Of a stretch of 64,000 nt of DNA, positions 1 to 64,000 are shown piece after piece. Position 1 is the stretch's first letter. Each line of letters begins with the position of its first letter. The translations under genes and the position numbers were made by a program. The notes under the pieces were generated by a model that was not told the DNA's origin, searched no databases, and worked only from the letters and a program-made list of their open reading frames with translations. The DNA comes from Desulfobacterium sp. (GTDB taxonomy: Bacteria > Desulfobacterota > Desulfobacteria > Desulfobacterales > Desulfobacteraceae): positions 124,001-188,000 of the forward strand of contig JAQYWC010000054.1 of assembly GCA_030145245.1 (NCBI GenBank), in the 5' to 3' direction.

Positions 1-28
1 GTACTTCTTCTTGGGAGGTATGTATCTG

Positions 29-643
29 ATGCATTTAATCAAAATATTTCTTTTTTCGATATTTATAATTCTAACCGGATATGAATATTCATTTGCAGGT
101 TATTTTTCAGACAGATACGATGACGCGCTTGATATAGTTTCAATCTAAGTGGGCTATGGTTTAGGAGGCAAGGGACGAATAGGGCCTCTTCAGACAGGAC
201 TTTTATTCGATGTTGGATTGGGAGGACTCAGGGGGGGTGACTTTTTAGGTGTTAAAGATATCTGGCCAAGCGGCTATGATACGCCTGCTAAAGTAGATCT
301 TGTCGGGGTGATAGTCGGCGTGGAAGGATTTGGAGGCTCTCTCAAGTCTAACAGGCGAGGTGAAAGTTTTTCAGCAAAACAGATAGGCCCAATTTCTTAT
401 GTCATTAATCCCAATACAAAACCTGAATGGAAAGAAAGAGTAAAAGAATTCCAAATGGACCACAACCCATGGCCATATTATTCTCAAATAGATCTGGTGG
501 CAGGCGTTTTTTTAAATATGAGATTAGGCTTTAATCCGGGAGAGTTGCTTGATTTTATCCTAGGATGGACAACGATCGATTTTTATAAAGACGATTTGAG
601 TAAAAGGGATATTGAGAAAAAGAATGAGGGAGTCTCCCAATAA
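29..643 (+). pseudogene. Secreted protein of uncharacterised family, split by an in-frame TAA
   Basis: A start at 29 has GGAGG ten bases upstream and begins a hydrophobic signal-peptide-like segment (HLIKIFLFSIFIILTG). The same frame continues through YFSDRYDDALDIVSI and meets TAA at 146-148. It then resumes at once with GTG and runs to 643. The downstream part has the glycine-rich GLGGKGRIGPLQTGLL stretch and the C-terminal RLGFNPGELLDFILGW stretch, which resemble an uncharacterised family of exported or lipoproteins known from several phyla (from memory). Because the signal peptide and mature domain share one frame, the gene is best read as one ORF with a nonsense codon. A sequencing error or programmed read-through are alternatives. 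If translation restarts at GTG 149, the product would be cytoplasmic. Confidence 0.6.
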
Positions 644-693
644 AAAAGGATGCAGGGCCAGCAGGCTACGCTTATCTGCTGGAAAAATTCTAA

Positions 694-1181
694 TTGAATG
701 CGATATCCCATTGGCATGGGTCTTTGGTCTCAACAGCCAGTATCCATCGCTCCAATACCCAAGGGGGCTTCATTGAAGATATTTATCCGCACACTTACTG
801 GCCCGGTGACAGTGCGGGAGACCATTTGGAGCTTGCGTTAAAATATGACAGAGTGAACTTGGGGTACCTGTCCTTAATTTTTAATGCTGCTGATGAAGAC
901 GACCTGCTGGGATATATCAATTCCAGGCCAACCTGTAAATATACCCGTCGTGTCTGGTTCCTGTTTGAATTCCTGACTGGCAGAGATTTGCCCATCGGGA
1001 AACTCACAAAAGACAATTCAGGAAATTATTGATATGCCTGATCGATCTTTTCATTCAGCCCTGCTTGCAAAATAATGGCAGGCTTTCCGTACAAGAAAGA
1101 TTTGCTCATTTTGATTTTCTCACCGATGATGAACTGCCAATGATGGAAAAGGCCGTGCGGACAGGATATAAAACAGACTGA
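694..1181 (+). pseudogene. Fic-family protein remnant with central domain deleted
   Basis: The first part (694-1032) encodes a segment resembling the N-terminal region of some Fic-domain proteins, with YPHTYWPGDSAGDHLELALK and a TRRVWFLFEFLTGRDL motif. After the stop at 1030-1032, another frame (about 1032-1181) encodes CLQNNGRLSVQERFAHFDFL followed by TDDELPMMEKAV, which resembles the C-terminal tail of the same proteins. The catalytic HPFxxGNGR motif of Fic AMP-transferases is missing between the two pieces. This suggests an internal deletion that also changed the frame, so no enzyme activity is expected. The family assignment is from memory of the motifs. Confidence 0.55.
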
Positions 1182-1563
1182 TTATCCAAATCAGCCCCTC
1201 TCCAGGTTTTTTAAGTCATCATATTAAAAGGCTTCGATATCATATGTCGTGGTAGGTTGGTTGACTCCCATGACGACTTCACTGTATAGTGCTCAGAGTC
1301 CCGAAAGCCTGCACCTATAGACAATTTAGTCGCCCAATCCTTTGATTACGATACGATCAAACCCGGAAACAGTTCCCTTGACCAAATATTGATAATATGT
1401 CTATAGTTAATTTTATGAGTCGCCCCTTTTTGCGTGGCGGTCGTTTTTCATTCTTTCATCTGTGGTAAATGGGATGGTTCATGTTGTCTATAAGTTGGGT
1501 TGCGACATAGCCCACTTTAGTGGTTTAATATTGGATTAATCTATTTAGAAAAGGAGAGTTAGA
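1182..1563. other. Intergenic region upstream of rubredoxin
   Basis: No credible ORF. It contains a degenerate copy of the dispersed palindromic repeat (core about 1237-1253). A possible sigma-70 promoter is TTGCGA (1500-1505) and TTTAAT about 18 bases later. A good Shine-Dalgarno AAAGGAGAG lies just before the rubredoxin start at 1564. Confidence 0.35.
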
Positions 1564-1773
1564 ATGGCTGACCCAAAAGATATGTATCAATGTCAAATAC
1601 ACAATTGCGGATATGTTTATGACCCTGACAAAGGCGAACCAAAGACAAATACCCCTCCGGGGACAGCTTTTAAAGATCTTCCGGATGATTGGGAATGTCC
1701 CTTTTGCAAATCATCACCAAAAACTTTTAGACCTTTAGCTGGACCGGGGTCAACATTAGCTGAGGGTAAATAA
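1564..1773 (+). CDS. Rubredoxin with CX4C first metal loop (type II-like)
   Basis: A 69-residue one-electron carrier that should bind one iron through four cysteines in the cytoplasm. The rubredoxin core [10 protein letters not shown] and the second knuckle W-E-C-P-F-C are present. The first knuckle reads C10-QIHN-C15-G, so four residues separate the cysteines instead of the usual two. Rubredoxins with such a longer first loop were described from Desulfovibrio as a second type. The protein has about 15 extra C-terminal residues after the core. A strong Shine-Dalgarno (AAAGGAGAG) supports the start. It stands alone between decayed genes. In anaerobes rubredoxins typically serve oxygen or superoxide reduction; the partner here is unknown. 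Confidence 0.92.
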
Positions 1774-1941
1774 TCATTAAAATAACGGGAGATGATTTTG
1801 TCAAAAGTCATTCCCCTATTTCTTTATTTAAAGAATAAAAAGTAAAGTGCGATATTGACAGAAGCTGTTAATCGCCCTGATTAAGCAAGTATCCCAAATA
1901 CCTTTGATGTTTTTACAGGAAGACTTGCAAACCGGGTTAAA

Positions 1942-1992
1942 TAGAGTATCTTGCAGAAACTATGATTTTTTCTGTTTCTGCAAGATGCTCTA
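1942..1992. repeat. Long inverted repeat (19-bp stem)
   Basis: The left arm 1942-1960 (TAGAGTATCTTGCAGAAAC) pairs with the right arm 1974-1992 with only one wobble position. The loop is 13 bases and T-rich. There is no T-run after the stem, so a classic terminator for rubredoxin is unlikely. Confidence 0.7.
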
Positions 1993-2133
1993 CGGTGAAA
2001 AGTATTCCAATGCAAAACAAATTATCAGATTGGAATCGATATACTATCGTGCTTTTATAATATAAATAAATAGAATCATTTTTGGCCGTGATCCTGTTGA
2101 CTTGTATTCATATACTCCGCTTTTTGAAAAAAA

Positions 2134-2197
2134 AATCCAACACCATATATTGTGGTGGGACTGATTCACGATTTTCTACACGAAATCAAAGCTTATA
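2134..2197 (+). repeat. Dispersed palindromic repeat, copy A
   Basis: The core at 2141-2157 (CACCATATATTGTGGTG) has inverted CACCA/TGGTG ends. A second conserved block GAAATCAAAGCTTATA lies 24 bases downstream (2182-2197). Full copies recur at 33323-33380 (opposite orientation) and 34613-34676. Confidence 0.6.
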
Positions 2198-2400
2198 CAT
2201 TAGAAAGTTACGTCTATTAAAGTCACGGGTCATTAGTGACAGCCGGGTTGCACATTAGGTGTTACTCGGTTTTTCATCTTTAATGAATATCGTTTTGGGA
2301 ACGATGGAGGAGGGATCTATTGAGAGCTGAGCTTTAGCTTGGCTTAATCTCAATAGCTAGTAATCCAAGACAGGGATGTTTGAAATTGTTTTAGGGAAAC

Positions 2401-2586
2401 GTGGAGAGTTGGGAAACCATTACTGTGCCTGCTGGGGAATTTGAGGTGTTAAAAATTGTCCAAAAAAATAAACATTACACGGCTACTAATTGGTATTCTC
2501 CTGAACTTGGAATGCGGGTAAAATTCGAACTTAAGCATAAACGAGGTCTGCGTAGCGGCGAGTTGATGGAAATTCGTAAACCATAA
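2401..2586 (+). pseudogene. C-terminal fragment of an unidentified protein
   Basis: This 61-codon frame reads TVPAGEFEVLKI then NWYSPELGMRVKFEL and GELMEIRK. The pattern resembles the C-terminal end of DUF3108-like or related beta-rich domains, where T-V-P-A-G-x-F and WYSPELG are typical. The frame is closed by TAG a few codons upstream of GTG 2401 and no Shine-Dalgarno is seen. It is probably the tail of a gene whose 5' part has been lost. Function unknown. Confidence 0.4.
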
Positions 2587-2701
2587 ATCCGGTCGTTTGG
2601 TTGTGCCCATTACGATGATAAATACGAACGAGAGCTTCCAGTTGCTTTCTCGATTGCGGATATTCTTGCTGCTATGCAACAGTTCTACAACTGCACCCGA
2701 C

Positions 2702-3550
2702 CTATCCCCGGCTATAGATAAGCAGTGCTCCAGTGCAACCAATGATACCTGTAATCTCTTGCCAGGTGAGGTTTTCTCCCAGCAGCAGCCAGGCGAATAT
2801 TGCTGTGGTTACCGGAACAAATGACATGAATAATGAGACCGTAATCGTTCCTAAATGGCGTATTGCATATGCAACACAGGAAAGGGCCACAATATTTACG
2901 ATAATTCCCTGGTAGGTTGCCTGCAAAATGATCTCAGAGACGGGTACCGCGAAACCGGTTGACGGGAAGAGGAACCAAAGCGGCAAAAAAAGCACCAGGT
3001 TTACAACCGGAACGACCACAAAAACATCCTTCCAGGTGAATCCCCATAGCCGCACACCCACCATGTGAAACGTATAAATAACAGCGGCACTGAGCAGCAG
3101 GGTAATTCCAAGAAAGTGCTCGGATGAAAAAAAGTTATTTCCTATCATGACAAGATTTGCCGCAAAAATAAGGGCAATAGCAGCATAGCGCACAGCGGAA
3201 ACCCGCTGCTTAAAACACAACCATGCGGCAATGGCACCAAACACAGGCAACATTCCATTTACCAGCACCCCGGCATGGGCAGCCCTAATTTCCATAAGAC
3301 CATAGAACGACACCATGGTATACGGAAAACCAACCCCCAGGCCAATGACCAGGTACTGGTACAGGGAAAACTTTTTCCACGGATAGCGGAAAATGAAGGG
3401 AAAAACGATAATAAAAGCCGTACAATACCGAAGCAGGGTTATATCTGCCGGGGTGAGCAGGGTGTGTACCCCATACCGGGAGATCGTTATCCAACCTGAC
3501 CATATAAGCACCACCAGCATCCCGGCAAGACAGGGTTTCCAGTTTTTCAA
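2702..3550 (-). CDS. EamA/DMT-family inner-membrane transporter
   Basis: A multi-pass inner-membrane protein of about 282 residues with roughly ten hydrophobic segments in two homologous halves, the usual EamA layout. The first half begins LVVLIWSGWITISRYGV and contains an LRYCTAFIIVFPF segment; the last helices contain PVTTAIFAWLLLGENLTWQE. Members export metabolites or amino acids, and the substrate cannot be read from sequence. The start is uncertain: a TTG at 3550 has AAAGGAAG at suitable distance, while a TTG at 3565 would overlap that site. It lies alone, pointing toward the decayed gene tail at 2401-2586. Confidence 0.85.
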   Translation of the reverse strand: MKNWKPCLAGMLVVLIWSGWITISRYGVHTLLTPADITLLRYCTAFIIVFPFIFRYPWKKFSLYQYLVIGLGVGFPYTMVSFYGLMEIRAAHAGVLVNGMLPVFGAIAAWLCFKQRVSAVRYAAIALIFAANLVMIGNNFFSSEHFLGITLLLSAAVIYTFHMVGVRLWGFTWKDVFVVVPVVNLVLFLPLWFLFPSTGFAVPVSEIILQATYQGIIVNIVALSCVAYAIRHLGTITVSLFMSFVPVTTAIFAWLLLGENLTWQEITGIIGCTGALLIYSRG

Positions 3551-3807
3551 AAATCTTCCTTTCAATTTTTTATAGAATAAATGAAATCACAAAGATCTCC
3601 TTCTACTCCTGAAAACAAACAATGTAAAGAGCGTGCTGTCTTTTTTAGTTTGGGTTTTTCTTGACGACCCAATTTATATATGTACAAATGTGGTATTCAC
3701 GAATCACATGTTTAAAACAAAATTCCAAGCGATCAGATGATTGTTTTGATTCAATGCTGGTAACCCAACGTATTGCTAACTGCCAAATATAAAAGGGGTA
3801 ATGTGCT

Positions 3808-4182
3808 ATGGAATGTCCAAAATGTAATTCTCAGTTTAAGACAATAGAATATGAAGGTATTGAAGTTGATCGTTGCATCAAATGTGAAGGTATCTGGTTT
3901 GATATCCTTGAACATCAGGAGTTGAAGAAAAAAAAAGGATCTGAATCAATTGATTCGGGCAATCCTGAGAAAGGCGAGAAGTATAATAAAATTGATAAAA
4001 TTAATTGCCCGAAATGCAAAACACAAATGGTTCGCATGGTTGACAGTAAGCAGCCTCATATCTGGTATGAATCCTGTAGTGTCTGCAATGGTGTGTTTTT
4101 CGATGCCGGAGAATTTAAAGATTTTAAAAAGTATACACTCTCAGATTTTATGAAAAGTTTTAAAATGAAAAAGCGTACATAG
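3808..4182 (+). CDS. Double zf-TFIIB-type zinc-ribbon protein
   Basis: A 124-residue soluble protein with two copies of the bacterial zf-TFIIB ribbon. Copy one: CPKCNS (residues 3-8) paired with DRCIKCEGIWFD (about 27-38). Copy two: CPKCKT (about 67-72) paired with SCSVCNGVFFDAGE. A lysine-rich linker (KKKKG) separates them, and the C-terminus is basic (KMKKRT). Each ribbon should bind one Zn. The family is common but its function is unsettled; nucleic-acid or protein contacts are usually proposed. It is monocistronic, with GGGG-type Shine-Dalgarno before ATG 3808. Confidence 0.85.
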   Translation: MECPKCNSQFKTIEYEGIEVDRCIKCEGIWFDILEHQELKKKKGSESIDSGNPEKGEKYNKIDKINCPKCKTQMVRMVDSKQPHIWYESCSVCNGVFFDAGEFKDFKKYTLSDFMKSFKMKKRT

Positions 4183-4280
4183 TAATTCTGTATTGACAAT
4201 GACCGGTATTGGTGCGGTGTTTGCCTGGAATTGTGTTAAAGAGAAACATACACAGGCAAACACCGGATCCGGCGGATGGA

Positions 4281-5981
4281 TCAGTTTACTATCTTTTTGT
4301 ACGGCCAGCATACGATACCGCCGTCCAGATATTTAACCTTTGTATACCCCTTGCCGCGAAGTATCTGTTCCGCTTCATATCCCCTGAGTGAAATCTTGCA
4401 GAACGGAACGATCTCCTTGTCCCTGGGAAGTTCATCAAGGCTGGTTCGGAGTTTTCCAAGGGGAATCAGTTTCACCCTTGGATCATCCAGGCGCATCTGC
4501 TCGAACTCCTGGGGGGAGCGGACATCGAGGAGTATAAAATCGTCTCCATTTTCTATCTTTTCCTGGACCTGGGCGGGTGTGTATGAACTACTCATTCCGC
4601 TGAGTTTGTTCTCCGCAATATGTGCCGCAGTGATGATATTATCCAGTGCCGGGGAGAAGGGCGGTGCATATGCCAGGTCATACTGGGCGATATCGACTAC
4701 GGAATCGTTGGAGATAATATTGGCAACAGCCAGGTCCATCCGTTTGGCAACATCTCCAGGGCCTGCGATCTGGGCCCCAAGAAGCTTTTCAGTTTTTTTG
4801 TCCACGATCAATTTTATAATGATCATTTTGGCAGAAGCAAGGAAATGGGCCTTGTCCGGTGCCGGGGTAAGCACTGTGATATAATCATATCCTGCTTCTT
4901 TCGCCATTTTCTCCGTCAATCCTGTTCGTGCAACGTTGCAATTGAACACCTTGCATATTGCCGTGCCAATGACGCCCTTGAATTGACTTTCCCTGCCGCA
5001 GATATTGTCGGCAATGATACGGCCGTGTTTGTTTGCAGTGGAGCCCATGGGGGCATAGATGGGCTCTCCTGTTATCAGGTTTCGGTTTTCCACACAGTCG
5101 CCGCCGGCATAGATGTGACGGTCTGAGGTGCGCATATCAGCATCCACCTTTATGGCACGGCTTTTTCCGAGTTCAAGCCCCATCTGCTCGGCAAGATCCG
5201 TATTGGGCCGGACACCCACGGAGATGAGAACAATATCAGCAGGGTATGTGCCCTTATCGGTGACAACACTTTTTACGCATCCCCTGTCATCACCCTCGAT
5301 CTTGACTGCGGATTCGTTAAATTTTAAGGTCACACCGTTTGATTTTAATTCGTTGTGAAGATGATATGCAATTTCAGGGTCAAGCATCTGTCCCATGGCC
5401 GAATCAAGCATTTCGATCATTGTGATGTTCATGCCCTGCTTTTTGAGGGCCTCGGTTACCTCAAGCCCGATGAGGCCGGCACCGATGATCACGGCATTTC
5501 TACCCTTAAGAGGCCCGCTTTCATTTCTTATTTTCCGCGCGTCCTCGACTGTCCGGAGTTGACTCACTCCGTTCAATTGTGTTCCCTCTATGGGAAGATT
5601 CGGATTTGTGCTGCCGACTGCAAGCACAAGGGAATCATAGGGGAATTCAGCGGCATCGCCGGTATCGAGCCTGACTGCATGAACAATCTTTTTTTCCCTG
5701 TCAACGGATTTTACCAGGGTGTGATTTTCTACATTGATATCTTTTACCATTTTGAAGAAATGGGTATCACGCACAACCCCTGTGGGGGTGGCCATCAATT
5801 CATTATGGCTTTCCACCTCACCTGAAATGTAAAAGGGAAGACCGCATCCGGCATAGGAAAGAAGTTCGCCCTTTTCAAGTATTGTTACTTCAGCTTCGGG
5901 GTTTAACCTTTTGATTCTTGACGCAGCTTTCGGACCACAGGCAACACCGCCGATGATAACTATTTTCTGTTTCTTTTCCAT
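4281..5981 (-). CDS. CoA-disulfide/persulfide reductase-like flavoprotein with C-terminal rhodanese
   Basis: A 566-residue NAD(P)H- and FAD-dependent pyridine nucleotide-disulfide oxidoreductase. The N-terminal FAD fold begins VIIGGVACGPKAASR. The single redox cysteine is Cys46 in SYAGCGLPFYISG, as in CoA-disulfide reductases. A second Rossmann motif (IIGAGLIGLEV) binds NAD(P)H, and IYAGGDC is the second FAD motif. Residues from about 465 to the end form a rhodanese domain whose active cysteine is Cys528 in VPFCKISLRGY. This fusion is the layout of NADH-dependent persulfide/polysulfide reductases. It is the second gene of an operon with the permease at 6012-6998 (30-base gap), suggesting sulfur-compound handling. 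The exact substrate is inferred. Confidence 0.9.
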   Translation of the reverse strand: MEKKQKIVIIGGVACGPKAASRIKRLNPEAEVTILEKGELLSYAGCGLPFYISGEVESHNELMATPTGVVRDTHFFKMVKDINVENHTLVKSVDREKKIVHAVRLDTGDAAEFPYDSLVLAVGSTNPNLPIEGTQLNGVSQLRTVEDARKIRNESGPLKGRNAVIIGAGLIGLEVTEALKKQGMNITMIEMLDSAMGQMLDPEIAYHLHNELKSNGVTLKFNESAVKIEGDDRGCVKSVVTDKGTYPADIVLISVGVRPNTDLAEQMGLELGKSRAIKVDADMRTSDRHIYAGGDCVENRNLITGEPIYAPMGSTANKHGRIIADNICGRESQFKGVIGTAICKVFNCNVARTGLTEKMAKEAGYDYITVLTPAPDKAHFLASAKMIIIKLIVDKKTEKLLGAQIAGPGDVAKRMDLAVANIISNDSVVDIAQYDLAYAPPFSPALDNIITAAHIAENKLSGMSSSYTPAQVQEKIENGDDFILLDVRSPQEFEQMRLDDPRVKLIPLGKLRTSLDELPRDKEIVPFCKISLRGYEAEQILRGKGYTKVKYLDGGIVCWPYKKIVN

Positions 5982-6011
5982 GTTTTCTCCTTGTATATTT
6001 ATGGTTGCTTT

Positions 6012-6998
6012 TTACTTTTTTATTTTTAAGTCAGAACTGTCCATGCCAAATATTCTGTCTGTGAACTTTACGTACCATGCAGCCGACTGAACCTGGATAA
6101 TGTATGCGACCGCAACTACAAGAGCTGCGCTTGTGCCTTCTTTACCAAAGGCGTTTATCGCTATTGCAAGTGCAATGGAAAGATTGCGCATCACAGAGCC
6201 GTAAACCAGTGCAATGGCATCCCCCCTTGGAAGGAGGAGTTTTCCTGCAAGGGTGCTGAGTGTAAAATTAAACAGATAGATAAGTGCAAGGGGAAGGATT
6301 ATCCTGATCAGAATCTGGGGAGCGGATGCAATGGCCGTTGCCTTGAGCGCCATTGCAACAAAGACGATTCCAATAACGCCAAGGGTTGAGAGTGCAGGGA
6401 ATCTTGGCGCCAGGTTTTGCTGAAACGTCTTTTGCCCGTATCTTTTCACAAGTCCCTTGCGGGTGAAAAATCCTGCCGCCATGGGCAGAAACACGATCAG
6501 CAATATCTGTTTCATCACCTTGATGAAATTCACTTCAATGGAAGAGCCCAGCAGGAATTGAACATAAAAGGGTGTTGCAAGGGAGCCCAGGGCAAGCCCT
6601 ATTACGGTCATCTTTACCGCGGCTTCAACATTGCCCTTTGCAAATCCCGTCCATGAGATGGTCATCCCGCTTGTGGGGACAAGCCCTGCCAGAAGCAGGC
6701 CCAGTGCCATGTAAGGGGCGTCCCTGAAAAACAACAGCCCGGCACCGTAGGCAATAAACGGCACTATTCCGAAATTGATAAACTGGGTCAGAACCTGGGC
6801 TTTGAGATCTCCCCCCTCGAAAACTTTTTGTATCTTAAGGTTCACCATCATGGGGTAAACCATGAGAAAGGTGAACGGCATTATCAGGTCCTTGAGAAAG
6901 TCTGCATCAAATGAAATTCCAAAAAGAAATCCTGAGATCATCATCACTGGAATGGCAATGGTCAGGTGTTTTGTTAATTTTGAAAGCAATGTCCACAT
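6012..6998 (-). CDS. BASS/ACR3-like permease (bile acid:sodium symporter superfamily)
   Basis: A 328-residue inner-membrane protein with about ten hydrophobic segments. It has the superfamily's core: LVPTSGMTISWTGFAKGN in the first half and YGSVMRNLSIALAIAINAFG in the second, similar to the crossover motifs of BASS and ACR3 carriers. The characteristic cysteine of ACR3 arsenite pumps is not evident, so arsenic export is unlikely from sequence alone. Transport of an organic anion or sulfur compound is an inference from its operon partner, the persulfide reductase-like flavoprotein. A sigma-54-like promoter and three tandem palindromes precede it, and a sigma-54 activator is encoded divergently. 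Confidence 0.82.
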   Translation of the reverse strand: MWTLLSKLTKHLTIAIPVMMISGFLFGISFDADFLKDLIMPFTFLMVYPMMVNLKIQKVFEGGDLKAQVLTQFINFGIVPFIAYGAGLLFFRDAPYMALGLLLAGLVPTSGMTISWTGFAKGNVEAAVKMTVIGLALGSLATPFYVQFLLGSSIEVNFIKVMKQILLIVFLPMAAGFFTRKGLVKRYGQKTFQQNLAPRFPALSTLGVIGIVFVAMALKATAIASAPQILIRIILPLALIYLFNFTLSTLAGKLLLPRGDAIALVYGSVMRNLSIALAIAINAFGKEGTSAALVVAVAYIIQVQSAAWYVKFTDRIFGMDSSDLKIKK

Positions 6999-7116
6999 TG
7001 TAATATTCCTTTATCTTATATTCTCCGTGATCGTCAATAATGATCATGGAGAAGGTTGTGGTTAAGCCGTTCCCCGGGGTGGATGTTTGAAAATATCCAT
7101 CGTGTCCGAACTATCT

Positions 7117-7133
7117 ATCAATATCCATGCCAA
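7117..7133 (-). promoter_or_regulatory. Candidate sigma-54 promoter for permease/reductase operon
   Basis: On the - strand the sequence TTGGCATGGATATTGAT matches TGGCAYR-N4-TTGCW with correct -24/-12 spacing. The -12 dinucleotide is GA instead of GC, so the match is imperfect. It lies about 120 bases upstream of the permease start. Confidence 0.45.
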
Positions 7134-7260
7134 GATAGAAAAGAAATCCTGATCGTCAGTCCTAAATCCCGGGGGCTGGATTCCATGGGCCTTGTCGGGA
7201 GGTAATGTTGAAATGGGACAAACCTGTTGACAGGTGAGGCGTATTCCTTATAATAGAAAA

Positions 7261-7292
7261 GTGGCGCCATGGTGGCGCTACCGTAGCGCTAC
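7261..7292. promoter_or_regulatory. Three tandem palindromes, probable activator binding sites
   Basis: GTGGCGCCAT (7261-7270), GTGGCGCTAC (7272-7281) and GTAGCGCTAC (7283-7292) are three palindromic decamers repeated every 11 bp, on about the same face of the helix. They lie roughly 130-175 bases upstream of the candidate -24 element and 50-80 bases before the activator gene, as expected of an enhancer for the divergent sigma-54 regulator. Confidence 0.6.
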
Positions 7293-7342
7293 AATAACAA
7301 CCAGGGGGGAGGGGCTGCCATTAAGCCGCCAGGGAAGATAAA

Positions 7343-8755
7343 ATGAAAGAAACTATGCCCGGAATGCCTGCTCCGGATCTCGGCAACCTGATTTTGGAAG
7401 CCATGGCCGAAGGGGTATTTGTCCTTGACGGCAAGGGCGTTATCACATTCTGGAACAGGTCCATGGAGCGAATCACCGGCTATGGGGCTGAAGAAGCCAT
7501 AGGCTCTTCCTGCGCCATACTGAATTTTAACCGCTGTTTCGGCAAATCCTGTCCCACGGGTCCCGGAGAGTGCGATATCTTTAAATATGAACGCATTGAC
7601 GGCAAGGAGTGTTTTCTCCTGGATAAAGAAGGAAACCATGTGCCGGTGGTGAAAAGTGCAAGGATCGTGAAAGATAAAAATGGAGAGGTCAAAGGGGTGG
7701 TGGAGACCGTAACCGACCTTACCGAACTGCACAAGGCCAGACATGAAGCCGAAGAGGCAAACCGCAGATTGGGCGAAGTATACTGTTTTGGCAATATTAT
7801 CGGTAAAAGCGATTTCATGCAGCAGGTTTTTTCCTCCATAAAGGCGGCGGCAACAAGTGAGTCCACGGTCCTTATCCAGGGAGAGAGCGGTACGGGAAAA
7901 GAGCTTGTGGCCGGTGCCATTCACTATAACAGCAGCCGCAGGGAGAAGCCCTTCGTAATTGTCAACTGCAGCGCGCTTTCCGAATCCCTTCTTGAAAGCG
8001 AACTTTTCGGTCATTCCAGGGGGAGCTTTACCGGTGCGGTCCGGGACCGGACCGGACGTTTTGAAGAAGCCCAGGGCGGGACCCTGTTTCTCGATGAAAT
8101 AGGAGAGCTCAGTCCTTTTATCCAGGTGAAACTGCTCCGGGTGCTCCAGGAACGTGAAGTGGAGCGGGTTGGGGAATCGAAAAAACGCAAAATTGATATC
8201 CGGGTGATAACCGCCACCAACAGGGAGCTGTACAAACTTGTTCAAGAGGGTGTTTTCCGTGAAGACCTGTATTACCGCTTAAAGGTGTTTCCCGTCAGCA
8301 TGCCCCCTTTGCGGGAAAGAAAAGAGGATGTCCCGCTTCTGATAAGTCATTTTATCGACGGTCAGAACATAAAAACCGGTAAACGGATTGCCGGAGTGAG
8401 CCGTTCCGCCATGAGGGTTCTCCTGGATTACAATTGGCCGGGCAATGTACGTGAGCTTGAGAATGCAATTGAGCACGCCTTTGTGCTGTGTAATGTTGAG
8501 CATATTGATCTCTTTGATCTGCCCGTTGAGATAAGAAAGATGGAATATCCATCCGTATCTTCCGGATTGCAGCCGGCTGGCGAAAGGGCCGGCGCTTTGG
8601 ATAAAACTTCCAGGAAAAAGCTCACACGTGAATATCTCATGGAAGTTCTCGAGGCCAGCGACTGGAACAAGGCGGAGGTTGGCCGCAGGCTGGGGTTCAG
8701 CAGGGCTGCGATATGGAAATATATGAAAAAATGGGATATCCCGCTGCAGCGTTAA
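7343..8755 (+). CDS. PAS-domain sigma-54-dependent transcriptional activator
   Basis: A 470-residue bacterial enhancer-binding protein. Residues about 12-125 form a PAS sensor domain. The AAA+ domain (about 150-380) has Walker A GESGTGKE, the sigma-54 contact loop as RGSFTGA (Ala to Ser variant of GAFTGA), Walker B GGTLFLDEIGE and the arginine-containing FREDLYYRL. The C-terminus is a Fis-type helix-turn-helix (KAEVGRRLGFSRAAIWKYM). No receiver domain is present, so the signal is probably a small molecule or redox state sensed by PAS. It is divergent from the permease/persulfide reductase operon with palindromic sites between, so local control of that operon is the simplest reading. Confidence 0.93.
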   Translation: MKETMPGMPAPDLGNLILEAMAEGVFVLDGKGVITFWNRSMERITGYGAEEAIGSSCAILNFNRCFGKSCPTGPGECDIFKYERIDGKECFLLDKEGNHVPVVKSARIVKDKNGEVKGVVETVTDLTELHKARHEAEEANRRLGEVYCFGNIIGKSDFMQQVFSSIKAAATSESTVLIQGESGTGKELVAGAIHYNSSRREKPFVIVNCSALSESLLESELFGHSRGSFTGAVRDRTGRFEEAQGGTLFLDEIGELSPFIQVKLLRVLQEREVERVGESKKRKIDIRVITATNRELYKLVQEGVFREDLYYRLKVFPVSMPPLRERKEDVPLLISHFIDGQNIKTGKRIAGVSRSAMRVLLDYNWPGNVRELENAIEHAFVLCNVEHIDLFDLPVEIRKMEYPSVSSGLQPAGERAGALDKTSRKKLTREYLMEVLEASDWNKAEVGRRLGFSRAAIWKYMKKWDIPLQR

Positions 8756-9120
8756 TGTAAAGACCTTGCTATTTTTTGTGCTGCTGTATCAAAACATGGA
8801 TTATGCAATACGCAAGTCTTCTGGATATCATACAGCAGTATCAAGGACTGCAATCTGTACTTCTCTTAGAATTGTCTGATTGAATTTTAAGGCCCATGTT
8901 ATCGCATTACTACCATATGAACTAGGGAGAGGTTGGCCAAAAGATTTTTTGCACCTGTTCAGGGGGAGATTCCGGTGGACGAAACTTGTAATTAGGGCAA
9001 ATAATGAGCGACCCATTGCCCCAATTGCATCTATGGAGATCGCGAGTAGGCATAAGAGAGAACCAGCAATTCACGAAGGAAGGTTTTTTTTTAACTTCTT
9101 AATATTCAAAGAAAAAACAC
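8756..9120. other. Intergenic region, nothing convincing
   Basis: About 365 bases between the activator and a small - strand gene. Weak frames are present but no Shine-Dalgarno, motif or strong terminator was seen. Confidence 0.3.
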
Positions 9121-9390
9121 TCAAGTCAAGTCTTTTGTTGGCGATGCAGCCATGATTAAATTTAAGTTCGTATCCATAGTGAATCCGCAAATTGTTTCGT
9201 CTTGTTCATTACAAATAACGCCAATGTATTTCGGCTCGGCAATCCATTCGTGTGTAGCGATACGGATCAATCCATCAGGTTCTTCAGCTTCATACTTTGT
9301 GAATAGACCAGCCTTCATCGCGTCCTTTATTTTAGTTTCGATTTGTTTTTTAACGTTAGAATCAATTTTTGATGGGATTTTAATTCGCAT
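9121..9390 (-). CDS. Hypothetical protein, 89 aa
   Basis: A small protein, probably cytoplasmic, beginning MRIKIPSKIDSNVKKQIET. It is lysine-rich at the N-terminus and has a beta-rich second half (YIGVICNEQDETICGFTMD). A good Shine-Dalgarno (AAGGAGA, seven bases upstream) supports ATG at 9390. No signal peptide, membrane segment or known motif was recognised. Neighbours give no functional hint. It could be a small accessory or toxin-antitoxin-like protein, but nothing in the sequence shows this. Confidence 0.5.
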   Translation of the reverse strand: MRIKIPSKIDSNVKKQIETKIKDAMKAGLFTKYEAEEPDGLIRIATHEWIAEPKYIGVICNEQDETICGFTMDTNLNLIMAASPTKDLT

Positions 9391-9520
9391 AACCCGTCTC
9401 CTTAATGAGAGGATTAAAAGAATAATTTGAAATCACTAAATGCAATCCACTTTATATCACAGAGCCATTAGTCTAAAAAGAAAAAATGAAACTTAATAAT
9501 ATATAACTCAACTTTAGGGG

Positions 9521-9859
9521 GTGAAAAGTGACTCAATTCCCGGCAAAAAATGGGATTGTTCATTGTTCTCATTGTGCATGATGGCGGTACTGATGTTTGG
9601 CAGTCTGTACAGTATGAGTAATGACCATTGTTTCAACGTCTGGAGCCTGGATGATGGGATCTGCCTGCTGACGGGTGTCCTTGGGGGCATTGTAACGATT
9701 GTATATCAGGTGTTATTCATCAAATGTCCAAACTGCAAATACCGGTTGATATGGCATGGCTTAACCAAGGATTTTCAATATGTGTATCTCAACGCTGTCC
9801 GGAATTGTCCCCAATGTAATTATCCTGACAACAAGAAAGATCAGGCTCCTCAACAGTGA
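9521..9859 (+). CDS. Small membrane protein with C-terminal zinc ribbon
   Basis: About 112 residues. Two hydrophobic stretches (SLFSLCMMAVLMFGSLYSM and LLTGVLGGIVTIVYQVLF) suggest two membrane helices. The C-terminal part has IKCPNC and, about 30 residues later, RNCPQC, a typical four-cysteine zinc ribbon on the cytoplasmic side. Start is GTG 9521, immediately after a G-rich Shine-Dalgarno-like stretch that is very close; a later start cannot be excluded. It converges on the helicase gene. Function unknown. Confidence 0.5.
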   Translation: MKSDSIPGKKWDCSLFSLCMMAVLMFGSLYSMSNDHCFNVWSLDDGICLLTGVLGGIVTIVYQVLFIKCPNCKYRLIWHGLTKDFQYVYLNAVRNCPQCNYPDNKKDQAPQQ

Positions 9860-9906
9860 TTCTCCTCCAGGGGTGCGAAAAAGCGCGCCCCCGTGGAGAT
9901 GATGGT

Positions 9907-12900
9907 TTATTCTGCCTGGCGCAGGAGCCCGAGCAGGTCTTCCGCTGAAATCTTGCCTGACATGTCGCTGCCGGTGAGCAGGCTTTCTGCAAGATCCCGT
10001 TTTTCCTTGTGGAGCTTGATGATCTGCTCCTCGATGGAGCCTTTGACCACCAGGCGGTAGACGGTCACCGGCCGGGTCTGGCCCATGCGGTAGGCACGGT
10101 CGGAGGCCTGGTCTTCCACCGCCGGGTTCCACCAGGGATCCATGTGGATCACATAATCGGCCGCCGTGAGGTTCAGGCCGAACCCGCCGGCCTTGAGGCT
10201 GATCAGAAAGAGGTCCCCCTCGCCGTTTTGAAACGCGTTGATCCGTTCCTGGCGATCCTTGAGCCGGGTTGAGCCGTCCAGGTACTGGTAGCTGATGTTT
10301 CTGTTATCCAGGTATTTTCGCAGGATGTCGAGGTGCCCCACAAACTGGCTGAAAACCAGGGCTTTATGGTTGTTGGCCAGCAATTCCGTCACCATGTCAC
10401 CGAACACCCTGAGCTTGGAGCTTGCAACCTCCGTATCCGGCAGCACCAGGGACGGGTTGCAGCATAGCCTTCTTAACCGGGTCAGCTCGGCCAGGATCCG
10501 CAGGTGTTTCTGGCCCGGCTTATCATCTGCCGATTCAATGTTATTGAGGGCATTGAGACGATGGGCCTCGTACAGAACACTTTCTTCAGGGCTCATCTCC
10601 ACCTGGAGGGTGACCTCCGTCTTTCCCGGCAGCTCCTTGAGTACATTGGTTTTGGTCCGGCGCAAGATAAAGGGCCGGATCAGTTTTTTCAATCTTTTGG
10701 AAGCGGCTTTGTCCTGGTCCCGCTCAATGGGAAGGGCAAAGGTCCCCTTGAAATGATTATGGGTGCCCAGGAGACCGGGATTGATGAAATTAAACAGGGT
10801 CCAGAGCTCCTCCAGGTGATTCTCCACCGGGGTGCCCGTGGTGATCATCCTGAACCGGGCATTGAGCTTCATGGCGGCCTGGGACCGCTTGGTTTTCATG
10901 TTTTTGATGGCCTGGGCCTCATCCAGCACCACGGTCTGCCATTCCACACCGGCCAGCTTGTCCGCCTCCACCTGGAGAAGGCCGTAGCTTGAGATCAGAA
11001 GATCAAAGGGCCCAAGGTTGTCCAGGCATTCCTGCCGGTCGCCGGGCCCGAAGACAACGGGGGTAAGGGTCGGGGCAAACCTTCGGCACTCCTCCTGCCA
11101 GTTGCCCATGACCGACAGGGGCGCAATCACCAGGGTCGGGCCGTTGCCGGCATTGAGCAGAATGGCGGCAAGGGCCTGGAGGGTCTTACCAAGGCCCATG
11201 TCATCGGCCAGGCAGGCCCCCACGTTCCAGTGGATCAGCTGGGCCAGCCAGTTGAACCCGTCTATCTGGTAATCCCGCAGGCTGGCCTGGAGGGTTGCGG
11301 GCACCTGGGGCTCGATAACCTCCTTGAGGCGTTTGCAATGGGCTTTCCAGGCCTTGTCGCTTCGCAGGGATCCAGCTTTTTGGGTGAGCTCTTCAATGGC
11401 GGGCGTTGCCAGGGGGGCGAACCGGAAGCCCTGGCCATGGGGGGTGGAGTAGGCCTTCAGCTCCTTGAGCCGCTCCTTCAGGGAGCAGGTCAGGGCCAGG
11501 AAGGTGCCGTCATCCATGGCGACAAACCGGCCTGAGGGCTGGTCTAAGAGCTTCATGAGCTTAGCCAGATCCAGGGTCTGGTCATCGCCGATGGTCAATG
11601 TGCCCGTAGCCTTGAACCAGTCCCGGTCTTTCTTGACGTTCATCTTGAAGTCATCAAAGGAGAAGACCTGGGACCGGACCCGCACCTTTTCGCCCTGGGG
11701 CCATTCAATGACCATATCTTCCTCGTAGGTTTTCAGCTCAAGCAGGAGTTCGAGGGACTCTTCCGGGTCTTCCACCAGCCACTGTCCTCCCTTCTCTTCC
11801 CGGCGTTCCAGGGTGGGGCATTGTTCAATCACGGCCTGGTAGCGCTCTTCTTCCAGGGGAAGGTCCCGGACGGCCCGGACTTTCTCTCCATCGACTTCGG
11901 CAAACACATTAATGCCTCCGCGGCCGGGCTTGAAGTAGGAGCCCTTTTCGGTAAGGGGCCTGACCTGAAATTCCACCTTGAGCCCGTCCAGGCAGGGCAT
12001 CACATGGGCATGGGGGGTGGGATCTGCGGCGATATTCCGGACATCCTTGTTTTCCGCGGCATCAAGGTCGGAATTGACCGTCACCATGGAGGCGAGGGAG
12101 GCAATTGCCTGGGCCGCCATGGGCTCCGCATGTTCCGGCAGGTTCAGCCCCTTTTTTCCCAGTACCTCTGCAACTTGCATATGCTCGTCGGAAAACCGTA
12201 CCACCTTAAAGCGGGAAGGGGTCTCCCTGACAACAAGAACACTGTCGTTCATGGCGTTTGGCATGGGGGACATACGGACTTTTATTTTTCCTTTTTCCTG
12301 GCGAAACCTCACCTCAGGTTTTCCCGTGACAAGCTCCACAGGGCTTTCCAGGGCATCCTCAAGGAAAATGCACGGATGGCCGGCCAGGGCCGCTAACGCC
12401 CTGTCCTGGTCAAAGCTGTAATCGACCTGACGGAAGGATCGGTAGCCGCTTCGGTAGGATTCCTCTACAATGGTGCATGCCACCTGCCTGTCCTGGTCGG
12501 TCAGCCCTGCCATGGAATGGTAATTCCGGTGCAGGTTTTTCAAGGCCACGGCCCTTCCCTTTGTCCAGGTGTTGCCTTTTGACCGCTTCTGGAGCCGGGG
12601 GGTGATATGGCAGGTATTATATGTTTCGTTGTGATCTAAAAGCCAGATCAGCCGCTGGTTCCCATGGACTGATGCCGGTTCCCGGCTGACGGCCTCTCCC
12701 ATCATAATCAGGGCTTTGAGGTTCTTTTCCCAGACGGGGGTGGGCTGAATCAGTGTGGCAAGGCTTTGGGTGCCACATTTTTTATGGCCTTTTTCGGACC
12801 GTTCCCCATTGGCTTTCGCATTCTTGCCAAGCTTGGCCAGCAGTGCGCTTGCCTCGGCTTCTATCCACAGGTGACCTGACAAAGCGGCTTTTTTCCGGAT

Positions 12901-14070
12901 GCTTTCCAGGGGCTTGATCTGTTTTTTGGCCCTTTTTTCATCGATCCATGCCATGACCAGGATGCAGAAAAGGGAGAGAACCGGATTGTTATCAATGTAG
13001 AGATCAAGGTTGTCCCGGGTCTTGGCATGCTGTCCAAGTTGTTCCAGGAACAGGGGCTTCATGGCCGCAAGGACCACCTGAAGCGGGTTGTGTTGTTTCT
13101 CTGCAATATTCATATAGGCCAGTGCCGCCCGGTGGTCCTCATTGGCGTTGCTTTTCAGCAGGGCAAACAGGAAAAACACTCCTCCGTATCCCGGTATAAA
13201 GACGTTTCGTTTGCGGGTACTCTTTTTGATGGTGGCAATGGCTTCTTTGAAATGGGCCAGGGCACCGTCACTGTCGCCGAAGATCATCCGGCTCCATCCC
13301 ATTTGGGTTGAAAGGGCAGGGGAGGGGGGCAGTTTTTCTGCAAGGGCCTGGTGCCGCTGGAGGTCTCCCCTGAGTAAAAGCCCGGACATTGGGCCAAAGG
13401 CGTCAGGGCCGGGGGCTTTTGACACCAGTTCAAGGCCGTACTCAAAGGCTTCTTTCGACGGCTTTAGTTTACTTTCCGTCGCCTGCAGGAGAAGGTTCAT
13501 GGTTTTAATTCTTGTTTCCGGGGCAATACAGTCAAACACCCCGGGGCGGAACGGACGGTCGAAGAGTGTCATAAACGGAGATTCTTCCATGAACCTCATG
13601 GCATAAGAAAGGGACCCGGAAGCGAACATATCATCCAGACTTACATGGACTTCTCCCCCATACACCGCCAGCTGAATGCCCCGATAAAGCTCGTTGGGGG
13701 TCCTGAAAAAGTAGTTTTGATAGCCTTTCTCAAGGGGGGTCTCCTCCAGAAGGATCGGCGCGATATCCCGGAATTGGTCTGCCAGTACGGCATCCTGAAC
13801 CGCTTCTGTCCTGATGGATTCGGGACAGGTGACCCCTTGCGGGGTTTTGATGAGAAGGCCCAGGACCTCAAGTTGCGCCACCAGGGATCTAAGGTCGTTT
13901 TGCCCAAGGCGCTTATCGTTGTCATTCCTGAATCCCAGTTCGGTGAGGCAGGCGAGTATCACCACCTGCCTCATTTCAAGAATCTCAATGGCCATGATAC
14001 GGACCATGGCCTTTAAAACAGGGGAAAGCCGCCGGTAAATCCTGGCAAGGGGGGAGCTCTTTGTTTTCAT
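9907..14070 (-). CDS. SNF2-family helicase/ATPase with long N-terminal region
   Basis: A protein of about 1387 residues. The C-terminal half is a complete SNF2 (superfamily 2) motor: motif I DDMGLGKTLQALAAIL, motif II VVLDEAQAIKN, motif III TTGTPVENHLEELW, and helicase_C motifs LISLKAGGFGLNLTAADYV and DQASDRAYRMGQ. The N-terminal approximately 850 residues lack a known enzymatic motif; the first part looks alpha-helical and repeat-like, and a beta-rich region precedes the motor. Bacterial relatives remodel protein-DNA or RNA polymerase complexes. ATG 14070 is preferred because GAGGG lies upstream on the - strand; the upstream ATG at 14109 lacks a ribosome site. No methylase, nuclease or defence neighbour exists, so a defence role is not supported. 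Confidence 0.9.
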   Translation of the reverse strand: MKTKSSPLARIYRRLSPVLKAMVRIMAIEILEMRQVVILACLTELGFRNDNDKRLGQNDLRSLVAQLEVLGLLIKTPQGVTCPESIRTEAVQDAVLADQFRDIAPILLEETPLEKGYQNYFFRTPNELYRGIQLAVYGGEVHVSLDDMFASGSLSYAMRFMEESPFMTLFDRPFRPGVFDCIAPETRIKTMNLLLQATESKLKPSKEAFEYGLELVSKAPGPDAFGPMSGLLLRGDLQRHQALAEKLPPSPALSTQMGWSRMIFGDSDGALAHFKEAIATIKKSTRKRNVFIPGYGGVFFLFALLKSNANEDHRAALAYMNIAEKQHNPLQVVLAAMKPLFLEQLGQHAKTRDNLDLYIDNNPVLSLFCILVMAWIDEKRAKKQIKPLESIRKKAALSGHLWIEAEASALLAKLGKNAKANGERSEKGHKKCGTQSLATLIQPTPVWEKNLKALIMMGEAVSREPASVHGNQRLIWLLDHNETYNTCHITPRLQKRSKGNTWTKGRAVALKNLHRNYHSMAGLTDQDRQVACTIVEESYRSGYRSFRQVDYSFDQDRALAALAGHPCIFLEDALESPVELVTGKPEVRFRQEKGKIKVRMSPMPNAMNDSVLVVRETPSRFKVVRFSDEHMQVAEVLGKKGLNLPEHAEPMAAQAIASLASMVTVNSDLDAAENKDVRNIAADPTPHAHVMPCLDGLKVEFQVRPLTEKGSYFKPGRGGINVFAEVDGEKVRAVRDLPLEEERYQAVIEQCPTLERREEKGGQWLVEDPEESLELLLELKTYEEDMVIEWPQGEKVRVRSQVFSFDDFKMNVKKDRDWFKATGTLTIGDDQTLDLAKLMKLLDQPSGRFVAMDDGTFLALTCSLKERLKELKAYSTPHGQGFRFAPLATPAIEELTQKAGSLRSDKAWKAHCKRLKEVIEPQVPATLQASLRDYQIDGFNWLAQLIHWNVGACLADDMGLGKTLQALAAILLNAGNGPTLVIAPLSVMGNWQEECRRFAPTLTPVVFGPGDRQECLDNLGPFDLLISSYGLLQVEADKLAGVEWQTVVLDEAQAIKNMKTKRSQAAMKLNARFRMITTGTPVENHLEELWTLFNFINPGLLGTHNHFKGTFALPIERDQDKAASKRLKKLIRPFILRRTKTNVLKELPGKTEVTLQVEMSPEESVLYEAHRLNALNNIESADDKPGQKHLRILAELTRLRRLCCNPSLVLPDTEVASSKLRVFGDMVTELLANNHKALVFSQFVGHLDILRKYLDNRNISYQYLDGSTRLKDRQERINAFQNGEGDLFLISLKAGGFGLNLTAADYVIHMDPWWNPAVEDQASDRAYRMGQTRPVTVYRLVVKGSIEEQIIKLHKEKRDLAESLLTGSDMSGKISAEDLLGLLRQAE

Positions 14071-14163
14071 CTGTATATTTACCCTCAGTTTAAAAAAAGA
14101 GAACACCATGGCACGATTTGAGGAAAATTACAAGACGCTCAAACAGGCATTGGTTAAAGCTTC

Positions 14164-14192
14164 TTGACATCCATACCTTTATCTTGTAGCAA
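14164..14192 (+). promoter_or_regulatory. Candidate sigma-70 promoter of the riboswitch leader
   Basis: A perfect TTGACA (14164-14169) is followed after 17 bases by TAGCAA (14187-14192), a weak -10. It lies directly before the cobalamin riboswitch, so transcription would start near 14200. Confidence 0.45.
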
Positions 14193-14194
14193 AA

Positions 14195-14396
14195 GAGTTG
14201 TTTTATCAGGTGCGAAAGCTTAATAGGGAATCCCGTTTGATTCGGGAACGAGCCCATCGCTGTGTTCGGGGACGAAAATTGCAATCATGTCACTGGGTAA
14301 ACAGCTGCCAGGTCCGGGTGTTTAAATGCCTGGCAGCCTATAACCGGGAAGACGCAGTCAGTAGAATGATCCGAAAGTCAGAAGACCTGCCTGGTA
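14195..14396 (+). ncRNA. Cobalamin (adenosylcobalamin-type) riboswitch
   Basis: The leader contains the ordered blocks of the cobalamin riboswitch: AATAGGGAA (14222-14230), the GATTCGGGAACGAGCCC block and CGCTGT that follow, GTCACTG (about 14289), a long hairpin GCTGCCAGG/CCTGGCAGC (14304-14337), CCGGGAAGAC (about 14344), and GAAAGTCAGAAGACCTGCC (about 14373-14391). Spacing and order fit the B12 box and accessory stems. The B12-box-like block CAGAAGACCTGCC is well preserved; the early block is somewhat diverged. It precedes a terminator and the ABC-2 exporter genes, so high cobalamin should switch the exporter off. Confidence 0.85.
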
Positions 14397-14452
14397 AGCG
14401 GATATGTTGCAGGGAATGGCAACCTGTCCAATGGTCTAATGGATAAAAAGGG

Positions 14453-14491
14453 AAATCCACAGATTGATTTATCTCAGTCTGTGGATTTTTT
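14453..14491 (+). terminator. Rho-independent terminator, expression platform of the riboswitch
   Basis: AAATCCACAGA (14453-14463) and TCTGTGGATTT (14478-14488) form a perfect 11-bp stem followed by a T-rich tract. It lies between the cobalamin aptamer and the exporter ATPase start. Confidence 0.8.
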
Positions 14492-14555
14492 GGTTTTTTG
14501 GGGGCTCAAAACCGATGTCAAGGCGTTTTGTAATCAAAACAGAAGGGAGAAGACA

Positions 14556-15428
14556 GTGCAGCTCTGTAACCTGAGCCGGACTGAAAAAACAATGATACGC
14601 GTAAATAACTTGATCAAGAACTATAAAAAGGTTGAGGCCCTTGCCGGGGTTGATATCCATGTGAAACCCGGTGAGATCTTTGCCTATCTCGGGCCCAACG
14701 GCGCGGGCAAGACCACCACCATACGGATTCTCACGGGGCTGACCCAGGCAAGTTCTGGTTCCTGCTGTATCAACGGATTCAACATTGAAAAGGAAGTCCG
14801 CCAGGCAAAGCAGCAGTACGGCCTGGTGCCCCAGGCCATAAATCTGGACCAGGAACTGACCGTGCAGGAGAACCTCATCATCCACGGGTGGCTGTACAGG
14901 ATGAAATCTTCCGAGATCTCCTCAAGAATCGATGCATTGCTCGATTATGTGGAACTGTTGGAAAAGAAAAAAAGCCAGGTCAAGACCCTGTCCGGGGGGA
15001 TGAAGAGGCGGCTCATGGTTGCAAGGGCCCTTCTCCATGGCCCAAAGGTGCTGTTCCTGGACGAACCCACGGTGGGGCTGGATCCTGCCATACGCAGGAA
15101 AATATGGGCCTTGATAAAAAAGATCCAGACCGGCGGCACCACCATTTTTCTGACCACCCATTACATTGAAGAGGCGGAATTTCTGGCCGACCGGGTGGCT
15201 TTTCTGGACCAGGGCAGGGTCGTGGCCCTGGATTCTCCTGAGCGGCTCATGGAAAGCCTTGGCGCCTGGGCCATTGACCGGCTGGTGGAGGATGGCATGG
15301 AAACGGTCTATTTCAAGACACGGAATGATGCCGAACGGTTCAACACCTTGAAATCGGAACAGTATACCTTGAGACGGGTGAATCTTGAAGACGCCTTCTT
15401 AGACTTAACAGGGAAAAAAGTAAAATGA
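14556..15428 (+). CDS. ABC-2 type exporter ATPase (NodI/DrrA-like)
   Basis: The ATP-binding subunit of an ABC-2 exporter. It has Walker A GPNGAGKTTT, Q-loop (LVPQAINLDQ), signature LSGGMKRRL, Walker B KVLFLDEPT and switch histidine LTTHY. The C-terminal section (LRRVNLEDAFLDLTG) matches the tail typical of this subgroup. GTG 14556 has GGGAG six bases upstream and is preferred; ATG 14592 (MIRVNNLIKNY) is the likely alternative, with a weaker ribosome site. A start at 14439 is unlikely because it would place the terminator inside the gene. It overlaps the permease gene by four bases (ATGA). The transported substrate is unknown; a cobalamin- or cobalt-related role is suggested only by the riboswitch. 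Confidence 0.93.
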   Translation: MQLCNLSRTEKTMIRVNNLIKNYKKVEALAGVDIHVKPGEIFAYLGPNGAGKTTTIRILTGLTQASSGSCCINGFNIEKEVRQAKQQYGLVPQAINLDQELTVQENLIIHGWLYRMKSSEISSRIDALLDYVELLEKKKSQVKTLSGGMKRRLMVARALLHGPKVLFLDEPTVGLDPAIRRKIWALIKKIQTGGTTIFLTTHYIEEAEFLADRVAFLDQGRVVALDSPERLMESLGAWAIDRLVEDGMETVYFKTRNDAERFNTLKSEQYTLRRVNLEDAFLDLTGKKVK

Positions 15429-16162
15429 TACACGGAATTATTGCCATCTATTTTCGGGAAATGCTCATCCTGAGACGACGTCTCACACGCCAGATTCCTT
15501 CCTGGTCCATCTCTCCGTTTCTATATCTCACGGCATTCAGCTACGCCGTAGGCCATGGGGTCGAAATAGAGGGGCACACCTACATGGAATTCCTCATTCC
15601 CGGACTCATTGCCATGAGCAGCATGACCCAGGCCTTTGCCATTGCAAGTGAGATCAATATCGCAAGGTTTTACTGGCATATCTTTGAAGAGTTCCAGGCT
15701 TCCCCCATCAGCAAGGTCTCCTATGTCGGAGGCGAGGTCCTGGCAGGCATGACCCGGGCCATGCTTTCCATTCTGGTGATCATGGCCCTGGGGTTTCTTT
15801 TCGGCGTAAGGCTCAACTATGGGCTGGCCTTTTTTATTGCGTTGCTGCTCAACAGTTTTGTGTTTGCCTCCCTGGCCGTGGCCCTTGCCATGGTGGTGAA
15901 ATCCCATGCCGACCAGTCCATGCTCAACAGCTTTATCATCACTCCCATGGCGTTTCTGGGCGGCACCTTCTTTCCCATTGACCGTCTTCCCAGCTGGGCC
16001 GGAGCGTTCCTGAACCTGTTGCCCCTGACCCATGCGTCCAAAGCGATCCGGGCGGCGTGTTTGAATCAGCCGGTGAGCATCTTTTCCTATGTTCTGCTGT
16101 TTGCCATCGGTGTCCTGTTCTTTTCCGTTGCTGTCAGGTGTGTGGAAAAGGCCAAGGATTAA
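15425..16162 (+). CDS. ABC-2 type exporter permease (NodJ/DrrB-like)
   Basis: The membrane subunit partnering the ATPase just upstream; the ATGA overlap indicates translational coupling. About 245 residues with six hydrophobic segments. It shows the ABC-2 signature region near the end: FIITPMAFLGGTFFPIDRLP followed by LNLLPLTHASKAIRAA. The start ATG 15425 is fixed by the overlap. The pair should export a substrate across the inner membrane. Its expression is predicted to be lowered by cobalamin through the upstream riboswitch. Confidence 0.93.
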   Translation: MIHGIIAIYFREMLILRRRLTRQIPSWSISPFLYLTAFSYAVGHGVEIEGHTYMEFLIPGLIAMSSMTQAFAIASEINIARFYWHIFEEFQASPISKVSYVGGEVLAGMTRAMLSILVIMALGFLFGVRLNYGLAFFIALLLNSFVFASLAVALAMVVKSHADQSMLNSFIITPMAFLGGTFFPIDRLPSWAGAFLNLLPLTHASKAIRAACLNQPVSIFSYVLLFAIGVLFFSVAVRCVEKAKD

Positions 16163-16235
16163 GTGCTAACCATGGGCACAGCGCTCTTGCAAGGGGATGG
16201 AGGATCTGCTGATCCTCCTTTACCCGGTGAAATAG

Positions 16236-17042
16236 CTATTTTGCCATGTACTCTTTTTCAACGATCCATTTTCGAATGTTGATCTTTATGCCCTGGGGCA
16301 GGGGGACGACGTTTTCAAGGTAAGCGGTGAATAATCCCCAAAGCGAATACGGCTGTATCACTTTTTTGTTTTTCTTGAATTGCTTGAAAGCAATTCCGGC
16401 AACCCCTTCGGCGGTTCCGACATAGGGGCCCTTGGGGATTAAATTCGGATTTCCCGCCCTTTCCTGAAATCCTGATAGAAAATCAGGGGCACACAGGGTT
16501 GAGACCCTGATGTTTTTATTCCTCAGCTCATAATTCAGGGCCTGGCTGAAATATTTCACATATGTTTTTGAGGCGGAATAGGTGGCGCAAAAAGGCGTTG
16601 GGGTAAAAGCGGCTATGGAGGAAACATTGAGTATCTTTCCAAACCCTCTTTTTATCATGTCGCTGACAAAGAGTCGTGTCAGGTGGGACAAACCGGTTAT
16701 GTTGAGATTGAGCATTTGAATCTGCATGCCAGGATCCATGCGATCAAATTTTCCCCAATATCCAAACCCTGCATTGTTGATTAGAATGGAAACTTCAAGG
16801 TTTTTTTCTTTTGTTTCCTGATGAAATTTATCAATTTCACCCATGTCAGAGAGGTCGTATGGAAAGGTGTGACAAGTTATGCCGTGGTCTTTTTCAAGCT
16901 TTTCAGCCACTTTTGTAAGATCAGTTTCGTCCCTGGCAACCAGTATCAGGTTGAACTGTTCCCTGGCATACAGTTTCGCAAATTCGTAACCCAATCCCTT
17001 TGAACCACCAGTGATAACGACACATTTGTCCTGATTCGTCAT
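16236..17042 (-). CDS. Short-chain dehydrogenase/reductase
   Basis: A cytosolic NAD(P)(H)-dependent oxidoreductase of about 268 residues. The N-terminal cofactor motif is TGGSKGLG, followed by LINNAGFGYWG. The catalytic serine is in NVSSIAAF and the YxxxK motif is YSASKTYVKYF. The arginine in LVARDE suggests NADP preference. ATG 17042 is chosen because GGAGG lies four bases upstream; the longer frame to 17075 would begin before that site. The C-terminal FTAYLENVVPLPQ segment is mildly hydrophobic and could be a membrane contact, as in lipid-acting SDRs. Divergent from the GAF/sigma-54 activator. Substrate unknown. Confidence 0.9.
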   Translation of the reverse strand: MTNQDKCVVITGGSKGLGYEFAKLYAREQFNLILVARDETDLTKVAEKLEKDHGITCHTFPYDLSDMGEIDKFHQETKEKNLEVSILINNAGFGYWGKFDRMDPGMQIQMLNLNITGLSHLTRLFVSDMIKRGFGKILNVSSIAAFTPTPFCATYSASKTYVKYFSQALNYELRNKNIRVSTLCAPDFLSGFQERAGNPNLIPKGPYVGTAEGVAGIAFKQFKKNKKVIQPYSLWGLFTAYLENVVPLPQGIKINIRKWIVEKEYMAK

Positions 17043-17227
17043 GTAACCTCCATGTGATGGGTATTTATCGTACAAACTCGGGGTGAAATAAACTCAATGG
17101 TGAGCCTATACTCTCAAATTCTCAAAGTCAAGCCCAGCCCATTGCAGTCCGGCTGGAACGGTCGGTGGATTTAGGGCTTGCCTTAGGGGTGCGAGGCTGA
17201 TAAAAATCAAAGCTTTGTGTTGCTGAT

Positions 17228-17282
17228 GGGGCCATATCGAACCCGATAGATCGGGTTATACAGAGCTTGGGCCCCTTTTTTT
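17228..17282 (+). terminator. Rho-independent terminator in the leader of the GAF activator gene
   Basis: The outer stem GGGGCC (17228-17233) pairs with GGCCCC (17270-17275), followed by seven T residues. Inside is a perfect stem AACCCGAT/ATCGGGTT (17240-17257). It lies only 23 bases before the TTG start at 17305, so it is either an attenuator or the end of a small upstream transcript. Confidence 0.7.
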
Positions 17283-17304
17283 GTAACTTTAGCCCGGAGA
17301 CACC

Positions 17305-18852
17305 TTGAAAACAGACCAGAATATTTTTTTTAGGCAGGCTTCCCTTCATATCTTCAGCAGCCTTGATATCGCCAAGGCGATGGGCAGGGTATTGGAATAC
17401 CTGAATACGATATTTCCCGTATCTCAGATCAACTTGGGACTGTATGACCCGGAAACGGCAACTGCTAAGGTGATCGTCAGCGTTGAACGGAAAAGCCAGG
17501 GGTTTAAAGAATATGTTATTAAAATTCCCCATGATAAATTATACCTTCTTGATATCAAATGGGCCTCTGATCAGAGGGTGCATATTCTCAACAGCCCGGA
17601 CGAATTGATTCGAATGACCAGAGGTGGAGAGGATGCCCCGCCCGGAACCTCCCATCTGCTCATGCCCATGAGAATTGAAGGGGAGCGGATAGGAAGCGTG
17701 TTTCTCTTAGCCCCTTCCGGTTGTTCTTATTCCCAGGAGGAGGCCTTGCTTCTTGACCTCCTCCATGACCCGTTTGCCATAGCCATGTCCAATGTTCTCA
17801 GGCATCAGGAAATTCTCCATTATAAGGAAAAGATTGAGGAGGAAAACAGCTACCTGAACCGGGAGGTCCGGCGTCTTTCCAGCGAGGGGGGTATCATAGG
17901 CCTCGATTCGGGAATGAAGGAGGTCAAGAAGATGATCGGACAGGTTGCCCCAATGAATACGCCGGTTCTGCTTACGGGGGAAACCGGGACGGGCAAGGAG
18001 GTGGTTGCCGGGGCCATCCAGAGACTCTCCGGAAGGAGTGACGGCCCTTTTATCAAGGTTAACTGCGGGGCAATCCCTGAAACCCTTGTGGACAGTGAAT
18101 TGTTTGGGCATGAAAAAGGAGCGTTCACCGGGGCAGCCACCCGGAAAATCGGAAAATTTGAGCGTGCCCATAGGGGGACCATTTTTCTGGATGAAGTAGG
18201 GGAACTTCCCCTGGATATTCAGGTGAAACTGTTGCGATGCATCCAGCAAAAAGAGATCGAAAGGGTTGGCGGCGTGGAAACGATTTCCCTTGATATACGT
18301 ATCATCGCAGCCACTCACAGGGATCTTGAAACCATGGTGGCAGAGGGAAGCTTTCGGGAAGACCTCTACTACCGCCTCAATGTCTTTCCCGTAAATATTC
18401 CCCCACTCCGTGACCGAAAGGAAGATATCCCTGCCCTTGCAGACCAACTGATACGGGAAAAATCAAAAGAACTGTTGGTCAGGCCTGTTCCAACGATCGC
18501 CCCGGGCGCCATGGACAGGCTCTGCTCCTACAGATGGCCTGGAAATATCAGGGAACTTGCCAACCTGATAGAACGATCCCTGATTCGTAACCGGAAAGGT
18601 CCACTGACTTTCCTGGAGCTGATACCGGATAAGACAAAAAGTATCAAGGAGGCCGGCCCCTCCGTACCGGAAAGCATTCCGACCCTGGAAGAGCTGACTC
18701 TCCTGCATATACAACGGGTACTTAATCTTACGGGGGGGAAGATCAAAGGCCCGGGAGGGGCCGCTGAACTTCTGGATATCAATCCCTACACCCTCAGGAG
18801 CAGAATGGACAAACTGGGGATAGCATACGGACGGTCGGCACAAAAAAAATAA
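17305..18852 (+). CDS. GAF-domain sigma-54-dependent transcriptional activator
   Basis: A 515-residue enhancer-binding protein. Residues about 15-170 form a GAF-like sensor domain, followed by a short coiled coil (HYKEKIEEENSYLNREVRRL). The AAA+ domain (about 195-430) has GETGTGKE, a canonical GAFTGA loop, Walker B GTIFLDEVGELP and FREDLYYRLNVFP. The C-terminal Fis-like HTH reads GGAAELLDINPYTLRSRMDK. TTG 17305 has CGGAG six bases upstream and the frame is closed by TAG just before, so this unusual start is well supported. A rho-independent terminator precedes it. A strong sigma-54 promoter with an upstream inverted repeat lies 0.6 kb away at the small repeat-protein gene, a likely target. 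Confidence 0.93.
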   Translation: MKTDQNIFFRQASLHIFSSLDIAKAMGRVLEYLNTIFPVSQINLGLYDPETATAKVIVSVERKSQGFKEYVIKIPHDKLYLLDIKWASDQRVHILNSPDELIRMTRGGEDAPPGTSHLLMPMRIEGERIGSVFLLAPSGCSYSQEEALLLDLLHDPFAIAMSNVLRHQEILHYKEKIEEENSYLNREVRRLSSEGGIIGLDSGMKEVKKMIGQVAPMNTPVLLTGETGTGKEVVAGAIQRLSGRSDGPFIKVNCGAIPETLVDSELFGHEKGAFTGAATRKIGKFERAHRGTIFLDEVGELPLDIQVKLLRCIQQKEIERVGGVETISLDIRIIAATHRDLETMVAEGSFREDLYYRLNVFPVNIPPLRDRKEDIPALADQLIREKSKELLVRPVPTIAPGAMDRLCSYRWPGNIRELANLIERSLIRNRKGPLTFLELIPDKTKSIKEAGPSVPESIPTLEELTLLHIQRVLNLTGGKIKGPGGAAELLDINPYTLRSRMDKLGIAYGRSAQKK

Positions 18853-18992
18853 AACCGGTGTATGCGTGCCGTTGTGCTCTCAGCGAGACTTGACGGCATT
18901 GCACTACCGGTCAACGTAAACAGTCGTAACGATGCAGATCTCTGGCTGGTTTTGCTGCCCCAAAGATCTGCACCTGTCCCAGGAGTGGGACG

Positions 18993-19394
18993 TCAGGCTC
19001 TGCTTTTGTTCTCTTCTCGTTCCAGCTTTGCCAGTTCAACATCGGTCATGTTATTTCGAACACTGCCGACGAATGACTCTGTCTTCACATGGTCGTTATT
19101 TGCAAACCCATTTTTTGCCTTGTTTTCTTCCCGGTTGAGCTGGGCCCGTTCACTGTCGGAGAGGTTGTTCCGAACACTGCCGACGGATGACTCTGTCTTC
19201 ACATGGTAGTTCTCTTCAAACCATTTTCTTGCTTTGTTTTCCTCCCGGTTGAGCTGGGCCAGTTCTTTGTCGGAAAGGGAATTCCGAACATTGCCCACCG
19301 TGGTGTCGGCACCGGCAAATGTGGGTAGGCAAAGGGCTGCAGTCATGGTAAGGGCTAAGGATGCGGTCAGTTTGTTGAAGGCTGTTTTTTTCAT
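18993..19394 (-). CDS. Secreted protein with three tandem repeats of about 38 residues
   Basis: 133 residues. The N-terminus is a signal peptide (NKLTASLALTMTAALCLPTF-AGAD). The mature part has three copies of a motif beginning VG[N/S]VRN[S/N][L/M][S/T]D and continuing ELAQLNREENKA, the first two followed by HVKTESS/F. Unit length is about 38 residues (114 bp in DNA); the third is truncated. It has no cysteine and is highly charged, so it is probably helical and periplasmic or extracellular. GGAGAT precedes ATG 19394. It is driven by a near-consensus sigma-54 promoter at 19447-19464. Family and function were not recognised. Confidence 0.75.
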   Translation of the reverse strand: MKKTAFNKLTASLALTMTAALCLPTFAGADTTVGNVRNSLSDKELAQLNREENKARKWFEENYHVKTESSVGSVRNNLSDSERAQLNREENKAKNGFANNDHVKTESFVGSVRNNMTDVELAKLEREENKSRA

Positions 19395-19446
19395 AATTGA
19401 ATCTCCTATATTTAAAATTGTTTTTTTTAACTTCCGGCAAGTCTTA

Positions 19447-19464
19447 ATGCTATAACCGTGCCAA
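19447..19464 (-). promoter_or_regulatory. Strong sigma-54 promoter of the triple-repeat protein gene
   Basis: On the - strand, TTGGCACGGTTATAGCAT carries TGGCACG (-24) and TAGCAT (-12) with GG and GC at the required spacing. Transcription would start about 40 bases before ATG 19394. Confidence 0.8.
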
Positions 19465-19523
19465 GAAGAAAAAAGAGTGGAGATTCAAAGGGTTAGCTGA
19501 TTTTCTCTCTTGATATGTGTGTG

Positions 19524-19575
19524 AAGGTGGATATTTCATTCTTTGGGTCTGCTATATGTGTGAAATGTCCACCTT
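19524..19575. promoter_or_regulatory. Inverted repeat upstream of the sigma-54 promoter
   Basis: AAGGTGGATATTTCA (19524-19538) and TGAAATGTCCACCTT (19561-19575) form 15-base arms with one wobble. Each is also near a direct repeat ATATGTGTGAA. It lies about 60-110 bases upstream of the -24 element, a normal enhancer distance. A structural role in the RNA of the cyclase gene ending at 19622 is an alternative. Confidence 0.5.
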
Positions 19576-19621
19576 TGCGGTGAAAGTGTTATATTTGCAC
19601 CTTAACGTTGAGCCCCGGAGA

Positions 19622-20182
19622 CTAATCTGTCAGGTGTCCAATCATATCGCAGCGTTTACCCGTTGAGGCAAGTTTGCTGTCGATTGAGATCTCAATTAAA
19701 GTCAGGTGTTCTGCCACAAAACCTGTTAAATTAACGTTTTCAATGACAAAACAGCCCCATTCTTCACAGCGTTTATCAAATGCAATATGTTCATCTCCAT
19801 GGCAACCAATACCGTAGCTGTCGATTACAATGAATTTGGGGTTTTTCTTTAAAATTTCATCAAGCACGTCACTTTTCAAAACCGTAGGGGTTTCTCCATA
19901 CCGATCGTTACCATAACCGTTTGTCTCTAAATTCGAGGTGTACAGCACCAGAACCTTGTTGTTAAGATCTGTTGATGAAATAACCGATGGGGACGGCATA
20001 CCTGCTCTGCAGTCAAGAACAACGGCCTCGATGCTATAATCCGTACGGTTTGGTTCTTTGGTATAACAATCGATATGTGTTCCGATATGTCCCATGGCAT
20101 TGACTGAATCAGATTGCTTTTTTGCCCACTGATATGCCGGGTGGTCCTCTGTGATCTCTATACTTAAATTTACTTTCTTCAT
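19622..20182 (-). CDS. Cyclase-family protein (kynurenine formamidase-like fold)
   Basis: A cytosolic putative metal-dependent hydrolase of 186 residues. The hallmark metal-binding motif HxGTHxD is present as GHIGTHID, about residues 32-39. A second conserved region, FIVIDSYGIGCHGDEHIAF, and the ending GFVAEHLTLIEI fit the family. Members include kynurenine formamidases and other amide- or ester-hydrolysing enzymes. The protein is a little short for the family (usually 200-220 residues). The ribosome site at ATG 20182 is weak. Substrate is unknown and neighbours do not suggest tryptophan metabolism. Confidence 0.8.
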   Translation of the reverse strand: MKKVNLSIEITEDHPAYQWAKKQSDSVNAMGHIGTHIDCYTKEPNRTDYSIEAVVLDCRAGMPSPSVISSTDLNNKVLVLYTSNLETNGYGNDRYGETPTVLKSDVLDEILKKNPKFIVIDSYGIGCHGDEHIAFDKRCEEWGCFVIENVNLTGFVAEHLTLIEISIDSKLASTGKRCDMIGHLTD

Positions 20183-20212
20183 AATTACTTTTTACCTGTA
20201 GATGCTCCGGTG

Positions 20213-20275
20213 AATCCTGTTAATTTCGGTTACCGATAACACAAGTATTGGCCGAAAACAAGGATGTAAAACCAG
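20213..20275. repeat. Repeat pair, copy 1
   Basis: Shares the blocks AATCCTGTTAAT, ACACAAGTATT and GAAAACAAG, in the same order and spacing, with 21640-21697. It lies just upstream of the cyclase gene. Confidence 0.5.
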
Positions 20276-20319
20276 GGGAGGGATCAGAGGGTTTGACCAA
20301 GGCAAAGGGAAGGGAAGGA

Positions 20320-20874
20320 TTAGCTGAGTTTGACGGCTGTGCCGTACACTAACAATTCAGCTGCACTGCCCACAACACTGGTTGTCATATAGCGGACATT
20401 GATCACTGCATCGGCTCCCATTTCTGCAGCTTTAGCTGTCATTCTCTCGGTGGCGGTTGACCGGGCGCTCCCCATCATCTCTGTGTATTCTGTCAATTCA
20501 CCGCCGAGGATCAGCCTGACGATGGCGGACAGGTCTTTGCCAAGCCAGATTGCAAACACCGTGTGTCCCTGGACCAGGCCGAGAATTTTCGTGATGTCCC
20601 GCCCGGGCAGGCTATCGGAGTTCAACAGCAGAACCCCGGAATCCGACCCGGCAGGTAACGGTTCTCCAACGGATGCCTTGTGTGCCATTTGTTCGAGAGC
20701 CAATGCCGCCAGCACCACAAGGATCCCTCCCAAAAGGCAGAAGATCGCTATCCTCAGCCACCAGGGCAACACCGGATCATCGGCAACCATTACGTACCAT
20801 GGCATGCCGGCAAATATTGCGGTAAAAAGCCCGAATACGAATGCCACTGAGCCAATCTGCCGAAGTCTTTTCAT
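20320..20874 (-). CDS. Membrane-anchored YbjQ/DUF74-family protein
   Basis: 184 residues. Two hydrophobic stretches near the N-terminus (VAFVFGLFTAIFAGMPWYVM and LRIAIFCLLGGILVVLAALA) anchor it in the inner membrane. The remainder is a DUF74 (YbjQ) domain: L-P-G-R-D-I-T-K-I-L-G near the start, then TATERMTAKAAEMGADAVIN and a final VYGTAVKL. YbjQ proteins form ring-like oligomers; a metal-binding role has been proposed but not settled. A fused membrane segment is less common than the soluble form. GGAG precedes ATG 20874. Confidence 0.82.
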   Translation of the reverse strand: MKRLRQIGSVAFVFGLFTAIFAGMPWYVMVADDPVLPWWLRIAIFCLLGGILVVLAALALEQMAHKASVGEPLPAGSDSGVLLLNSDSLPGRDITKILGLVQGHTVFAIWLGKDLSAIVRLILGGELTEYTEMMGSARSTATERMTAKAAEMGADAVINVRYMTTSVVGSAAELLVYGTAVKLS

Positions 20875-21001
20875 GCTTACTCCTTGTTTCTCTTTGCTAT
20901 TATGACTGATCCGCCGAACTGCCCTAGGCTGCGATTTTCATGCCGGCTGGCGTGGGACGACTCCCCTGTAACTGGGAGTCCGATCCCGGTTTGTTCAGCT
21001 A

Positions 21002-21499
21002 TCAGATACCTTCTTTTTCGAACCGCTTTGTAAGTCGCTCTTGTATTATGGGGCCTAGGGTTTGTCCCCACATCTGTCCGGTTATCATGGATTCCTGGGT
21101 TAATTGCGGCATTACCGTGACAGCTTTTTTTCCTACTGGCGTTTTGTAGAATGCGATTAATGCCTTAATGTCATTGAGCGTAAAGTATTTGTGATAGATA
21201 GGGTAGATTAACTCGTAGAAGTTACCCTTTTTTATCATCTCTTCCTCAATGATCGTATTTACTTCTTCCTCTAAAATAGTAAATGCTCTGGGAGGAATGT
21301 CCGGGTTCGTGGTTCTCAGTACATTGCTCATCTGAATGACAAATGCGTTGGCAAACAATTGTCCCATCCGGGCTGACCCGGTAATATTCATTAACTCTTT
21401 TATAGCGGCCTTCTTCGTGTCGGTCAGTTCCCCAGCAGATATTGTGGTTGAAAAGGCCAGAACAATTACGATAATAATGGTTTTGATTCTCCTTTTCAT
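21002..21499 (-). CDS. DUF2059-domain secreted protein
   Basis: About 165 residues with a signal peptide (KRRIKTIIIVIVLAFSTTISAG) and a helical mature region. The C-terminal YHKYFTLNDIKALIAFYKTP followed by VGKKA is the characteristic DUF2059 motif. ATG 21499 is chosen because AAGGAGG lies six bases upstream, which makes the longer frame to 21517 unlikely. It should be periplasmic; the family has no established biochemical role. Upstream lies a copy of a short repeat shared with the cyclase gene. Confidence 0.85.
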   Translation of the reverse strand: MKRRIKTIIIVIVLAFSTTISAGELTDTKKAAIKELMNITGSARMGQLFANAFVIQMSNVLRTTNPDIPPRAFTILEEEVNTIIEEEMIKKGNFYELIYPIYHKYFTLNDIKALIAFYKTPVGKKAVTVMPQLTQESMITGQMWGQTLGPIIQERLTKRFEKEGI

Positions 21500-21517
21500 T
21501 GTTCCTCCTTTTTTCAT

Positions 21518-22066
21518 GCCGGGCAGGTCATGGGCCTTACAGCCTCTTTACCCGGTCAATAAAAATATTACGTTTGTTGAATTTAGGGGTGCGTGCCGGC
21601 ATGGATGTGAACTTATGGGATGAAAATCCCCTGTGCGAGAATCCTGTTAATATGATTATCGTTAGCACAAGTATTCATTGAAAACAAGTGCGAAACCGTG
21701 GAGGCCCGTCCCTTGGGCTTTAACAATGCGAAATTCGATCCCCATGCCGAGGTGATGTGGGAGACAGGTTTCACCGCGAAACGGCAAGCCGAAATTCCTT
21801 ATGTCATCAATAAGACTTGTTTCCTCAAATAGATGACGTATTCAAGAAGTTGGCTGAAAACGGGTTGCTGCAGAGATTAAGAGAGACGTTTAGCAATGAA
21901 CTTTTCAACGCAAGTTCCGATGAATTAGATGCTCTCATACCTTAGTCGGTTTTTAGTCATATTGTATCGAAAATAGATTCTGTCGGGTGTAATGAAAAAA
22001 GTTTAACTTTTGGGGCTTATGCCCATTAAAAGCAAACTTAGATAAGCGGCGCCTTTTTGAAGATGC
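21518..22066. other. Long gene-free region with gene remnants
   Basis: About 550 bases without an intact gene. Short coding-like frames occur near 21718-21832 (NAKFDPHAEVMWETGF, VINKTCFLK) and 21832-21946 (DVFKKLAENGLLQRLRET, SSDELDALIP), which look like pieces of one or more decayed genes. No family was recognised. Confidence 0.35.
21640..21697. repeat. Repeat pair, copy 2
   Basis: Matches 20213-20275 in three conserved blocks (AATCCTGTTAAT, GCACAAGTATT, GAAAACAAG). It lies about 140 bases upstream of the DUF2059 gene. Confidence 0.5.
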
Positions 22067-22098
22067 TGGCAAATCCTGACACGGATCAGGATTTGCCA
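22067..22098 (-). terminator. Hairpin at the end of the DUF2339/DUF3999 operon
   Basis: TGGCAAATCCTGA (22067-22079) and TCAGGATTTGCCA (22086-22098) form a perfect 13-bp stem immediately after the DUF3999 stop codon. There is no T-run, so it may be a stabilising 3' hairpin rather than an intrinsic terminator. Confidence 0.5.
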
Positions 22099-22103
22099 GG
22101 GTT

Positions 22104-23495
22104 TTAGCTTTCTTTATTCAGCCCCTTTCCAAGGCTCAGGGCCATTCTGGCAATGATTCCCACTCCGACCACAAGAATCCCCCAGAGCAACCATTTCCGC
22201 CAGGGCAAGGGGGGCGGCTTTGGAACAAGCAGATCCGGGCCGCTGAGCACGGTCTTTGGCAATAGCGCGGCTTCTTTGAGCAGTGCCTCCCCATCCTTGC
22301 CCATCACCTGGGCCAGGAGTCCGGGTGCACTGTTGTTCAGCTCCTCCTGCCCAAGCCGGGCAGAACCGTATGCAAGCATAAAGGGGCCGTTGCCCCGGGC
22401 CACGAAAAGCAGTTCATGGGGCTGCCACCCCAGTTCCACCATGGGGATGTTTCCGGGATCACTGTATGGACCTCCTTCCATCTCCACCCGCCAGTAACGG
22501 TCAGATGACTGGCCAACGGAAACAGAGTCCTGCACCAGGGCGGTTTGATCAAAGCTGAGGTTATAAAAAATACCGCTCTTGCGGTGGCGCCACGTTGTTT
22601 CCGGGTCTGGCCGTGAAAAAAATGTGGCCTTTACCAGGGTGTTCTTTTCGGTAAACCGGAGCCGGACCCGGTCAACGGGCAGCCGGCCCGGGCTTTCGTA
22701 TTCATAAGCCGTTATTTTATTTTTTGTATCATCCGGTCCGGGTTTACCCTTAAGAGCGGTCCAGATGCTTTTTCTTTCGGGCTCCCCGGTTTGCTCTACG
22801 GCGAGAATCTTTTCTACCTCGATTCCGTCCTGGCCGGCAGGCCAGGAGAGCCGGAGATATCGGGCTGTCTTTGGGGACAGCGTGATCCTTTCTCTGGTGA
22901 TAGAATGGCCGTTGAACTGCATCCGGGCGAGGGTCGCCCGGGGCACCAGGGTCGACCAGTGGGTCAGGTCGTTGCTGTATTCCACGGAAACGGTGGTAAC
23001 GAAGTTTTCCTCTTTTGCCTGCCAGGTGATATGGAGGGTGTGTAGCTGCTTTCCATGGCCGGTTGCGTCGATGAGATACCCGGACAGCGTTTGCTTCTTG
23101 CCAACCCCGGCATTATCGGATTCAACGTTGACGATCGTTCCGTCTCCGCCTTTTTCGATCCGTACCCGAAGGCTGTCCGTTCCTGTGTTGTCTTCCGCCC
23201 TGTACAGGGGGAAAAAGGGCAGCGCCTTTGTTACCTCGTGGATCTTGTTCCTTTTTTTGGGTTGGCGGAGGATGTGTGGCACCACTGCGTCCGTGCTGTT
23301 GAAGATCCGGATATCCCCCAGGTCGTCCCGGGTCACGGTGTCATAGACCTCTTGGGGGATGGTAAAGCGGTATACTGCTCCGTTGTCTTCCAAAGAAAGG
23401 GCCATGCCGTAGGCGAAGTCAGCGGGCTTAAGGGTGGCATTTGCCATTGACGGAGACAGAACAAGGGCAGTGATAAGCAGACAAAAAAATCTCAT
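22104..23495 (-). CDS. DUF3999 domain protein
   Basis: 463 residues with a signal peptide (FFCLLITALVLSPSMANA), a large beta-rich periplasmic region and a single C-terminal membrane helix (KWLLWGILVVGVGIIARMAL). The N-terminal PADFAYGMALSLEDNGAVYR and C-terminal LGWQPHELLFVARGNGPFML stretches are typical of DUF3999. It follows the DUF2339 gene with a four-base overlap, and these two families are commonly paired, so they probably form one membrane complex. The biochemical role of the pair is not known. Confidence 0.88.
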   Translation of the reverse strand: MRFFCLLITALVLSPSMANATLKPADFAYGMALSLEDNGAVYRFTIPQEVYDTVTRDDLGDIRIFNSTDAVVPHILRQPKKRNKIHEVTKALPFFPLYRAEDNTGTDSLRVRIEKGGDGTIVNVESDNAGVGKKQTLSGYLIDATGHGKQLHTLHITWQAKEENFVTTVSVEYSNDLTHWSTLVPRATLARMQFNGHSITRERITLSPKTARYLRLSWPAGQDGIEVEKILAVEQTGEPERKSIWTALKGKPGPDDTKNKITAYEYESPGRLPVDRVRLRFTEKNTLVKATFFSRPDPETTWRHRKSGIFYNLSFDQTALVQDSVSVGQSSDRYWRVEMEGGPYSDPGNIPMVELGWQPHELLFVARGNGPFMLAYGSARLGQEELNNSAPGLLAQVMGKDGEALLKEAALLPKTVLSGPDLLVPKPPPLPWRKWLLWGILVVGVGIIARMALSLGKGLNKES

Positions 23496-26248
23496 GAATC
23501 CTCCTTGGTGCGGGCAGGGGAGAGGGGTGAAAAATAGCCGATGAGCAGCATGAGTGAACCCACGCCGAGAAATGATATAATTCTGGCAAGGGTGCCGGTG
23601 CCGGCAAGGTCCACCACAAAGAGTTTTATCACCACCAGGGAGAGAATGGAGACGCCGGCGAACCAGGCCGGGCGGCTGCCTTTCCGGGTGGCGACCAGGG
23701 TTGTTCCAAGGGCGGTCACCCCCCAGAGAATGGAAATAGCGGACTGGAACAGCACCGATTGGTAGAGACCTGAAACGGTGTATGGCACCTGGGCCCGGAA
23801 ATGTATGGTTCTGGCGACCATGGCGTTGAGGAGAAGAAACCCGGCCATGTAGACAATCATTTTCAGGATCGAACTATCCAGGTCGATATCAGGTCGGCGG
23901 AGCCATTCCTTTTGGCGGTTGACCCACTGGAGAGTAACAAAAAGAATAAATAGCTGGGTTATTTCCACTGGGTTGATCACCGGTATATAGGGCAGGGGGG
24001 CCGGATCTCCGTGGTGGAGGTTGATCAGGAGCGCCCAGGCAAAGAGAAAGGCCATGGGAAATGCGATCCCCACCTCGAAATAGGCCCCGTGAAAGCGGTG
24101 GATGGGCCAGGAAAGACAGTCTCCTTTGTTGAGAATGAGTAGAACCGCCGTAGTCGGCACCACGCCCCAGGCGCAGTATTGCCAGGTCGGTCCTGCCTGT
24201 AACAGGAGATTCACCCCGTGGGAACTCTCCAGGGTAAGGATGAAGATAAGGAGCCACAGGGTGCCCTGGTGCCACAGGGGCACAACTTTTTGGTGCCAGC
24301 GCTCTTCACAGGTGAAAAGCAGGCGGTACTGCACCAGGAAGGCCATGGTCCAGGCAACCGATCCCATGCGGGCAAAGAGATGCATATGGCCTGGGGTGCC
24401 CAGCTGGATGAGGCTGGCCACGATCATCATGGGCAACAGCATGAGCGATGGATAGGCAAACTGTCTCCAGTCAAGGTGACGGCTTACAAGATCCATGACC
24501 ATGAAGCTTAAAGCCCCATGAACCAATGCCACCGTGCCCCGGTCCTGCCAGCCAACGAACCGGTGGATCTCAAGAACAGCCGCTCCAAACCACCAGGCAA
24601 GCCCCCAGACCATCAGGGCGATCCCTGCCTGGCGTTCCCATGCATGCAGAGCGTCGGACCGCTTTGCCAGAAACCAGCTGGAGCAGAGACCGGCCAGGCT
24701 GATGAGGATGCAGCCGACAGCAACGCTGTTCACCAAGGGGATCTGCCGGGAGGGCAGATCCATGGCCAACAGAAAGGAGATGCCGGAACCGGCCTGGAGG
24801 AGAATACCGAAGATCCGGGGCAAAAGCCGGTTTTGCCGGGTCCCGATCCAGAGGATGGCACCGCCCTCAAGGGCCCAGGCAGCGGAGGTCCAGCGGCCGT
24901 CCAGGGCAAGTGGGATGGCAAGGCTGCCGAAGACCACGCCAAAGGCCAGGAAAGACTCGGTTACCATGCGCAACCCGTCAATCTGGCGGCGCCAGAGGAG
25001 TGTCGCAAGCAGGATGTAAAAAAGCCCGAGGCTAAGGGCGCTTATTGCCAGGCCATACTCGAAGTTGCGGACAAGACCATATTGGAGTCCGAATGCCACC
25101 AGGGGAACGCCGAAAACCAGGGTGCCGTCAACATAGCCTTTGAGGTTCAGGGGCTGACGCAGGGCATAGAGTACGGAAATCGCAACATAATATAGAAAGA
25201 ACAGGATGAGAAACGGCTCGGTGGTGGAGAAATAGAGCGGCTGATAATAGCGGCCGCCCCAGATGGAGGCGATGGCAAAGGTAAAGACAAAACCGACCAG
25301 GTTCAGCTCCCGCCATGCCTTGTGCCAGGCAATGCCTACGATACCGAGATTGAGCAGGGCGTAATAGGAAAAAAGCGTTACATGGCTGCCGCTGCCAGTG
25401 GACATTAACACCGGGGCGAGAAACCCGCCGATAATGCCGGATACGGCCAGGGCTTTGGCATCCTGGAGCACGGCAAGAATGCCGGAGAGAATCACCAGGC
25501 AGAACATGACGGCAAAGGCTAAACCGTAGGGCAGAAGATGATAGAACCTTGCTGCGGCAAAGACGGTGAGATAAAGTACCCCCACCCCGCAGCCCTGGAG
25601 GAGCATGGCGTACATCTTCCTGTGCGCCCTGAATCGCCAGCCTGCGCCGAGCAGGCCGAGGCCTGCGAGAACCACCCCGATCAGGCGAAACTCGATGGGG
25701 ATCATGTTGCGCTGGGCCGCATATTTGAGCAGAAAGGCAAAGCCAAAAAAGAGAACAATCACTCCGATCTTGGTAACCACATTGCCGGTGGTGAAAAAAG
25801 TCTTCATATATTGGCCCACCCGGTCCGTAATCATCTCGAGTGTTGCCTTGCCGGGTTCTGCGCTTTGGCTGGGCGCGGCAACAACAGAGGGCGATTTTTC
25901 AGGGAGGGGCTGTTGCCGGGCAGGCAGGGAGAACTCCGGAGCCTCGGGTTCGGGAGTCACAGGGGACTTCTCCTGCCGGGCCGCAGGTACGGAGTCCTCC
26001 AGGGTTTGGAGAACAGGAGTAACAGGGGGCCTTTCCTTGGGGGAAGCCTCGCCAGGAGTCTTGGCCGTGGTTGCTTTGTCCTGGGGAATCGTGGCCGTCC
26101 GGCTCTCCTCGAGCCTGGCAATGCGCTTGCGCAGGGCAAATATCTCAGCGGCCATGAGCCCCAGGACCAGGCCGATGAACCAGCCAAAATATTGGTAGGA
26201 CACGGCTCCCATCAGCCAGCCAATACCACCTAAAACCAAATATGCCAT
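23492..26248 (-). CDS. DUF2339 multi-pass membrane protein
   Basis: 918 residues. The N-terminus has a short helix and a coiled-coil-like stretch (AEIFALRKRIARLEESR), then a proline/glutamate-rich linker to about residue 130. The rest consists of about 25 hydrophobic helices, the pattern of DUF2339. The first conserved helix region reads VVTKIGVIVLFFGFAFLLKY. Located in the inner membrane. Its stop overlaps the start of the DUF3999 gene, so translation is coupled. AAAGGA precedes ATG 26248. Function unknown; a role in envelope biogenesis is often suspected but not shown. Confidence 0.88.
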   Translation of the reverse strand: MAYLVLGGIGWLMGAVSYQYFGWFIGLVLGLMAAEIFALRKRIARLEESRTATIPQDKATTAKTPGEASPKERPPVTPVLQTLEDSVPAARQEKSPVTPEPEAPEFSLPARQQPLPEKSPSVVAAPSQSAEPGKATLEMITDRVGQYMKTFFTTGNVVTKIGVIVLFFGFAFLLKYAAQRNMIPIEFRLIGVVLAGLGLLGAGWRFRAHRKMYAMLLQGCGVGVLYLTVFAAARFYHLLPYGLAFAVMFCLVILSGILAVLQDAKALAVSGIIGGFLAPVLMSTGSGSHVTLFSYYALLNLGIVGIAWHKAWRELNLVGFVFTFAIASIWGGRYYQPLYFSTTEPFLILFFLYYVAISVLYALRQPLNLKGYVDGTLVFGVPLVAFGLQYGLVRNFEYGLAISALSLGLFYILLATLLWRRQIDGLRMVTESFLAFGVVFGSLAIPLALDGRWTSAAWALEGGAILWIGTRQNRLLPRIFGILLQAGSGISFLLAMDLPSRQIPLVNSVAVGCILISLAGLCSSWFLAKRSDALHAWERQAGIALMVWGLAWWFGAAVLEIHRFVGWQDRGTVALVHGALSFMVMDLVSRHLDWRQFAYPSLMLLPMMIVASLIQLGTPGHMHLFARMGSVAWTMAFLVQYRLLFTCEERWHQKVVPLWHQGTLWLLIFILTLESSHGVNLLLQAGPTWQYCAWGVVPTTAVLLILNKGDCLSWPIHRFHGAYFEVGIAFPMAFLFAWALLINLHHGDPAPLPYIPVINPVEITQLFILFVTLQWVNRQKEWLRRPDIDLDSSILKMIVYMAGFLLLNAMVARTIHFRAQVPYTVSGLYQSVLFQSAISILWGVTALGTTLVATRKGSRPAWFAGVSILSLVVIKLFVVDLAGTGTLARIISFLGVGSLMLLIGYFSPLSPARTKEDS

Positions 26249-26344
26249 GGGTAATCCTTTTCTTTTGGGGATGAACCTTTTAAATGAATTCGAAAATTAT
26301 CGAGGAATGGTATGATACTTGTCAAAAACCGGATTGTTTGCCTG

Positions 26345-27190
26345 TCAGTCCATCTTATTAATTTTACAGTATTTTCCCGGTGGTATCCCAACCGTTTTTC
26401 TGAATGTCCTTGAAAAATGACTTTGGTCAACAAAACCTGTCTCAATTGCAGTATCAGCAATTTCTCCTGATTTCAATAGCATTTTTTTTGATTCACTGAT
26501 CCTGAAATCATTCAGATACTCCCAGGGGGTTATTCCCATGCTTTTTTTGAATTCCCTCTGAAAATGAAATGGGCTCAGGCAGGCTATCTCAGCCAGATGT
26601 TTAAGTGACAGATGCTCCCTGAAATTTTGACGGATATAACCACAGACCCTTTTTATGGAATCCCTTTGTTCTCCTGCCTGGTAGGGCAGAGGTGGAGACG
26701 CTGAAAAGCATATTAACAGATGGGCCAGAAATGAATAGATATTGCTCTCAACTTCAACTTCAACTTCAATATCGGATTTCGATTCTTGAATTACGCCGAA
26801 TACGGCCATGAAGTTTTCGGACAGCCCTTCATCCTGATAGCGGATTTTGTTGAAACTGGGGCTTTCTTCCTGCTTTTCTGAAATTTGAGAAGCGATGGAT
26901 CCCATGATTTGGGAGGGGATACTCAAAATTTTATAGGAGTGCCCTGATTGATCTTCAGAGCTGCATGAATGGACCTGACCGGGATTTATGATGAAAATTT
27001 CGTTTGTTGCGACCCGGGTTGCACCGCCGGGGTGGGTGATGATTCTTTTGCCCTGTTCAACCATACCGATGATGTATGTTTTATGGATATGACGGCGAAA
27101 CTCATTGGTGATATGCCGTCCTGATATGGCTTCTATGCCGGGTTCAAAAGGGAGATTGAATGTTTTTATGCTTTCATCTTGTCTTTTCAT
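26345..27190 (-). CDS. AraC-family transcriptional regulator
   Basis: 281 residues. The N-terminal half is a cupin-type effector domain (RIITHPGGATRVATNEIFII, PGQVHSC). The C-terminal approximately 100 residues contain two helix-turn-helix motifs: LKHLAEIACLSPFHFQREFK and IADTAIETGFVDQSHFSRTF, followed by the consensus GIPPGKY. GGGGAGG precedes ATG 27190. It is 29 bases downstream of a cupin gene on the same strand, so the two are probably co-transcribed and may respond to the same ligand. The target is unknown. Confidence 0.92.
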   Translation of the reverse strand: MKRQDESIKTFNLPFEPGIEAISGRHITNEFRRHIHKTYIIGMVEQGKRIITHPGGATRVATNEIFIINPGQVHSCSSEDQSGHSYKILSIPSQIMGSIASQISEKQEESPSFNKIRYQDEGLSENFMAVFGVIQESKSDIEVEVEVESNIYSFLAHLLICFSASPPLPYQAGEQRDSIKRVCGYIRQNFREHLSLKHLAEIACLSPFHFQREFKKSMGITPWEYLNDFRISESKKMLLKSGEIADTAIETGFVDQSHFSRTFRKTVGIPPGKYCKINKMD

Positions 27191-27219
27191 TCAGCCTCCC
27201 CGTTGTTAAATGCCCAATC

Positions 27220-27612
27220 CTATACCATGGCGGGAAAGAATTTGGCAAGCAGGGTCAAGCCATTTTTACCCGCCCGGACGCTATGGTTTTCTCCTTTTCG
27301 AATGACCGCCATCTTCCCTAAGTGGTAATCAAACCTCCCGTCAATGAGTTGGCATGATCCCTCACCTTCAAGAACTTCATGCAATTCCAATTGGTTTTCA
27401 TGGCAATGGGGTTCAAGGCAGCGGTCAGGGTCGATTTTAATCAGGTGGGAGCTGAAAAGACCGTTTGTATCAGCACCTTTTACCATGAGCTTGAGGTAAA
27501 CTCCCTTAAATTGGGGATGTTCCACCCATACCGCATCTGATATGTTCTCTGAACGGTCAGCGTAATGAACGGTTCCATTGGCAATAATTGCCGAGATTCT
27601 TTTTGCTTCCAT
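27220..27612 (-). CDS. Small cupin-domain protein
   Basis: 130 residues forming one cupin beta-barrel. The metal-binding motif is PHCHENQLELHEVLEGEGSC, followed by GKMAVIRKGENHSVRAG, so two or three histidines and one glutamate can bind a metal. Cytosolic. GGGAG precedes ATG 27612. Immediately upstream of the AraC-type regulator in the same direction. Small single-domain cupins often bind or isomerise a sugar or aromatic compound; the ligand here cannot be read. Confidence 0.85.
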   Translation of the reverse strand: MEAKRISAIIANGTVHYADRSENISDAVWVEHPQFKGVYLKLMVKGADTNGLFSSHLIKIDPDRCLEPHCHENQLELHEVLEGEGSCQLIDGRFDYHLGKMAVIRKGENHSVRAGKNGLTLLAKFFPAMV

Positions 27613-27738
27613 TGAAAACTCTCCCTATCTTCTATTAGTTGCTTTTTTGCTGTCTGCTTTTGATTCAAGAGGATAATCAATGGAAGTGATAAAAGATTGT
27701 ATGATCTTGCTGATTTGACCAATGGGTTGGGATCCCTG

Positions 27739-28659
27739 CTAAAACCCTGATTTATCCAACAACGGTTTTTCATAGAGATCACTCTCGGCAGGGTAACGTA
27801 AGTCCTTGGCGCCATTTTGCTTTGCTAAAGCCCAAAGAATGCTTTCGCCGGCCGGTAACCCCATGGGCGTGATGGCATAAACGGGGTCCTCGTATGCTTC
27901 TTCCGGTGGGATGATTGTCCACCCCTTTGATCTGAACATTGCGATGATGTCAGGCAGAAATGCAGCGTTAATCGCTTTGGTATGCAGAAGAAGAACGTGT
28001 TTTACGCTTCGATTGAGGGTTTGTTCAGATAATGAGTCGTAGTAAACGGCGCGATTCCACAAATGATTCAGATAAGCAGTGCGAAACGGTGACGGATCGT
28101 TGTCAGGGTGGCTCTCGCGCCATGCCAGGTAGCGTTTGTTGTAGTACCAGTCGCTGGCATCAATGCTCACAGCGCCCGATTGGTATGCGTGGTCCGCCAG
28201 CCAACGTCTGAATCCATCGCGTTTTGATACCGTTTCTCCCTCTTTGAAGTATGGGAAACGCAGGCGTTTGCTCCAACCGGGCATCTCTTTTAACAACGAC
28301 TCGTTTCTTTCCGTATCGGTGATGAATTGTTCCAGCGTTGTCTGCTCCGAGCAGAAATTGAGATGGGAATACGTGTGGTTGGAAACAGCGTGACCTGCCT
28401 TGCCCCAGTCTCTTACCAAGTTAAGACCCGCCGGGCTGTCGACCCGTTTTCCTGCGGCAAACAGAATTGACTTGACCTGGGCGTTTGACAAGGCTTGCAA
28501 AATCGATGCGTTCAACGAAGATGCCAGCGGTTGATTCCGTGGATCCAGGCCATCGTCGAAGGAGAGCGCTATGCTCTGGGCTTGACCCATTGAAGGGAGC
28601 CAAAGCAATAGCGTTATTAAAAATATGATGAACGGGTTCCGGAGTTTATTTGGTCTGAT
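27739..28659 (-). CDS. Secreted polysaccharide deacetylase, start codon abnormal
   Basis: A NodB-fold deacetylase of about 290-306 residues acting on amino-sugar polymers outside the cytoplasm. Motif 1 is ALSFDDGLD (metal and catalytic Asp pair); motif 2 is SNHTYSHLNF (metal histidines); later SIDASDWYYNK and LLLHTKAI fit motifs 3-5. A signal peptide (NPFIIFLITLLLWLPSMGQA) is encoded, but its first half lies upstream of the first usable start, TTG 28608. AGGGGG (28666-28671) precedes ATT/ATC at 28657-28662, so a non-canonical start or a mutated ATG is likely. From TTG 28608 only a shortened signal peptide would be made. Confidence 0.8.
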   Translation of the reverse strand: MRPNKLRNPFIIFLITLLLWLPSMGQAQSIALSFDDGLDPRNQPLASSLNASILQALSNAQVKSILFAAGKRVDSPAGLNLVRDWGKAGHAVSNHTYSHLNFCSEQTTLEQFITDTERNESLLKEMPGWSKRLRFPYFKEGETVSKRDGFRRWLADHAYQSGAVSIDASDWYYNKRYLAWRESHPDNDPSPFRTAYLNHLWNRAVYYDSLSEQTLNRSVKHVLLLHTKAINAAFLPDIIAMFRSKGWTIIPPEEAYEDPVYAITPMGLPAGESILWALAKQNGAKDLRYPAESDLYEKPLLDKSGF

Positions 28660-28797
28660 AATTTGCCCCCTAAGAAAAAGGTAGATATACCATTAAAATA
28701 CGCTACTAATTATTTTGCTGTACACTCTTTTATGTTGGAGTCACCAAAAAAAAACGTACTCCTAAGAAAATAGTATGTCAATAAAAAGGCTGTGCTT

Positions 28798-29301
28798 ATG
28801 GCGTTTTTCAGGGGCTTTTTTGATTTCGTTATTTTCAAGGCCTTTGGTTCGATCGAGGATGCGCTGGTGGTCCCCAGGTTCTGGCAATAGATTGACAGGA
28901 TCGGAAAAATACCCTATAAACGCTGGCTGTATGAGAACCTGAAGGAGAGGCACGTGAGGAACATTAATGACATGAAATCCCTAAACAGAATAGGAACACG
29001 CGGCCTGAACGCCGTGCTGCCGGTAATTGTTTTGTGGATCATGGGCATTCTTGCATTGCACGCCATTGTGCCCGTGCATTCCGGGCAGGCCTGTTCCGAG
29101 TCGGTTCTCCAGGCAGCCATTGGCATGGACGATGGTGATGAGCCGGAAGAGTTCCATACGGTCCTGCCTTCCCTGGACTTTTCAGGTGCAGGTTTCCGGG
29201 TCCCCACAGGATATGTCGTCTTTCCGCATAAAAAGCGGTTCCAGCCCTTTGAGGCTGCGTCTTTTCATCTTGCACATGCCCCACCCACATCACTGATCTG
29301 A
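28798..29301 (+). pseudogene. Hypothetical membrane-anchored protein split by in-frame TAG
   Basis: One frame runs from ATG 28798 (MAFFRGFFDFVIFKAFGSIE) to 29301, interrupted only by TAG at 28888-28890 after VVPRFWQ. The downstream part continues IDRIGKIPYKRWLYENLKER and then a membrane helix (VLPVIVLWIMGILALHAIVP). Replacing TAG by TGG would give RFWQW-ID, a one-base change. An internal GTG start at 28954 has AAGGAG upstream and could yield the 115-residue C-terminal part. No family was recognised. Pseudogene, sequencing error and pyrrolysine decoding are possible explanations. Confidence 0.45.
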
Positions 29302-29470
29302 TCTGTTCAATAGAGAAATGTGACCCCGCCCCTCCGGAATTCCCTTGATCCAATGACAGTATTGTGTGCAGGCGTTTTGGCAATAATGGATTGCCGGGTA
29401 TTTTTCAGGCCAATGGATGATGGCGGAAAAAATAAGAGATTGTTGTAAAGTGAGTGAAAAGGAAAAAAAA

Positions 29471-30118
29471 ATGACAGCGTTAGAGAAACTTTTTGAAAAT
29501 AATAGGAAATGGTCCGGTGAGATGTCTAAAACCCATGAGGGCTTTTTCGAAAAACTCTCATGCCAGCAGAAACCGGAATACCTGTGGATCGGCTGTTCTG
29601 ACAGCCGGGTGCCGGCCAATGAATTGATCGGGCTGCTCCCCGGGGAGGTGTTTGTGCATCGAAACGTCGCCAACCTGGTGATCCACACCGATTTCAACTG
29701 TCTGTCCGTGATCCAGTATGCCGCAAGTGTCCTCAAGGTCAAGCATATCATCGTCTGCGGCCATTACGGATGCGGCGGCGTCCAGGAGGCCCTGGAAAAC
29801 CAGTCCCACGGGTTCATCAACAACTGGTTGCGCCATCTTCGGGATATCTATCATACCCACGCCGATTATCTGGATGCCGTGGGCGATCCGGGTAAAAAGG
29901 TAGACCGGCTCTGCGAGCTCAACGTTATCTCCCAGGTGAAAAACGTCTGTCGGACCAGCATTGTTAAGGAGGCCTGGAAACGGGGGCAGGATCTCACCGT
30001 GCACGGGTGGATCTACAACATTGCCAACGGCCTGCTTAATGATCTGGATATCTCGGTTTCGGCGCCGGGGCAGGTGGAACAGATCACCGGGGATGCCTTT
30101 GCGCGTGTTTGTAAATAA
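29471..30118 (+). CDS. can: Beta-class carbonic anhydrase
   Basis: A zinc enzyme of 215 residues interconverting CO2 and bicarbonate in the cytoplasm. The zinc ligands and dyad are seen: CSDSR (Cys and Asp-Arg dyad) and HYGCGG (His and Cys). EVFVHRNVANLV and the final VHGWIYNIANGLLNDLDI fit the plant/E. coli Can type. ATG 29471 is supported by AAGGA nine bases upstream; an upstream ATG at 29417 adds 18 unconserved residues. Length is normal. In an autotrophic or CO2-fixing anaerobe it would supply bicarbonate. A hairpin follows at 30128-30156. Confidence 0.95.
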   Translation: MTALEKLFENNRKWSGEMSKTHEGFFEKLSCQQKPEYLWIGCSDSRVPANELIGLLPGEVFVHRNVANLVIHTDFNCLSVIQYAASVLKVKHIIVCGHYGCGGVQEALENQSHGFINNWLRHLRDIYHTHADYLDAVGDPGKKVDRLCELNVISQVKNVCRTSIVKEAWKRGQDLTVHGWIYNIANGLLNDLDISVSAPGQVEQITGDAFARVCK

Positions 30119-30204
30119 AAACTTCGAGCCTAAACCGGGAGGTTAGGCCGGGCTCGGCAAGGGGGGTCTGCCTGGGTCTGCTGTGTTAGATATTTCGTTC
30201 AGAA

Positions 30205-30214
30205 GGGGGGGGGG
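30205..30214. repeat. Homopolymeric G10 tract
   Basis: Ten consecutive G residues in the intergenic region downstream of the carbonic anhydrase. Confidence 0.8.
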
Positions 30215-30313
30215 CTATTGCCAGAAGTAGAAGTTGCCGGCGTGGTACCCCCTTAATTCTTTACCTGGCAAATATTCTTATGATAAATCCCAGCTTTTGG
30301 ATTTTGTAACATG

Positions 30314-31042
30314 CTATTTTTCGAGCTCCGAGCATAGTTCCGTAAACCATTTGCCCTTGGGGAAAAATTCCAGGTGCTTGTAGGTGCTGGTGTCGAGAAT
30401 CACCGAAAAAAATTGTTTATGTTCCGGGGTGGCAACAAACAGGATGGCAATGACCAGGTAGATAAACGCGGTGGATTTGAAATCTCCGGTGCTTCCAAAT
30501 TTAAAGGCAGTTCCTGCCGATTTCTTAGGTCCTGAACCTGCAAGGTTGAGGCTGTATAATTCATCCAGCAGCAGGTGGCTGATACACCCTCCAAAAACGA
30601 ACAGGCCGGCCATCCAAGCGACAAAATCATTGAAATGAAAAATGCGGTACAGCAGTATCGTGGTGATAAACCCGAAAAGAACAGCGGCGGGTATCGAGTG
30701 AATGATGCCCCGGTGGACCGTAACCTTTGTGAAAAGTGAAAAAAGAAAAAATTTTATGAAGGCAAAGCTTCCCACCCATACAAGGAAAAGCTCGATAAGG
30801 GTATTGTCTGCCTGCTGTTTGAACATCACAAGAAAGGATATGACGGTTGCTATGAACGTGAAAAGCAGTCGAACAGAAAGGGAATTATCAGAATCGATAT
30901 CCGGCAAAAGACCGCCAACGACACCGAGGATAAAGTAAAGCAGCACTTCCTGTGGTGTGGCCATTGCCGATGCCAACAGCATTGTTGAGGTAATGCTGCT
31001 GCATAGACTCGTTACCGTAAGATGTGTTTTAAAATCAGCCAC
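30314..31042 (-). CDS. Membrane-bound metal-dependent hydrolase (YdjM/DUF457 family)
   Basis: 242 residues with about five membrane helices. The metal-binding signature of the family is complete: DFKTH near the N-terminus, GLLPDIDSD (about residues 44-52), HRGIIHSI (about 110-117) and HLLLDELYS (about 157-165). GTG at 31042 is the start. E. coli YdjM belongs here and is LexA-controlled; the substrate is unknown, with lipid phosphoesters often suggested. Monocistronic on the - strand. Confidence 0.88.
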   Translation of the reverse strand: MADFKTHLTVTSLCSSITSTMLLASAMATPQEVLLYFILGVVGGLLPDIDSDNSLSVRLLFTFIATVISFLVMFKQQADNTLIELFLVWVGSFAFIKFFLFSLFTKVTVHRGIIHSIPAAVLFGFITTILLYRIFHFNDFVAWMAGLFVFGGCISHLLLDELYSLNLAGSGPKKSAGTAFKFGSTGDFKSTAFIYLVIAILFVATPEHKQFFSVILDTSTYKHLEFFPKGKWFTELCSELEK

Positions 31043-31460
31043 TCTCTCTGCCTGGTAATACGTTCAAAAAAAATAACAGAATCCCATCAATATCATAAAA
31101 ATTCCAAATTTGTAATAAATTATTGTAAAAGGATAATTTGTCCTTCCCCCATCCTTCCTGGGCAGGTGAATCATCACGCAGCTCTCCCCTTTTTCAAAGT
31201 GAAATTCATCAAAAGGGTCGTTCTCCTATATCGCATGACATGGGATCTCGGATTTTACTTCCTGAATACGTTTAACAGTATAATGAATAAGATATATGTG
31301 TAATTAGTTACACACTATGAGAACTATTTTTAACCATTTTGAATGGTGCTTTACGAATGATTACGCAGTTGTTCCTAATTGAAACAATCTCTTGAAATTT
31401 CCGGCTGGTAGGGTTTTAGATCCCTTTTCCCTATGGTGGAAGTTGGGGGGGGGCTTATCG
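31043..31460. other. AT-rich intergenic region with an operator-like palindrome
   Basis: No credible ORF. A perfect interrupted palindrome GTGTAATTAGTTACAC lies at 31298-31313, about 150 bases upstream of a sigma-54 promoter, a plausible enhancer site. A G9 tract lies at 31445-31453, just before the -24 element. Confidence 0.4.
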
Positions 31461-31476
31461 TGGCATAAGAAATGCA
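31461..31476 (+). promoter_or_regulatory. Sigma-54 promoter of the PEP-CTERM-like gene
   Basis: TGGCATAAGAAATGCA has GG and GC at the exact sigma-54 spacing and a near-consensus -24. The start site would be near 31488, ahead of AAAGGAGG and ATG 31513. Confidence 0.75.
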
Positions 31477-31512
31477 CCTATCTATAGGTTGCATTTAAAA
31501 GGAGGTGGGACA

Positions 31513-32178
31513 ATGAAAAAAATTTTATCTACTATCGCATCAATTTTAATTTTGTTATTCATCCTTTTATCACCTGCACGTTCAACAGTAGTCCAATATG
31601 ACCTTAATTCATTTACTGGCGATTCCGCAGGGGCAATTGTTACAATAGATGATGTCACCGCAGGCGTTTTCAGGGTAAATGTTCAGGTTGTTCCAGGCAT
31701 TCCTTCTGGGAACATCGGGGATATTACAGGTGTGTTTTTTAACTTGTCAGATACAATAGGGCAAAGCGACATTACGGGTTTAATCGGTGGTCCCATCATT
31801 GGTTTTGAGAATAATACCCAAAATCTTGGACGAGGAGTCAATCTTAGTGGTGGTGGCATCAATAATCCTGGGTCGTTTGATGTCGGACTTCGATATAATG
31901 GATTCAATGTTGATGATGTTCAACATATCGAATTTTTAGTCAGTTCTTTAAATGGTACTCTAAGTATTTTGGATTTTAACGGCTTTGGATTGCGGTTGCA
32001 AAGTGTCGGCGTTGAAGGTCGGCAACGACGTGGGAGCAGTAAGCTCTCAGCCTTAAGTCCGACCTATCCAGTCCCGGTCCCAGCTTCATTCCCAATCCCC
32101 GAATCCTCGACAATGCTTCTTTTTGGCCTTGGTTTGATTGGGATTGCAGGAATCACCAGACAAAAATTACAGAAATAA
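31513..32178 (+). CDS. PEP-CTERM-like surface protein with PES variant motif
   Basis: 221 residues. The N-terminal signal peptide (KKILSTIASILILLFILLSP) is followed by a beta-rich mature region (DLNSFTGDSAGAIVTIDDV). The C-terminus has the exosortase sorting layout: IPESSTMLLFGLGLIGIAGI then TRQKLQK. The usual PEP is PES here. AAAGGAGG supports ATG 31513. PEP-CTERM genes in several Proteobacteria are controlled by the PrsK/PrsR two-component system with sigma-54, which fits the promoter found. No exosortase gene is in the window. The protein would be exported and possibly attached to extracellular polysaccharide. Confidence 0.85.
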   Translation: MKKILSTIASILILLFILLSPARSTVVQYDLNSFTGDSAGAIVTIDDVTAGVFRVNVQVVPGIPSGNIGDITGVFFNLSDTIGQSDITGLIGGPIIGFENNTQNLGRGVNLSGGGINNPGSFDVGLRYNGFNVDDVQHIEFLVSSLNGTLSILDFNGFGLRLQSVGVEGRQRRGSSKLSALSPTYPVPVPASFPIPESSTMLLFGLGLIGIAGITRQKLQK

Positions 32179-32198
32179 GTTTTCTACATAGGCAAGAA

Positions 32199-32240
32199 AA
32201 AAGGCAGGGGCATTCAAAGGCTCCTGCCTTTGTATTTTTT
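32199..32240 (+). terminator. Rho-independent terminator after the PEP-CTERM-like gene
   Basis: AAGGCAGG (32201-32208) pairs with CCTGCCTT (32223-32230), extended by GC pairs, followed by TTTGTATTTTTT. Confidence 0.85.
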
Positions 32241-32285
32241 CGACCTGTTTGATTTGACCTGGTCAAGTAAAAGTGGACACTTTTA

Positions 32286-33243
<958 letters not shown>

Positions 33244-33322
33244 TTGACACCTCTATGTGGGTTTTCATATTCCACTCTTAAGAAAGTGTCCGCAAATACC
33301 CTACCACCTCAGTTTCTCCCCA

Positions 33323-33380
33323 ATAAGCTTTGATTTCCAAGTCTTCAGATTAAATTGTTTCGATACCATATGTTGTGGGG
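33323..33380 (-). repeat. Dispersed palindromic repeat, copy C (inverted)
   Basis: ATAAGCTTTGATTTC (33323-33337), then after 26 bases the core TACCATATGTTGTGGGG (33364-33380). It is the reverse orientation of the copies at 2134 and 34613. Confidence 0.55.
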
Positions 33381-33588
33381 TTGTCTGCTTTTAACTCCGC
33401 TGAAGGCTTCCCTTCTCTAAATCGTAGCACTTCAGGATTCATATCATAAGTCAGCAGGAATTACTTTGACAGGAATAGGATAGACCATATACTGTATTGG
33501 TTTGATTATAGCTTTTGTGTTCTTAGGGTAGGCTAAATAGTTTTTTAGGGAATTTGTGATTGCTCATGTTTATTTTTTTGGAGAAACG

Positions 33589-34485
33589 ATGGTAGTTGAT
33601 ATAAAAACTCTTATGACATGCAACCTGGGTATTGCATTTATATTTTTCATCACTTTTTTATCATATTTAAAAAATAAAAACCCTCCTAACGGATTTCGAG
33701 TCTGGACATTTGGAATCATTACGCATACCCTTGGTTTTGTTTTTCTTGTTTTTCGGGGAACAATACCAATTGGTATATGCATTGTTTTTACAAATCTGCT
33801 GATAACATTCTCCGTAGTTTTTCGACTGGATGCAATTTCCAGGTTCGTACAAAATAAAGCTTTGAGAAAAAGCCTCTATTCTTTCCCGGTTTTTGTGACG
33901 ATCGTATGTTCTTGTTTTTATTTTTTGAATGATGATATCGGCATTCGAAATATAATAACGAGTACATTTGTTTTTCTATTTACTATTGCAATTTCCTGGC
34001 AACTAATACGTTATGCTCCTCCTCTAAATACAATTCTTTATTATCTTATGGCATTTGGGGTTACAATTCGGGGCGGAACATTAATGTATAGGGCCATTCT
34101 TTGGCTGATAGATCCAAAAGTCAGTCATTTCGATGCAAACAACAATAATGCAATTCATTTTTTTATAGCGATTTTATCTGAAATTGGAATCAATGTTCTG
34201 TTTTTGATGATGAACAATCAGAAAGCGGAAAATAAAATTTTGCAAACGAACAAGGAACTTCAAGAAGCGCTTGATAATGTCAGGACATTAAAAGGTCTGA
34301 TTCCGATTTGTTCTCACTGTAAAAAAATACGTGATGATAAAGGGTATTGGAACATTTTAGAGTCTTACATTCAGAAGCATTCAGACGCTTCTTTTAGTCA
34401 CGGTTTATGTCCGGATTGTTCCGATAAGCTTTATGGCAACAATGATTGGTATCTTAAAATGAAAAAGAAAAAAGAGGCCATGTGA
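33589..34485 (+). CDS. Multi-TM sensor-like protein with C-terminal four-cysteine domain
   Basis: 298 residues. Seven hydrophobic segments fill residues 1-215, a sensor layout similar to MASE- or 7TM-type domains. A short coiled coil follows (NQKAENKILQTNKELQEALD). The C-terminal domain reads LKGLIPICSHCKKIRDDKGY and FSHGLCPDCSDKLYG. This module, with CxxC and CxxC, normally ends PAS/histidine kinase or response-regulator proteins of sulfate reducers and is thought to bind metal or sense redox state (from memory). No kinase, GGDEF or methyltransferase output is present. ATG 33589 has GGAG upstream. It is AT-rich and flanked by inverted copies of a dispersed repeat. Confidence 0.75.
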   Translation: MVVDIKTLMTCNLGIAFIFFITFLSYLKNKNPPNGFRVWTFGIITHTLGFVFLVFRGTIPIGICIVFTNLLITFSVVFRLDAISRFVQNKALRKSLYSFPVFVTIVCSCFYFLNDDIGIRNIITSTFVFLFTIAISWQLIRYAPPLNTILYYLMAFGVTIRGGTLMYRAILWLIDPKVSHFDANNNNAIHFFIAILSEIGINVLFLMMNNQKAENKILQTNKELQEALDNVRTLKGLIPICSHCKKIRDDKGYWNILESYIQKHSDASFSHGLCPDCSDKLYGNNDWYLKMKKKKEAM

Positions 34486-34793
34486 GCATTGTGTCTATGA
34501 TGAAACGCTCAAAACCTTTACCGTTTGGGTGTTGAATTTTTATGGCATTGGATATTAAAATCAAAAATCATCGGTGAGCATATGCATTCATAGTTTCTGC
34601 TTTTTTGAATTCAATCCAACACCATATATTGTGGTGGCAAGGAATTAATATCCTTTGTATGAAATCAAAACTTATATATTTTAAAATTTTCTGCAAGGTA
34701 ACCACGTTATCACCGGGGACGATCTGTGAGCCCATGCTCTCAACATGCAGACCTCAGACTTCCCCCGTGGCATCATCTTTCAGGGCGAATCCC
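34486..34793. other. Intergenic region with repeat copy B
   Basis: No gene seen. It contains the dispersed repeat at 34613-34676 and borders the integrase pseudogene. Confidence 0.4.
34613..34676 (+). repeat. Dispersed palindromic repeat, copy B
   Basis: Core CACCATATATTGTGGTG (34620-34636), identical to copy A, with GAAATCAAAACTTATA 24 bases downstream (34661-34676). Confidence 0.6.
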
Positions 34794-35620
34794 CTTAGAA
34801 GACCTCATCCAGAACCTCAACGGCCTTCCTGGTAGCTCCATTAATCAGATGGGCATATCGTTGGGTCATCTCGATACTTGAGTGCCCAAGGAGTTCTTCC
34901 AACACATAGATTCCATCTTACCACTTGAGGCAAGCCAGGAGGCAAACGTGTGTCTGAGATCGTGGAAACGGATTGATAGACCTGCCTTTCTCCTTATCCT
35001 TCGCCATGTCTCATCAAAAGTGGAAACATAGAGACCGTTAGTTGTGGATGGGAATACATAGGGACTGCTATGCCTTAAAGCTCGTGCTCTGTTTATCACC
35101 TCAATGGCTTTCTTGTTGAGAGGGCAGTTCTGTCTGATTCCTCCCTTTGTTTTTTCAAGGTCAAGCTCAGGCCATCTGCTCTTATGGCCTTCCATTTGAG
35201 GCTTAGGATTTCCCCCTTGCGTCTTCCTGTGTGCAGGGCGAACCTTACGACCAGGACTTTTTGTTTGTTTTGGCCCATTCAATGTACGAGGTCCATACAT
35301 CTTGAACTTTTTTGTGATCGGTTAAAGGAACAATCGTGGATGCTTCACCCTTTATAAGGGATTATGTTTTGAGCTTGGTTTCAAACTGCCGAGCAAGGGT
35401 TAGGGTTGGGAGCGTTTTGGTTTTTGCTTTGCCCGTCGAGTCCTTGACTCTCACCTTGTACTTGGCATGGGGTAGCGGAATCTTGCACTTTGTGCAGCGT
35501 TTAGCCTTGAGGGGACGGGTTTTGTGGCACTCATTACAAATAAAATTGATGGAGATCTTGGGATCTCCTGTGGGACCTATATGGGAACTTGTGGCCCATG
35601 AGAGGATACAAAAAGAGACC
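34794..35620 (-). pseudogene. Tyrosine integrase/recombinase, multiply frameshifted
   Basis: The - strand reads pieces of one phage-type integrase in several frames. The N-terminus is a zinc-ribbon and arm domain (ICNECHKTRPLKAKRCTKCK, KTKTLPTLTLARQFETKLKT) ending in TAA, then VQDVWTSYIEWAK. Next is VRFALHTGRRKGEILSLKWK (catalytic Arg) in one frame, EKTKGGIRQNCPLNKKAIEV and IRFHDLRHTFASWLASSG (catalytic HxLRH) in another, and LGHSSIEMTQRYAHLI (H and catalytic Tyr) in a third. The core-binding region is also partly missing. It lies just downstream of selC, a classic integration site, so it probably belonged to an island inserted there. Confidence 0.85.
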
Positions 35621-35696
35621 TATGGCTATGGATAGATGATGCTATGGTTTGGGGGTGTTGGTACGGTGTAAGATGTTGGAATGCTGAGAGAAAAGA

Positions 35697-35794
35697 TGGC
35701 GGAAGTGCATAGGAATCGAACCTACCCGGGACGGTTTTAGCGCCCCACATCGGATTTGAAGTCCGAGGGCCCCACCAGTGAGCCGCGCACTTCC
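35697..35794 (-). tRNA. selC: tRNA-Sec (anticodon UCA)
   Basis: A 98-base tRNA on the - strand including an encoded CCA. The acceptor stem is GGAAGTGC/GCACTTCC (8 bp, as in bacterial tRNA-Sec), with discriminator G. The anticodon stem-loop CGGACTTCAAATCCG carries UCA. A long variable arm and a T-arm GGTAGGTTCGATTCC follow. The organism should therefore decode UGA as selenocysteine. A near-consensus sigma-70 promoter lies just upstream. Confidence 0.97.
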
Positions 35795-35815
35795 GCAATC
35801 GATAAAAACAAAGCC

Positions 35816-35843
35816 ACTATATAGAAAAATCCAGGCTTGTCAA
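35816..35843 (-). promoter_or_regulatory. Sigma-70 promoter of selC
   Basis: On the - strand a perfect TTGACA (35843-35838) and TATAGT (35821-35816) are separated by 16 bases. The start site would be about 35808, some 14 bases before the mature tRNA. Confidence 0.8.
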
Positions 35844-36226
35844 CCTTTTTCACAGTTTTTAGTTTGAAAATACCAAGAAATAATTGGAACATTGTCGAGC
35901 CTATTTGGGGGCCACTTTTTGAAGTAACGGGTCTCATCCGGGTCAGGGTCATATATGGGGTGGTTTCAAATAGAGGCAATACTGCTCCCACTTGTTTCAT
36001 ACTTCCGCCTTGTTTTTAAATCCGTTTGATTTCAACCGGATATGCTCCAACGAATCGCGTTGGGCTATAATGGGATAGCTCTGTGCTTTTTTAATGGTTG
36101 CTGGGCTAAGTCCTTTATTGATAAGGATGAGGGCTTTTAAGCACTTTCCTTTTTGCCTGACGGTTAAGCGACTTTCTTTCCTGAATGACGATGTGCCATG
36201 GGGCGCTTTCCGGCATAACTTATTTT

Positions 36227-36390
36227 GGCTCGGCCCGGGGAGGATTGCAGGTGCCTGGGGGGATCATAACATCCGTCGCGAGACCCCCAGAAAAAAATGA
36301 CCGGTAAGGCCCCCGGCAAGGTTCATAAGGGAGGTTGGAAGGTGACGTTTCCGGGGGCGAGCCTAAAACCGGATTGTTCTTTGGTTTTAG
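36227..36390 (+). ncRNA. Candidate structured RNA with three-way junction
   Basis: GGCTCG (36227-36232) pairs with CGAGCC (36358-36363) to close a domain. Inside are two hairpins: CTGGGGG (36255-36261) with CCCCCAG (36284-36290), and CCCCCGG (36310-36316) with CCGGGGG (36351-36357). A further hairpin CTAAAACC/GGTTTTAG (36364-36390) follows. No coding frame explains the region and no known riboswitch consensus was recognised. It could be a 5' leader element of the peptidase operon or an independent small RNA such as a 6S-type RNA. Confidence 0.4.
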
Positions 36391-36535
36391 CGGGGGCAAC
36401 GGATTCATTTTTCTGTAGAACTTCAACAAGAAATTTAGTATTTACAGAACCTATTGTTATATGATTTTGTTCGATATGGGGTGGGCAGGGTAAAAAAGAC
36501 CTGCCCCATTAACCGATATGGAGAGGATTTGGGAA

Positions 36536-37675
36536 ATGATCGATACCGAGAGAATGAGCCAACTGTTCACAATGCTTGCCGAAACGGATTCTGTGTCCAG
36601 GGAAGAGGGCGTGCTGGCTGGTAAGCTTGCAGAGATATTAAAAGGTAAGGGGGCGGAGGTCTTTTTTGACAACGCCGGTGAAAAGGTTGGCAGCGATACC
36701 GGTAACCTGGTGGCAAAGTTCAAAGGCTCGGTTGAGGCGGAGCCCCTGTTCCTTTCCGGTCATATGGACACGGTGGAGCCGGGCAGGGGGATCAAGGTGT
36801 TGTTTGAAGATGGTGTGTTCAGGAGTGACGGCACCACCATTCTGGGTTCCGATGACAAGTCTGCCCTTGCCATTATCCTGGAGGTGATGGATGTGATTCT
36901 TGAAAAGCGGTTGCCCCATCCTCCCATTGAGATCGTGTTTACCATCTGCGAGGAGATCGGGCTCATGGGGGCCAAAAACCTGGACCTCTCCCTCATGGAA
37001 TCCAAGATGGGGTACATCCTGGATTCAACCGACACGGACGGGATCGTGACCCGGGCACCTGCATCCACACGGTTCAGCATCAATGTTTTTGGAAAGGCTG
37101 CCCATGCAGGGGCGGAACCGGAGCTTGGTATCAATGCCATTTCTGTTGCGGCAAAGGCCATAGATTCCCTGGCGCTGGGCCGGGTCGACAGCGAGACCAC
37201 CTGTAACATCGGCAAGATCCAGGGGGGGAAGGCGACCAACATTATCCCGGAGTTTGTCACCGTTGCCGGCGAGGCCAGGAGCCATGACCAGGAAAAGCTG
37301 AAAAAAATAACAGATACCATGATCAATGCGTTCCACCATGCTGCGGATAGTTTCAGGAAAGATGGGGAAGAGTTGCCCCGGATCGAGGTGGTCCTGGACC
37401 AGGATTATCCCGCCACTAAGATTCCCGAGGACCACCGTGTTGTTTTGCTTGCCCGTAAGGCTGCCGCAAATCTTGGCAAACATATGGAGACTAAGACCAT
37501 CGGCGGCGGTGCCGATGCCAATGTCCTTTTTGGCAAGGGGATCGTGGCAGGGGTGCTTGGAACGGGCATGACCGATGTTCATACGGTCAATGAGAACGTG
37601 AAGCTTTCGGACATGCTCAGCACTGCGGAAATTTTGCTTGAGATCATCGCCATCCATGCCAGGGGAGAGATCTAA
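36536..37675 (+). CDS. M20-family zinc metallopeptidase, peptidase T-like
   Basis: About 379 residues; a cytosolic aminopeptidase or tripeptidase binding two zinc ions. Conserved residues: SGHMDTVEPG (first His and catalytic Asp), TILGSDDKSALA (bridging Asp), FTICEEIGLMGA (catalytic Glu-Glu) and DVHTVNE near the end (last His). The dimerisation lid domain begins at FSINVFGKAAHAG. ATG 36536 has AGAGGA about ten bases upstream; ATG 36518 is the alternative and adds six residues. First gene of a + strand run with larC, pgpA, recA and alaS; only four bases separate it from larC. Confidence 0.9.
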   Translation: MIDTERMSQLFTMLAETDSVSREEGVLAGKLAEILKGKGAEVFFDNAGEKVGSDTGNLVAKFKGSVEAEPLFLSGHMDTVEPGRGIKVLFEDGVFRSDGTTILGSDDKSALAIILEVMDVILEKRLPHPPIEIVFTICEEIGLMGAKNLDLSLMESKMGYILDSTDTDGIVTRAPASTRFSINVFGKAAHAGAEPELGINAISVAAKAIDSLALGRVDSETTCNIGKIQGGKATNIIPEFVTVAGEARSHDQEKLKKITDTMINAFHHAADSFRKDGEELPRIEVVLDQDYPATKIPEDHRVVLLARKAAANLGKHMETKTIGGGADANVLFGKGIVAGVLGTGMTDVHTVNENVKLSDMLSTAEILLEIIAIHARGEI

Positions 37676-37679
37676 CCCT

Positions 37680-38867
37680 ATGATCGCCTATTTTGATGTG
37701 TTTTCAGGCATAAGCGGTGATATGACCCTTGGGGCCTTTGTGGATCTTGGAGTGCCTGTGGACTGGTTAAAGGAGCGGCTTTCCTCCCTTCCTTTGGACG
37801 GATTCGATATCAGGACCGAAGAGGTGTGGCAGAACGGGATCAGGGGGGTGGATATTTTTGTTGATGCCCATGACCATGTCCACGCAAAGAATTACAAGGA
37901 GATCAAGCGGTTGATCTCAGAATCTCCCCTGTCGGACCGGGTCAAGGCCCAGAGCCTTGCGGCCTTTGAGAAAATTGCCATTGCAGAGTCGAAGATCCAT
38001 GGATCCGACCTTGAATGTGTCCATTTCCATGAAGTGGGGGGGATCGATGCCATCGTTGATATCGTGGGGTCGTTCCTTTGTGCGGAGCGCCTGGGGATCA
38101 CCCGGGTTCACGCTTCCGTGATTCCCCTGGGCCATGGTTTTGTCAAGTGCAGCCACGGTACAATTCCCGTTCCCGTGCCCGCAACCCTTGCGATCCTCAA
38201 GGGGATTCCGGTCCGGGACTCAGGGATAGGGATGGAGATCGTGACCCCCACCGGGGCAGCCATCATCACTACCCTTGCCGATTCTTTCGGTCCCATGCCT
38301 TCCATGGTGGTTGACGCCATCGGGTATGGTTCCGGCAAGCGGCGGTCCGGCTCGGGCCTGCCCAATCTGTTGCGCGTTGTTCTGGGAACGTGTGATGAAA
38401 AAGGGCTAAGGGAGACCATTTCCACCGAAAAGGTGTTTGTGGTCGAGACCTCCACCGATGACATGAGCGGGGAGATATCGGGCTACCTCATGGAAAAGCT
38501 GTTTGACGAAGGCGCCCTGGATGTCTGTCACATACCCGTGCAGATGAAGAAGAACAGGCCTGGGACCCGCCTTGAGGTGCTGTGCAAGGGAGACAAGCTT
38601 GATAGGGTGATTGAGCTGATTCTGGAGCAGAGCACTTCCACCGGGGTGAGATACCACCAGGTGGAGAGGGCGCTCTTGAAGCGAAGGGAGGTCGTTGTGG
38701 ACACAGCCTTTGGTAAACTTCAGGCAAAGGAGGTTACCTATCCCGACGGCAGTGTTCGTATTATTCCTGAATATGAGGTGTGCCGCAGGGTGGCGGACGA
38801 GAAAAAGATCGCCCTCCAGGATGTGTACACGCAACTATGCCTTGACATGAATCAGAGCAGACTATAA
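37680..38867 (+). CDS. larC: LarC-type nickel-insertion protein (DUF111)
   Basis: 395 residues. LarC inserts nickel into the pincer cofactor of lactate racemase and related enzymes. The N-terminus MIAYFDVFSGISGDMTLGAF, the HFHEVGGIDAIVDIVG segment and the TPTGAAIITTLAD region are hallmark LarC motifs; VFVVETSTDDMSGE begins the C-terminal domain. In lactobacilli LarC is made from two ORFs by frameshifting; here it is one continuous frame. ATG 37680 follows the peptidase stop by four bases. The partner genes larB and larE are not in the window. Confidence 0.93.
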   Translation: MIAYFDVFSGISGDMTLGAFVDLGVPVDWLKERLSSLPLDGFDIRTEEVWQNGIRGVDIFVDAHDHVHAKNYKEIKRLISESPLSDRVKAQSLAAFEKIAIAESKIHGSDLECVHFHEVGGIDAIVDIVGSFLCAERLGITRVHASVIPLGHGFVKCSHGTIPVPVPATLAILKGIPVRDSGIGMEIVTPTGAAIITTLADSFGPMPSMVVDAIGYGSGKRRSGSGLPNLLRVVLGTCDEKGLRETISTEKVFVVETSTDDMSGEISGYLMEKLFDEGALDVCHIPVQMKKNRPGTRLEVLCKGDKLDRVIELILEQSTSTGVRYHQVERALLKRREVVVDTAFGKLQAKEVTYPDGSVRIIPEYEVCRRVADEKKIALQDVYTQLCLDMNQSRL

Positions 38868-38878
38868 AAAATAGGGCT

Positions 38879-39328
38879 ATGAATCTAAAAGATAAGTTGA
38901 TCATGGCGGCGGCCATGGGAGGGGGACTTGGAAAAATACCCAAGGCCCCCGGAACCTTCGGCACCCTGGCCGCAATTCCTCTGATAATCCTGTTTGCCTG
39001 GCTTGACCAGGGCTGGGCCGTTTTTGCGGTGGTCACCCTCATCGTTGTGTCCGTGTGGATCTGTGACGAGGCCGAGGCCATCATGGGGGTCAAGGATCCG
39101 GGCTCCATTGTGCTGGACGAAGTTGCAGGGTATACCGTTGCCATGGCCGGCATGCCCGTGACGGTCTGGACCCTGGTTGCAGGTTTTTTGCTTTTCAGGT
39201 TATTTGACATTGTCAAGCCTGTGCCGGTGAGAAATTTTGAGAATCGGTTTGCCGGCGGGCCCGGGATCGTCCTGGATGATATTGTCGCGGGCCTTTTGAG
39301 TGCCGTTGTTTTAAGAATGTTATTTTAA
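38879..39328 (+). CDS. pgpA: Phosphatidylglycerophosphatase A
   Basis: 149 residues. PgpA removes phosphate from phosphatidylglycerol phosphate to make phosphatidylglycerol at the inner membrane. The sequence has GLGKIPKAPGTFGTLAAIPL at the N-terminus, DPGSIVLDEVAGYTVA in the middle and PGIVLDDIVAGLLSAV at the end, all typical. Four hydrophobic segments are visible. It lies 11 bases after larC and 32 before recA, likely co-transcribed. Confidence 0.93.
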   Translation: MNLKDKLIMAAAMGGGLGKIPKAPGTFGTLAAIPLIILFAWLDQGWAVFAVVTLIVVSVWICDEAEAIMGVKDPGSIVLDEVAGYTVAMAGMPVTVWTLVAGFLLFRLFDIVKPVPVRNFENRFAGGPGIVLDDIVAGLLSAVVLRMLF

Positions 39329-39360
39329 TTATATATATATAGGGTTTGGGGAGTAAATAG

Positions 39361-40395
39361 ATGGCTGAGTTAACAGATAAAAATAAGGCCGTACAGACGG
39401 CAATGGGCCAGATCGAGCGCCAGTTCGGCAAGGGCTCCATCATGAAGTTAGGGGCCCGGGAGGTCCAGGAAGTGCCTGTGATAAGTACCGGTTCCCTGGC
39501 CCTGGACAAGGCGCTGGGGGTTGGCGGGTTTCCCAAGGGCCGGGTGATTGAGATATATGGTCCGGAATCTTCGGGAAAGACCACCCTGTCCCTCCATGCC
39601 GTGGCCGAGTGCCAGAAACAGGGCGGGATCGCTGCATTTATCGATGCCGAGCACGCATTGGATGTCGCCTATGCCAAACGGCTTGGCGTGGATTGCGACG
39701 AGCTTTTGGTCTCCCAGCCGGATACCGGTGAGCAGGCCCTTGAGATCGCGGACATGCTGGTGAGAAGCGGTGCCGTTGATATCATTATCGTCGACTCTGT
39801 GGCGGCCCTGGTTCCAAGGGCTGAGATTGAGGGTGAGATGGGAGACTCCCACATGGGACTCCAGGCAAGGCTCATGTCCCAGGCCCTGAGAAAGCTCACG
39901 GCAACCATTGGAAAGACAAACACCACCTTGATCTTCATCAACCAGATCCGTATGAAGATCGGTGTCGTCTATGGAAACCCCGAGACCACCACCGGTGGAA
40001 ACGCCCTGAAATTCTACGCTTCCATCAGGATTGAGATCCGAAAGGCCGCAGCCATCAAAGAGGGCCAGGAGATCCTTGGAAACAGGACCAAGATAAAGGT
40101 GGTAAAGAACAAGCTTGCGCCTCCGTTCAAGAGTATTGAGTTTGATCTCATGTATGGAGAGGGCATCTCAAAGACCGGTGAACTGCTTGACATGGGTGTT
40201 GAGCTTGGGATCATCGACAAGAGCGGTGCCTGGTACTCCTACGACGGGGAGAGAATCGGCCAGGGCCGGCAGAACGTAAAGGCATTTTTTACGGACAATC
40301 CCGACCTGTTTGTTAAGATTCAGGCACGGGTGAGAGAGGCACTTGGAATATCCGGATCGGTTCCCCAGGAGAACGGCGAGGCAGCAGCGAAATAG
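39361..40395 (+). CDS. recA: Recombinase RecA
   Basis: 344 residues, normal length. RecA binds single-stranded DNA and ATP, drives homologous strand exchange and LexA cleavage. Walker A is GPESSGKTT, with VIIVDS-type Walker B ([20 protein letters not shown]), loop L1 [14 protein letters not shown], and L2 [26 protein letters not shown] eight bases upstream supports ATG 39361. No obvious E. coli-type LexA box lies in the 32-base gap before it. alaS follows after eight bases; no recX intervenes. Confidence 0.98.
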
Positions 40396-40403
40396 AGGAG
40401 TAG

Positions 40404-43025
40404 ATGATGACAGGCAATGAAGCGCGTAAGATCTTTATAGAGTATTTTAAGAAACATCACCACAACCATGTGAGAAGCTCCTCCCTGGTGCCCAGTGATG
40501 ATCCCACACTTTTGTTTACCAATGCCGGCATGGTTCAGTTCAAGCGGGTATTTACTGGGGACGAGAAGCGGGGCTACAGCACGGCCGTAACTTCGCAGAA
40601 GTGCGTTCGTGCCGGCGGCAAGCACAACGACCTTGAGAACGTTGGCTATACGGCCCGTCACCACACCTTTTTCGAGATGCTGGGTAACTTTTCTTTTGGC
40701 GAATATTTCAAGGACCAGGCCATCGAGTTTGCCTGGGACCTTCTGATCAACGGGTACGGGTTTGACAAGGGGAAGCTGTGGGTGTCGGTTTATCTCGACG
40801 ATGACGAGGCCTACAATATCTGGCGGGACAAGATCGGCGTGCCTGAGGACAGGATCGTGCGCCTGGGCGAGAAGGACAACTTCTGGTCCATGGGAGACAC
40901 GGGCCCCTGCGGACCCTGCAGCGAGATCCATATCGACCGGGGCGAGAAGTACGGATGCGACAGCCCCGACTGCGCCGTGGGATGCGAGTGCGACCGCTAT
41001 CTTGAGCTGTGGAACCTCGTGTTCATGCAGTATGAGCGGGATGCGGCCGGTAACCTGACTCCGCTACCCAAGCCGAGCATCGACACGGGTCTTGGGCTCG
41101 AACGGGTGATCTCGGTTCTCCAGGATGTGCCCACCAACTACGATACCGATCTGTTCATTCCCATCATGGAGCGGGTAGAAGAGCTTTCAGGCAAGAAAAA
41201 GAGCGCTTCAGGTGATAACGATGTTGCCATGAAGGTGATCGCCGATCACTCCAGGGCGGCCGCTTTTCTCATCTCCGACGGGATCCTTCCCTCCAACGAG
41301 GGCAGGGGGTATGTGCTTCGCCGCATCATGAGGCGTGCCATCCGGTACGGACGCAACCTGGGCCTTGTGAAACCGTTTCTCCATGAGACTGTTCAAAAGG
41401 TGTTCGAGGTCATGGAGGAGGCCTATCCCGAGCTCAAGGAGTCGTCCGCCTTTATCCTCAACGTGGTTGAGAACGAGGAGGCAAAATTCTCCGAGACCCT
41501 TGATGTGGGCCTCAAGCTCCTTAATGAAACCATTGAGAAGACGGAACAATCAGACTCAAAGGAGATCGCGGGCGAGGTTATTTTCAAGCTCTACGACACC
41601 TACGGGTTTCCCGTGGACATCATTAACGATGTGGTGGCGGACAGAAAGATCACCCTGGACATGGACGGATACAACCGGGCCATGGACGATCAAAAGGCAA
41701 GGTCAAAGAGTTCCAAGACCTTTGCCGGGGTAGGGGATGCCTACAAGACCCTCACCTCCCAGGGTGTAAAGACACAGTTCACCGGATATACCGAGCTTGA
41801 ATCCAAGTCAAAGATACTCCTTATGGTCAGGGAAGACGCGGTCGTGGACACTGCCGTGGAAGGGGACAGGGTGGAGATCGTCACCGAGTCCACTCCCCTT
41901 TATGCGGAGTCCGGCGGTCAGGCAGGGGATGCCGGCGTCATCAAGACCGCAGGGTGCTCCGTTGCCATTGACAACACACTTGCTGATCCATCGGGTCTCA
42001 GGATTCATCATGGTACGGTAACCTCCGGCACCCTCTCTTCCAGAGAGGATGTAACGCTCACGGTGGACCAGGAGCGCAGAGCTTCAACCGCCCAGAACCA
42101 TACTGCCACCCATCTGCTCCACGCAGCCCTTCGCAAGGTGCTGGGAGACCATGTCAAGCAGTCCGGTTCCCTTGTGACCCATGATCGGCTCAGGTTCGAC
42201 TTTACCCACTTTGCTTCCATCTCACGGGAAGAGATCCAGGCTGTGGAGGACGAGGTTAATGCCCGCATCCGGGAGAACGCACCTGTAAACACCCTGGAGA
42301 TGGGCATGGACGAGGCGGTTCAATCCGGTGCCACAGCCCTGTTTGAAGAGAAGTACGGGGACATGGTAAGGGTGGTTTCCATGGGGGCTTTCAGCAAGGA
42401 GCTTTGCGGTGGAACCCACACGGACCGCTCGGGCAACATCGGTGTTTTCCAGATCGTCTCAGAAGGGGGTATCGCTTCCGGCGTCAGGCGAATCGAGGCA
42501 TTGACCGGTGCCACCGCCATTGAGTATCTCCATGAAACAACAGCCCAGCTTCTGGAGGCAGCCCACATTCTAAAGGCATCAAAGGCAGAGGTGGTTCAGA
42601 AGGTCAAGACCCTGGTTGCCGAGAAAAAGAGTGCGGACAAGGAGATCGTTGCCCTCAAGGCAAAGATCGCTTCAAAATCCGTGGAGAACATTGACGACGA
42701 GATCCGGGAGATCGACGGGGTCAAGGTGCTGGCCAAGCGGGTTCAGATCGACAACCCGTCCCAGCTCAGGGATCTTGCGGACAAGTTCAAGACCAAGATC
42801 GGTTCCGGGGTCGTGCTTCTCGGTGCTGAATCAAACGGCAAGGCCCTTCTCATCGCAGTGGTCACCCCGGATTTGATCAAACGGTACAAGGCCGGTGACA
42901 TCGTCAAGACCGCCGCAGGTATTGTCGGTGGCGGGGGCGGTGGACGGCCGGACATGGCCCAGGCCGGTGGCTCTAAGCCTGAATTTTTGGATAAGGCCCT
43001 GGAGTCGGTATATACCATTAAATGA
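40404..43025 (+). CDS. alaS: Alanyl-tRNA synthetase
   Basis: 873 residues, full length. It charges tRNA-Ala. The N-terminal catalytic core has HHTFFEMLGNFSFGEYFKDQ and the GLGLERV motif 3. The editing domain carries HTATHLLHAALRKVLG (HxxxH) and CGGTHTDRSGNIG (CxxxH), which bind zinc and remove mischarged Ser/Gly. The C-terminal dimerisation domain ends with GGGGGGRPDMAQAGG. The stop overlaps the next start (ATGA), coupling it to the YejB-like permease, an unusual partner. Confidence 0.98.
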   Translation: MMTGNEARKIFIEYFKKHHHNHVRSSSLVPSDDPTLLFTNAGMVQFKRVFTGDEKRGYSTAVTSQKCVRAGGKHNDLENVGYTARHHTFFEMLGNFSFGEYFKDQAIEFAWDLLINGYGFDKGKLWVSVYLDDDEAYNIWRDKIGVPEDRIVRLGEKDNFWSMGDTGPCGPCSEIHIDRGEKYGCDSPDCAVGCECDRYLELWNLVFMQYERDAAGNLTPLPKPSIDTGLGLERVISVLQDVPTNYDTDLFIPIMERVEELSGKKKSASGDNDVAMKVIADHSRAAAFLISDGILPSNEGRGYVLRRIMRRAIRYGRNLGLVKPFLHETVQKVFEVMEEAYPELKESSAFILNVVENEEAKFSETLDVGLKLLNETIEKTEQSDSKEIAGEVIFKLYDTYGFPVDIINDVVADRKITLDMDGYNRAMDDQKARSKSSKTFAGVGDAYKTLTSQGVKTQFTGYTELESKSKILLMVREDAVVDTAVEGDRVEIVTESTPLYAESGGQAGDAGVIKTAGCSVAIDNTLADPSGLRIHHGTVTSGTLSSREDVTLTVDQERRASTAQNHTATHLLHAALRKVLGDHVKQSGSLVTHDRLRFDFTHFASISREEIQAVEDEVNARIRENAPVNTLEMGMDEAVQSGATALFEEKYGDMVRVVSMGAFSKELCGGTHTDRSGNIGVFQIVSEGGIASGVRRIEALTGATAIEYLHETTAQLLEAAHILKASKAEVVQKVKTLVAEKKSADKEIVALKAKIASKSVENIDDEIREIDGVKVLAKRVQIDNPSQLRDLADKFKTKIGSGVVLLGAESNGKALLIAVVTPDLIKRYKAGDIVKTAAGIVGGGGGGRPDMAQAGGSKPEFLDKALESVYTIK

Positions 43026-44053
43026 TCGCCTACTTCATAAGACGCCTCCTTCTGGTGATACCGACCTTTATCGGTATCACCATCATGGTGTTTGCCATCA
43101 CCCGGTTTGTGCCTGGTGGGCCCATTGAACGGATCATCGCCGATGCAAGGCAGATGCAGTCCATGGACCAGCAAGGAGGCGCAGGCGATTCTGTGGCAGG
43201 AGCGGGCCAGCCCCTTTCTGAAGAGCAGATCGACAGGCTCAGGCACTACTACGGGTTTGACAAGCCCATTCTGGAGAGCTATTTCTCCTGGCTTGCCAAG
43301 GTGCTGAAAGGGGATTTGGGGCGCTCCACCCGCTACTACGACCCGGTGTGGGAGATGATCCGGGAGCGGATCCCCATCTCTCTCTACTTTGGTGTCCTCA
43401 CCATGGTCATCGTCTACGGGGTGTGTATCCCCCTGGGCATTGCCAAGGCCGTGCGTCACAAGAGCGGGTTTGATAACATCTCCTCCATCATCATCTTCAC
43501 GGGATACGCCATTCCAGGCTGGGTGGCCGGGGTGATGCTGCTGGTGGTATTTGCCTCATGGGTCGATCTCTTTCCCCTGGGGGGGATTGTATCGGACGGG
43601 TTTGAAGACCTCTCGTTCATTGAAAAGGCTGTGGACCTTTTCCGGCACACTCTGCTGCCGCTTCTCTCCTATGTGCTGGGCTCGTTTACCGTGATGACCC
43701 TTCTCATGAAGAATACCCTCATGGACAATCTTGCGTCCGATTATGTGAGGACCGCCATTGCTAAGGGATTGTCGTTTAAGAAGGCGGTGTTCCGCCATGC
43801 ACTCCAGAACAGCCTTATTCCCATTGCCACCCATTTTGGCAATAACGTCTCCATCATCCTTACGGGTTCTTTTCTCATCGAAAAGGTGTTTAACATTAAC
43901 GGCATGGGGCTTTTGGGGTATGAATCCGTGGTGGACAGGGATTATCCCGTGGTCATGGGTATCCTGGTGATCTCATCCCTTCTCTTTATGCTGGGCAACA
44001 TCCTGTCCGACCTGTGTGTTGCCCTTGTGGATCCCAGGGTGAGGTTTAAATGA
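43022..44053 (+). CDS. Peptide-type ABC transporter permease, YejB/DppB-like
   Basis: 343 residues, six membrane segments. The N-terminus IAYFIRRLLLVIPTFIGITI is typical of DppB/YejB proteins. The ATPase-coupling EAA loop is DYVRTAIAKGLSFKKAVFRH. A long periplasmic loop (about residues 35-100) with FDKPILESYFSWL fits the YejB subgroup. Translationally coupled to alaS by a four-base overlap. It should form a heterodimer with the permease at 44124. No substrate-binding protein or ATPase gene is nearby, so the other components must be encoded elsewhere. Confidence 0.92.
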   Translation: MIAYFIRRLLLVIPTFIGITIMVFAITRFVPGGPIERIIADARQMQSMDQQGGAGDSVAGAGQPLSEEQIDRLRHYYGFDKPILESYFSWLAKVLKGDLGRSTRYYDPVWEMIRERIPISLYFGVLTMVIVYGVCIPLGIAKAVRHKSGFDNISSIIIFTGYAIPGWVAGVMLLVVFASWVDLFPLGGIVSDGFEDLSFIEKAVDLFRHTLLPLLSYVLGSFTVMTLLMKNTLMDNLASDYVRTAIAKGLSFKKAVFRHALQNSLIPIATHFGNNVSIILTGSFLIEKVFNINGMGLLGYESVVDRDYPVVMGILVISSLLFMLGNILSDLCVALVDPRVRFK

Positions 44054-44127
44054 TGGGATCGCTTTTCAAAAAGAACCGGCCTGGCGATGTTTTGAAACGC
44101 ACCCTTAAAACCAAAGGGTTTAAATGA
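44050..44127 (+). CDS. Tiny basic ORF (25 aa) coupled to both neighbours
   Basis: ATG 44050 overlaps the stop of the upstream permease as ATGA, and its own TGA (44125-44127) overlaps the ATG of the next permease in the same way. The peptide is 25 residues and rich in Lys/Arg (SLFKKNRPGDVLKRTLKTKG). It may be a real small protein, a translational-coupling device, or an out-of-frame relic of the next gene's N-terminus. It has no known family. Confidence 0.4.
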   Translation: MMGSLFKKNRPGDVLKRTLKTKGFK

Positions 44128-45164
44128 CCTCATCACTTACCAAAAAGAAGTGGCAGCGCTTTGTCTCCATCCGCAGGGGCTTTGTTTCCTTTGTCCTGCT
44201 TATGGCGATGATATTTATTTCGCTGTTCGCCGAGGTGTTTATCAACTCCCGGGCCCTGTTGGTCTCCCATGGGGGAAGGCTATATTTTCCCACCTATGGG
44301 GAGATGATCCCGGGTAGCCGTCTCGGGCTCGACTACGACTATGAGACCGATTATCGGGAGCTTCAAAAGAAGTTCCGGGCGGAAGAGGGAGGTGACTGGG
44401 TGTTGATGCCCCTGGTGCCCTTCAACGCCTATGAGAACGATCTAAAGGAAGGAACCTACCCACCGTTCCCTCCCTCGTTGGGTGACAGGCATTTTCTTGG
44501 AACGGACAATGTGGGGCGGGATATTCTTGCGAGGCTGGTTTACGGGTTCAGGACCGCCATGGGATTTTCCGTGATCCTGCTTGTTCTCAACTACTCCATC
44601 GGTATATCCCTTGGATGCGCCATGGGCTATTTCGGCGGCAGGTTTGATCTATTTGTCCAGAGGATTCTTGAGGTGTGGAGTAATATCCCCTTTTTGTACG
44701 TGGTGATCATCGTCTCCTCGGTTGTGGTGCCGAGCTTCATGATCCTTGTTTGCATCATGGCCTTTTTCGGCTGGATCCAGATGACCTGGGTGATGCGTAC
44801 CATGACCTACAGGGAGAAGGAGCGGGAGTATGTGCTGGCGGCACGATCCCTTGGCGCCTCCCATGCCAGGATCATCTTCAAGCATATCATTCCCAACACC
44901 GTGTCCGTGATCGTGACCTATGCCCCCTTTGCCATCTCCGGCGGGATCGTAGCCCTGACCTCCCTGGATTACCTGGGGTTTGGTCTGCCTGCCCCCACGC
45001 CTTCCTGGGGGGAATTGCTCCAGCAGGGGTGGACCAACATGGGGGCCTGGTGGATATCAGCTTCGGTGGTGGCGGCCCTTGTCATCACCCTCATGATCGT
45101 CACCTTTACCGGTGAGGGGATACGGGAAGCCCTGGATCCCAAGATGCACACCATCTACGAATAG
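44124..45164 (+). CDS. Peptide-type ABC transporter permease, YejE/DppC-like
   Basis: 346 residues. The N-terminal [20 protein letters not shown] and the large periplasmic loop ending [20 protein letters not shown] are typical of YejE-type permeases. The EAA coupling loop is [20 protein letters not shown]. The C-terminal [14 protein letters not shown] matches the family. It partners the YejB-like permease upstream. The E. coli Yej system imports peptides and antimicrobial peptides; whether this pair does so is inferred. Confidence 0.93.
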
Positions 45165-45176
45165 GTAAGTAACAAC

Positions 45177-45370
45177 GGGGTCAGGCTTAGCTTATTGTAT
45201 AAGTATTAGAGTCAGAAGGCTAACGTCAATAAGCTAAGCCTGACCCCGGCTGACGCGGGGCTAACGTCAATAAGCTAAGCCTGACCCCGGCTGACGCGGG
45301 GCTATCGTCAATAAGCTAAGTCTGACCCCAGCTGACGCGGAAATAACGACAATAAGCTAGGCCTGCCCCC
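45177..45370. repeat. 41-bp tandem repeats with an inverted flank (REP-like)
   Basis: Units beginning at 45220, 45261, 45302 and 45343 repeat every 41 bp, sharing GTCAATAAGCTAAGCCTGAC followed by CCC[C/A]GCTGACGCGG. The inverted sequence GGGGTCAGGCTTAGCTTATT at 45177-45196 precedes them. The fourth unit is partial and diverged. There are no spacers, so this is not CRISPR. The palindromic GGGGTCAG/CTGACCCC ends resemble REP elements mobilised by REP-associated (RAYT) transposases. Confidence 0.85.
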
Positions 45371-45373
45371 CAG

Positions 45374-46111
45374 TTATTCGACCATCTCTTTTACCGACTC
45401 AAGGTCCATGAGGATCTTTTCCGGGGAGAGCTCTTCCCAGCCGTCCTCCTTGATGCGGTTGATCTCTTCGATCAGTTTGCCAAGGGCCTTGGTGTAGCGG
45501 CCGGCAGATGCAAGGCCGGTGGTGGCCTTGCCCTTTAACTCGCCGCTCTCCCTGCGCATCTCCTGCATCTCCTGGAAGGCCTTGTTGATGGATTTCTCCC
45601 CTGAATTGACGCTCTCCTTGAGATCTTCATCCCCGTGCTCCAGGACCTTTTGGGCTTTCTCGATCTTGCTGGCGCTGGTGCCAAGCTCCTTGGCCCGGAT
45701 CTTGGAAAGCTCCTTTCTGGTGAGGGATTCTCCCCCTGAGCCATCTCCCGTTTGGGTTGACTCGCTCAGCTTGTCCAGCACCTCCAGGCAGCGGATAATA
45801 TCCTCGTCCGCAAGGTTCCTTCGGTTGCGTTGGACATGGAAGCTGTAGAGCAGGGCGTCATCTTCGTTCTCAAAGCTCTTGAACAGCACAGGCACCTCGG
45901 GGAGTTCAATGGCCAGTGCCGCTGTGTAGCGGGTATGCCCATCCACGATGATGTTCTCCTCCTTCCACACGATGATGGGGAAGACATCGTCAAATCCGTT
46001 GGATGCCATGTCGGTCTTGATGCTGTCAAGGGTGTCGCTTCCCATGGGGAAGAGCGACGAAAAGGGTGTCCTTACGTTGAGTTCGTTGATGTTGGTCAGG
46101 GTTGTCTGCAT
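45374..46111 (-). CDS. ParB-like nuclease-domain protein
   Basis: 245 residues. The N-terminal ParB/Srx fold is visible as PIIVWKEENIIVDGHTRYTA, the GxxRxxA-like nucleotide-binding motif. A middle helical segment (SLTRKELSKIRAKELGTSAS) resembles the HTH part of ParB, and the C-terminus is helical and charged. Stand-alone ParB-like proteins without ParA occur widely as regulators or DNA-binding CTPases. No parA or parS-like site is seen here. GGAGG precedes ATG 46111. The REP-like cluster lies immediately downstream. Confidence 0.8.
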   Translation of the reverse strand: MQTTLTNINELNVRTPFSSLFPMGSDTLDSIKTDMASNGFDDVFPIIVWKEENIIVDGHTRYTAALAIELPEVPVLFKSFENEDDALLYSFHVQRNRRNLADEDIIRCLEVLDKLSESTQTGDGSGGESLTRKELSKIRAKELGTSASKIEKAQKVLEHGDEDLKESVNSGEKSINKAFQEMQEMRRESGELKGKATTGLASAGRYTKALGKLIEEINRIKEDGWEELSPEKILMDLESVKEMVE

Positions 46112-46204
46112 TTATCCTCCAGCCTGTAAAAATATATTAGCTTCTTAGCTCTGATTTTCGCGTTATTTGGGCAAGAGAATCAGAAAACTTTTTTGGTTTT
46201 GGCA

Positions 46205-47827
46205 TTAGCGTGCTGCTGCCATGGACTGCTTTTTTTTATCTGCGGTCTTGTCCATGGAGGCAAGGTAGTCGTCAAATCCCATGGCCCGGTCAATGACCCC
46301 CTGGGGCGTGAGCTCCACAATCCTGTTGGCAATGGTTGAGACAAACTGGTGGTCATGGGAGGAGAAGAGCAGCGCTTCCGGAAACGCAACCAGCCCGTCG
46401 TTCAGGGCGGTGATGGATTCAAGATCCAGATGGTTGGTGGGCTCGTCCAGAACAAGGACATTGGCGTTGGAGAGCATCATCTTGGAAAGCATGCAGCGAA
46501 CCTTTTCCCCTCCGGACAGGACCGTGGTTTTTTTCAATGACTCTTCGCCTGAAAAGAGCATCCTTCCGAGGAAGCCCCGGGAAAAGGTCTCGCCTTCGGT
46601 GTGGTACTGGCCGAGCCACTCCACAAGGGTCATGTCCCGCTTAAAATAGGCGGCGTTTTCCTGGGGAAAGTTTGCCGGGGTGATGGTTACTCCCCAGCGA
46701 AAGCTGCCGCTGTCCGGTTCCATTTTTCCTGCAAGGATCTGGAACAGGGTGGTTTTTGCCAGGGAGTCGGTCCCCACAAAGGCGACTTTGTCGCCATTGT
46801 TGACCACAAGGCTTAAGTTGTTGAGGACCTCCACCCCGTCAATGGTCTTTGACAGGTTTTCGATCTCCAGGATTACGTTGCCGCAAGGTCGCTCAGCCTT
46901 AAAACTGATATAGGGGTAGCGCCGGGAAGAGACCGGCATCTCCTCGATGGTGAGCTTTTCCAACGCCTTTTTCCGGGATGTGGCCTGTTTTGACTTGGAT
47001 GCGTTGGAACTGAAGCGCTGGATGAATGCTTTCAGCTCGTCGGCCTTGTCCTGGGTCTTTCTGTTTTCGTTCTGCTTCTGTTTCAGGATGAGGCGGCTTG
47101 CCTGGTACCAGAAGTCGTAGTTGCCCACAAATACCTGGATCTGGCTGAAGTCGATATCCGCAATATGGGTGCAGACCTGGTTGAGGAAATGGCGGTCATG
47201 GGAGACCACGATCACCGTGTTTTTGAACCGGAAAAGAAACTCTGCAAGCCATTGGATGGAGCGGTGGTCCAAATGGTTGGTGGGCTCATCAAGGAGAAGG
47301 ACATCCGGGTTGCCGAACAGGGCCTGGGCCAGGAGCACCCTTACCTTGTCTTTGGCTTCAAGCTCTTTCATCCGTTTCTCGCACAGGGAGTCGTCGATGC
47401 CAAGTCCGTTCAACAGGACCGCAGCCTCGGATTCGGCTTCATATCCGTCCATATCGGCGAATTCCGCCTCAAGCTCGGCCGAACGGATGCCGTCCTCTTC
47501 CGTGAATTCGGGTTTTGCGTAGATGGCGTCCCGGGCGGTCATCACCTCATAGAGTCTCTGGTGGCCCATGATCACCGTTGCGATGACTGTCTCTTCGTCA
47601 AAGGCATAGTGGTCCTGCTTCAGGACTGCGATTCGCTCTCTGGGGCCTACGCTGACTCCGCCCTGGTCCGGGTCGAGTTCTCCTGAGAGAATCTTTAAAA
47701 AGGTGGACTTGCCCGCTCCGTTTGCTCCGATGAGTCCGTAGCAGTTTCCCGGGGTGAATTTTATGTTGACGTCTTTGAACAAGACCCGTTTCCCAAAGGC
47801 GAGGGTGACGTTGGATGTGCTTATCAT
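46205..47827 (-). CDS. ABC-F family ATPase (YbiT-like)
   Basis: 540 residues with two fused ABC domains and no membrane part; ABC-F proteins act on the ribosome. Domain 1 has a normal Walker A (GANGAGKST) but its signature is degenerate (LEAKDKVRVLLAQ). Domain 2 has a degenerate Walker A (GTDSLAKTT) and a normal LSGGEKVRCM signature; both keep LLLDEPTNHLD or VLDEPTNHLD. The linker between domains (about residues 240-315) is the P-site interacting region. These variations occur in the YbiT subgroup. ATG 47827 follows AAGGAAC; the longer frame to 47860 would run through a terminator. Confidence 0.93.
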   Translation of the reverse strand: MISTSNVTLAFGKRVLFKDVNIKFTPGNCYGLIGANGAGKSTFLKILSGELDPDQGGVSVGPRERIAVLKQDHYAFDEETVIATVIMGHQRLYEVMTARDAIYAKPEFTEEDGIRSAELEAEFADMDGYEAESEAAVLLNGLGIDDSLCEKRMKELEAKDKVRVLLAQALFGNPDVLLLDEPTNHLDHRSIQWLAEFLFRFKNTVIVVSHDRHFLNQVCTHIADIDFSQIQVFVGNYDFWYQASRLILKQKQNENRKTQDKADELKAFIQRFSSNASKSKQATSRKKALEKLTIEEMPVSSRRYPYISFKAERPCGNVILEIENLSKTIDGVEVLNNLSLVVNNGDKVAFVGTDSLAKTTLFQILAGKMEPDSGSFRWGVTITPANFPQENAAYFKRDMTLVEWLGQYHTEGETFSRGFLGRMLFSGEESLKKTTVLSGGEKVRCMLSKMMLSNANVLVLDEPTNHLDLESITALNDGLVAFPEALLFSSHDHQFVSTIANRIVELTPQGVIDRAMGFDDYLASMDKTADKKKQSMAAAR

Positions 47828-47847
47828 CTGAAAGTTCCTTGTGCATA

Positions 47848-47879
47848 ATATAAAAACCACAGGGCGAACCCTGTGGTTT
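47848..47879 (-). terminator. Rho-independent terminator after the methyltransferase gene
   Basis: AAACCACAGGG/CCCTGTGGTTT (47854-47879) is a perfect 11-bp stem with a four-base loop. Read on the - strand it is followed by TTTTTAT. It lies 21 bases before the ABC-F start, so it could also act as an attenuator. Confidence 0.85.
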
Positions 47880-47926
47880 GAGTGAACGAAAGCTTATATA
47901 CTATCTTATGGGTTTATGCAACAATT

Positions 47927-48577
47927 TTAAGGTTTTGGGTTTAATTTAAAGAGAACCACGGGGATCTCCTCGCCATTGGATTTCATGGTCTGTTTTTTCA
48001 TGGCCACGGTGTAGTGCTCATCCATGGCCTTGGCAAATTTAAGCGAGGTCCGCCGCATGCCCTCGGCAAGGATGATGGTGCCGCCGGGTTTGAGGTAGCG
48101 CTGGAACAGGAGGTAGAGTCCCGCGATGTCCTCCTCTTTGAACACCACCTCGGAGCCGATGATATAATCGAATTTTCCTTCGATCAGCGGGTTGTTCCAG
48201 TCAAGCTCCCTGATGTCGACATTGTCGATGTTGTTGAGCCTGGCATTGGCCTTTGCAAACTTGATGGCATCCTTGTTGTACTCGGTGATGGTGATGTTGT
48301 GCCCCATCTTTGCTGCTGCAAGCCCTGCGACTCCCATGCCCGCGCCGATCTCGAGAAACCGCTTGCTGGGATCGGGCTTGATGGTTGACAGGTGAAACGA
48401 CAGCACCGCCGTCGCCTCCCAGATCTTGCTCCACAGGGGAAAGTTGGTGAACAGGTCGTCCTGGTTGATGAAACGATCGATCTTCTGGGGGACAAAAAAT
48501 TTAAGGGCATGGCCGGCCACCTGGTAGTCGGTCTCCTCTACATCATACTCTTGCCTGAACGTATCAAGGGAAAACAT
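47927..48577 (-). CDS. Class I SAM-dependent methyltransferase (METTL/Methyltransf_16-like)
   Basis: About 216 residues. The SAM-binding motif I is FLEIGAGMGVAGLAAAKMG, motif II ITITEYN, and DYIIGSEVVFKEEDI fits motif post-II of protein-lysine methyltransferases. PLWSKIWEATAVLSFHL upstream of motif I resembles the W-x-x-A/x region of this family. A protein substrate is therefore possible. The start is unclear: ATG 48577 lacks a close Shine-Dalgarno, and the TTG at 48592 abuts AAGGA. A terminator follows. Confidence 0.85.
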   Translation of the reverse strand: MFSLDTFRQEYDVEETDYQVAGHALKFFVPQKIDRFINQDDLFTNFPLWSKIWEATAVLSFHLSTIKPDPSKRFLEIGAGMGVAGLAAAKMGHNITITEYNKDAIKFAKANARLNNIDNVDIRELDWNNPLIEGKFDYIIGSEVVFKEEDIAGLYLLFQRYLKPGGTIILAEGMRRTSLKFAKAMDEHYTVAMKKQTMKSNGEEIPVVLFKLNPKP

Positions 48578-48680
48578 GGGTGTCTGTATCAATCCTTTTT
48601 GTTACAACTTTTTTGTCATTTTATCCGGGGGATAGTACCAGATTCTTTGGAGGGAGACAAGGGCTTCTCTCTTTCCCGGG

Positions 48681-49589
48681 TCAGGTGACCAGGGTGAGCC
48701 CCATGTCCCTTGTGATTTTTACGGCGTTTCTGAATTCTTCAGTGGTGATGCCCCGGGATAATTCCGGGAATTTGCGGGCACAAAAGCAGGGCCGGTACTG
48801 GGACATGATGTTGACCACCATGTTGGGGGAGAGATGATCCCTGATGAACGCCATCACCTTTTCGGTGCCGGCAAGGTCAAAGGGCATCACCAGGTGGCGC
48901 AGGACCACTCCGGCGGTTGCGGTTCCCGATTCTGAAACCTTCAGGTCTCCCACCTGGGAGTGCATCTCTTTGATGGCCAGTTTTGCAATTTCGGGGTAGT
49001 CCGGGGCGTTGCAGAATCGGCGGGCAGGATCGCTCTCCCAAAACTTGAAATCCGGAAGGTAGATGTCCACGACCCCGTCAAGGAGCTTCAGGGTTTCGAC
49101 GCTGTCATAGCCGGAGCTGTTATAGATCAACGGAAGGGAGAGTCCTTTTGCGGCTGCAATGTCAAGGGCTTCGAGGATCCAGGGTATCACATGGGTGGGG
49201 GTCACAAGATTGATGTTGTGGCAGCCGGCCCGTTGAAGTGCCAGCATCATTGCGGCGATTCCGTCCGGCTCTGTCTCACGGCCCTCGCCTTTGTGGCTGA
49301 TCTCATAGTTCTGGCAGAAGAGGCATCCCAGGTTGCAGAAGGTGAAGAAAAGGGTGCCGGATCCGTGGGTGCCCACAAAGAAGGGCTCTTCCCCAAAATG
49401 GGGGCTGAAGCTTGAAACCAGGACCTTTGTTCCGGTGTTGCACACCCCGGTCTCGCCTTTAAGGCGGTTGACCCTGCACTGTCTGGGGCAGAGGGTGCAC
49501 TCTTTAAGGAGTTCCTTTGCCCGGGCAATTTTTATGGCCAGGGATCCGTCTTTTCTTGCCTTGACATAGTTGGGAACAAAAGGGTTCAT
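48681..49589 (-). CDS. Radical SAM protein, PFL-activase-like
   Basis: 302 residues. The [4Fe-4S] cluster motif is CNLGCLFCQNYEIS (Cx3Cx2C). An N-terminal cysteine set (CTLCPRQCRVNR, GVCNTG) is typical of the PflA-related group that includes AmmeMemoRadiSam proteins. IYNSSGYDSVETLKLL and DIYLPDFKFW are conserved in these enzymes. It uses SAM to form the 5'-deoxyadenosyl radical; the target is unknown. It starts three bases after the Mth938-like gene, so the two are almost certainly co-translated. Confidence 0.92.
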   Translation of the reverse strand: MNPFVPNYVKARKDGSLAIKIARAKELLKECTLCPRQCRVNRLKGETGVCNTGTKVLVSSFSPHFGEEPFFVGTHGSGTLFFTFCNLGCLFCQNYEISHKGEGRETEPDGIAAMMLALQRAGCHNINLVTPTHVIPWILEALDIAAAKGLSLPLIYNSSGYDSVETLKLLDGVVDIYLPDFKFWESDPARRFCNAPDYPEIAKLAIKEMHSQVGDLKVSESGTATAGVVLRHLVMPFDLAGTEKVMAFIRDHLSPNMVVNIMSQYRPCFCARKFPELSRGITTEEFRNAVKITRDMGLTLVT

Positions 49590-49592
49590 GGG

Positions 49593-49937
49593 TCAGCAGG
49601 TGAGGTGAAATCCGGCCACAAAGGATTCATCCGTGCTGAGAAGGGCGTTCACCCGTTTTACAGCCGCAGGCGTGGGCTCCTCAATGAGCTGAATTTTCCT
49701 TGCCGCTAGATAGGTTTTTAAATCGTCAGATGCGATCATCCTTCCGGGTTGCCCCTGGCCTAGCAGAACCTGTGTGGTGTCCTTGTCAAGAACCGCCTCA
49801 ATATCCGTCACCTCCACCCGGTGCCCCTGCTTGCGCCACCAGGAGGGGTGGATTCCGGAGGATGAGGAGATTAACAGGTCGCTGGTGTAGCTTTTTCCGT
49901 TGATGACCATGGTGCCAAAGGAGTAATTTTCAATCAT
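49593..49937 (-). CDS. Mth938-like (DUF498/NDUFAF3-type) protein
   Basis: 114 residues. The sequence YSFGTMVINGKSYTSDLLIS at the start, GQGQPGRMIASDDLKTYLAA in the middle and PTPAAVKRVNALLSTDESFV near the end match the Mth938 fold family, which includes mitochondrial NDUFAF3. Cytosolic, no membrane segment. It forms a two-gene unit with the radical SAM gene. The family has a conserved groove but no established reaction. Confidence 0.85.
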   Translation of the reverse strand: MIENYSFGTMVINGKSYTSDLLISSSSGIHPSWWRKQGHRVEVTDIEAVLDKDTTQVLLGQGQPGRMIASDDLKTYLAARKIQLIEEPTPAAVKRVNALLSTDESFVAGFHLTC

Positions 49938-50006
49938 GATGCCTTTTTTGCCTTTGTGTCCCGGTGGGCTGTGGAATACCGGCCCGCCAGGACACAGAGG
50001 GTTTGA

Positions 50007-51266
50007 TTATTCTATGGGATGAAGCTCAACCCGGCGGTTCATGGCCCGGCCCTTGTCGGTTTTGTTGGATGCCACAGGCTTTGCAGATCCGAGGCCTTCG
50101 GCAGTGAGCCGCTGGGCAGAAATGCCCTTGGACTCAAGGTACTGTTTAACGGCATCGGCCCGGCGCAGGGAGAGATCCTGGTTGTACTTCTCGGAGCCCC
50201 GGCTGTCGGTGTGGCCCTTGATGGCGATCGTCAGGTTCGGATTTTTGTTGAGGATGCCAACGATATTGTCAAGCTCGGGGAACGAGGCTGACTTTATCTC
50301 GGCCGTGTCATAATCAAACAACAGATCCATGAGAATCCAGCACCCAAGGGCGTTTACCCTGGCTGCCAAGGGAGTTCCCGGGCACTGATCCTTGTAGTCG
50401 TAAACACCGTCCTTGTCCGAGTCAAAGGGGCAACCCCAGGTATCTACGCTGACCCCACGGGGGGTGTTGGGGCATCGGTCCCTGGCGTCTGTCACACCGT
50501 CTTTGTCCCTGTCTTTCGGGATAATTGCGGGTGTCATTTTTTTGGGAGCTGTGCTTTTTGACAGGAATACGGTCTCAACAAAGTCTGCCATGGCTGGCCC
50601 GGAAAGGAGGTCTTCCGCCTTTGAAAAGAATCCGCAATCGCCGATTACGGCCAACTGCTGCATCAAGGCCATGCCTTCGGCATCTTCACCCACCAGCACC
50701 GGATAGATGCACAGGGAGGAACCGAATTTTTCCTTGAGCATGGTGGCATAGTCTGCTGTCTTGGCCGCCATGTCCTTGCCATCGCTTACGACGATGAGGG
50801 CGGTCTTGGTGAAAACCTGGTCAAGGTCCTTTCCTGCGGCGCAAAGGGCCTTGGACATGGGGCTTGATCCACCGGGGACGGTAATCTGGTCAAGTCCGGC
50901 GGCAAGGCCGGCTGTGGAGTAAGAATCCATTCCGAAGGCCAGCATGGTGCTCTTTTTGGTGATGCTGGCATCGTGGCCAAAGGATCTGAGTCCTGCGTTC
51001 TGGCCCAATTCCGGAAGCGTTTGGTTCATCCGGTCGACAAATTCCCTGGCAACGGTGAATTTTGTCTGACCTTTGCAGGGCTCGCCCATGGAGCTTGAGG
51101 CATCCAGAAGAACAATAAAATTGTCTATTCCTGATTTGTAGCCGGCTGTGTCAAAGGTTTGGGGATGAAAGGCCGGCAAGGGTTTCACCGGTGCCCGCCC
51201 AGCGCATGCCGCAAGTGAAAGGGCCATGCAAATGATGATAAGATGTTTCAAGGTGATTTTTGCCAT
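50007..51266 (-). CDS. Outer-membrane lipoprotein with VWA, thrombospondin-type-3 and OmpA domains
   Basis: 419 residues. The lipobox LAAC (LSLAACAG) marks lipidation. Residues about 48-240 are a von Willebrand A domain with MIDAS start DASSSMG. Next come calcium-binding type 3 repeats (DRDKDGVTDARDRCPNTPRG, DSDKDGVYDYKDQCPGTP). The C-terminal OmpA domain (IAIKGHTDSRGSEKYNQDLS, NRRVEL) binds peptidoglycan. The protein should anchor the outer membrane to the wall and present the VWA domain in the periplasm. Monocistronic. Confidence 0.93.
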   Translation of the reverse strand: MAKITLKHLIIICMALSLAACAGRAPVKPLPAFHPQTFDTAGYKSGIDNFIVLLDASSSMGEPCKGQTKFTVAREFVDRMNQTLPELGQNAGLRSFGHDASITKKSTMLAFGMDSYSTAGLAAGLDQITVPGGSSPMSKALCAAGKDLDQVFTKTALIVVSDGKDMAAKTADYATMLKEKFGSSLCIYPVLVGEDAEGMALMQQLAVIGDCGFFSKAEDLLSGPAMADFVETVFLSKSTAPKKMTPAIIPKDRDKDGVTDARDRCPNTPRGVSVDTWGCPFDSDKDGVYDYKDQCPGTPLAARVNALGCWILMDLLFDYDTAEIKSASFPELDNIVGILNKNPNLTIAIKGHTDSRGSEKYNQDLSLRRADAVKQYLESKGISAQRLTAEGLGSAKPVASNKTDKGRAMNRRVELHPIE

Positions 51267-51377
51267 GAGTTCGTCTCCTTATCCTGTTGGTAATTGAAAT
51301 GAACCTATGTTTTGGGGTTTGATCGAAAGGATTATCAATCATAATCGTATAGGCCAGGTTAGCTGTCAAGCACTAAT

Positions 51378-51423
51378 AAAAAAAAGCCCGGCGCCATTCT
51401 GCAGAGGATGGCACCGGGCTTTT
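51378..51423 (-). terminator. Rho-independent terminator after topA
   Basis: On the - strand AAAAGCCCGGTGCCAT pairs with ATGGCGCCGGGC with one mismatch, followed by eight T residues. Confidence 0.9.
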
Positions 51424-51437
51424 GTGGATTCGGGCGG

Positions 51438-53717
51438 TTATTCGGTCTGGTTCTTCTTGTACGTGCACCCTTTTTTCGGGCATTTGAGGAGTTTGCCCTC
51501 TTTTTTGGTCTCTTTTTGGACAAGATAGTGGGAGTCGCATTCCGGGCAGGGGGTATTTACCACCGGGTCCCAGGAGGCAAAGGCGCAGTCCGGGTACTTG
51601 TTGCAACCGAAGAAGATCTTTCCCCTGCGGGACCGTTTTTCCACGATGGCACCGTTGCATCCGGGTTCCGGGCATTTTGCCCCGGTCTCCTTGCCGTTGG
51701 GTTCTCCGTTGACCGACTCGGTGTGCTTGCAATCGGGGTAGCCGGTGCAGGCAAGGAACTCACCAAAACGTCCCTCTTTCTTCACCATGGGGCTGCCGCA
51801 CTTGATGCAGTCCTTTACCTTTGTGTTGTCGGTCTTTGTCTCAAGGATCTCGATGAGTCCCTTTTCGTCCCGGACATAGTTGCTTGAAAAGCTGCATTCC
51901 GGGTAACCTGTGCAGGCAATGAAGTGTCCGTTCCGTCCCATCTTGATGTTCAACGGCTTGGTGCATGCGGGACAGGAAAGACCTGTATCGATGCCCACAC
52001 CCTTGACGCTGAGCATGTTCTCCTTTGCGTAGTCGAGCTTCTCCTTGAACGACTTGTAAAAGTCGTTGAGCACACTCAGGGAGCGTTTGGTGCCGTTTTC
52101 GATGTCGTCAAGATCGTTTTCCATGCCGGCGGTAAAGGCAGTGTCAAGGATCTCGGGAAACGAGGTCACCAGAAGATCGTTCACGATGAAGCCAAGCTCG
52201 CTGGGTACAAAGTAGCGGTTGATGAGATCAACATAGCCCTTGTCCCGGATGATGGAGAGGATGGATGCGTAGGTACTCGGTCGTCCAATACCGCTCTCCT
52301 CAAGCTCCTTGACCAGGGATGCCTCGGAAAAACGCGGCGGCGGCTTGGTAAAATGCTGCTTGGGAATGATGGCTTCCCGTTCAAGGGGCATTCCCTCCTT
52401 GAGCTCGGGCAGCTTCTGTTTGGCTTTATCGTTTTTGTCCGTCTTGTCATCGGACTCTGCGTAGAGGGCCATGAAACCCGGAAATTTGACCGTGGTTCCC
52501 CCAACCGTGAAGGTGTAGACGTCAGCCTTGATGGAGATGGTGTTCTGGTCGATGAGGGCCTGGGACATCTGGGAGGCGACAAACCGGTTCCAGATCAGTT
52601 CGTAGAGCTTGAACTGATCCTCATTGAGAAAGGATTTGAGGTTCTCCGGGGTGTTCAGGACCGCCGTCGGCCGGATCGCTTCATGGGCGTCCTGGGCCTT
52701 GTTCTTATTCTTAAATACCCTGGGGGCATCCAGGGCGTATTCGGCCCCGAACCGTTCCTTGACATGGGCGATCGCCTCCTCTGCGGCTTCGTCTGCAACC
52801 CTGATGGAGTCGGTACGCATGTAGGTGATCAAACCTTCAGGGCCGCCGGTACCGATCTCGATACCTTCGTAAAGCTGCTGGGCCACCAGCATGGTCTTTT
52901 TAGCCGAAAACCTGAGCCGGTTGATGGCATCCTGCTGGAGCTTACTTGTGATGAACGGGGGCAGGGGATTTCGCTTGATGGTGCGCTTTGCGAGCTTTTC
53001 CACCATAAAGGTTGCCGCCTCAAGCTCCTTGACGATCCTGGCCGAGTTTTCGCCATCGGGAATGTGGGCCTTTTTGCCGTCTATCTTGGCCAGGTTTGCC
53101 GTAAAGTTCGGGGGCAGGGCCGCTTTCAGGTCGGCCTTGATGCTCCAGTACTCTTCGGGTTCAAAGACGCGGATTTCCCGCTCCCGGTCGCAGATGATCC
53201 TCACGGCAACCGATTGCACCCGGCCGGCACTTAAGCCTCCCTGGACCCTGCGCCATAGCAGGGGGGAGATCTGATAGCCCACAAGCCGGTCCAGTGACCG
53301 TCTTGTCTGCTGGGCCTCGTAACGGTCCTGGTTGGGTTCCAGCGGGTTGTTGAGGGCTTCGGTGATCCCCTTTTTGGTTAGCTCATGGAAGAGAACCCGG
53401 TAAAAGCTCCTCCCTTTTTTCTTGAGAACCTGGGCTGCATGGAATGCAATGGCTTCACCTTCACGGTCAGGGTCAGGTGCCAGATAGATGGTGTCGGTGT
53501 CTCCTGCCGCACTTTTGAGGGACTGGATCACCTTGGATTTTCCCTTGATGGTTACGTACTTGGCCTTGAAATCGTTTTCTATGTCGATGCCAAGTTCCTT
53601 TGGCGGTAGATCCTTTATGTGACCGACGGTTGCGGCCACGTTGTAATCCTTGCCAACGTATTTCTTAAGGGTCTTCACCTTGGTGGGGGACTCGACGATG
53701 AGTAAGGGTTTTTTCAC
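51438..53717 (-). CDS. topA: DNA topoisomerase I
   Basis: 759 residues, type IA topoisomerase relaxing negative supercoils. The Toprim domain begins LLIVESPTKVKTLKKY with DPDREGEAIA (Mg-binding Asp). The catalytic tyrosine is Tyr299 in LITYMRTDSIRV. Near the C-terminus are four zinc ribbons (CPACTKPL, CIKCGSPM, CPEPGCNG, CPECDSHY, each with its second Cys pair), ending in basic YKKNQ. Its start overlaps the dprA stop by four bases. A strong terminator follows. Confidence 0.97.
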   Translation of the reverse strand: MKKPLLIVESPTKVKTLKKYVGKDYNVAATVGHIKDLPPKELGIDIENDFKAKYVTIKGKSKVIQSLKSAAGDTDTIYLAPDPDREGEAIAFHAAQVLKKKGRSFYRVLFHELTKKGITEALNNPLEPNQDRYEAQQTRRSLDRLVGYQISPLLWRRVQGGLSAGRVQSVAVRIICDREREIRVFEPEEYWSIKADLKAALPPNFTANLAKIDGKKAHIPDGENSARIVKELEAATFMVEKLAKRTIKRNPLPPFITSKLQQDAINRLRFSAKKTMLVAQQLYEGIEIGTGGPEGLITYMRTDSIRVADEAAEEAIAHVKERFGAEYALDAPRVFKNKNKAQDAHEAIRPTAVLNTPENLKSFLNEDQFKLYELIWNRFVASQMSQALIDQNTISIKADVYTFTVGGTTVKFPGFMALYAESDDKTDKNDKAKQKLPELKEGMPLEREAIIPKQHFTKPPPRFSEASLVKELEESGIGRPSTYASILSIIRDKGYVDLINRYFVPSELGFIVNDLLVTSFPEILDTAFTAGMENDLDDIENGTKRSLSVLNDFYKSFKEKLDYAKENMLSVKGVGIDTGLSCPACTKPLNIKMGRNGHFIACTGYPECSFSSNYVRDEKGLIEILETKTDNTKVKDCIKCGSPMVKKEGRFGEFLACTGYPDCKHTESVNGEPNGKETGAKCPEPGCNGAIVEKRSRRGKIFFGCNKYPDCAFASWDPVVNTPCPECDSHYLVQKETKKEGKLLKCPKKGCTYKKNQTE

Positions 53718-54844
53718 GGTTGCTCCTCTTTAATGGAAAACAGTTTTCCCGGAGATTGTTTTACAATGCCTTTTAGTTCAAGATCCAACAATGCAGCAGA
53801 AATGCCTCCGATATCGTGATCTGTTTTTTCAACGATTGCATCGATGTGCTGGGGATAGGGGTCAAGAATTGACATGATGGCCTGCTGGACGGTGTCAAGC
53901 AGGACTGTTTCAGTCGACCTACGTGGCTGGGCCGGCAAAGGTTCGGCATGGACCATGTGGTGCAGCTCTTCTATGATGTCAGTGTGGGTCTCCACCAGGG
54001 TTGCTCCCTGTTTGATAAGGGCATGGGGGCCGCGGCTCCTGAAGGAGTTGATGCTTCCTGGGACGGCAAACACCTCCCTTGAAAATTCTGCGGCAAGCCT
54101 TGCCGTGATCAGGGAACCGCTTCTGGGGGCTGCCTCCACAACGACGGTTCCGGTTGATATGCCTGCGATGAGCCTGTTTCGGATGGGGAAATTCCTGGGC
54201 TCTGGCCGGGTGTCTGGGGAAAATTCCGACACAACGGCTCCCTTACGGCTGATATCGTGGAAGAGCCGGGTGTTCTCCCTGGGATAGACGCTGGCAAGTC
54301 CGTTTCCGAGGATCGCAAGGGTTTTGCCGGTTGCGGCAAGGGCGCCCCTGTGGGCGGCTGTATCAATGCCCCTTGCCATACCGCTTACGATCTGGAATCC
54401 GGACAGTGCAAGGTCATGGCCCAGCCGCGATGCCGTTTCAAGTCCGTAGGAGGAGGCGTTTCTCGAGCCCACAATGGCGATGCAGGGACTGGTCGTGTCC
54501 AGCACTCCCCTGTAAGTGAAAAACGGGGGAGGGTCGGGGATTTCCCGTAACAGCGGCGGATAGTGCGGGTCATTCAGGGTCACAATGGAGAGGCCGGCGC
54601 GTTTAATTTCGGCAAGTTCCTGTTTCGCCTCTTCCCTTACAGTGCAGTTGAGGATGCCCTTGACCGCTTTTTTGGAAATTCCGCGTATGGTTCTAAGCTC
54701 GTTCTCTCCCGCGGCAAGGGCCTTTTCAGGTGTTTTGAAGCTGTCTAAAAGGCGCTTGTACAGGAGGTTGCCAATCCCCGGGATTGATTTTAAGATAAAC
54801 CATGGCAGATGTGTGTTTATGTCTTGGGTCATGTGTATGGTCAT
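53714..54844 (-). CDS. dprA: DNA-processing protein DprA
   Basis: 376 residues. DprA binds incoming single-stranded DNA and loads RecA during natural transformation or recombination. An N-terminal helix-hairpin-helix-like part (PGIGNLLYKRLLDSF, IRGISKKAV) precedes the Rossmann fold with IVGSRNASSYG, SGMARGIDTAAHRGAL and the typical GSGSLITAR-like segment (APRSGSLITARLAAE). The C-terminal winged helix ends GIVKQSPGKLFSI. Start may be ATG 54844 or ATG 54832; neither has a clear ribosome site. Confidence 0.95.
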   Translation of the reverse strand: MTIHMTQDINTHLPWFILKSIPGIGNLLYKRLLDSFKTPEKALAAGENELRTIRGISKKAVKGILNCTVREEAKQELAEIKRAGLSIVTLNDPHYPPLLREIPDPPPFFTYRGVLDTTSPCIAIVGSRNASSYGLETASRLGHDLALSGFQIVSGMARGIDTAAHRGALAATGKTLAILGNGLASVYPRENTRLFHDISRKGAVVSEFSPDTRPEPRNFPIRNRLIAGISTGTVVVEAAPRSGSLITARLAAEFSREVFAVPGSINSFRSRGPHALIKQGATLVETHTDIIEELHHMVHAEPLPAQPRRSTETVLLDTVQQAIMSILDPYPQHIDAIVEKTDHDIGGISAALLDLELKGIVKQSPGKLFSIKEEQP

Positions 54845-54931
54845 CTGTTGAAAAGAAATAGGGCGTGGAGCGAAGATGTTAGACTCCCGCGACTCGTACC
54901 TGTTTTGTTTGCTGTGATCATTGGTTGCGGA

Positions 54932-55633
54932 TCACTGAAAGGCTTTCAGTTTCAGCTCTGCCTTTTCCCCAGCCGGGGTAAACGGGTAGCGTTTTACCAC
55001 CAGCTTCAGATAATGGTGGGCCCTGTCACTGTCGTCAAGACTCAGGTAAGCATAGGCTGTCTTGAGAAGTGCATCAGGAACCTTACCTCTTTTTGGATAA
55101 CGGTCAACAAGCTCCTTAAAGGTCTGGATCGCCTTTGGAAACTCTTCCAGGGAGTAACTGCATTCTCCAAGCCAGTAAAGGGCGTTGTCTGCAAGTTCTG
55201 CATCCGGGTGCTGGATGGCAAAAGCCTTGAAAAGCTTTGCCGCCTCCTTGAACTTTTCTTCCAGGAGCAGGCCCCTGGCGGTTTTGTAGAGAAGCGCCTG
55301 TTTTGTGTCGGTCCGGGGCTTCTCCATGCTTGAGGTTGGCTTTGGGCCGGTTTTTGCCGGTTTTTTGGGCCTCTCAAGGGTGTTGATTCGTTGTTCAAGC
55401 ACCTCAATGGACCGCTCCTGGGACGAAAGCGTGTTCTGCATCGTCCTGAGTAGCGTTTTTATCTCGTTCAGCTGCGCATTCAGATGTTCCGGCTGTTTGG
55501 GAGCCACAACTTCAGGTTGAACCGCAGCCTCCGGTGCCGGCTTCTGGCTGACCATGGAGCAGGAGGCGAGCATCACGCCTGCGAACAGGAGTGATGCCGC
55601 CGCCAGAAAGGCTTTGGGTTTGCCTTGTTGCAT
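54932..55633 (-). CDS. CpoB/YbgF-like lipoprotein with tetratricopeptide repeats
   Basis: 233 residues. A lipoprotein signal ends LASCSM, so it should be lipidated, unlike E. coli CpoB. A coiled coil follows (LNEIKTLLRTMQNTLSSQER), then TPR repeats (KFKEAAKLFKAFAIQHPDAE, ALYWLGECSYSLEEFPKAIQ) and the ending YPFTPAGEKAELKLK typical of YbgF. CpoB coordinates cell-wall synthesis with outer-membrane constriction via Tol-Pal. No tol-pal genes are nearby. Its ATG overlaps the secF stop (TAATG). Confidence 0.85.
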   Translation of the reverse strand: MQQGKPKAFLAAASLLFAGVMLASCSMVSQKPAPEAAVQPEVVAPKQPEHLNAQLNEIKTLLRTMQNTLSSQERSIEVLEQRINTLERPKKPAKTGPKPTSSMEKPRTDTKQALLYKTARGLLLEEKFKEAAKLFKAFAIQHPDAELADNALYWLGECSYSLEEFPKAIQTFKELVDRYPKRGKVPDALLKTAYAYLSLDDSDRAHHYLKLVVKRYPFTPAGEKAELKLKAFQ

Positions 55634-56661
55634 TATCTCTTGCTCCAGGCAAGAAGGATGGGGCTTGCAACAAACACGGACGAGTAGGTTCCGATGATGA
55701 CACCTACAATCATTGAAAATGCAAAGTTGTGGATGATCTCTCCGCCCAGAAAGAAGAGGGCAAAGAGCACAACAAGGGTGGTCAATGATGTGAGTACGGT
55801 CCGGCTCAGCGTCTCGTTGATGCTCCGGTTGATGACCTGCTCAAGGGTTGACTTGTGCATCTGCTTCATGTTCTCGCGGATCCTGTCAAACACGATGATG
55901 GTATCGTTGAGGGAGTATCCGATGATGGTCAGAAGCGCTGCAATGATGGGCAGGGAGAACTCAAGATCCAGAATGGAGAAAATTCCCACCGTGATGGTGA
56001 CATCGTGGATCAGGGCCACGATGGCGCCCATGGCGAACTTGAGTTCAAGATGCCAGAACAGGATCAGGGTTACCACCAGGGCCGCGGCAATGAGCATCAC
56101 CATGCTCATGTTGAAGATCGACAAAAAGTAGACCGCCGTCATGAGGGCTCCTGCCGTGACGCCCGAGAGAATCCATTTCATCTCAAACCTGCCCGAGATG
56201 TAGATGGTGATGAAGAGCAGGGAATAGAACATTGCGAGCAATGCCTTTTTCCTTAGGTCCTTGCCCACCTGGGGCCCCACCATTTCGATCCTCCGGATCT
56301 CGGGTTCAAAGCCTGTGGATGTTTTCAGGGCCTGGGCAATGGACTTGGAAAAGCCTTCACCTGTCATGGCAGGGATGCTGGTTCGGATCAGAAACTCATT
56401 GTCCTCGGGCGTACCGAATTTCTGGACCGATGACTTCCCAAGGTTCACCTGGCTTAAACCCGAGCGGATGTCCTTGGTGGACGCCTGCTGGGAAAATTTC
56501 ACCTGGATCAGGGTTCCGCCTGAAAAGTCGATGCCAAAGTTGGGACCCTTGTGGATGATCAGGGAGACCAATGTGATCGCGATCAGCGTAAGGGAGAAGA
56601 CAAAGCCATGTTTCCTCTTCCCTGTAATATCTAAATTGATGTCCGGTCTTATAAACTGCAT
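55633..56661 (-). CDS. secF: Protein translocase subunit SecF
   Basis: 342 residues, six membrane helices. The first periplasmic domain has KGPNFGIDFSGGTLIQVKFS. The D-F/N-D motif region GYSLNDTIIVFDRIRENMKQ and the IGTYSSVFVASPILL ending are diagnostic. With SecD and YajC it uses the proton motive force to pull exported proteins through SecYEG. Eighteen bases separate it from secD. Confidence 0.97.
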   Translation of the reverse strand: MQFIRPDINLDITGKRKHGFVFSLTLIAITLVSLIIHKGPNFGIDFSGGTLIQVKFSQQASTKDIRSGLSQVNLGKSSVQKFGTPEDNEFLIRTSIPAMTGEGFSKSIAQALKTSTGFEPEIRRIEMVGPQVGKDLRKKALLAMFYSLLFITIYISGRFEMKWILSGVTAGALMTAVYFLSIFNMSMVMLIAAALVVTLILFWHLELKFAMGAIVALIHDVTITVGIFSILDLEFSLPIIAALLTIIGYSLNDTIIVFDRIRENMKQMHKSTLEQVINRSINETLSRTVLTSLTTLVVLFALFFLGGEIIHNFAFSMIVGVIIGTYSSVFVASPILLAWSKR

Positions 56662-56678
56662 TGAGTAGAGAGCTCCTT

Positions 56679-58256
56679 TTAAATGCTGAGGGTTGATACC
56701 TTTTTCCCGGAAATGAAAAAGTCAAAACAGCTCTTTGACAGCACCAGGGCCGTAAAGAGACTTGCGATGATACCAAGACCCAGTGTGACGGCAAACCCCT
56801 TTATCGGTCCTGTTCCGAACTGGAACAGCACGACTGCTACGATGAGGGTGGTCACGTTGGCATCAAGAACCGTAAGGGTTGCCCTGTTAAATCCTGCCTT
56901 GACCGAAGCTGCGGGTGTCTTTCCAGCCAGGAGCTCCTCCCGGATTCGTTCAAAGATGATGACGTTGGCATCCACGGCCATGCCGATGGTGAGGATGATA
57001 CCGGCGATGCCCGGAAGGGTCAGGGTTGCCTGGAAGGCTGCAAGTCCCCCACCAATGAGGATGATGTTCAGCACAAGGGCAAAATCGGCAATAAGGCCTG
57101 CTCCCTTGTAATAGAGGGCCATGAAGAGAATCACAAGGATGCCTCCCACGACCATGGAGATGATGCCCATGCGGATGGAGTCGGCACCCAGGGTCGGGCC
57201 AACGGTCCGCTCCTCGATGATCTTTACAGGGGCGGGCAGTGCTCCGGCCCTGAGGGCGATGGCAAGGTCCCTTGCCTCCTCAGTTGTGAAGTTACCGGTT
57301 ATCCGGGCCTTTCCTCCTGCGATCCTGTCCTGGATCACGGGTGCGGAATAGACGGTTTTGTCAAGGACAATGGCCAGTCTCTTCTTGATGTTCTCTCCGG
57401 TGATCCGCTCGAACAGCCGGGCGCCCTTGCGGTCGAATTCGATTCCCACATAGGGTTCGTTAAACTGGGAGTCGATCATCACCCTGGCGTCGGTGAGGGA
57501 GCTGCCGTCGAGGAGCACCCGTTTCTTGATGAGAAAGGGGGTCCTGTGGACCTGTCCGGTCTGGGGATCCTCCTTGACCTGGTAGAGAATCATATCTCCC
57601 GGAGGAGGGGTTCCCTTGAGGGCCGTGGCCACATCACCGCTCTCATCCACCAGCTGGAAGTTGAGTCTTGCGGTCCTGCCGATGAGATCCTTTGCCCGCT
57701 GGGTGTCGGTGACGCCGGGAAGCTGAACCAGGATCCTGTTTTCACCCTGGATCCGGATGTCAGGTTCGCTTACGCCGAACTCGTCGATTCGGTTCCGGAT
57801 GGTCTCAAGGGCCTGCTCCGTCGCCATCTTGCGGATGTTCTCGCTCTCCTGTTCCGGCAGCCGGAGGGTTATGGTGCTCTTGTTCCCGTCTTTTTGGGTT
57901 GAAGCGACCACCAGGGATCCGAAACCTTCGGAAAGGATCTTGTTGAATCCGTCGGTGTTTTCCTGGCCATCCAGGACCGCGGTGATGGCGTTGTCTGCAT
58001 CACGGGAGATTCCCATGTGCTTGACGTTGTCATCCCTCAGATCCTTTTTTAATTCGTGGATGGTTCGTTCGACGGTTGTTTCAACGGCTATTTCGTTTTG
58101 AACTTCAAGGACAAGGTTCATTCCGCCCTGGAGATCAAGCCCCAGGTTGATTTTCTTGTGGGGCCAGCAGTCTGAACAGAAGGTGGGAAGAAGATATACC
58201 ATTGCTGCAGCCAGTATCGCCGTGATTAGGGTTCCTCTCCATGTAAGTATCTTCAC
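56679..58256 (-). CDS. secD: Protein translocase subunit SecD
   Basis: 525 residues, with one N-terminal and five C-terminal membrane helices around a large periplasmic P1 domain. INLGLDLQGGMNLVLEVQ opens P1, and GTGPIKGFAVTLGLGIIASL closes the last helices. The conserved VDANVIIFERIREEL motif is in helix 4. It forms a complex with SecF and YajC in the inner membrane. Confidence 0.97.
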   Translation of the reverse strand: MKILTWRGTLITAILAAAMVYLLPTFCSDCWPHKKINLGLDLQGGMNLVLEVQNEIAVETTVERTIHELKKDLRDDNVKHMGISRDADNAITAVLDGQENTDGFNKILSEGFGSLVVASTQKDGNKSTITLRLPEQESENIRKMATEQALETIRNRIDEFGVSEPDIRIQGENRILVQLPGVTDTQRAKDLIGRTARLNFQLVDESGDVATALKGTPPPGDMILYQVKEDPQTGQVHRTPFLIKKRVLLDGSSLTDARVMIDSQFNEPYVGIEFDRKGARLFERITGENIKKRLAIVLDKTVYSAPVIQDRIAGGKARITGNFTTEEARDLAIALRAGALPAPVKIIEERTVGPTLGADSIRMGIISMVVGGILVILFMALYYKGAGLIADFALVLNIILIGGGLAAFQATLTLPGIAGIILTIGMAVDANVIIFERIREELLAGKTPAASVKAGFNRATLTVLDANVTTLIVAVVLFQFGTGPIKGFAVTLGLGIIASLFTALVLSKSCFDFFISGKKVSTLSI

Positions 58257-58279
58257 GCTAGTTGCTCCTGAGATCCGGT

Positions 58280-58627
58280 TTATTTATTTTTTTTCTTATC
58301 TTTTTTCTGGGGGGCAGATCCTTGCAGTGCTGTACCCACATTGCCGCGGCTGATCTTGATCTTGACGCTGTCGGCAATCTCAAGGGTGACGGTGGTGTCG
58401 TCCAGGGAGGTTATGGCACCGTGGATTCCGCCAGAGGTGATTATCCTGTCCCCTTTTTTCAGGTTATTGATCATGTTCTGGTGTTCCTTCGCTTTTTTCT
58501 GCTGGGGCCTGATGAGCAGAAAATAGAAGATGACGAACATGAGTATGAGGGGTACAAATGCTGTAATACCACCTGACTGCCCTGCCGTTCCTCCGGCCTG
58601 TCCCATTGCAAATGCTGTATTGATCAA
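58280..58627 (-). CDS. yajC: Preprotein translocase subunit YajC
   Basis: 115 residues. One membrane helix (VPLILMFVIFYFLLIRPQQK) is followed by the typical KKAKEHQNMINNLKKGDRII TSGG segment and a small beta domain. The tail is lysine-rich. YajC accompanies SecDF. It is 23 bases before secD. Confidence 0.95.
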   Translation of the reverse strand: MINTAFAMGQAGGTAGQSGGITAFVPLILMFVIFYFLLIRPQQKKAKEHQNMINNLKKGDRIITSGGIHGAITSLDDTTVTLEIADSVKIKISRGNVGTALQGSAPQKKDKKKNK

Positions 58628-58638
58628 AAAAAACCTCC

Positions 58639-59463
58639 TTAATTATTAGCCTTTTTTTGAGGCTGTTGTGCGGGTATCCAGATCGTCTCACCGTCGAACC
58701 GGATGTTATCCACATCGTCATAGTTTATCTCTTGTAAGAGAGCAAATACTTCGTTCATGTTATAGACAACAATCTTGCTGAGAGGTTCCAGGAGACTTAT
58801 GTCTGCTGCAACGTTCTTCTCCAGAAGATTGTAAATCGTTACCATGTTTTCAGAAAACTTCAGCAACCGTCCAATGCCGGAACTGTAGCCCGTGTTAAGG
58901 GGCTCGTCAGCCTTGCTCGAAACTGTGATTCCCCGGGCCTGGTAGTACTCCTGGATGATCCTGAAGTGGATGTTCCAGATGTTGTCTCCGGCCTGGACAA
59001 CATATATGCCGTAATGGGCGTTGGTCTCCGGTTCAACCGCTCCCGACTCCGTGATTCTCTCCTCAAAAACCTTGCTTTTTTTCAGGAAGCTCTTTTCAAG
59101 GATGTCCCTCATGGAGACGGTGGTCTTACCCACCTTGAACGATTCATCGGGTTTGACGATCATGTCAAGGCTGTTGTTGACGCCCAGCTCCTCTTTTCTC
59201 TTGTCCATGAGCTTGGTGAGCTCATTCCCCTTGTCAAGTTCGGTGTAGTCAATATCGGGAAGCTGCTCAATGGTTCCGGAGACCACCATATCGATGTTCT
59301 CAGCAGGGCGAACCTCCGGAATGCTCTGTTGAACATCTTCAGGCACCCCGTTTTCATGGGGTGTCCTGAGGCTGTTCCAGATTAGAGTTCCGGCGATCAC
59401 AATCCCTGCAACCGCTGAAATCTTAACGAGTTTGATCCTGTTATTCCCTTGTTTTCGAGGCAT
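58639..59463 (-). CDS. Membrane-anchored protein with LysM-like segment
   Basis: 274 residues. An N-terminal helix (LVKISAVAGIVIAGTLIWNS) anchors it, with the rest probably periplasmic. The middle part (YGIYVVQAGDNIWNIHFRII) looks like the first half of a LysM peptidoglycan-binding motif. The remainder is not recognised. ATG 59463 follows AAGGAG, while the upstream TTG at 59478 overlaps that site. It sits between rng and yajC, with 11 bases to yajC, so it is likely in the same operon. Function unknown. Confidence 0.75.
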   Translation of the reverse strand: MPRKQGNNRIKLVKISAVAGIVIAGTLIWNSLRTPHENGVPEDVQQSIPEVRPAENIDMVVSGTIEQLPDIDYTELDKGNELTKLMDKRKEELGVNNSLDMIVKPDESFKVGKTTVSMRDILEKSFLKKSKVFEERITESGAVEPETNAHYGIYVVQAGDNIWNIHFRIIQEYYQARGITVSSKADEPLNTGYSSGIGRLLKFSENMVTIYNLLEKNVAADISLLEPLSKIVVYNMNEVFALLQEINYDDVDNIRFDGETIWIPAQQPQKKANN

Positions 59464-59521
59464 GGATGCTCCTTGCAAGTCTGGTCACACCTGTTTCAGA
59501 TACACAAAACAGAAATTTATG

Positions 59522-60985
59522 TCAAGAGTCACAGATGATTTTGCTTTCGCCCAGGATCATTGAGAAATCGCTCTCGATGAAAATGGTGACATTGCGCTTT
59601 GCCTCGATGCTCATGATCTCTTCCCGTTTCTTGTTGAGAAGGTAATAGGCAACCTTTTCAGGAACCAGTGCTCTAACTTGTTTGTTCTCAGCCTTGATGG
59701 TCTCAAGGCTAAGTTTGCGCAAAAAGGCGAGCCCAAGGGTTTCGATATTGGGTACGATTCCCCGTCCCTGGCAGTGCTGGCAGGTGTTGAAGCTGCCAAA
59801 GGTGATGGCGGACCGGATCTTCTGACGGGACATCTCCACCAGTCCAAAGGCGGATATGCCCCCGACTTTTGTCTTGGCCTTGTCTGATTTGAGGCAGCGT
59901 TTCAGGGTCTTGGTTATCTCTGCCTTGTGCTTTTTTTCCTTCATGTCGATGAAGTCGATCACGATCAAACCGCCCATGTCCCGGAGCCTCAGTTGACGTG
60001 CCACCTCTTCGGCGGCTTCGAGGTTGGTATGGTAGGCTGTCTGCTCGATGTTCTTCCGACCGGTGGATTTTCCCGAGTTGACGTCGATGGCCACAAGGGC
60101 CTCTGTCTGATCGATAACGATGGCTCCGCCGGACTTCAAGGGTGCTTTGGTTTCGAAAATGGAAGCGATCTGATCTTCGATCTGGTATTTGGTGAAGATC
60201 GGTTTTTCCCCCTTGAACTGTTTGACAATCTTCTCCTGCTTGGGGGCGATGACCTTCATGAAGTCCTTTACTTCTCTATAGACTTCAGGATCATCGATGA
60301 GGATCTCGGTGACATCCGGGGTAAAGTAGTCCCTGAGGGATCGGACGGCGAGATTCTGCTCCCTGTAGAGAAGGGAAGGGGTGGGGCTGTTTATGGCCTT
60401 TTTGTTGATCTCTTTCCATGCACGCATGAGGTATCTCATGTCCTGGGTCAGCATGGTCTTTGTGGCATTGCGTCCCGCGGTTCGCACGATGAGGCCGAAT
60501 CCTTCGGGCAGTGCCAGCTTGTCTGTGATCCCCTTGAGCCGTTTACGTTCCTCCTCGTCGTTGATTTGGCGCGAGACCCCCCGGGTGGTGCTTCCGGGCA
60601 TGAGAACCGACAGTCGACCCGGTAGGGATATGTATGTCGTGAGCATTGCACCCTTGTGCATGATGGGGTCCTTGGTCACCTGGATAATGAGCTCCTGTCC
60701 CTTTTTTACAAGCTTTGCAAAGCTTCGGTCTCCGGAGTCGCTGTCCAGAAAATAGTCGCTGTGGATCTCCTGTTTCTGCAGGAAACCATTTTTATCTGCG
60801 CCATAATCGACAAATACCGCCTGTAAACTTGGTTCAACCCGGGTGATCGTTGCTTTATAAATATTTCCCTGGGTTACCATTCTGGCGGTTGTTTCGAGGT
60901 GAAACTCTTCCAGTTTGTTGTCTTTGATTCCAACTATTCTGCATTCGTCCGAATCCAGAGCGTTGATGAGTATCTTTCTGGTCAT
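59522..60985 (-). CDS. rng: Ribonuclease G/E family endoribonuclease
   Basis: 487 residues, the length of RNase G rather than RNase E. It cleaves single-stranded AU-rich RNA and processes 16S rRNA 5' ends. The S1 domain contains GNIYKATITRVEPSLQAVFV DYG. The DNase I-like domain keeps the catalytic aspartates in VAIDVNSGKSTG and IVIDFIDMKEKKH. The zinc-link motif is CQHCQGRG. The long acidic/arginine-rich C-terminal scaffold of RNase E is absent. Head of the - strand sec run. Confidence 0.95.
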   Translation of the reverse strand: MTRKILINALDSDECRIVGIKDNKLEEFHLETTARMVTQGNIYKATITRVEPSLQAVFVDYGADKNGFLQKQEIHSDYFLDSDSGDRSFAKLVKKGQELIIQVTKDPIMHKGAMLTTYISLPGRLSVLMPGSTTRGVSRQINDEEERKRLKGITDKLALPEGFGLIVRTAGRNATKTMLTQDMRYLMRAWKEINKKAINSPTPSLLYREQNLAVRSLRDYFTPDVTEILIDDPEVYREVKDFMKVIAPKQEKIVKQFKGEKPIFTKYQIEDQIASIFETKAPLKSGGAIVIDQTEALVAIDVNSGKSTGRKNIEQTAYHTNLEAAEEVARQLRLRDMGGLIVIDFIDMKEKKHKAEITKTLKRCLKSDKAKTKVGGISAFGLVEMSRQKIRSAITFGSFNTCQHCQGRGIVPNIETLGLAFLRKLSLETIKAENKQVRALVPEKVAYYLLNKKREEIMSIEAKRNVTIFIESDFSMILGESKIICDS

Positions 60986-61209
60986 TAAAAGTGTCTTTTA
61001 GCCTCCTCCTATAATTTAATCAGGGTTAATTCTGGTGAATGTTTTTCAGTAACTCTTTAAACTATTCGATCGGGAGGCTCAAGTCAAATTATTTTATCGA
61101 TTCCAGGTCGACCAGTCTTGCTATTTCCCGGATATTGTGGCATTTATAATTCTTTTAAGGATAACTATTTGTAGGAAAATATTCATATTCTCGGAGGTAA
61201 TCGTATATC

Positions 61210-63801
61210 ATGGAGGAGCGCTACAACCCGGAAAAAGTTGAGCCGGTATGGCAGGAGTACTGGAATCAACATCAGACATTCAAGACGGTGGAGGACAGGT
61301 CAAGAGAGAAATATTATCTGTTGGAGATGTTTCCCTATCCCTCGGGCAAGATCCATATGGGCCACGTCAGAAATTATACCATTGGCGATGTCGTTGCCCG
61401 TTATAAAAGGATGAAGGGGTTTAACGTGCTCCATCCCATGGGCTGGGACGCCTTTGGCATGCCGGCCGAGAATGCAGCCATTGACAACAATACTCATCCT
61501 GCGGCCTGGACCTATGAGAACATGCGCACCATGCGGGTCCAGCTCAAAAAAATGGGCTTCTCCTATGACTGGGACCGGGAGATCGCAACATGCCGGCCTG
61601 AATATTACAGGTGGGAGCAGTGGCTGTTTCTGAAGATGCTTGAAAAGGACATGGTCTACCGCAAGGAGTCCTATGTGAACTGGTGTGAGACCTGCCAGAC
61701 CGTCCTTGCCAACGAGCAGGTGGAGCAGGACTCATGCTGGCGGTGCGGTAAGCTGGTTCAGCAGAAAAAACTGTGGCAGTGGTTCTTTCGGATCACCGAC
61801 TTTTCCGAGGATCTTCTCGTCCACTGCGATAAGCTCCCCGGATGGCCGGACAAGGTGACCCGGATGCAGAAGAACTGGATCGGTAAGAGCCACGGTTCCG
61901 AGATCAAGTTTCGTGTCCAGGGAAGGGATGAGGAGATCGCGGTCTTTACTACCCGGCCCGACACTCTGTTTGGTTCGACCTTTATGTGTCTTGCCCCGGA
62001 GCACCCCCTTGTTGAGACCCTTTCTAAGGGTACCGAGCAGGAGGAGGCGGTTGCCGGCTTTGTTCAGAGGATTCTGAACCAGGAGCGTTCTTCGAGCGCC
62101 CTTGAGAAGTATGAGAAGGAAGGTATCTTTACCGGCGCCTGGTGTATTAATCCAGCCTCAGGCCAGCCCATGCCCGTTTATACGGCCAACTTTGCCCTGA
62201 TGGAGTACGGGACCGGTGCCGTAATGTCGGTTCCGGCCCATGATCAGCGTGATTTCGATTTTGCCAAGAAGTACGACCTTGATATCAAGGTCGTGATCCA
62301 GCCCAAGGGCGAAGCTCTTGATTCTGCATCCATGGAGGAGGCCTATACCGGCCAGGGTGTTCTGGTGGATTCCGGTGAGTTCAGCGGTACCGGAAATGTT
62401 GAGGCCATGGAGGCCATCACTGGCTGGCTCGAAAAACAGGGCATGGGGAAAACCACTGTCAGTTTCCGTCTCCGGGACTGGGGTATCTCCCGCCAGCGTT
62501 ACTGGGGGACTCCCATTCCGGTGGTTCACTGTCCCGACTGCGGTATCGTGCCTGTTTCGGACGAGCAGCTTCCGGTGACCCTGCCCGAGGATGCGGATCT
62601 CCTTGAAAACGGCGGCTCTCCACTTCCGGGCCTTGAGTCTTTTACCCGGGTTGCCTGTCCTTCCTGCGGTAGGGAGGATGCACGCCGGGAGACCGATACC
62701 ATGGATACCTTTGTAGAGTCTTCCTGGTATTTTGCAAGGTACTGCAGTCCCCGGTGCGACACGGCCATCTTCGACCCTGAAGCCGTTTCTTACTGGATGC
62801 CTGTGGATCAGTATATAGGAGGGGTTGAGCACGCTATTCTCCATCTGCTTTACTCCCGCTACTTCATGCGGGTACTCAACACCCTGGGGCTTATCGATTT
62901 TAAGGAGCCCTTTGACCGGCTTCTCACCCAGGGTATGGTATGCAAGGAAACCATGACCTGTCCCCAGGATGGATTTATCTTCCCCGAAGATGCAGAGGAG
63001 ACTGAAGGTAAGGTTGTCTGCAAGCACTGCAACAGTGATGTTGAGGTGGGCCGGGTTATCAAGATGTCCAAATCAAAGAAGAACGTCATCGATCCCAACG
63101 AACTGCTGGCAAGTTACGGTGCCGACATAACAAGGCTCTTTTGCCTGTTTGCCGCCCCGCCTGAAAAGGATCTTGAGTGGAACGACGACGGGGTTGAAGG
63201 GTGCCACCGCTTCATTAACCGGGTATGGCGAATTGTGGGGCGCTCCATGGAAGGGGCTGACGGTCTTACTCCCTATTCCGGTCCTGTTGCAGGTCTCGCA
63301 GGAGAGCCTAAGAAGTTGTACATTAAGGCTAATCAGACCATCAAAAAGGTGACAGATGACATTGAGGAGAGCTTCCATTTCAATACGGCTATCTCCGCTG
63401 TCATGGAACTTGTCAATGCCATGTACTCTGCCGATATCAGCTCTGATGAACCCCAGATGAAGGAAGTGTCCCTCTTCTGTGTCAGGAACATCGTGCTGCT
63501 TCTCTCTCCCATTGTTCCTCATTTTGCAGAAGAACTGTGGTCGATCATGGGCAACGAGCCAAGCATCGTTGATCAGTCCTGGCCTGAATACAGGGAGGAC
63601 GCCCTTGTGACCGATGAGGTGATCATCGTGGTTCAGGTTAACGGCAAGTTGCGGGCGAAGTTCACCGTTGACGCCTCTGTTTCCGATGACATCATCCGGG
63701 AGACAGCCCTTGGGGACGAACAGGTTCAGAAGCACATCAATGGCAAGCCGATTAAAAAGGTGATCGTGGTTAAGAAAAAACTCGTCAATATAGTGATCTG
63801 A
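61210..63801 (+). CDS. leuS: Leucyl-tRNA synthetase
   Basis: 863 residues, full length. The HIGH motif is [12 protein letters not shown] and the KMSKS motif KMSKSKKN. The editing domain contains [20 protein letters not shown] (threonine-rich peptide) and [17 protein letters not shown]. Zinc-binding-like cysteine pairs are seen (CETCQ, CPDCG). GGAGG lies eleven bases before ATG 61210, and a TATAAT lies at 61145-61150. lptE follows one base after its stop. Confidence 0.98.
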
Positions 63802-63802
63802 A

Positions 63803-64000
63803 ATGATTGAAAAACGGTTGGTTTACATCGCTGTTGTTATGTTTATCGTTGTTGCCGGCTGCGGATACAGGCTCTCCGGTGGAGGGCCTCTTCCGGGCAA
63901 TGTAACCCGGGTTGCGGTTGCTATGTTTGAGAACCGTAGCTTTGAAACCGGGGCTGAAGCGGTATTTACTTCTGCCCTTATGACGGAGCTTGTCCAGAGC
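63803..64000 (+). CDS. lptE: LPS-assembly lipoprotein LptE, truncated by window end
   Basis: The first 66 residues are visible. A lipoprotein signal (LVYIAVVMFIVVAGCGYRLS) has the lipobox VAGC at the expected place. The following CGYRLSGGGPLPGNVTRVAV and FENRSFETGAEAVFTSALM match LptE, which plugs LptD in the outer membrane. LptE after leuS is a common arrangement. The gene continues beyond the window. Confidence 0.85.
   Translation, partial: MIEKRLVYIAVVMFIVVAGCGYRLSGGGPLPGNVTRVAVAMFENRSFETGAEAVFTSALMTELVQS

Follow-up and report, generated by a model that had tools for sequence, protein, structure and literature searches.

The window, a 64,000-nucleotide stretch of a 6.4 Mb genome (G000:C79:124001-188000), carries a cobalamin riboswitch, a predicted termination platform and a two-gene ABC-2 exporter in succession on one strand (Table 1). 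The cobalamin riboswitch that an earlier note had proposed for this site was confirmed by a full-length match to the covariance model, which was the sole match above the RF00174 gathering score in the 64 kb. It lies 5' of a same-strand gene, the next gene start being that of the ATPase. We preferred the ATG at 14592 as this start over an in-frame GTG at 14556, which the leader alignment makes less likely because the matching GTG in the leader of a relative (L088) directly precedes TAG. The permease gene overlaps the ATPase gene by 4 bases; the interval originally outlined, 14164-15428, closes at the end of the ATPase, but the permease extends the exporter to 16162. On the other side of the leader, the gene for a 1400-aa SNF2-type helicase is directed away, and the leader therefore needs a promoter of its own. 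The TTGACA promoter of the earlier note was borne out in part: the hexamer is present and occupies a similar place in three leaders, but the promoter scan had no entry there and no convincing -10 box was seen after it, leaving a candidate -35 element in place of a full promoter. Elsewhere in the window, a selenocysteine tRNA was found at 35701-35794 on the minus strand (RF01852, 75.7 bits), suggesting that the organism probably makes selenoproteins.

Table 1. Features of the exporter locus, with positions counted from the first letter of the window
Feature	Position	Strand	Evidence
TTGACA, candidate -35 element	14164-14169	+	read from sequence
Cobalamin riboswitch aptamer	14191-14408	+	RF00174, 84.2 bits, gathering score 31.5, E 2.7e-19, model 1-189
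B12 box AGTCAGAAGACCTGCC	14376-14391	+	pattern scan
Hairpin 3' of aptamer, loop AGGGAATG	14400-14429	+	predicted fold
Candidate antiterminator	14433-14465	+	predicted fold, -5.9 kcal/mol; 3' arm is part of terminator 5' arm
Intrinsic terminator	14450-14491 or 14453-14491	+	15-18 bp stem, 6-nt loop, T-run; terminator scan and fold
ABC transporter ATPase	14592-15428	+	PF00005, 1.2e-33; GPNGAGKT, LSGGM, VLFLDEP
ABC-2 permease	15425-16162	+	PF01061, 1.7e-23; ~245 aa

The terminator that had been placed before the exporter was recovered, and it also folds at the same place in two relatives. The number of terminators called by the scanner between 13900 and 17400 showed no excess (5 versus a shuffle mean of 4.6), but the stem at 14450-14491 has 18 pairs compared with 5 or 6 in the other four. 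The hairpin at 14400-14429 is one that we take to be P13-like, and the candidate antiterminator and the terminator would, judged by their predicted pairing, be mutually exclusive. An RF00174 match likewise stands before the orthologous pair in L088 (81.7 bits) and in L089 of Desulfocicer vacuolatum (96.2 bits), whose genomes we infer from matching coordinates to be G308 and G301, respectively, and a fortuitous neighbor is less likely given that the riboswitch precedes the pair in these two relatives too. The distance from TTGACA to CAGGTGC is 43, 43 and 40 nt across the three exporter leaders, which in alignment have the block CCAATGGTCT(T)AATGGAT...AAATCCACAGATTGA in common. Two alternative folds are predicted for this shared block, one being the antiterminator (-5.9 kcal/mol in all three) and the other the terminator (-15.3 to -21.1 kcal/mol), to which the block contributes its 3' arm. 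The pairs of the predicted expression platform are kept across six related leaders, with all 10 antiterminator pairs formed in 6/6 and 13-15 of 15 terminator pairs formed, and the post-aptamer hairpin forms 7-10 of its 10 pairs. Conservation of the predicted antiterminator counts as support short of proof, given that few pairs vary and the six leaders are close kin.

By pattern scan, only the window, L088 and L089, which belong to closely related genomes, have a riboswitch directly before the pair; this and the other pattern-scan counts are lower bounds, since the scan of stretches misses 1 of the 15 known aptamers of the window's genome (that of L009). The order in L089, on one strand, is riboswitch-ATPase-permease-CobN. 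In L076 (G165), a riboswitch lies 6.3 kb upstream, immediately ahead of the gene that opens an operon-like row including the exporter, and in at least 12 other distinct loci one lies downstream of the permease on the same strand. At least six further genomes (G013, G073, G080, G178, G245 and G280) have an RF00174 match 13-24 kb upstream on the same strand. As a separate observation, tandem same-strand cobalamin riboswitches occur among the matches listed at G013:C81:326-860, G073:C8:36075-36555, G197:C110:14264-14755, G168:C1:4569526-4570000 and G280:C1:1232872-1233477, and G280 has 24 cobalamin riboswitches in all among the matches listed.

The two proteins have the features of an ABC-2, or type V ABC, exporter, namely nucleotide-binding motifs, an ABC2_membrane permease and, in the predicted model, a type V fold. 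The AlphaFold2 model of the permease (pLDDT 83.3) matched KpsM, Wzm, TarG, ABCG and ABCH proteins in Foldseek, with query TM-scores of 0.74 to KpsM (8tsh_C, 16% identity) and 0.69 to Wzm (6oih_C, 14% identity), whereas a PDB sequence search for the exporter at E 0.001 gave no match. The modeled fold points to a type V exporter and says nothing on its substrate. The best profile matches were generic and below cut-off (drrA, 278.1 of 312.45; for the permease PRK15066, presumably YadH-type, 94.4 of 225). The pair resembles DrrAB, NodIJ and PRK15066 in having a separate ATPase and a ~245-aa permease with Pfam ABC_tran and ABC2_membrane domains and the type V fold, but differs in scoring below the NCBIfam cut-offs of drrA, drrB, nodI, nodJ and PRK15066. 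The NodI/NodJ likeness in the earlier note is therefore one of similarity, and identity was rejected (NodI, 195.2-229.1 bits versus 424-549; NodJ, 67.9 versus 206.65). The nearest permeases in named records were those of Desulfobacterium sp. MAG9 (95%) and Desulfocicer vacuolatum DSM 3385 (84%).

Permease orthologs were found at E 1e-20 in 51 of 291 genomes of the same order, the window's own included. Our sample of 121 permeases (97 distinct) comprised 40 of the 54 same-order matches with their surroundings, the best 80 of 259 named relatives, and the window. Recurrent neighbors were found by clustering the open reading frames of the first 40 loci, the window and its upstream stretches, and family scans of examples identified them as CobN, a putative cobaltochelatase subunit (ChlD), a ChlI-like AAA protein, a TonB receptor, CbiZ, BtuR and an FecCD-type permease. 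In L048 the row reads CobN, TonB receptor, ChlD, ChlI, ATPase, permease and CbiZ, with profile scores of 974.6 for CobN (cut-off 822.05) and 789.5 for the putative cobaltochelatase subunit (cut-off 779.45), and ChlD-ChlI-ATPase-permease is a common gene order. Among the 76 distinct orthologs whose stretch extends 2.8 kb or more upstream, 31 have a ChlI on the same strand no farther than 2.2 kb upstream of the permease (measured between midpoints), a position that corresponds to the slot of the gene immediately before the ATPase.

A B12 or chelatase marker was present in the stretches of 47 of the 97 distinct orthologs, a count obtained with a marker set chosen post hoc, after synthesis clusters had been seen: the first set, chelatase genes and CbiZ, gave 43/97 and was widened after 13 stretches had been read by eye. 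By type, 43 orthologs have CobN, ChlD, ChlI or CbiZ and 4 have synthesis genes only. Markers were present in 30 of the 50 orthologs covered by 4 kb or more upstream and 3 kb or more downstream, a coverage cut of our own choice, and in 19 of the 35 covered by 9 kb or more on each side. The nearest match per marker type fell on the exporter's strand 161 times versus once on the opposite strand. None of 20 control stretches, which we placed at round coordinates in six genomes, held a marker (Fisher p 1.3e-6 for 30/50 versus 0/20). The remaining 50 distinct orthologs, including the window's own copy, have no gene marker in the stretch, and in 16 of the 35 loci with 9 kb on both sides this absence is real, with no short-contig effect. 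As gene order has it, the association of the exporter with B12 genes is strong but far from universal, and from the 50 unmarked copies it follows that the exporter family also works elsewhere or is regulated apart.

In a few loci, synthesis genes adjoin the exporter. In L117, CbiK, an FecCD-type permease, CbiL and BtuR stand before the pair and CobQ, CbiA and CbiC after it; this row also has an ATPase (by eye) and a periplasmic binding protein, and the start of its CbiK looks signal-like by eye. In L141, CbiK and CbiL come right after the exporter, and the CbiK start does not look signal-like by eye. The earlier note had set the riboswitch target apart from B12 uptake and synthesis, a view not supported by the orthologs, which turn up repeatedly in rows of the type CobN-TonB-ChlD-ChlI-(exporter)-CbiZ and also within cbi/cob clusters. 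Three Desulfamplus loci without a B12 marker have a similar-looking protein before the exporter (L095 8176-9150, L094 8263-9171 and L105 6021-6926), DUF2520/Rossmann-like by Pfam in L095 and judged by eye in the other two, and this arrangement may reflect a different role or substrate.

The exporter also co-occurs with one subfamily of ChlD. A close ChlD (at least 49% identity) is present in 26 of 291 genomes, and the exporter was found in 21 of these 26 compared with 30 of the 265 others (Fisher p 8e-14, kinship ignored), the ChlD and exporter surveys being assumed from their shared handles to cover the same 291 genomes. The cut for a close ChlD, about 630 bits or more plus one partial match (G062), was set after the data had been seen, and the count without G062 is 20/25. 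The exporter was found in none of the nine genomes with a distant ChlD only (42-44%), and G304, a 5.7 Mb genome of the window's genus in two contigs, had neither ChlD nor exporter at the cut-offs used. In a quick tree of the permeases, the copies of the window, L088 and L089 group with that of L048, which lies in the chelatase row, as a single clade (SH-aLRT 98), and the label of linked or unlinked changes 13-16 times versus about 32 in shuffles.

In the window's own genome, ChlD-ChlI lies about 40 kb upstream of the exporter on the same contig and strand and is not physically linked to it; the likeness of their leaders is the only direct link between the two. The exporter leader is 82% identical to the ChlD-operon leader of the same genome (78% in G308 and 86% in G301), compared with 57-64% identity between exporter leaders and three unrelated leaders. 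Judged by this similarity, the exporter carries the chelatase-operon kind of switch. Its leader is also 81% identical to that of a CobN-like gene (L012), but only 68% identical to the exporter leader of G301. The suggestion that the target falls outside B12 metabolism altogether was likewise not upheld, in that the exporter leader resembles both the ChlD and the CobN-like leaders of its genome. Given that it is about equally close to the L012 and ChlD leaders and farther from the G301 exporter leader, its history does not look like a single simple transfer; the pair may have left the operon with a copy of the leader once or more than once, or the leaders may have been homogenized. In G308 (L194), the CbiZ match starts 43 bp after ChlI with no exporter between them, and the exporter lies elsewhere. 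L192, the second ChlD-ChlI locus of G301 (Desulfocicer vacuolatum by coordinates), has a permease fragment at 3422-3751 (minus strand; residues 116-225, 56% identical) no more than about 20 bp from the end of ChlI, and this fragment is likely the remnant of a second exporter.

We consider it probable that the exporter is a member of a corrinoid-salvage and metal-chelatase regulon, controlled by the cobalamin riboswitch and terminator and produced under B12 shortage. The alternative that the pair is a general-purpose exporter of drugs or lipids, brought under B12 control fortuitously and with an incidental neighborhood, would suit the generic below-cut-off profile matches (drrA, PRK15066) and the half of the orthologs that lie away from B12 genes, but we regard it as unlikely in view of the better-covered orthologs near B12 markers (30/50 versus 0/20 controls, almost all on the same strand), the co-occurrence with one ChlD subfamily, and the kinship of the leader to that of the ChlD operon.

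The genome's other riboswitches give the regulon in which the exporter would take part. There are 15 cobalamin riboswitches in the genome, four others of which are on the window's contig, upstream of the window, and the exporter riboswitch ranks 14th of the 15 by score. Pfam searches on 10 riboswitch-led genes identified a RACo-type corrinoid activator, a ThiC-family protein, three TonB receptors, CbiK, an FecCD-type permease, an AraC-type regulator, a sodium:solute symporter and a CobN-type protein; the remaining riboswitch-led genes, by eye or similarity, are two TonB receptors, a membrane protein preceding a CobN row, ChlD and the exporter. A terminator-like hairpin lies within 160 nt of the riboswitch in 14/15 cases, as called by a custom hairpin script with no shuffle control. 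The riboswitch-led CbiK (PF06180, 3.5e-70) has an N-terminal hydrophobic stretch that looks signal-like by eye. The CobN gene adjoining ChlI is broken across several frames (L016 8365-11700; G000:C79 ~98.4-101.7 kb), which may reflect decay or an assembly error. Its five pieces are 58-75% identical to the D. vacuolatum CobN that directly follows the exporter, compared with 53% for the genome's other, full-length CobN, which lies about 21 kb beyond the broken one (L017 9728-13513).

Given that a cobalamin riboswitch with a termination platform precedes the exporter, repression by cobamides is the natural prediction. With adenosylcobalamin or another cobamide bound, the terminator would form and the exporter would not be made; when cobamide is short, the antiterminator would form instead, and the exporter would be made alongside the uptake receptors and the chelatase. 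Because B12 shortage would bring on its expression together with that of corrinoid receptors and a chelatase, the pump most plausibly moves something that arises in scavenging or cobalt handling. We tentatively propose that its substrate is a tetrapyrrole or corrinoid species handled by CobN-ChlD-ChlI, such as a metal-free, wrongly metallated or degraded ring, that is removed or secreted. The pair could then be, and we put this forward with equal caution, a bacterial exporter dedicated to a corrinoid or another tetrapyrrole and working with CobN-ChlD-ChlI only when B12 is short. Corrinoids scavenged by TonB receptors and BtuFCD would be remodeled by CbiZ, the chelatase would insert or remove the metal, and rings that are unusable or metal-free would be re-exported. 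Human ABCG2 is a precedent for a type V exporter that carries porphyrins.

Export could instead serve an earlier step, with a metal-free tetrapyrrole such as sirohydrochlorin or similar moved to the periplasm, where an exported CbiK would insert cobalt before BtuFCD-type importers return the ring. Desulfovibrio has a periplasmic CbiK, and the riboswitch-led CbiK of the window's own genome has its signal-like start by eye; the L117 row joins CbiK, importer-type genes, CbiL, BtuR, the exporter, CobQ and CbiA, and L141 has the exporter with CbiK and CbiL. The L141 CbiK, though, lacks a signal-like start by eye, and the 43 linked copies with CobN, ChlD, ChlI or CbiZ, versus 4 with synthesis genes only, point to the chelatase and CbiZ, so we give this route a low probability. 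A similarly low probability applies to export of finished cobamides by the pair, or to its secretion of a ligand that scavenges cobalt or corrinoids. The control and neighborhood that the exporter has in common with TonB receptors and importers would suit a secreted scavenging ligand, but no ligand-synthesis gene was seen among the recurrent neighbor families that have names (some have none), and an exporter of cobamide that is shut off by cobamide would be back to front. It is very improbable that the riboswitch is a decayed copy that no longer acts on the exporter, as its low rank in the genome (84.2 bits) and the lack of a good -10 box might suggest, in that three species retain the aptamer, hairpin, antiterminator and terminator in a leader that varies elsewhere.

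The portions of PMC4285132 drawn on here describe terminator-type cobalamin riboswitches that repress transcription in Dehalobacter restrictus, where five cobalamin riboswitches end in predicted terminators and the downstream genes rise on corrinoid starvation. The switch in the window likewise has a full-length RF00174 match, a B12 box, a post-aptamer hairpin and a terminator, but its target is an exporter pair. Targets beyond synthesis and import appear in the sections consulted of PMC545781 (nrdDG in Desulfovibrio vulgaris and Desulfuromonas) and of PMC2211319 (metE and a desaturase in metagenomes). The same portions of PMC4285132 describe a riboswitch-led operon-2 in D. restrictus with corrinoid-type ABC importers, two CbiZ, CobN and several magnesium chelatase subunits, whose expression climbs strongly under corrinoid starvation, whose first gene is repressed 346-fold by added corrinoid and some of whose proteins resemble those of a few delta-Proteobacteria. 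By this description its salvage content is like that of the exporter rows, whereas the words 'exporter', 'ABC-2' and 'efflux' are absent from the main text of PMC4285132. Clustering of CobN with magnesium chelatase genes is described for Chlorobium in the part of PMC8620254 used here. With regard to the class I chelatases CobN-ChlI-ChlD and the related heme de-chelatase HmuS, the exporter's recurrent neighbors include CobN and the putative cobaltochelatase subunit above their cut-offs; no ABC-2 exporter is tied to these chelatases in the text consulted of PMC12583661 and PMC7689651, and neither 'ABC transporter' nor 'exporter' appears in the main text of the former. Nor did the portions consulted of the open literature (including PMC545781, PMC2667541, PMC2211319 and PMC8620254) link any ABC-2 exporter with cobalamin riboswitches or with CobN-ChlD-ChlI. 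On the parts of the literature seen, the riboswitch itself is ordinary, and riboswitch-led salvage operons with CobN, magnesium chelatase and CbiZ genes are already known (PMC4285132). Within that same literature, the ABC-2 exporter as a recurrent part of the chelatase-salvage module is the element that was not found.

In summary, the similarity of the leaders suggests a natural case of a gene that lies outside the usual operon yet carries a copy of the operon's switch. The genome has both CbiK and CobN-ChlD-ChlI, which raises the question of what role a CobN-type chelatase has beside CbiK. The recurrence of the exporter in the same loci offers a handle on this point: once the exported compound is known, the direction in which the chelatase works, metal insertion or removal, may follow. 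If the reading of the pair as a dedicated exporter is true, import, remodeling and export would form a defined cycle in sulfate reducers.
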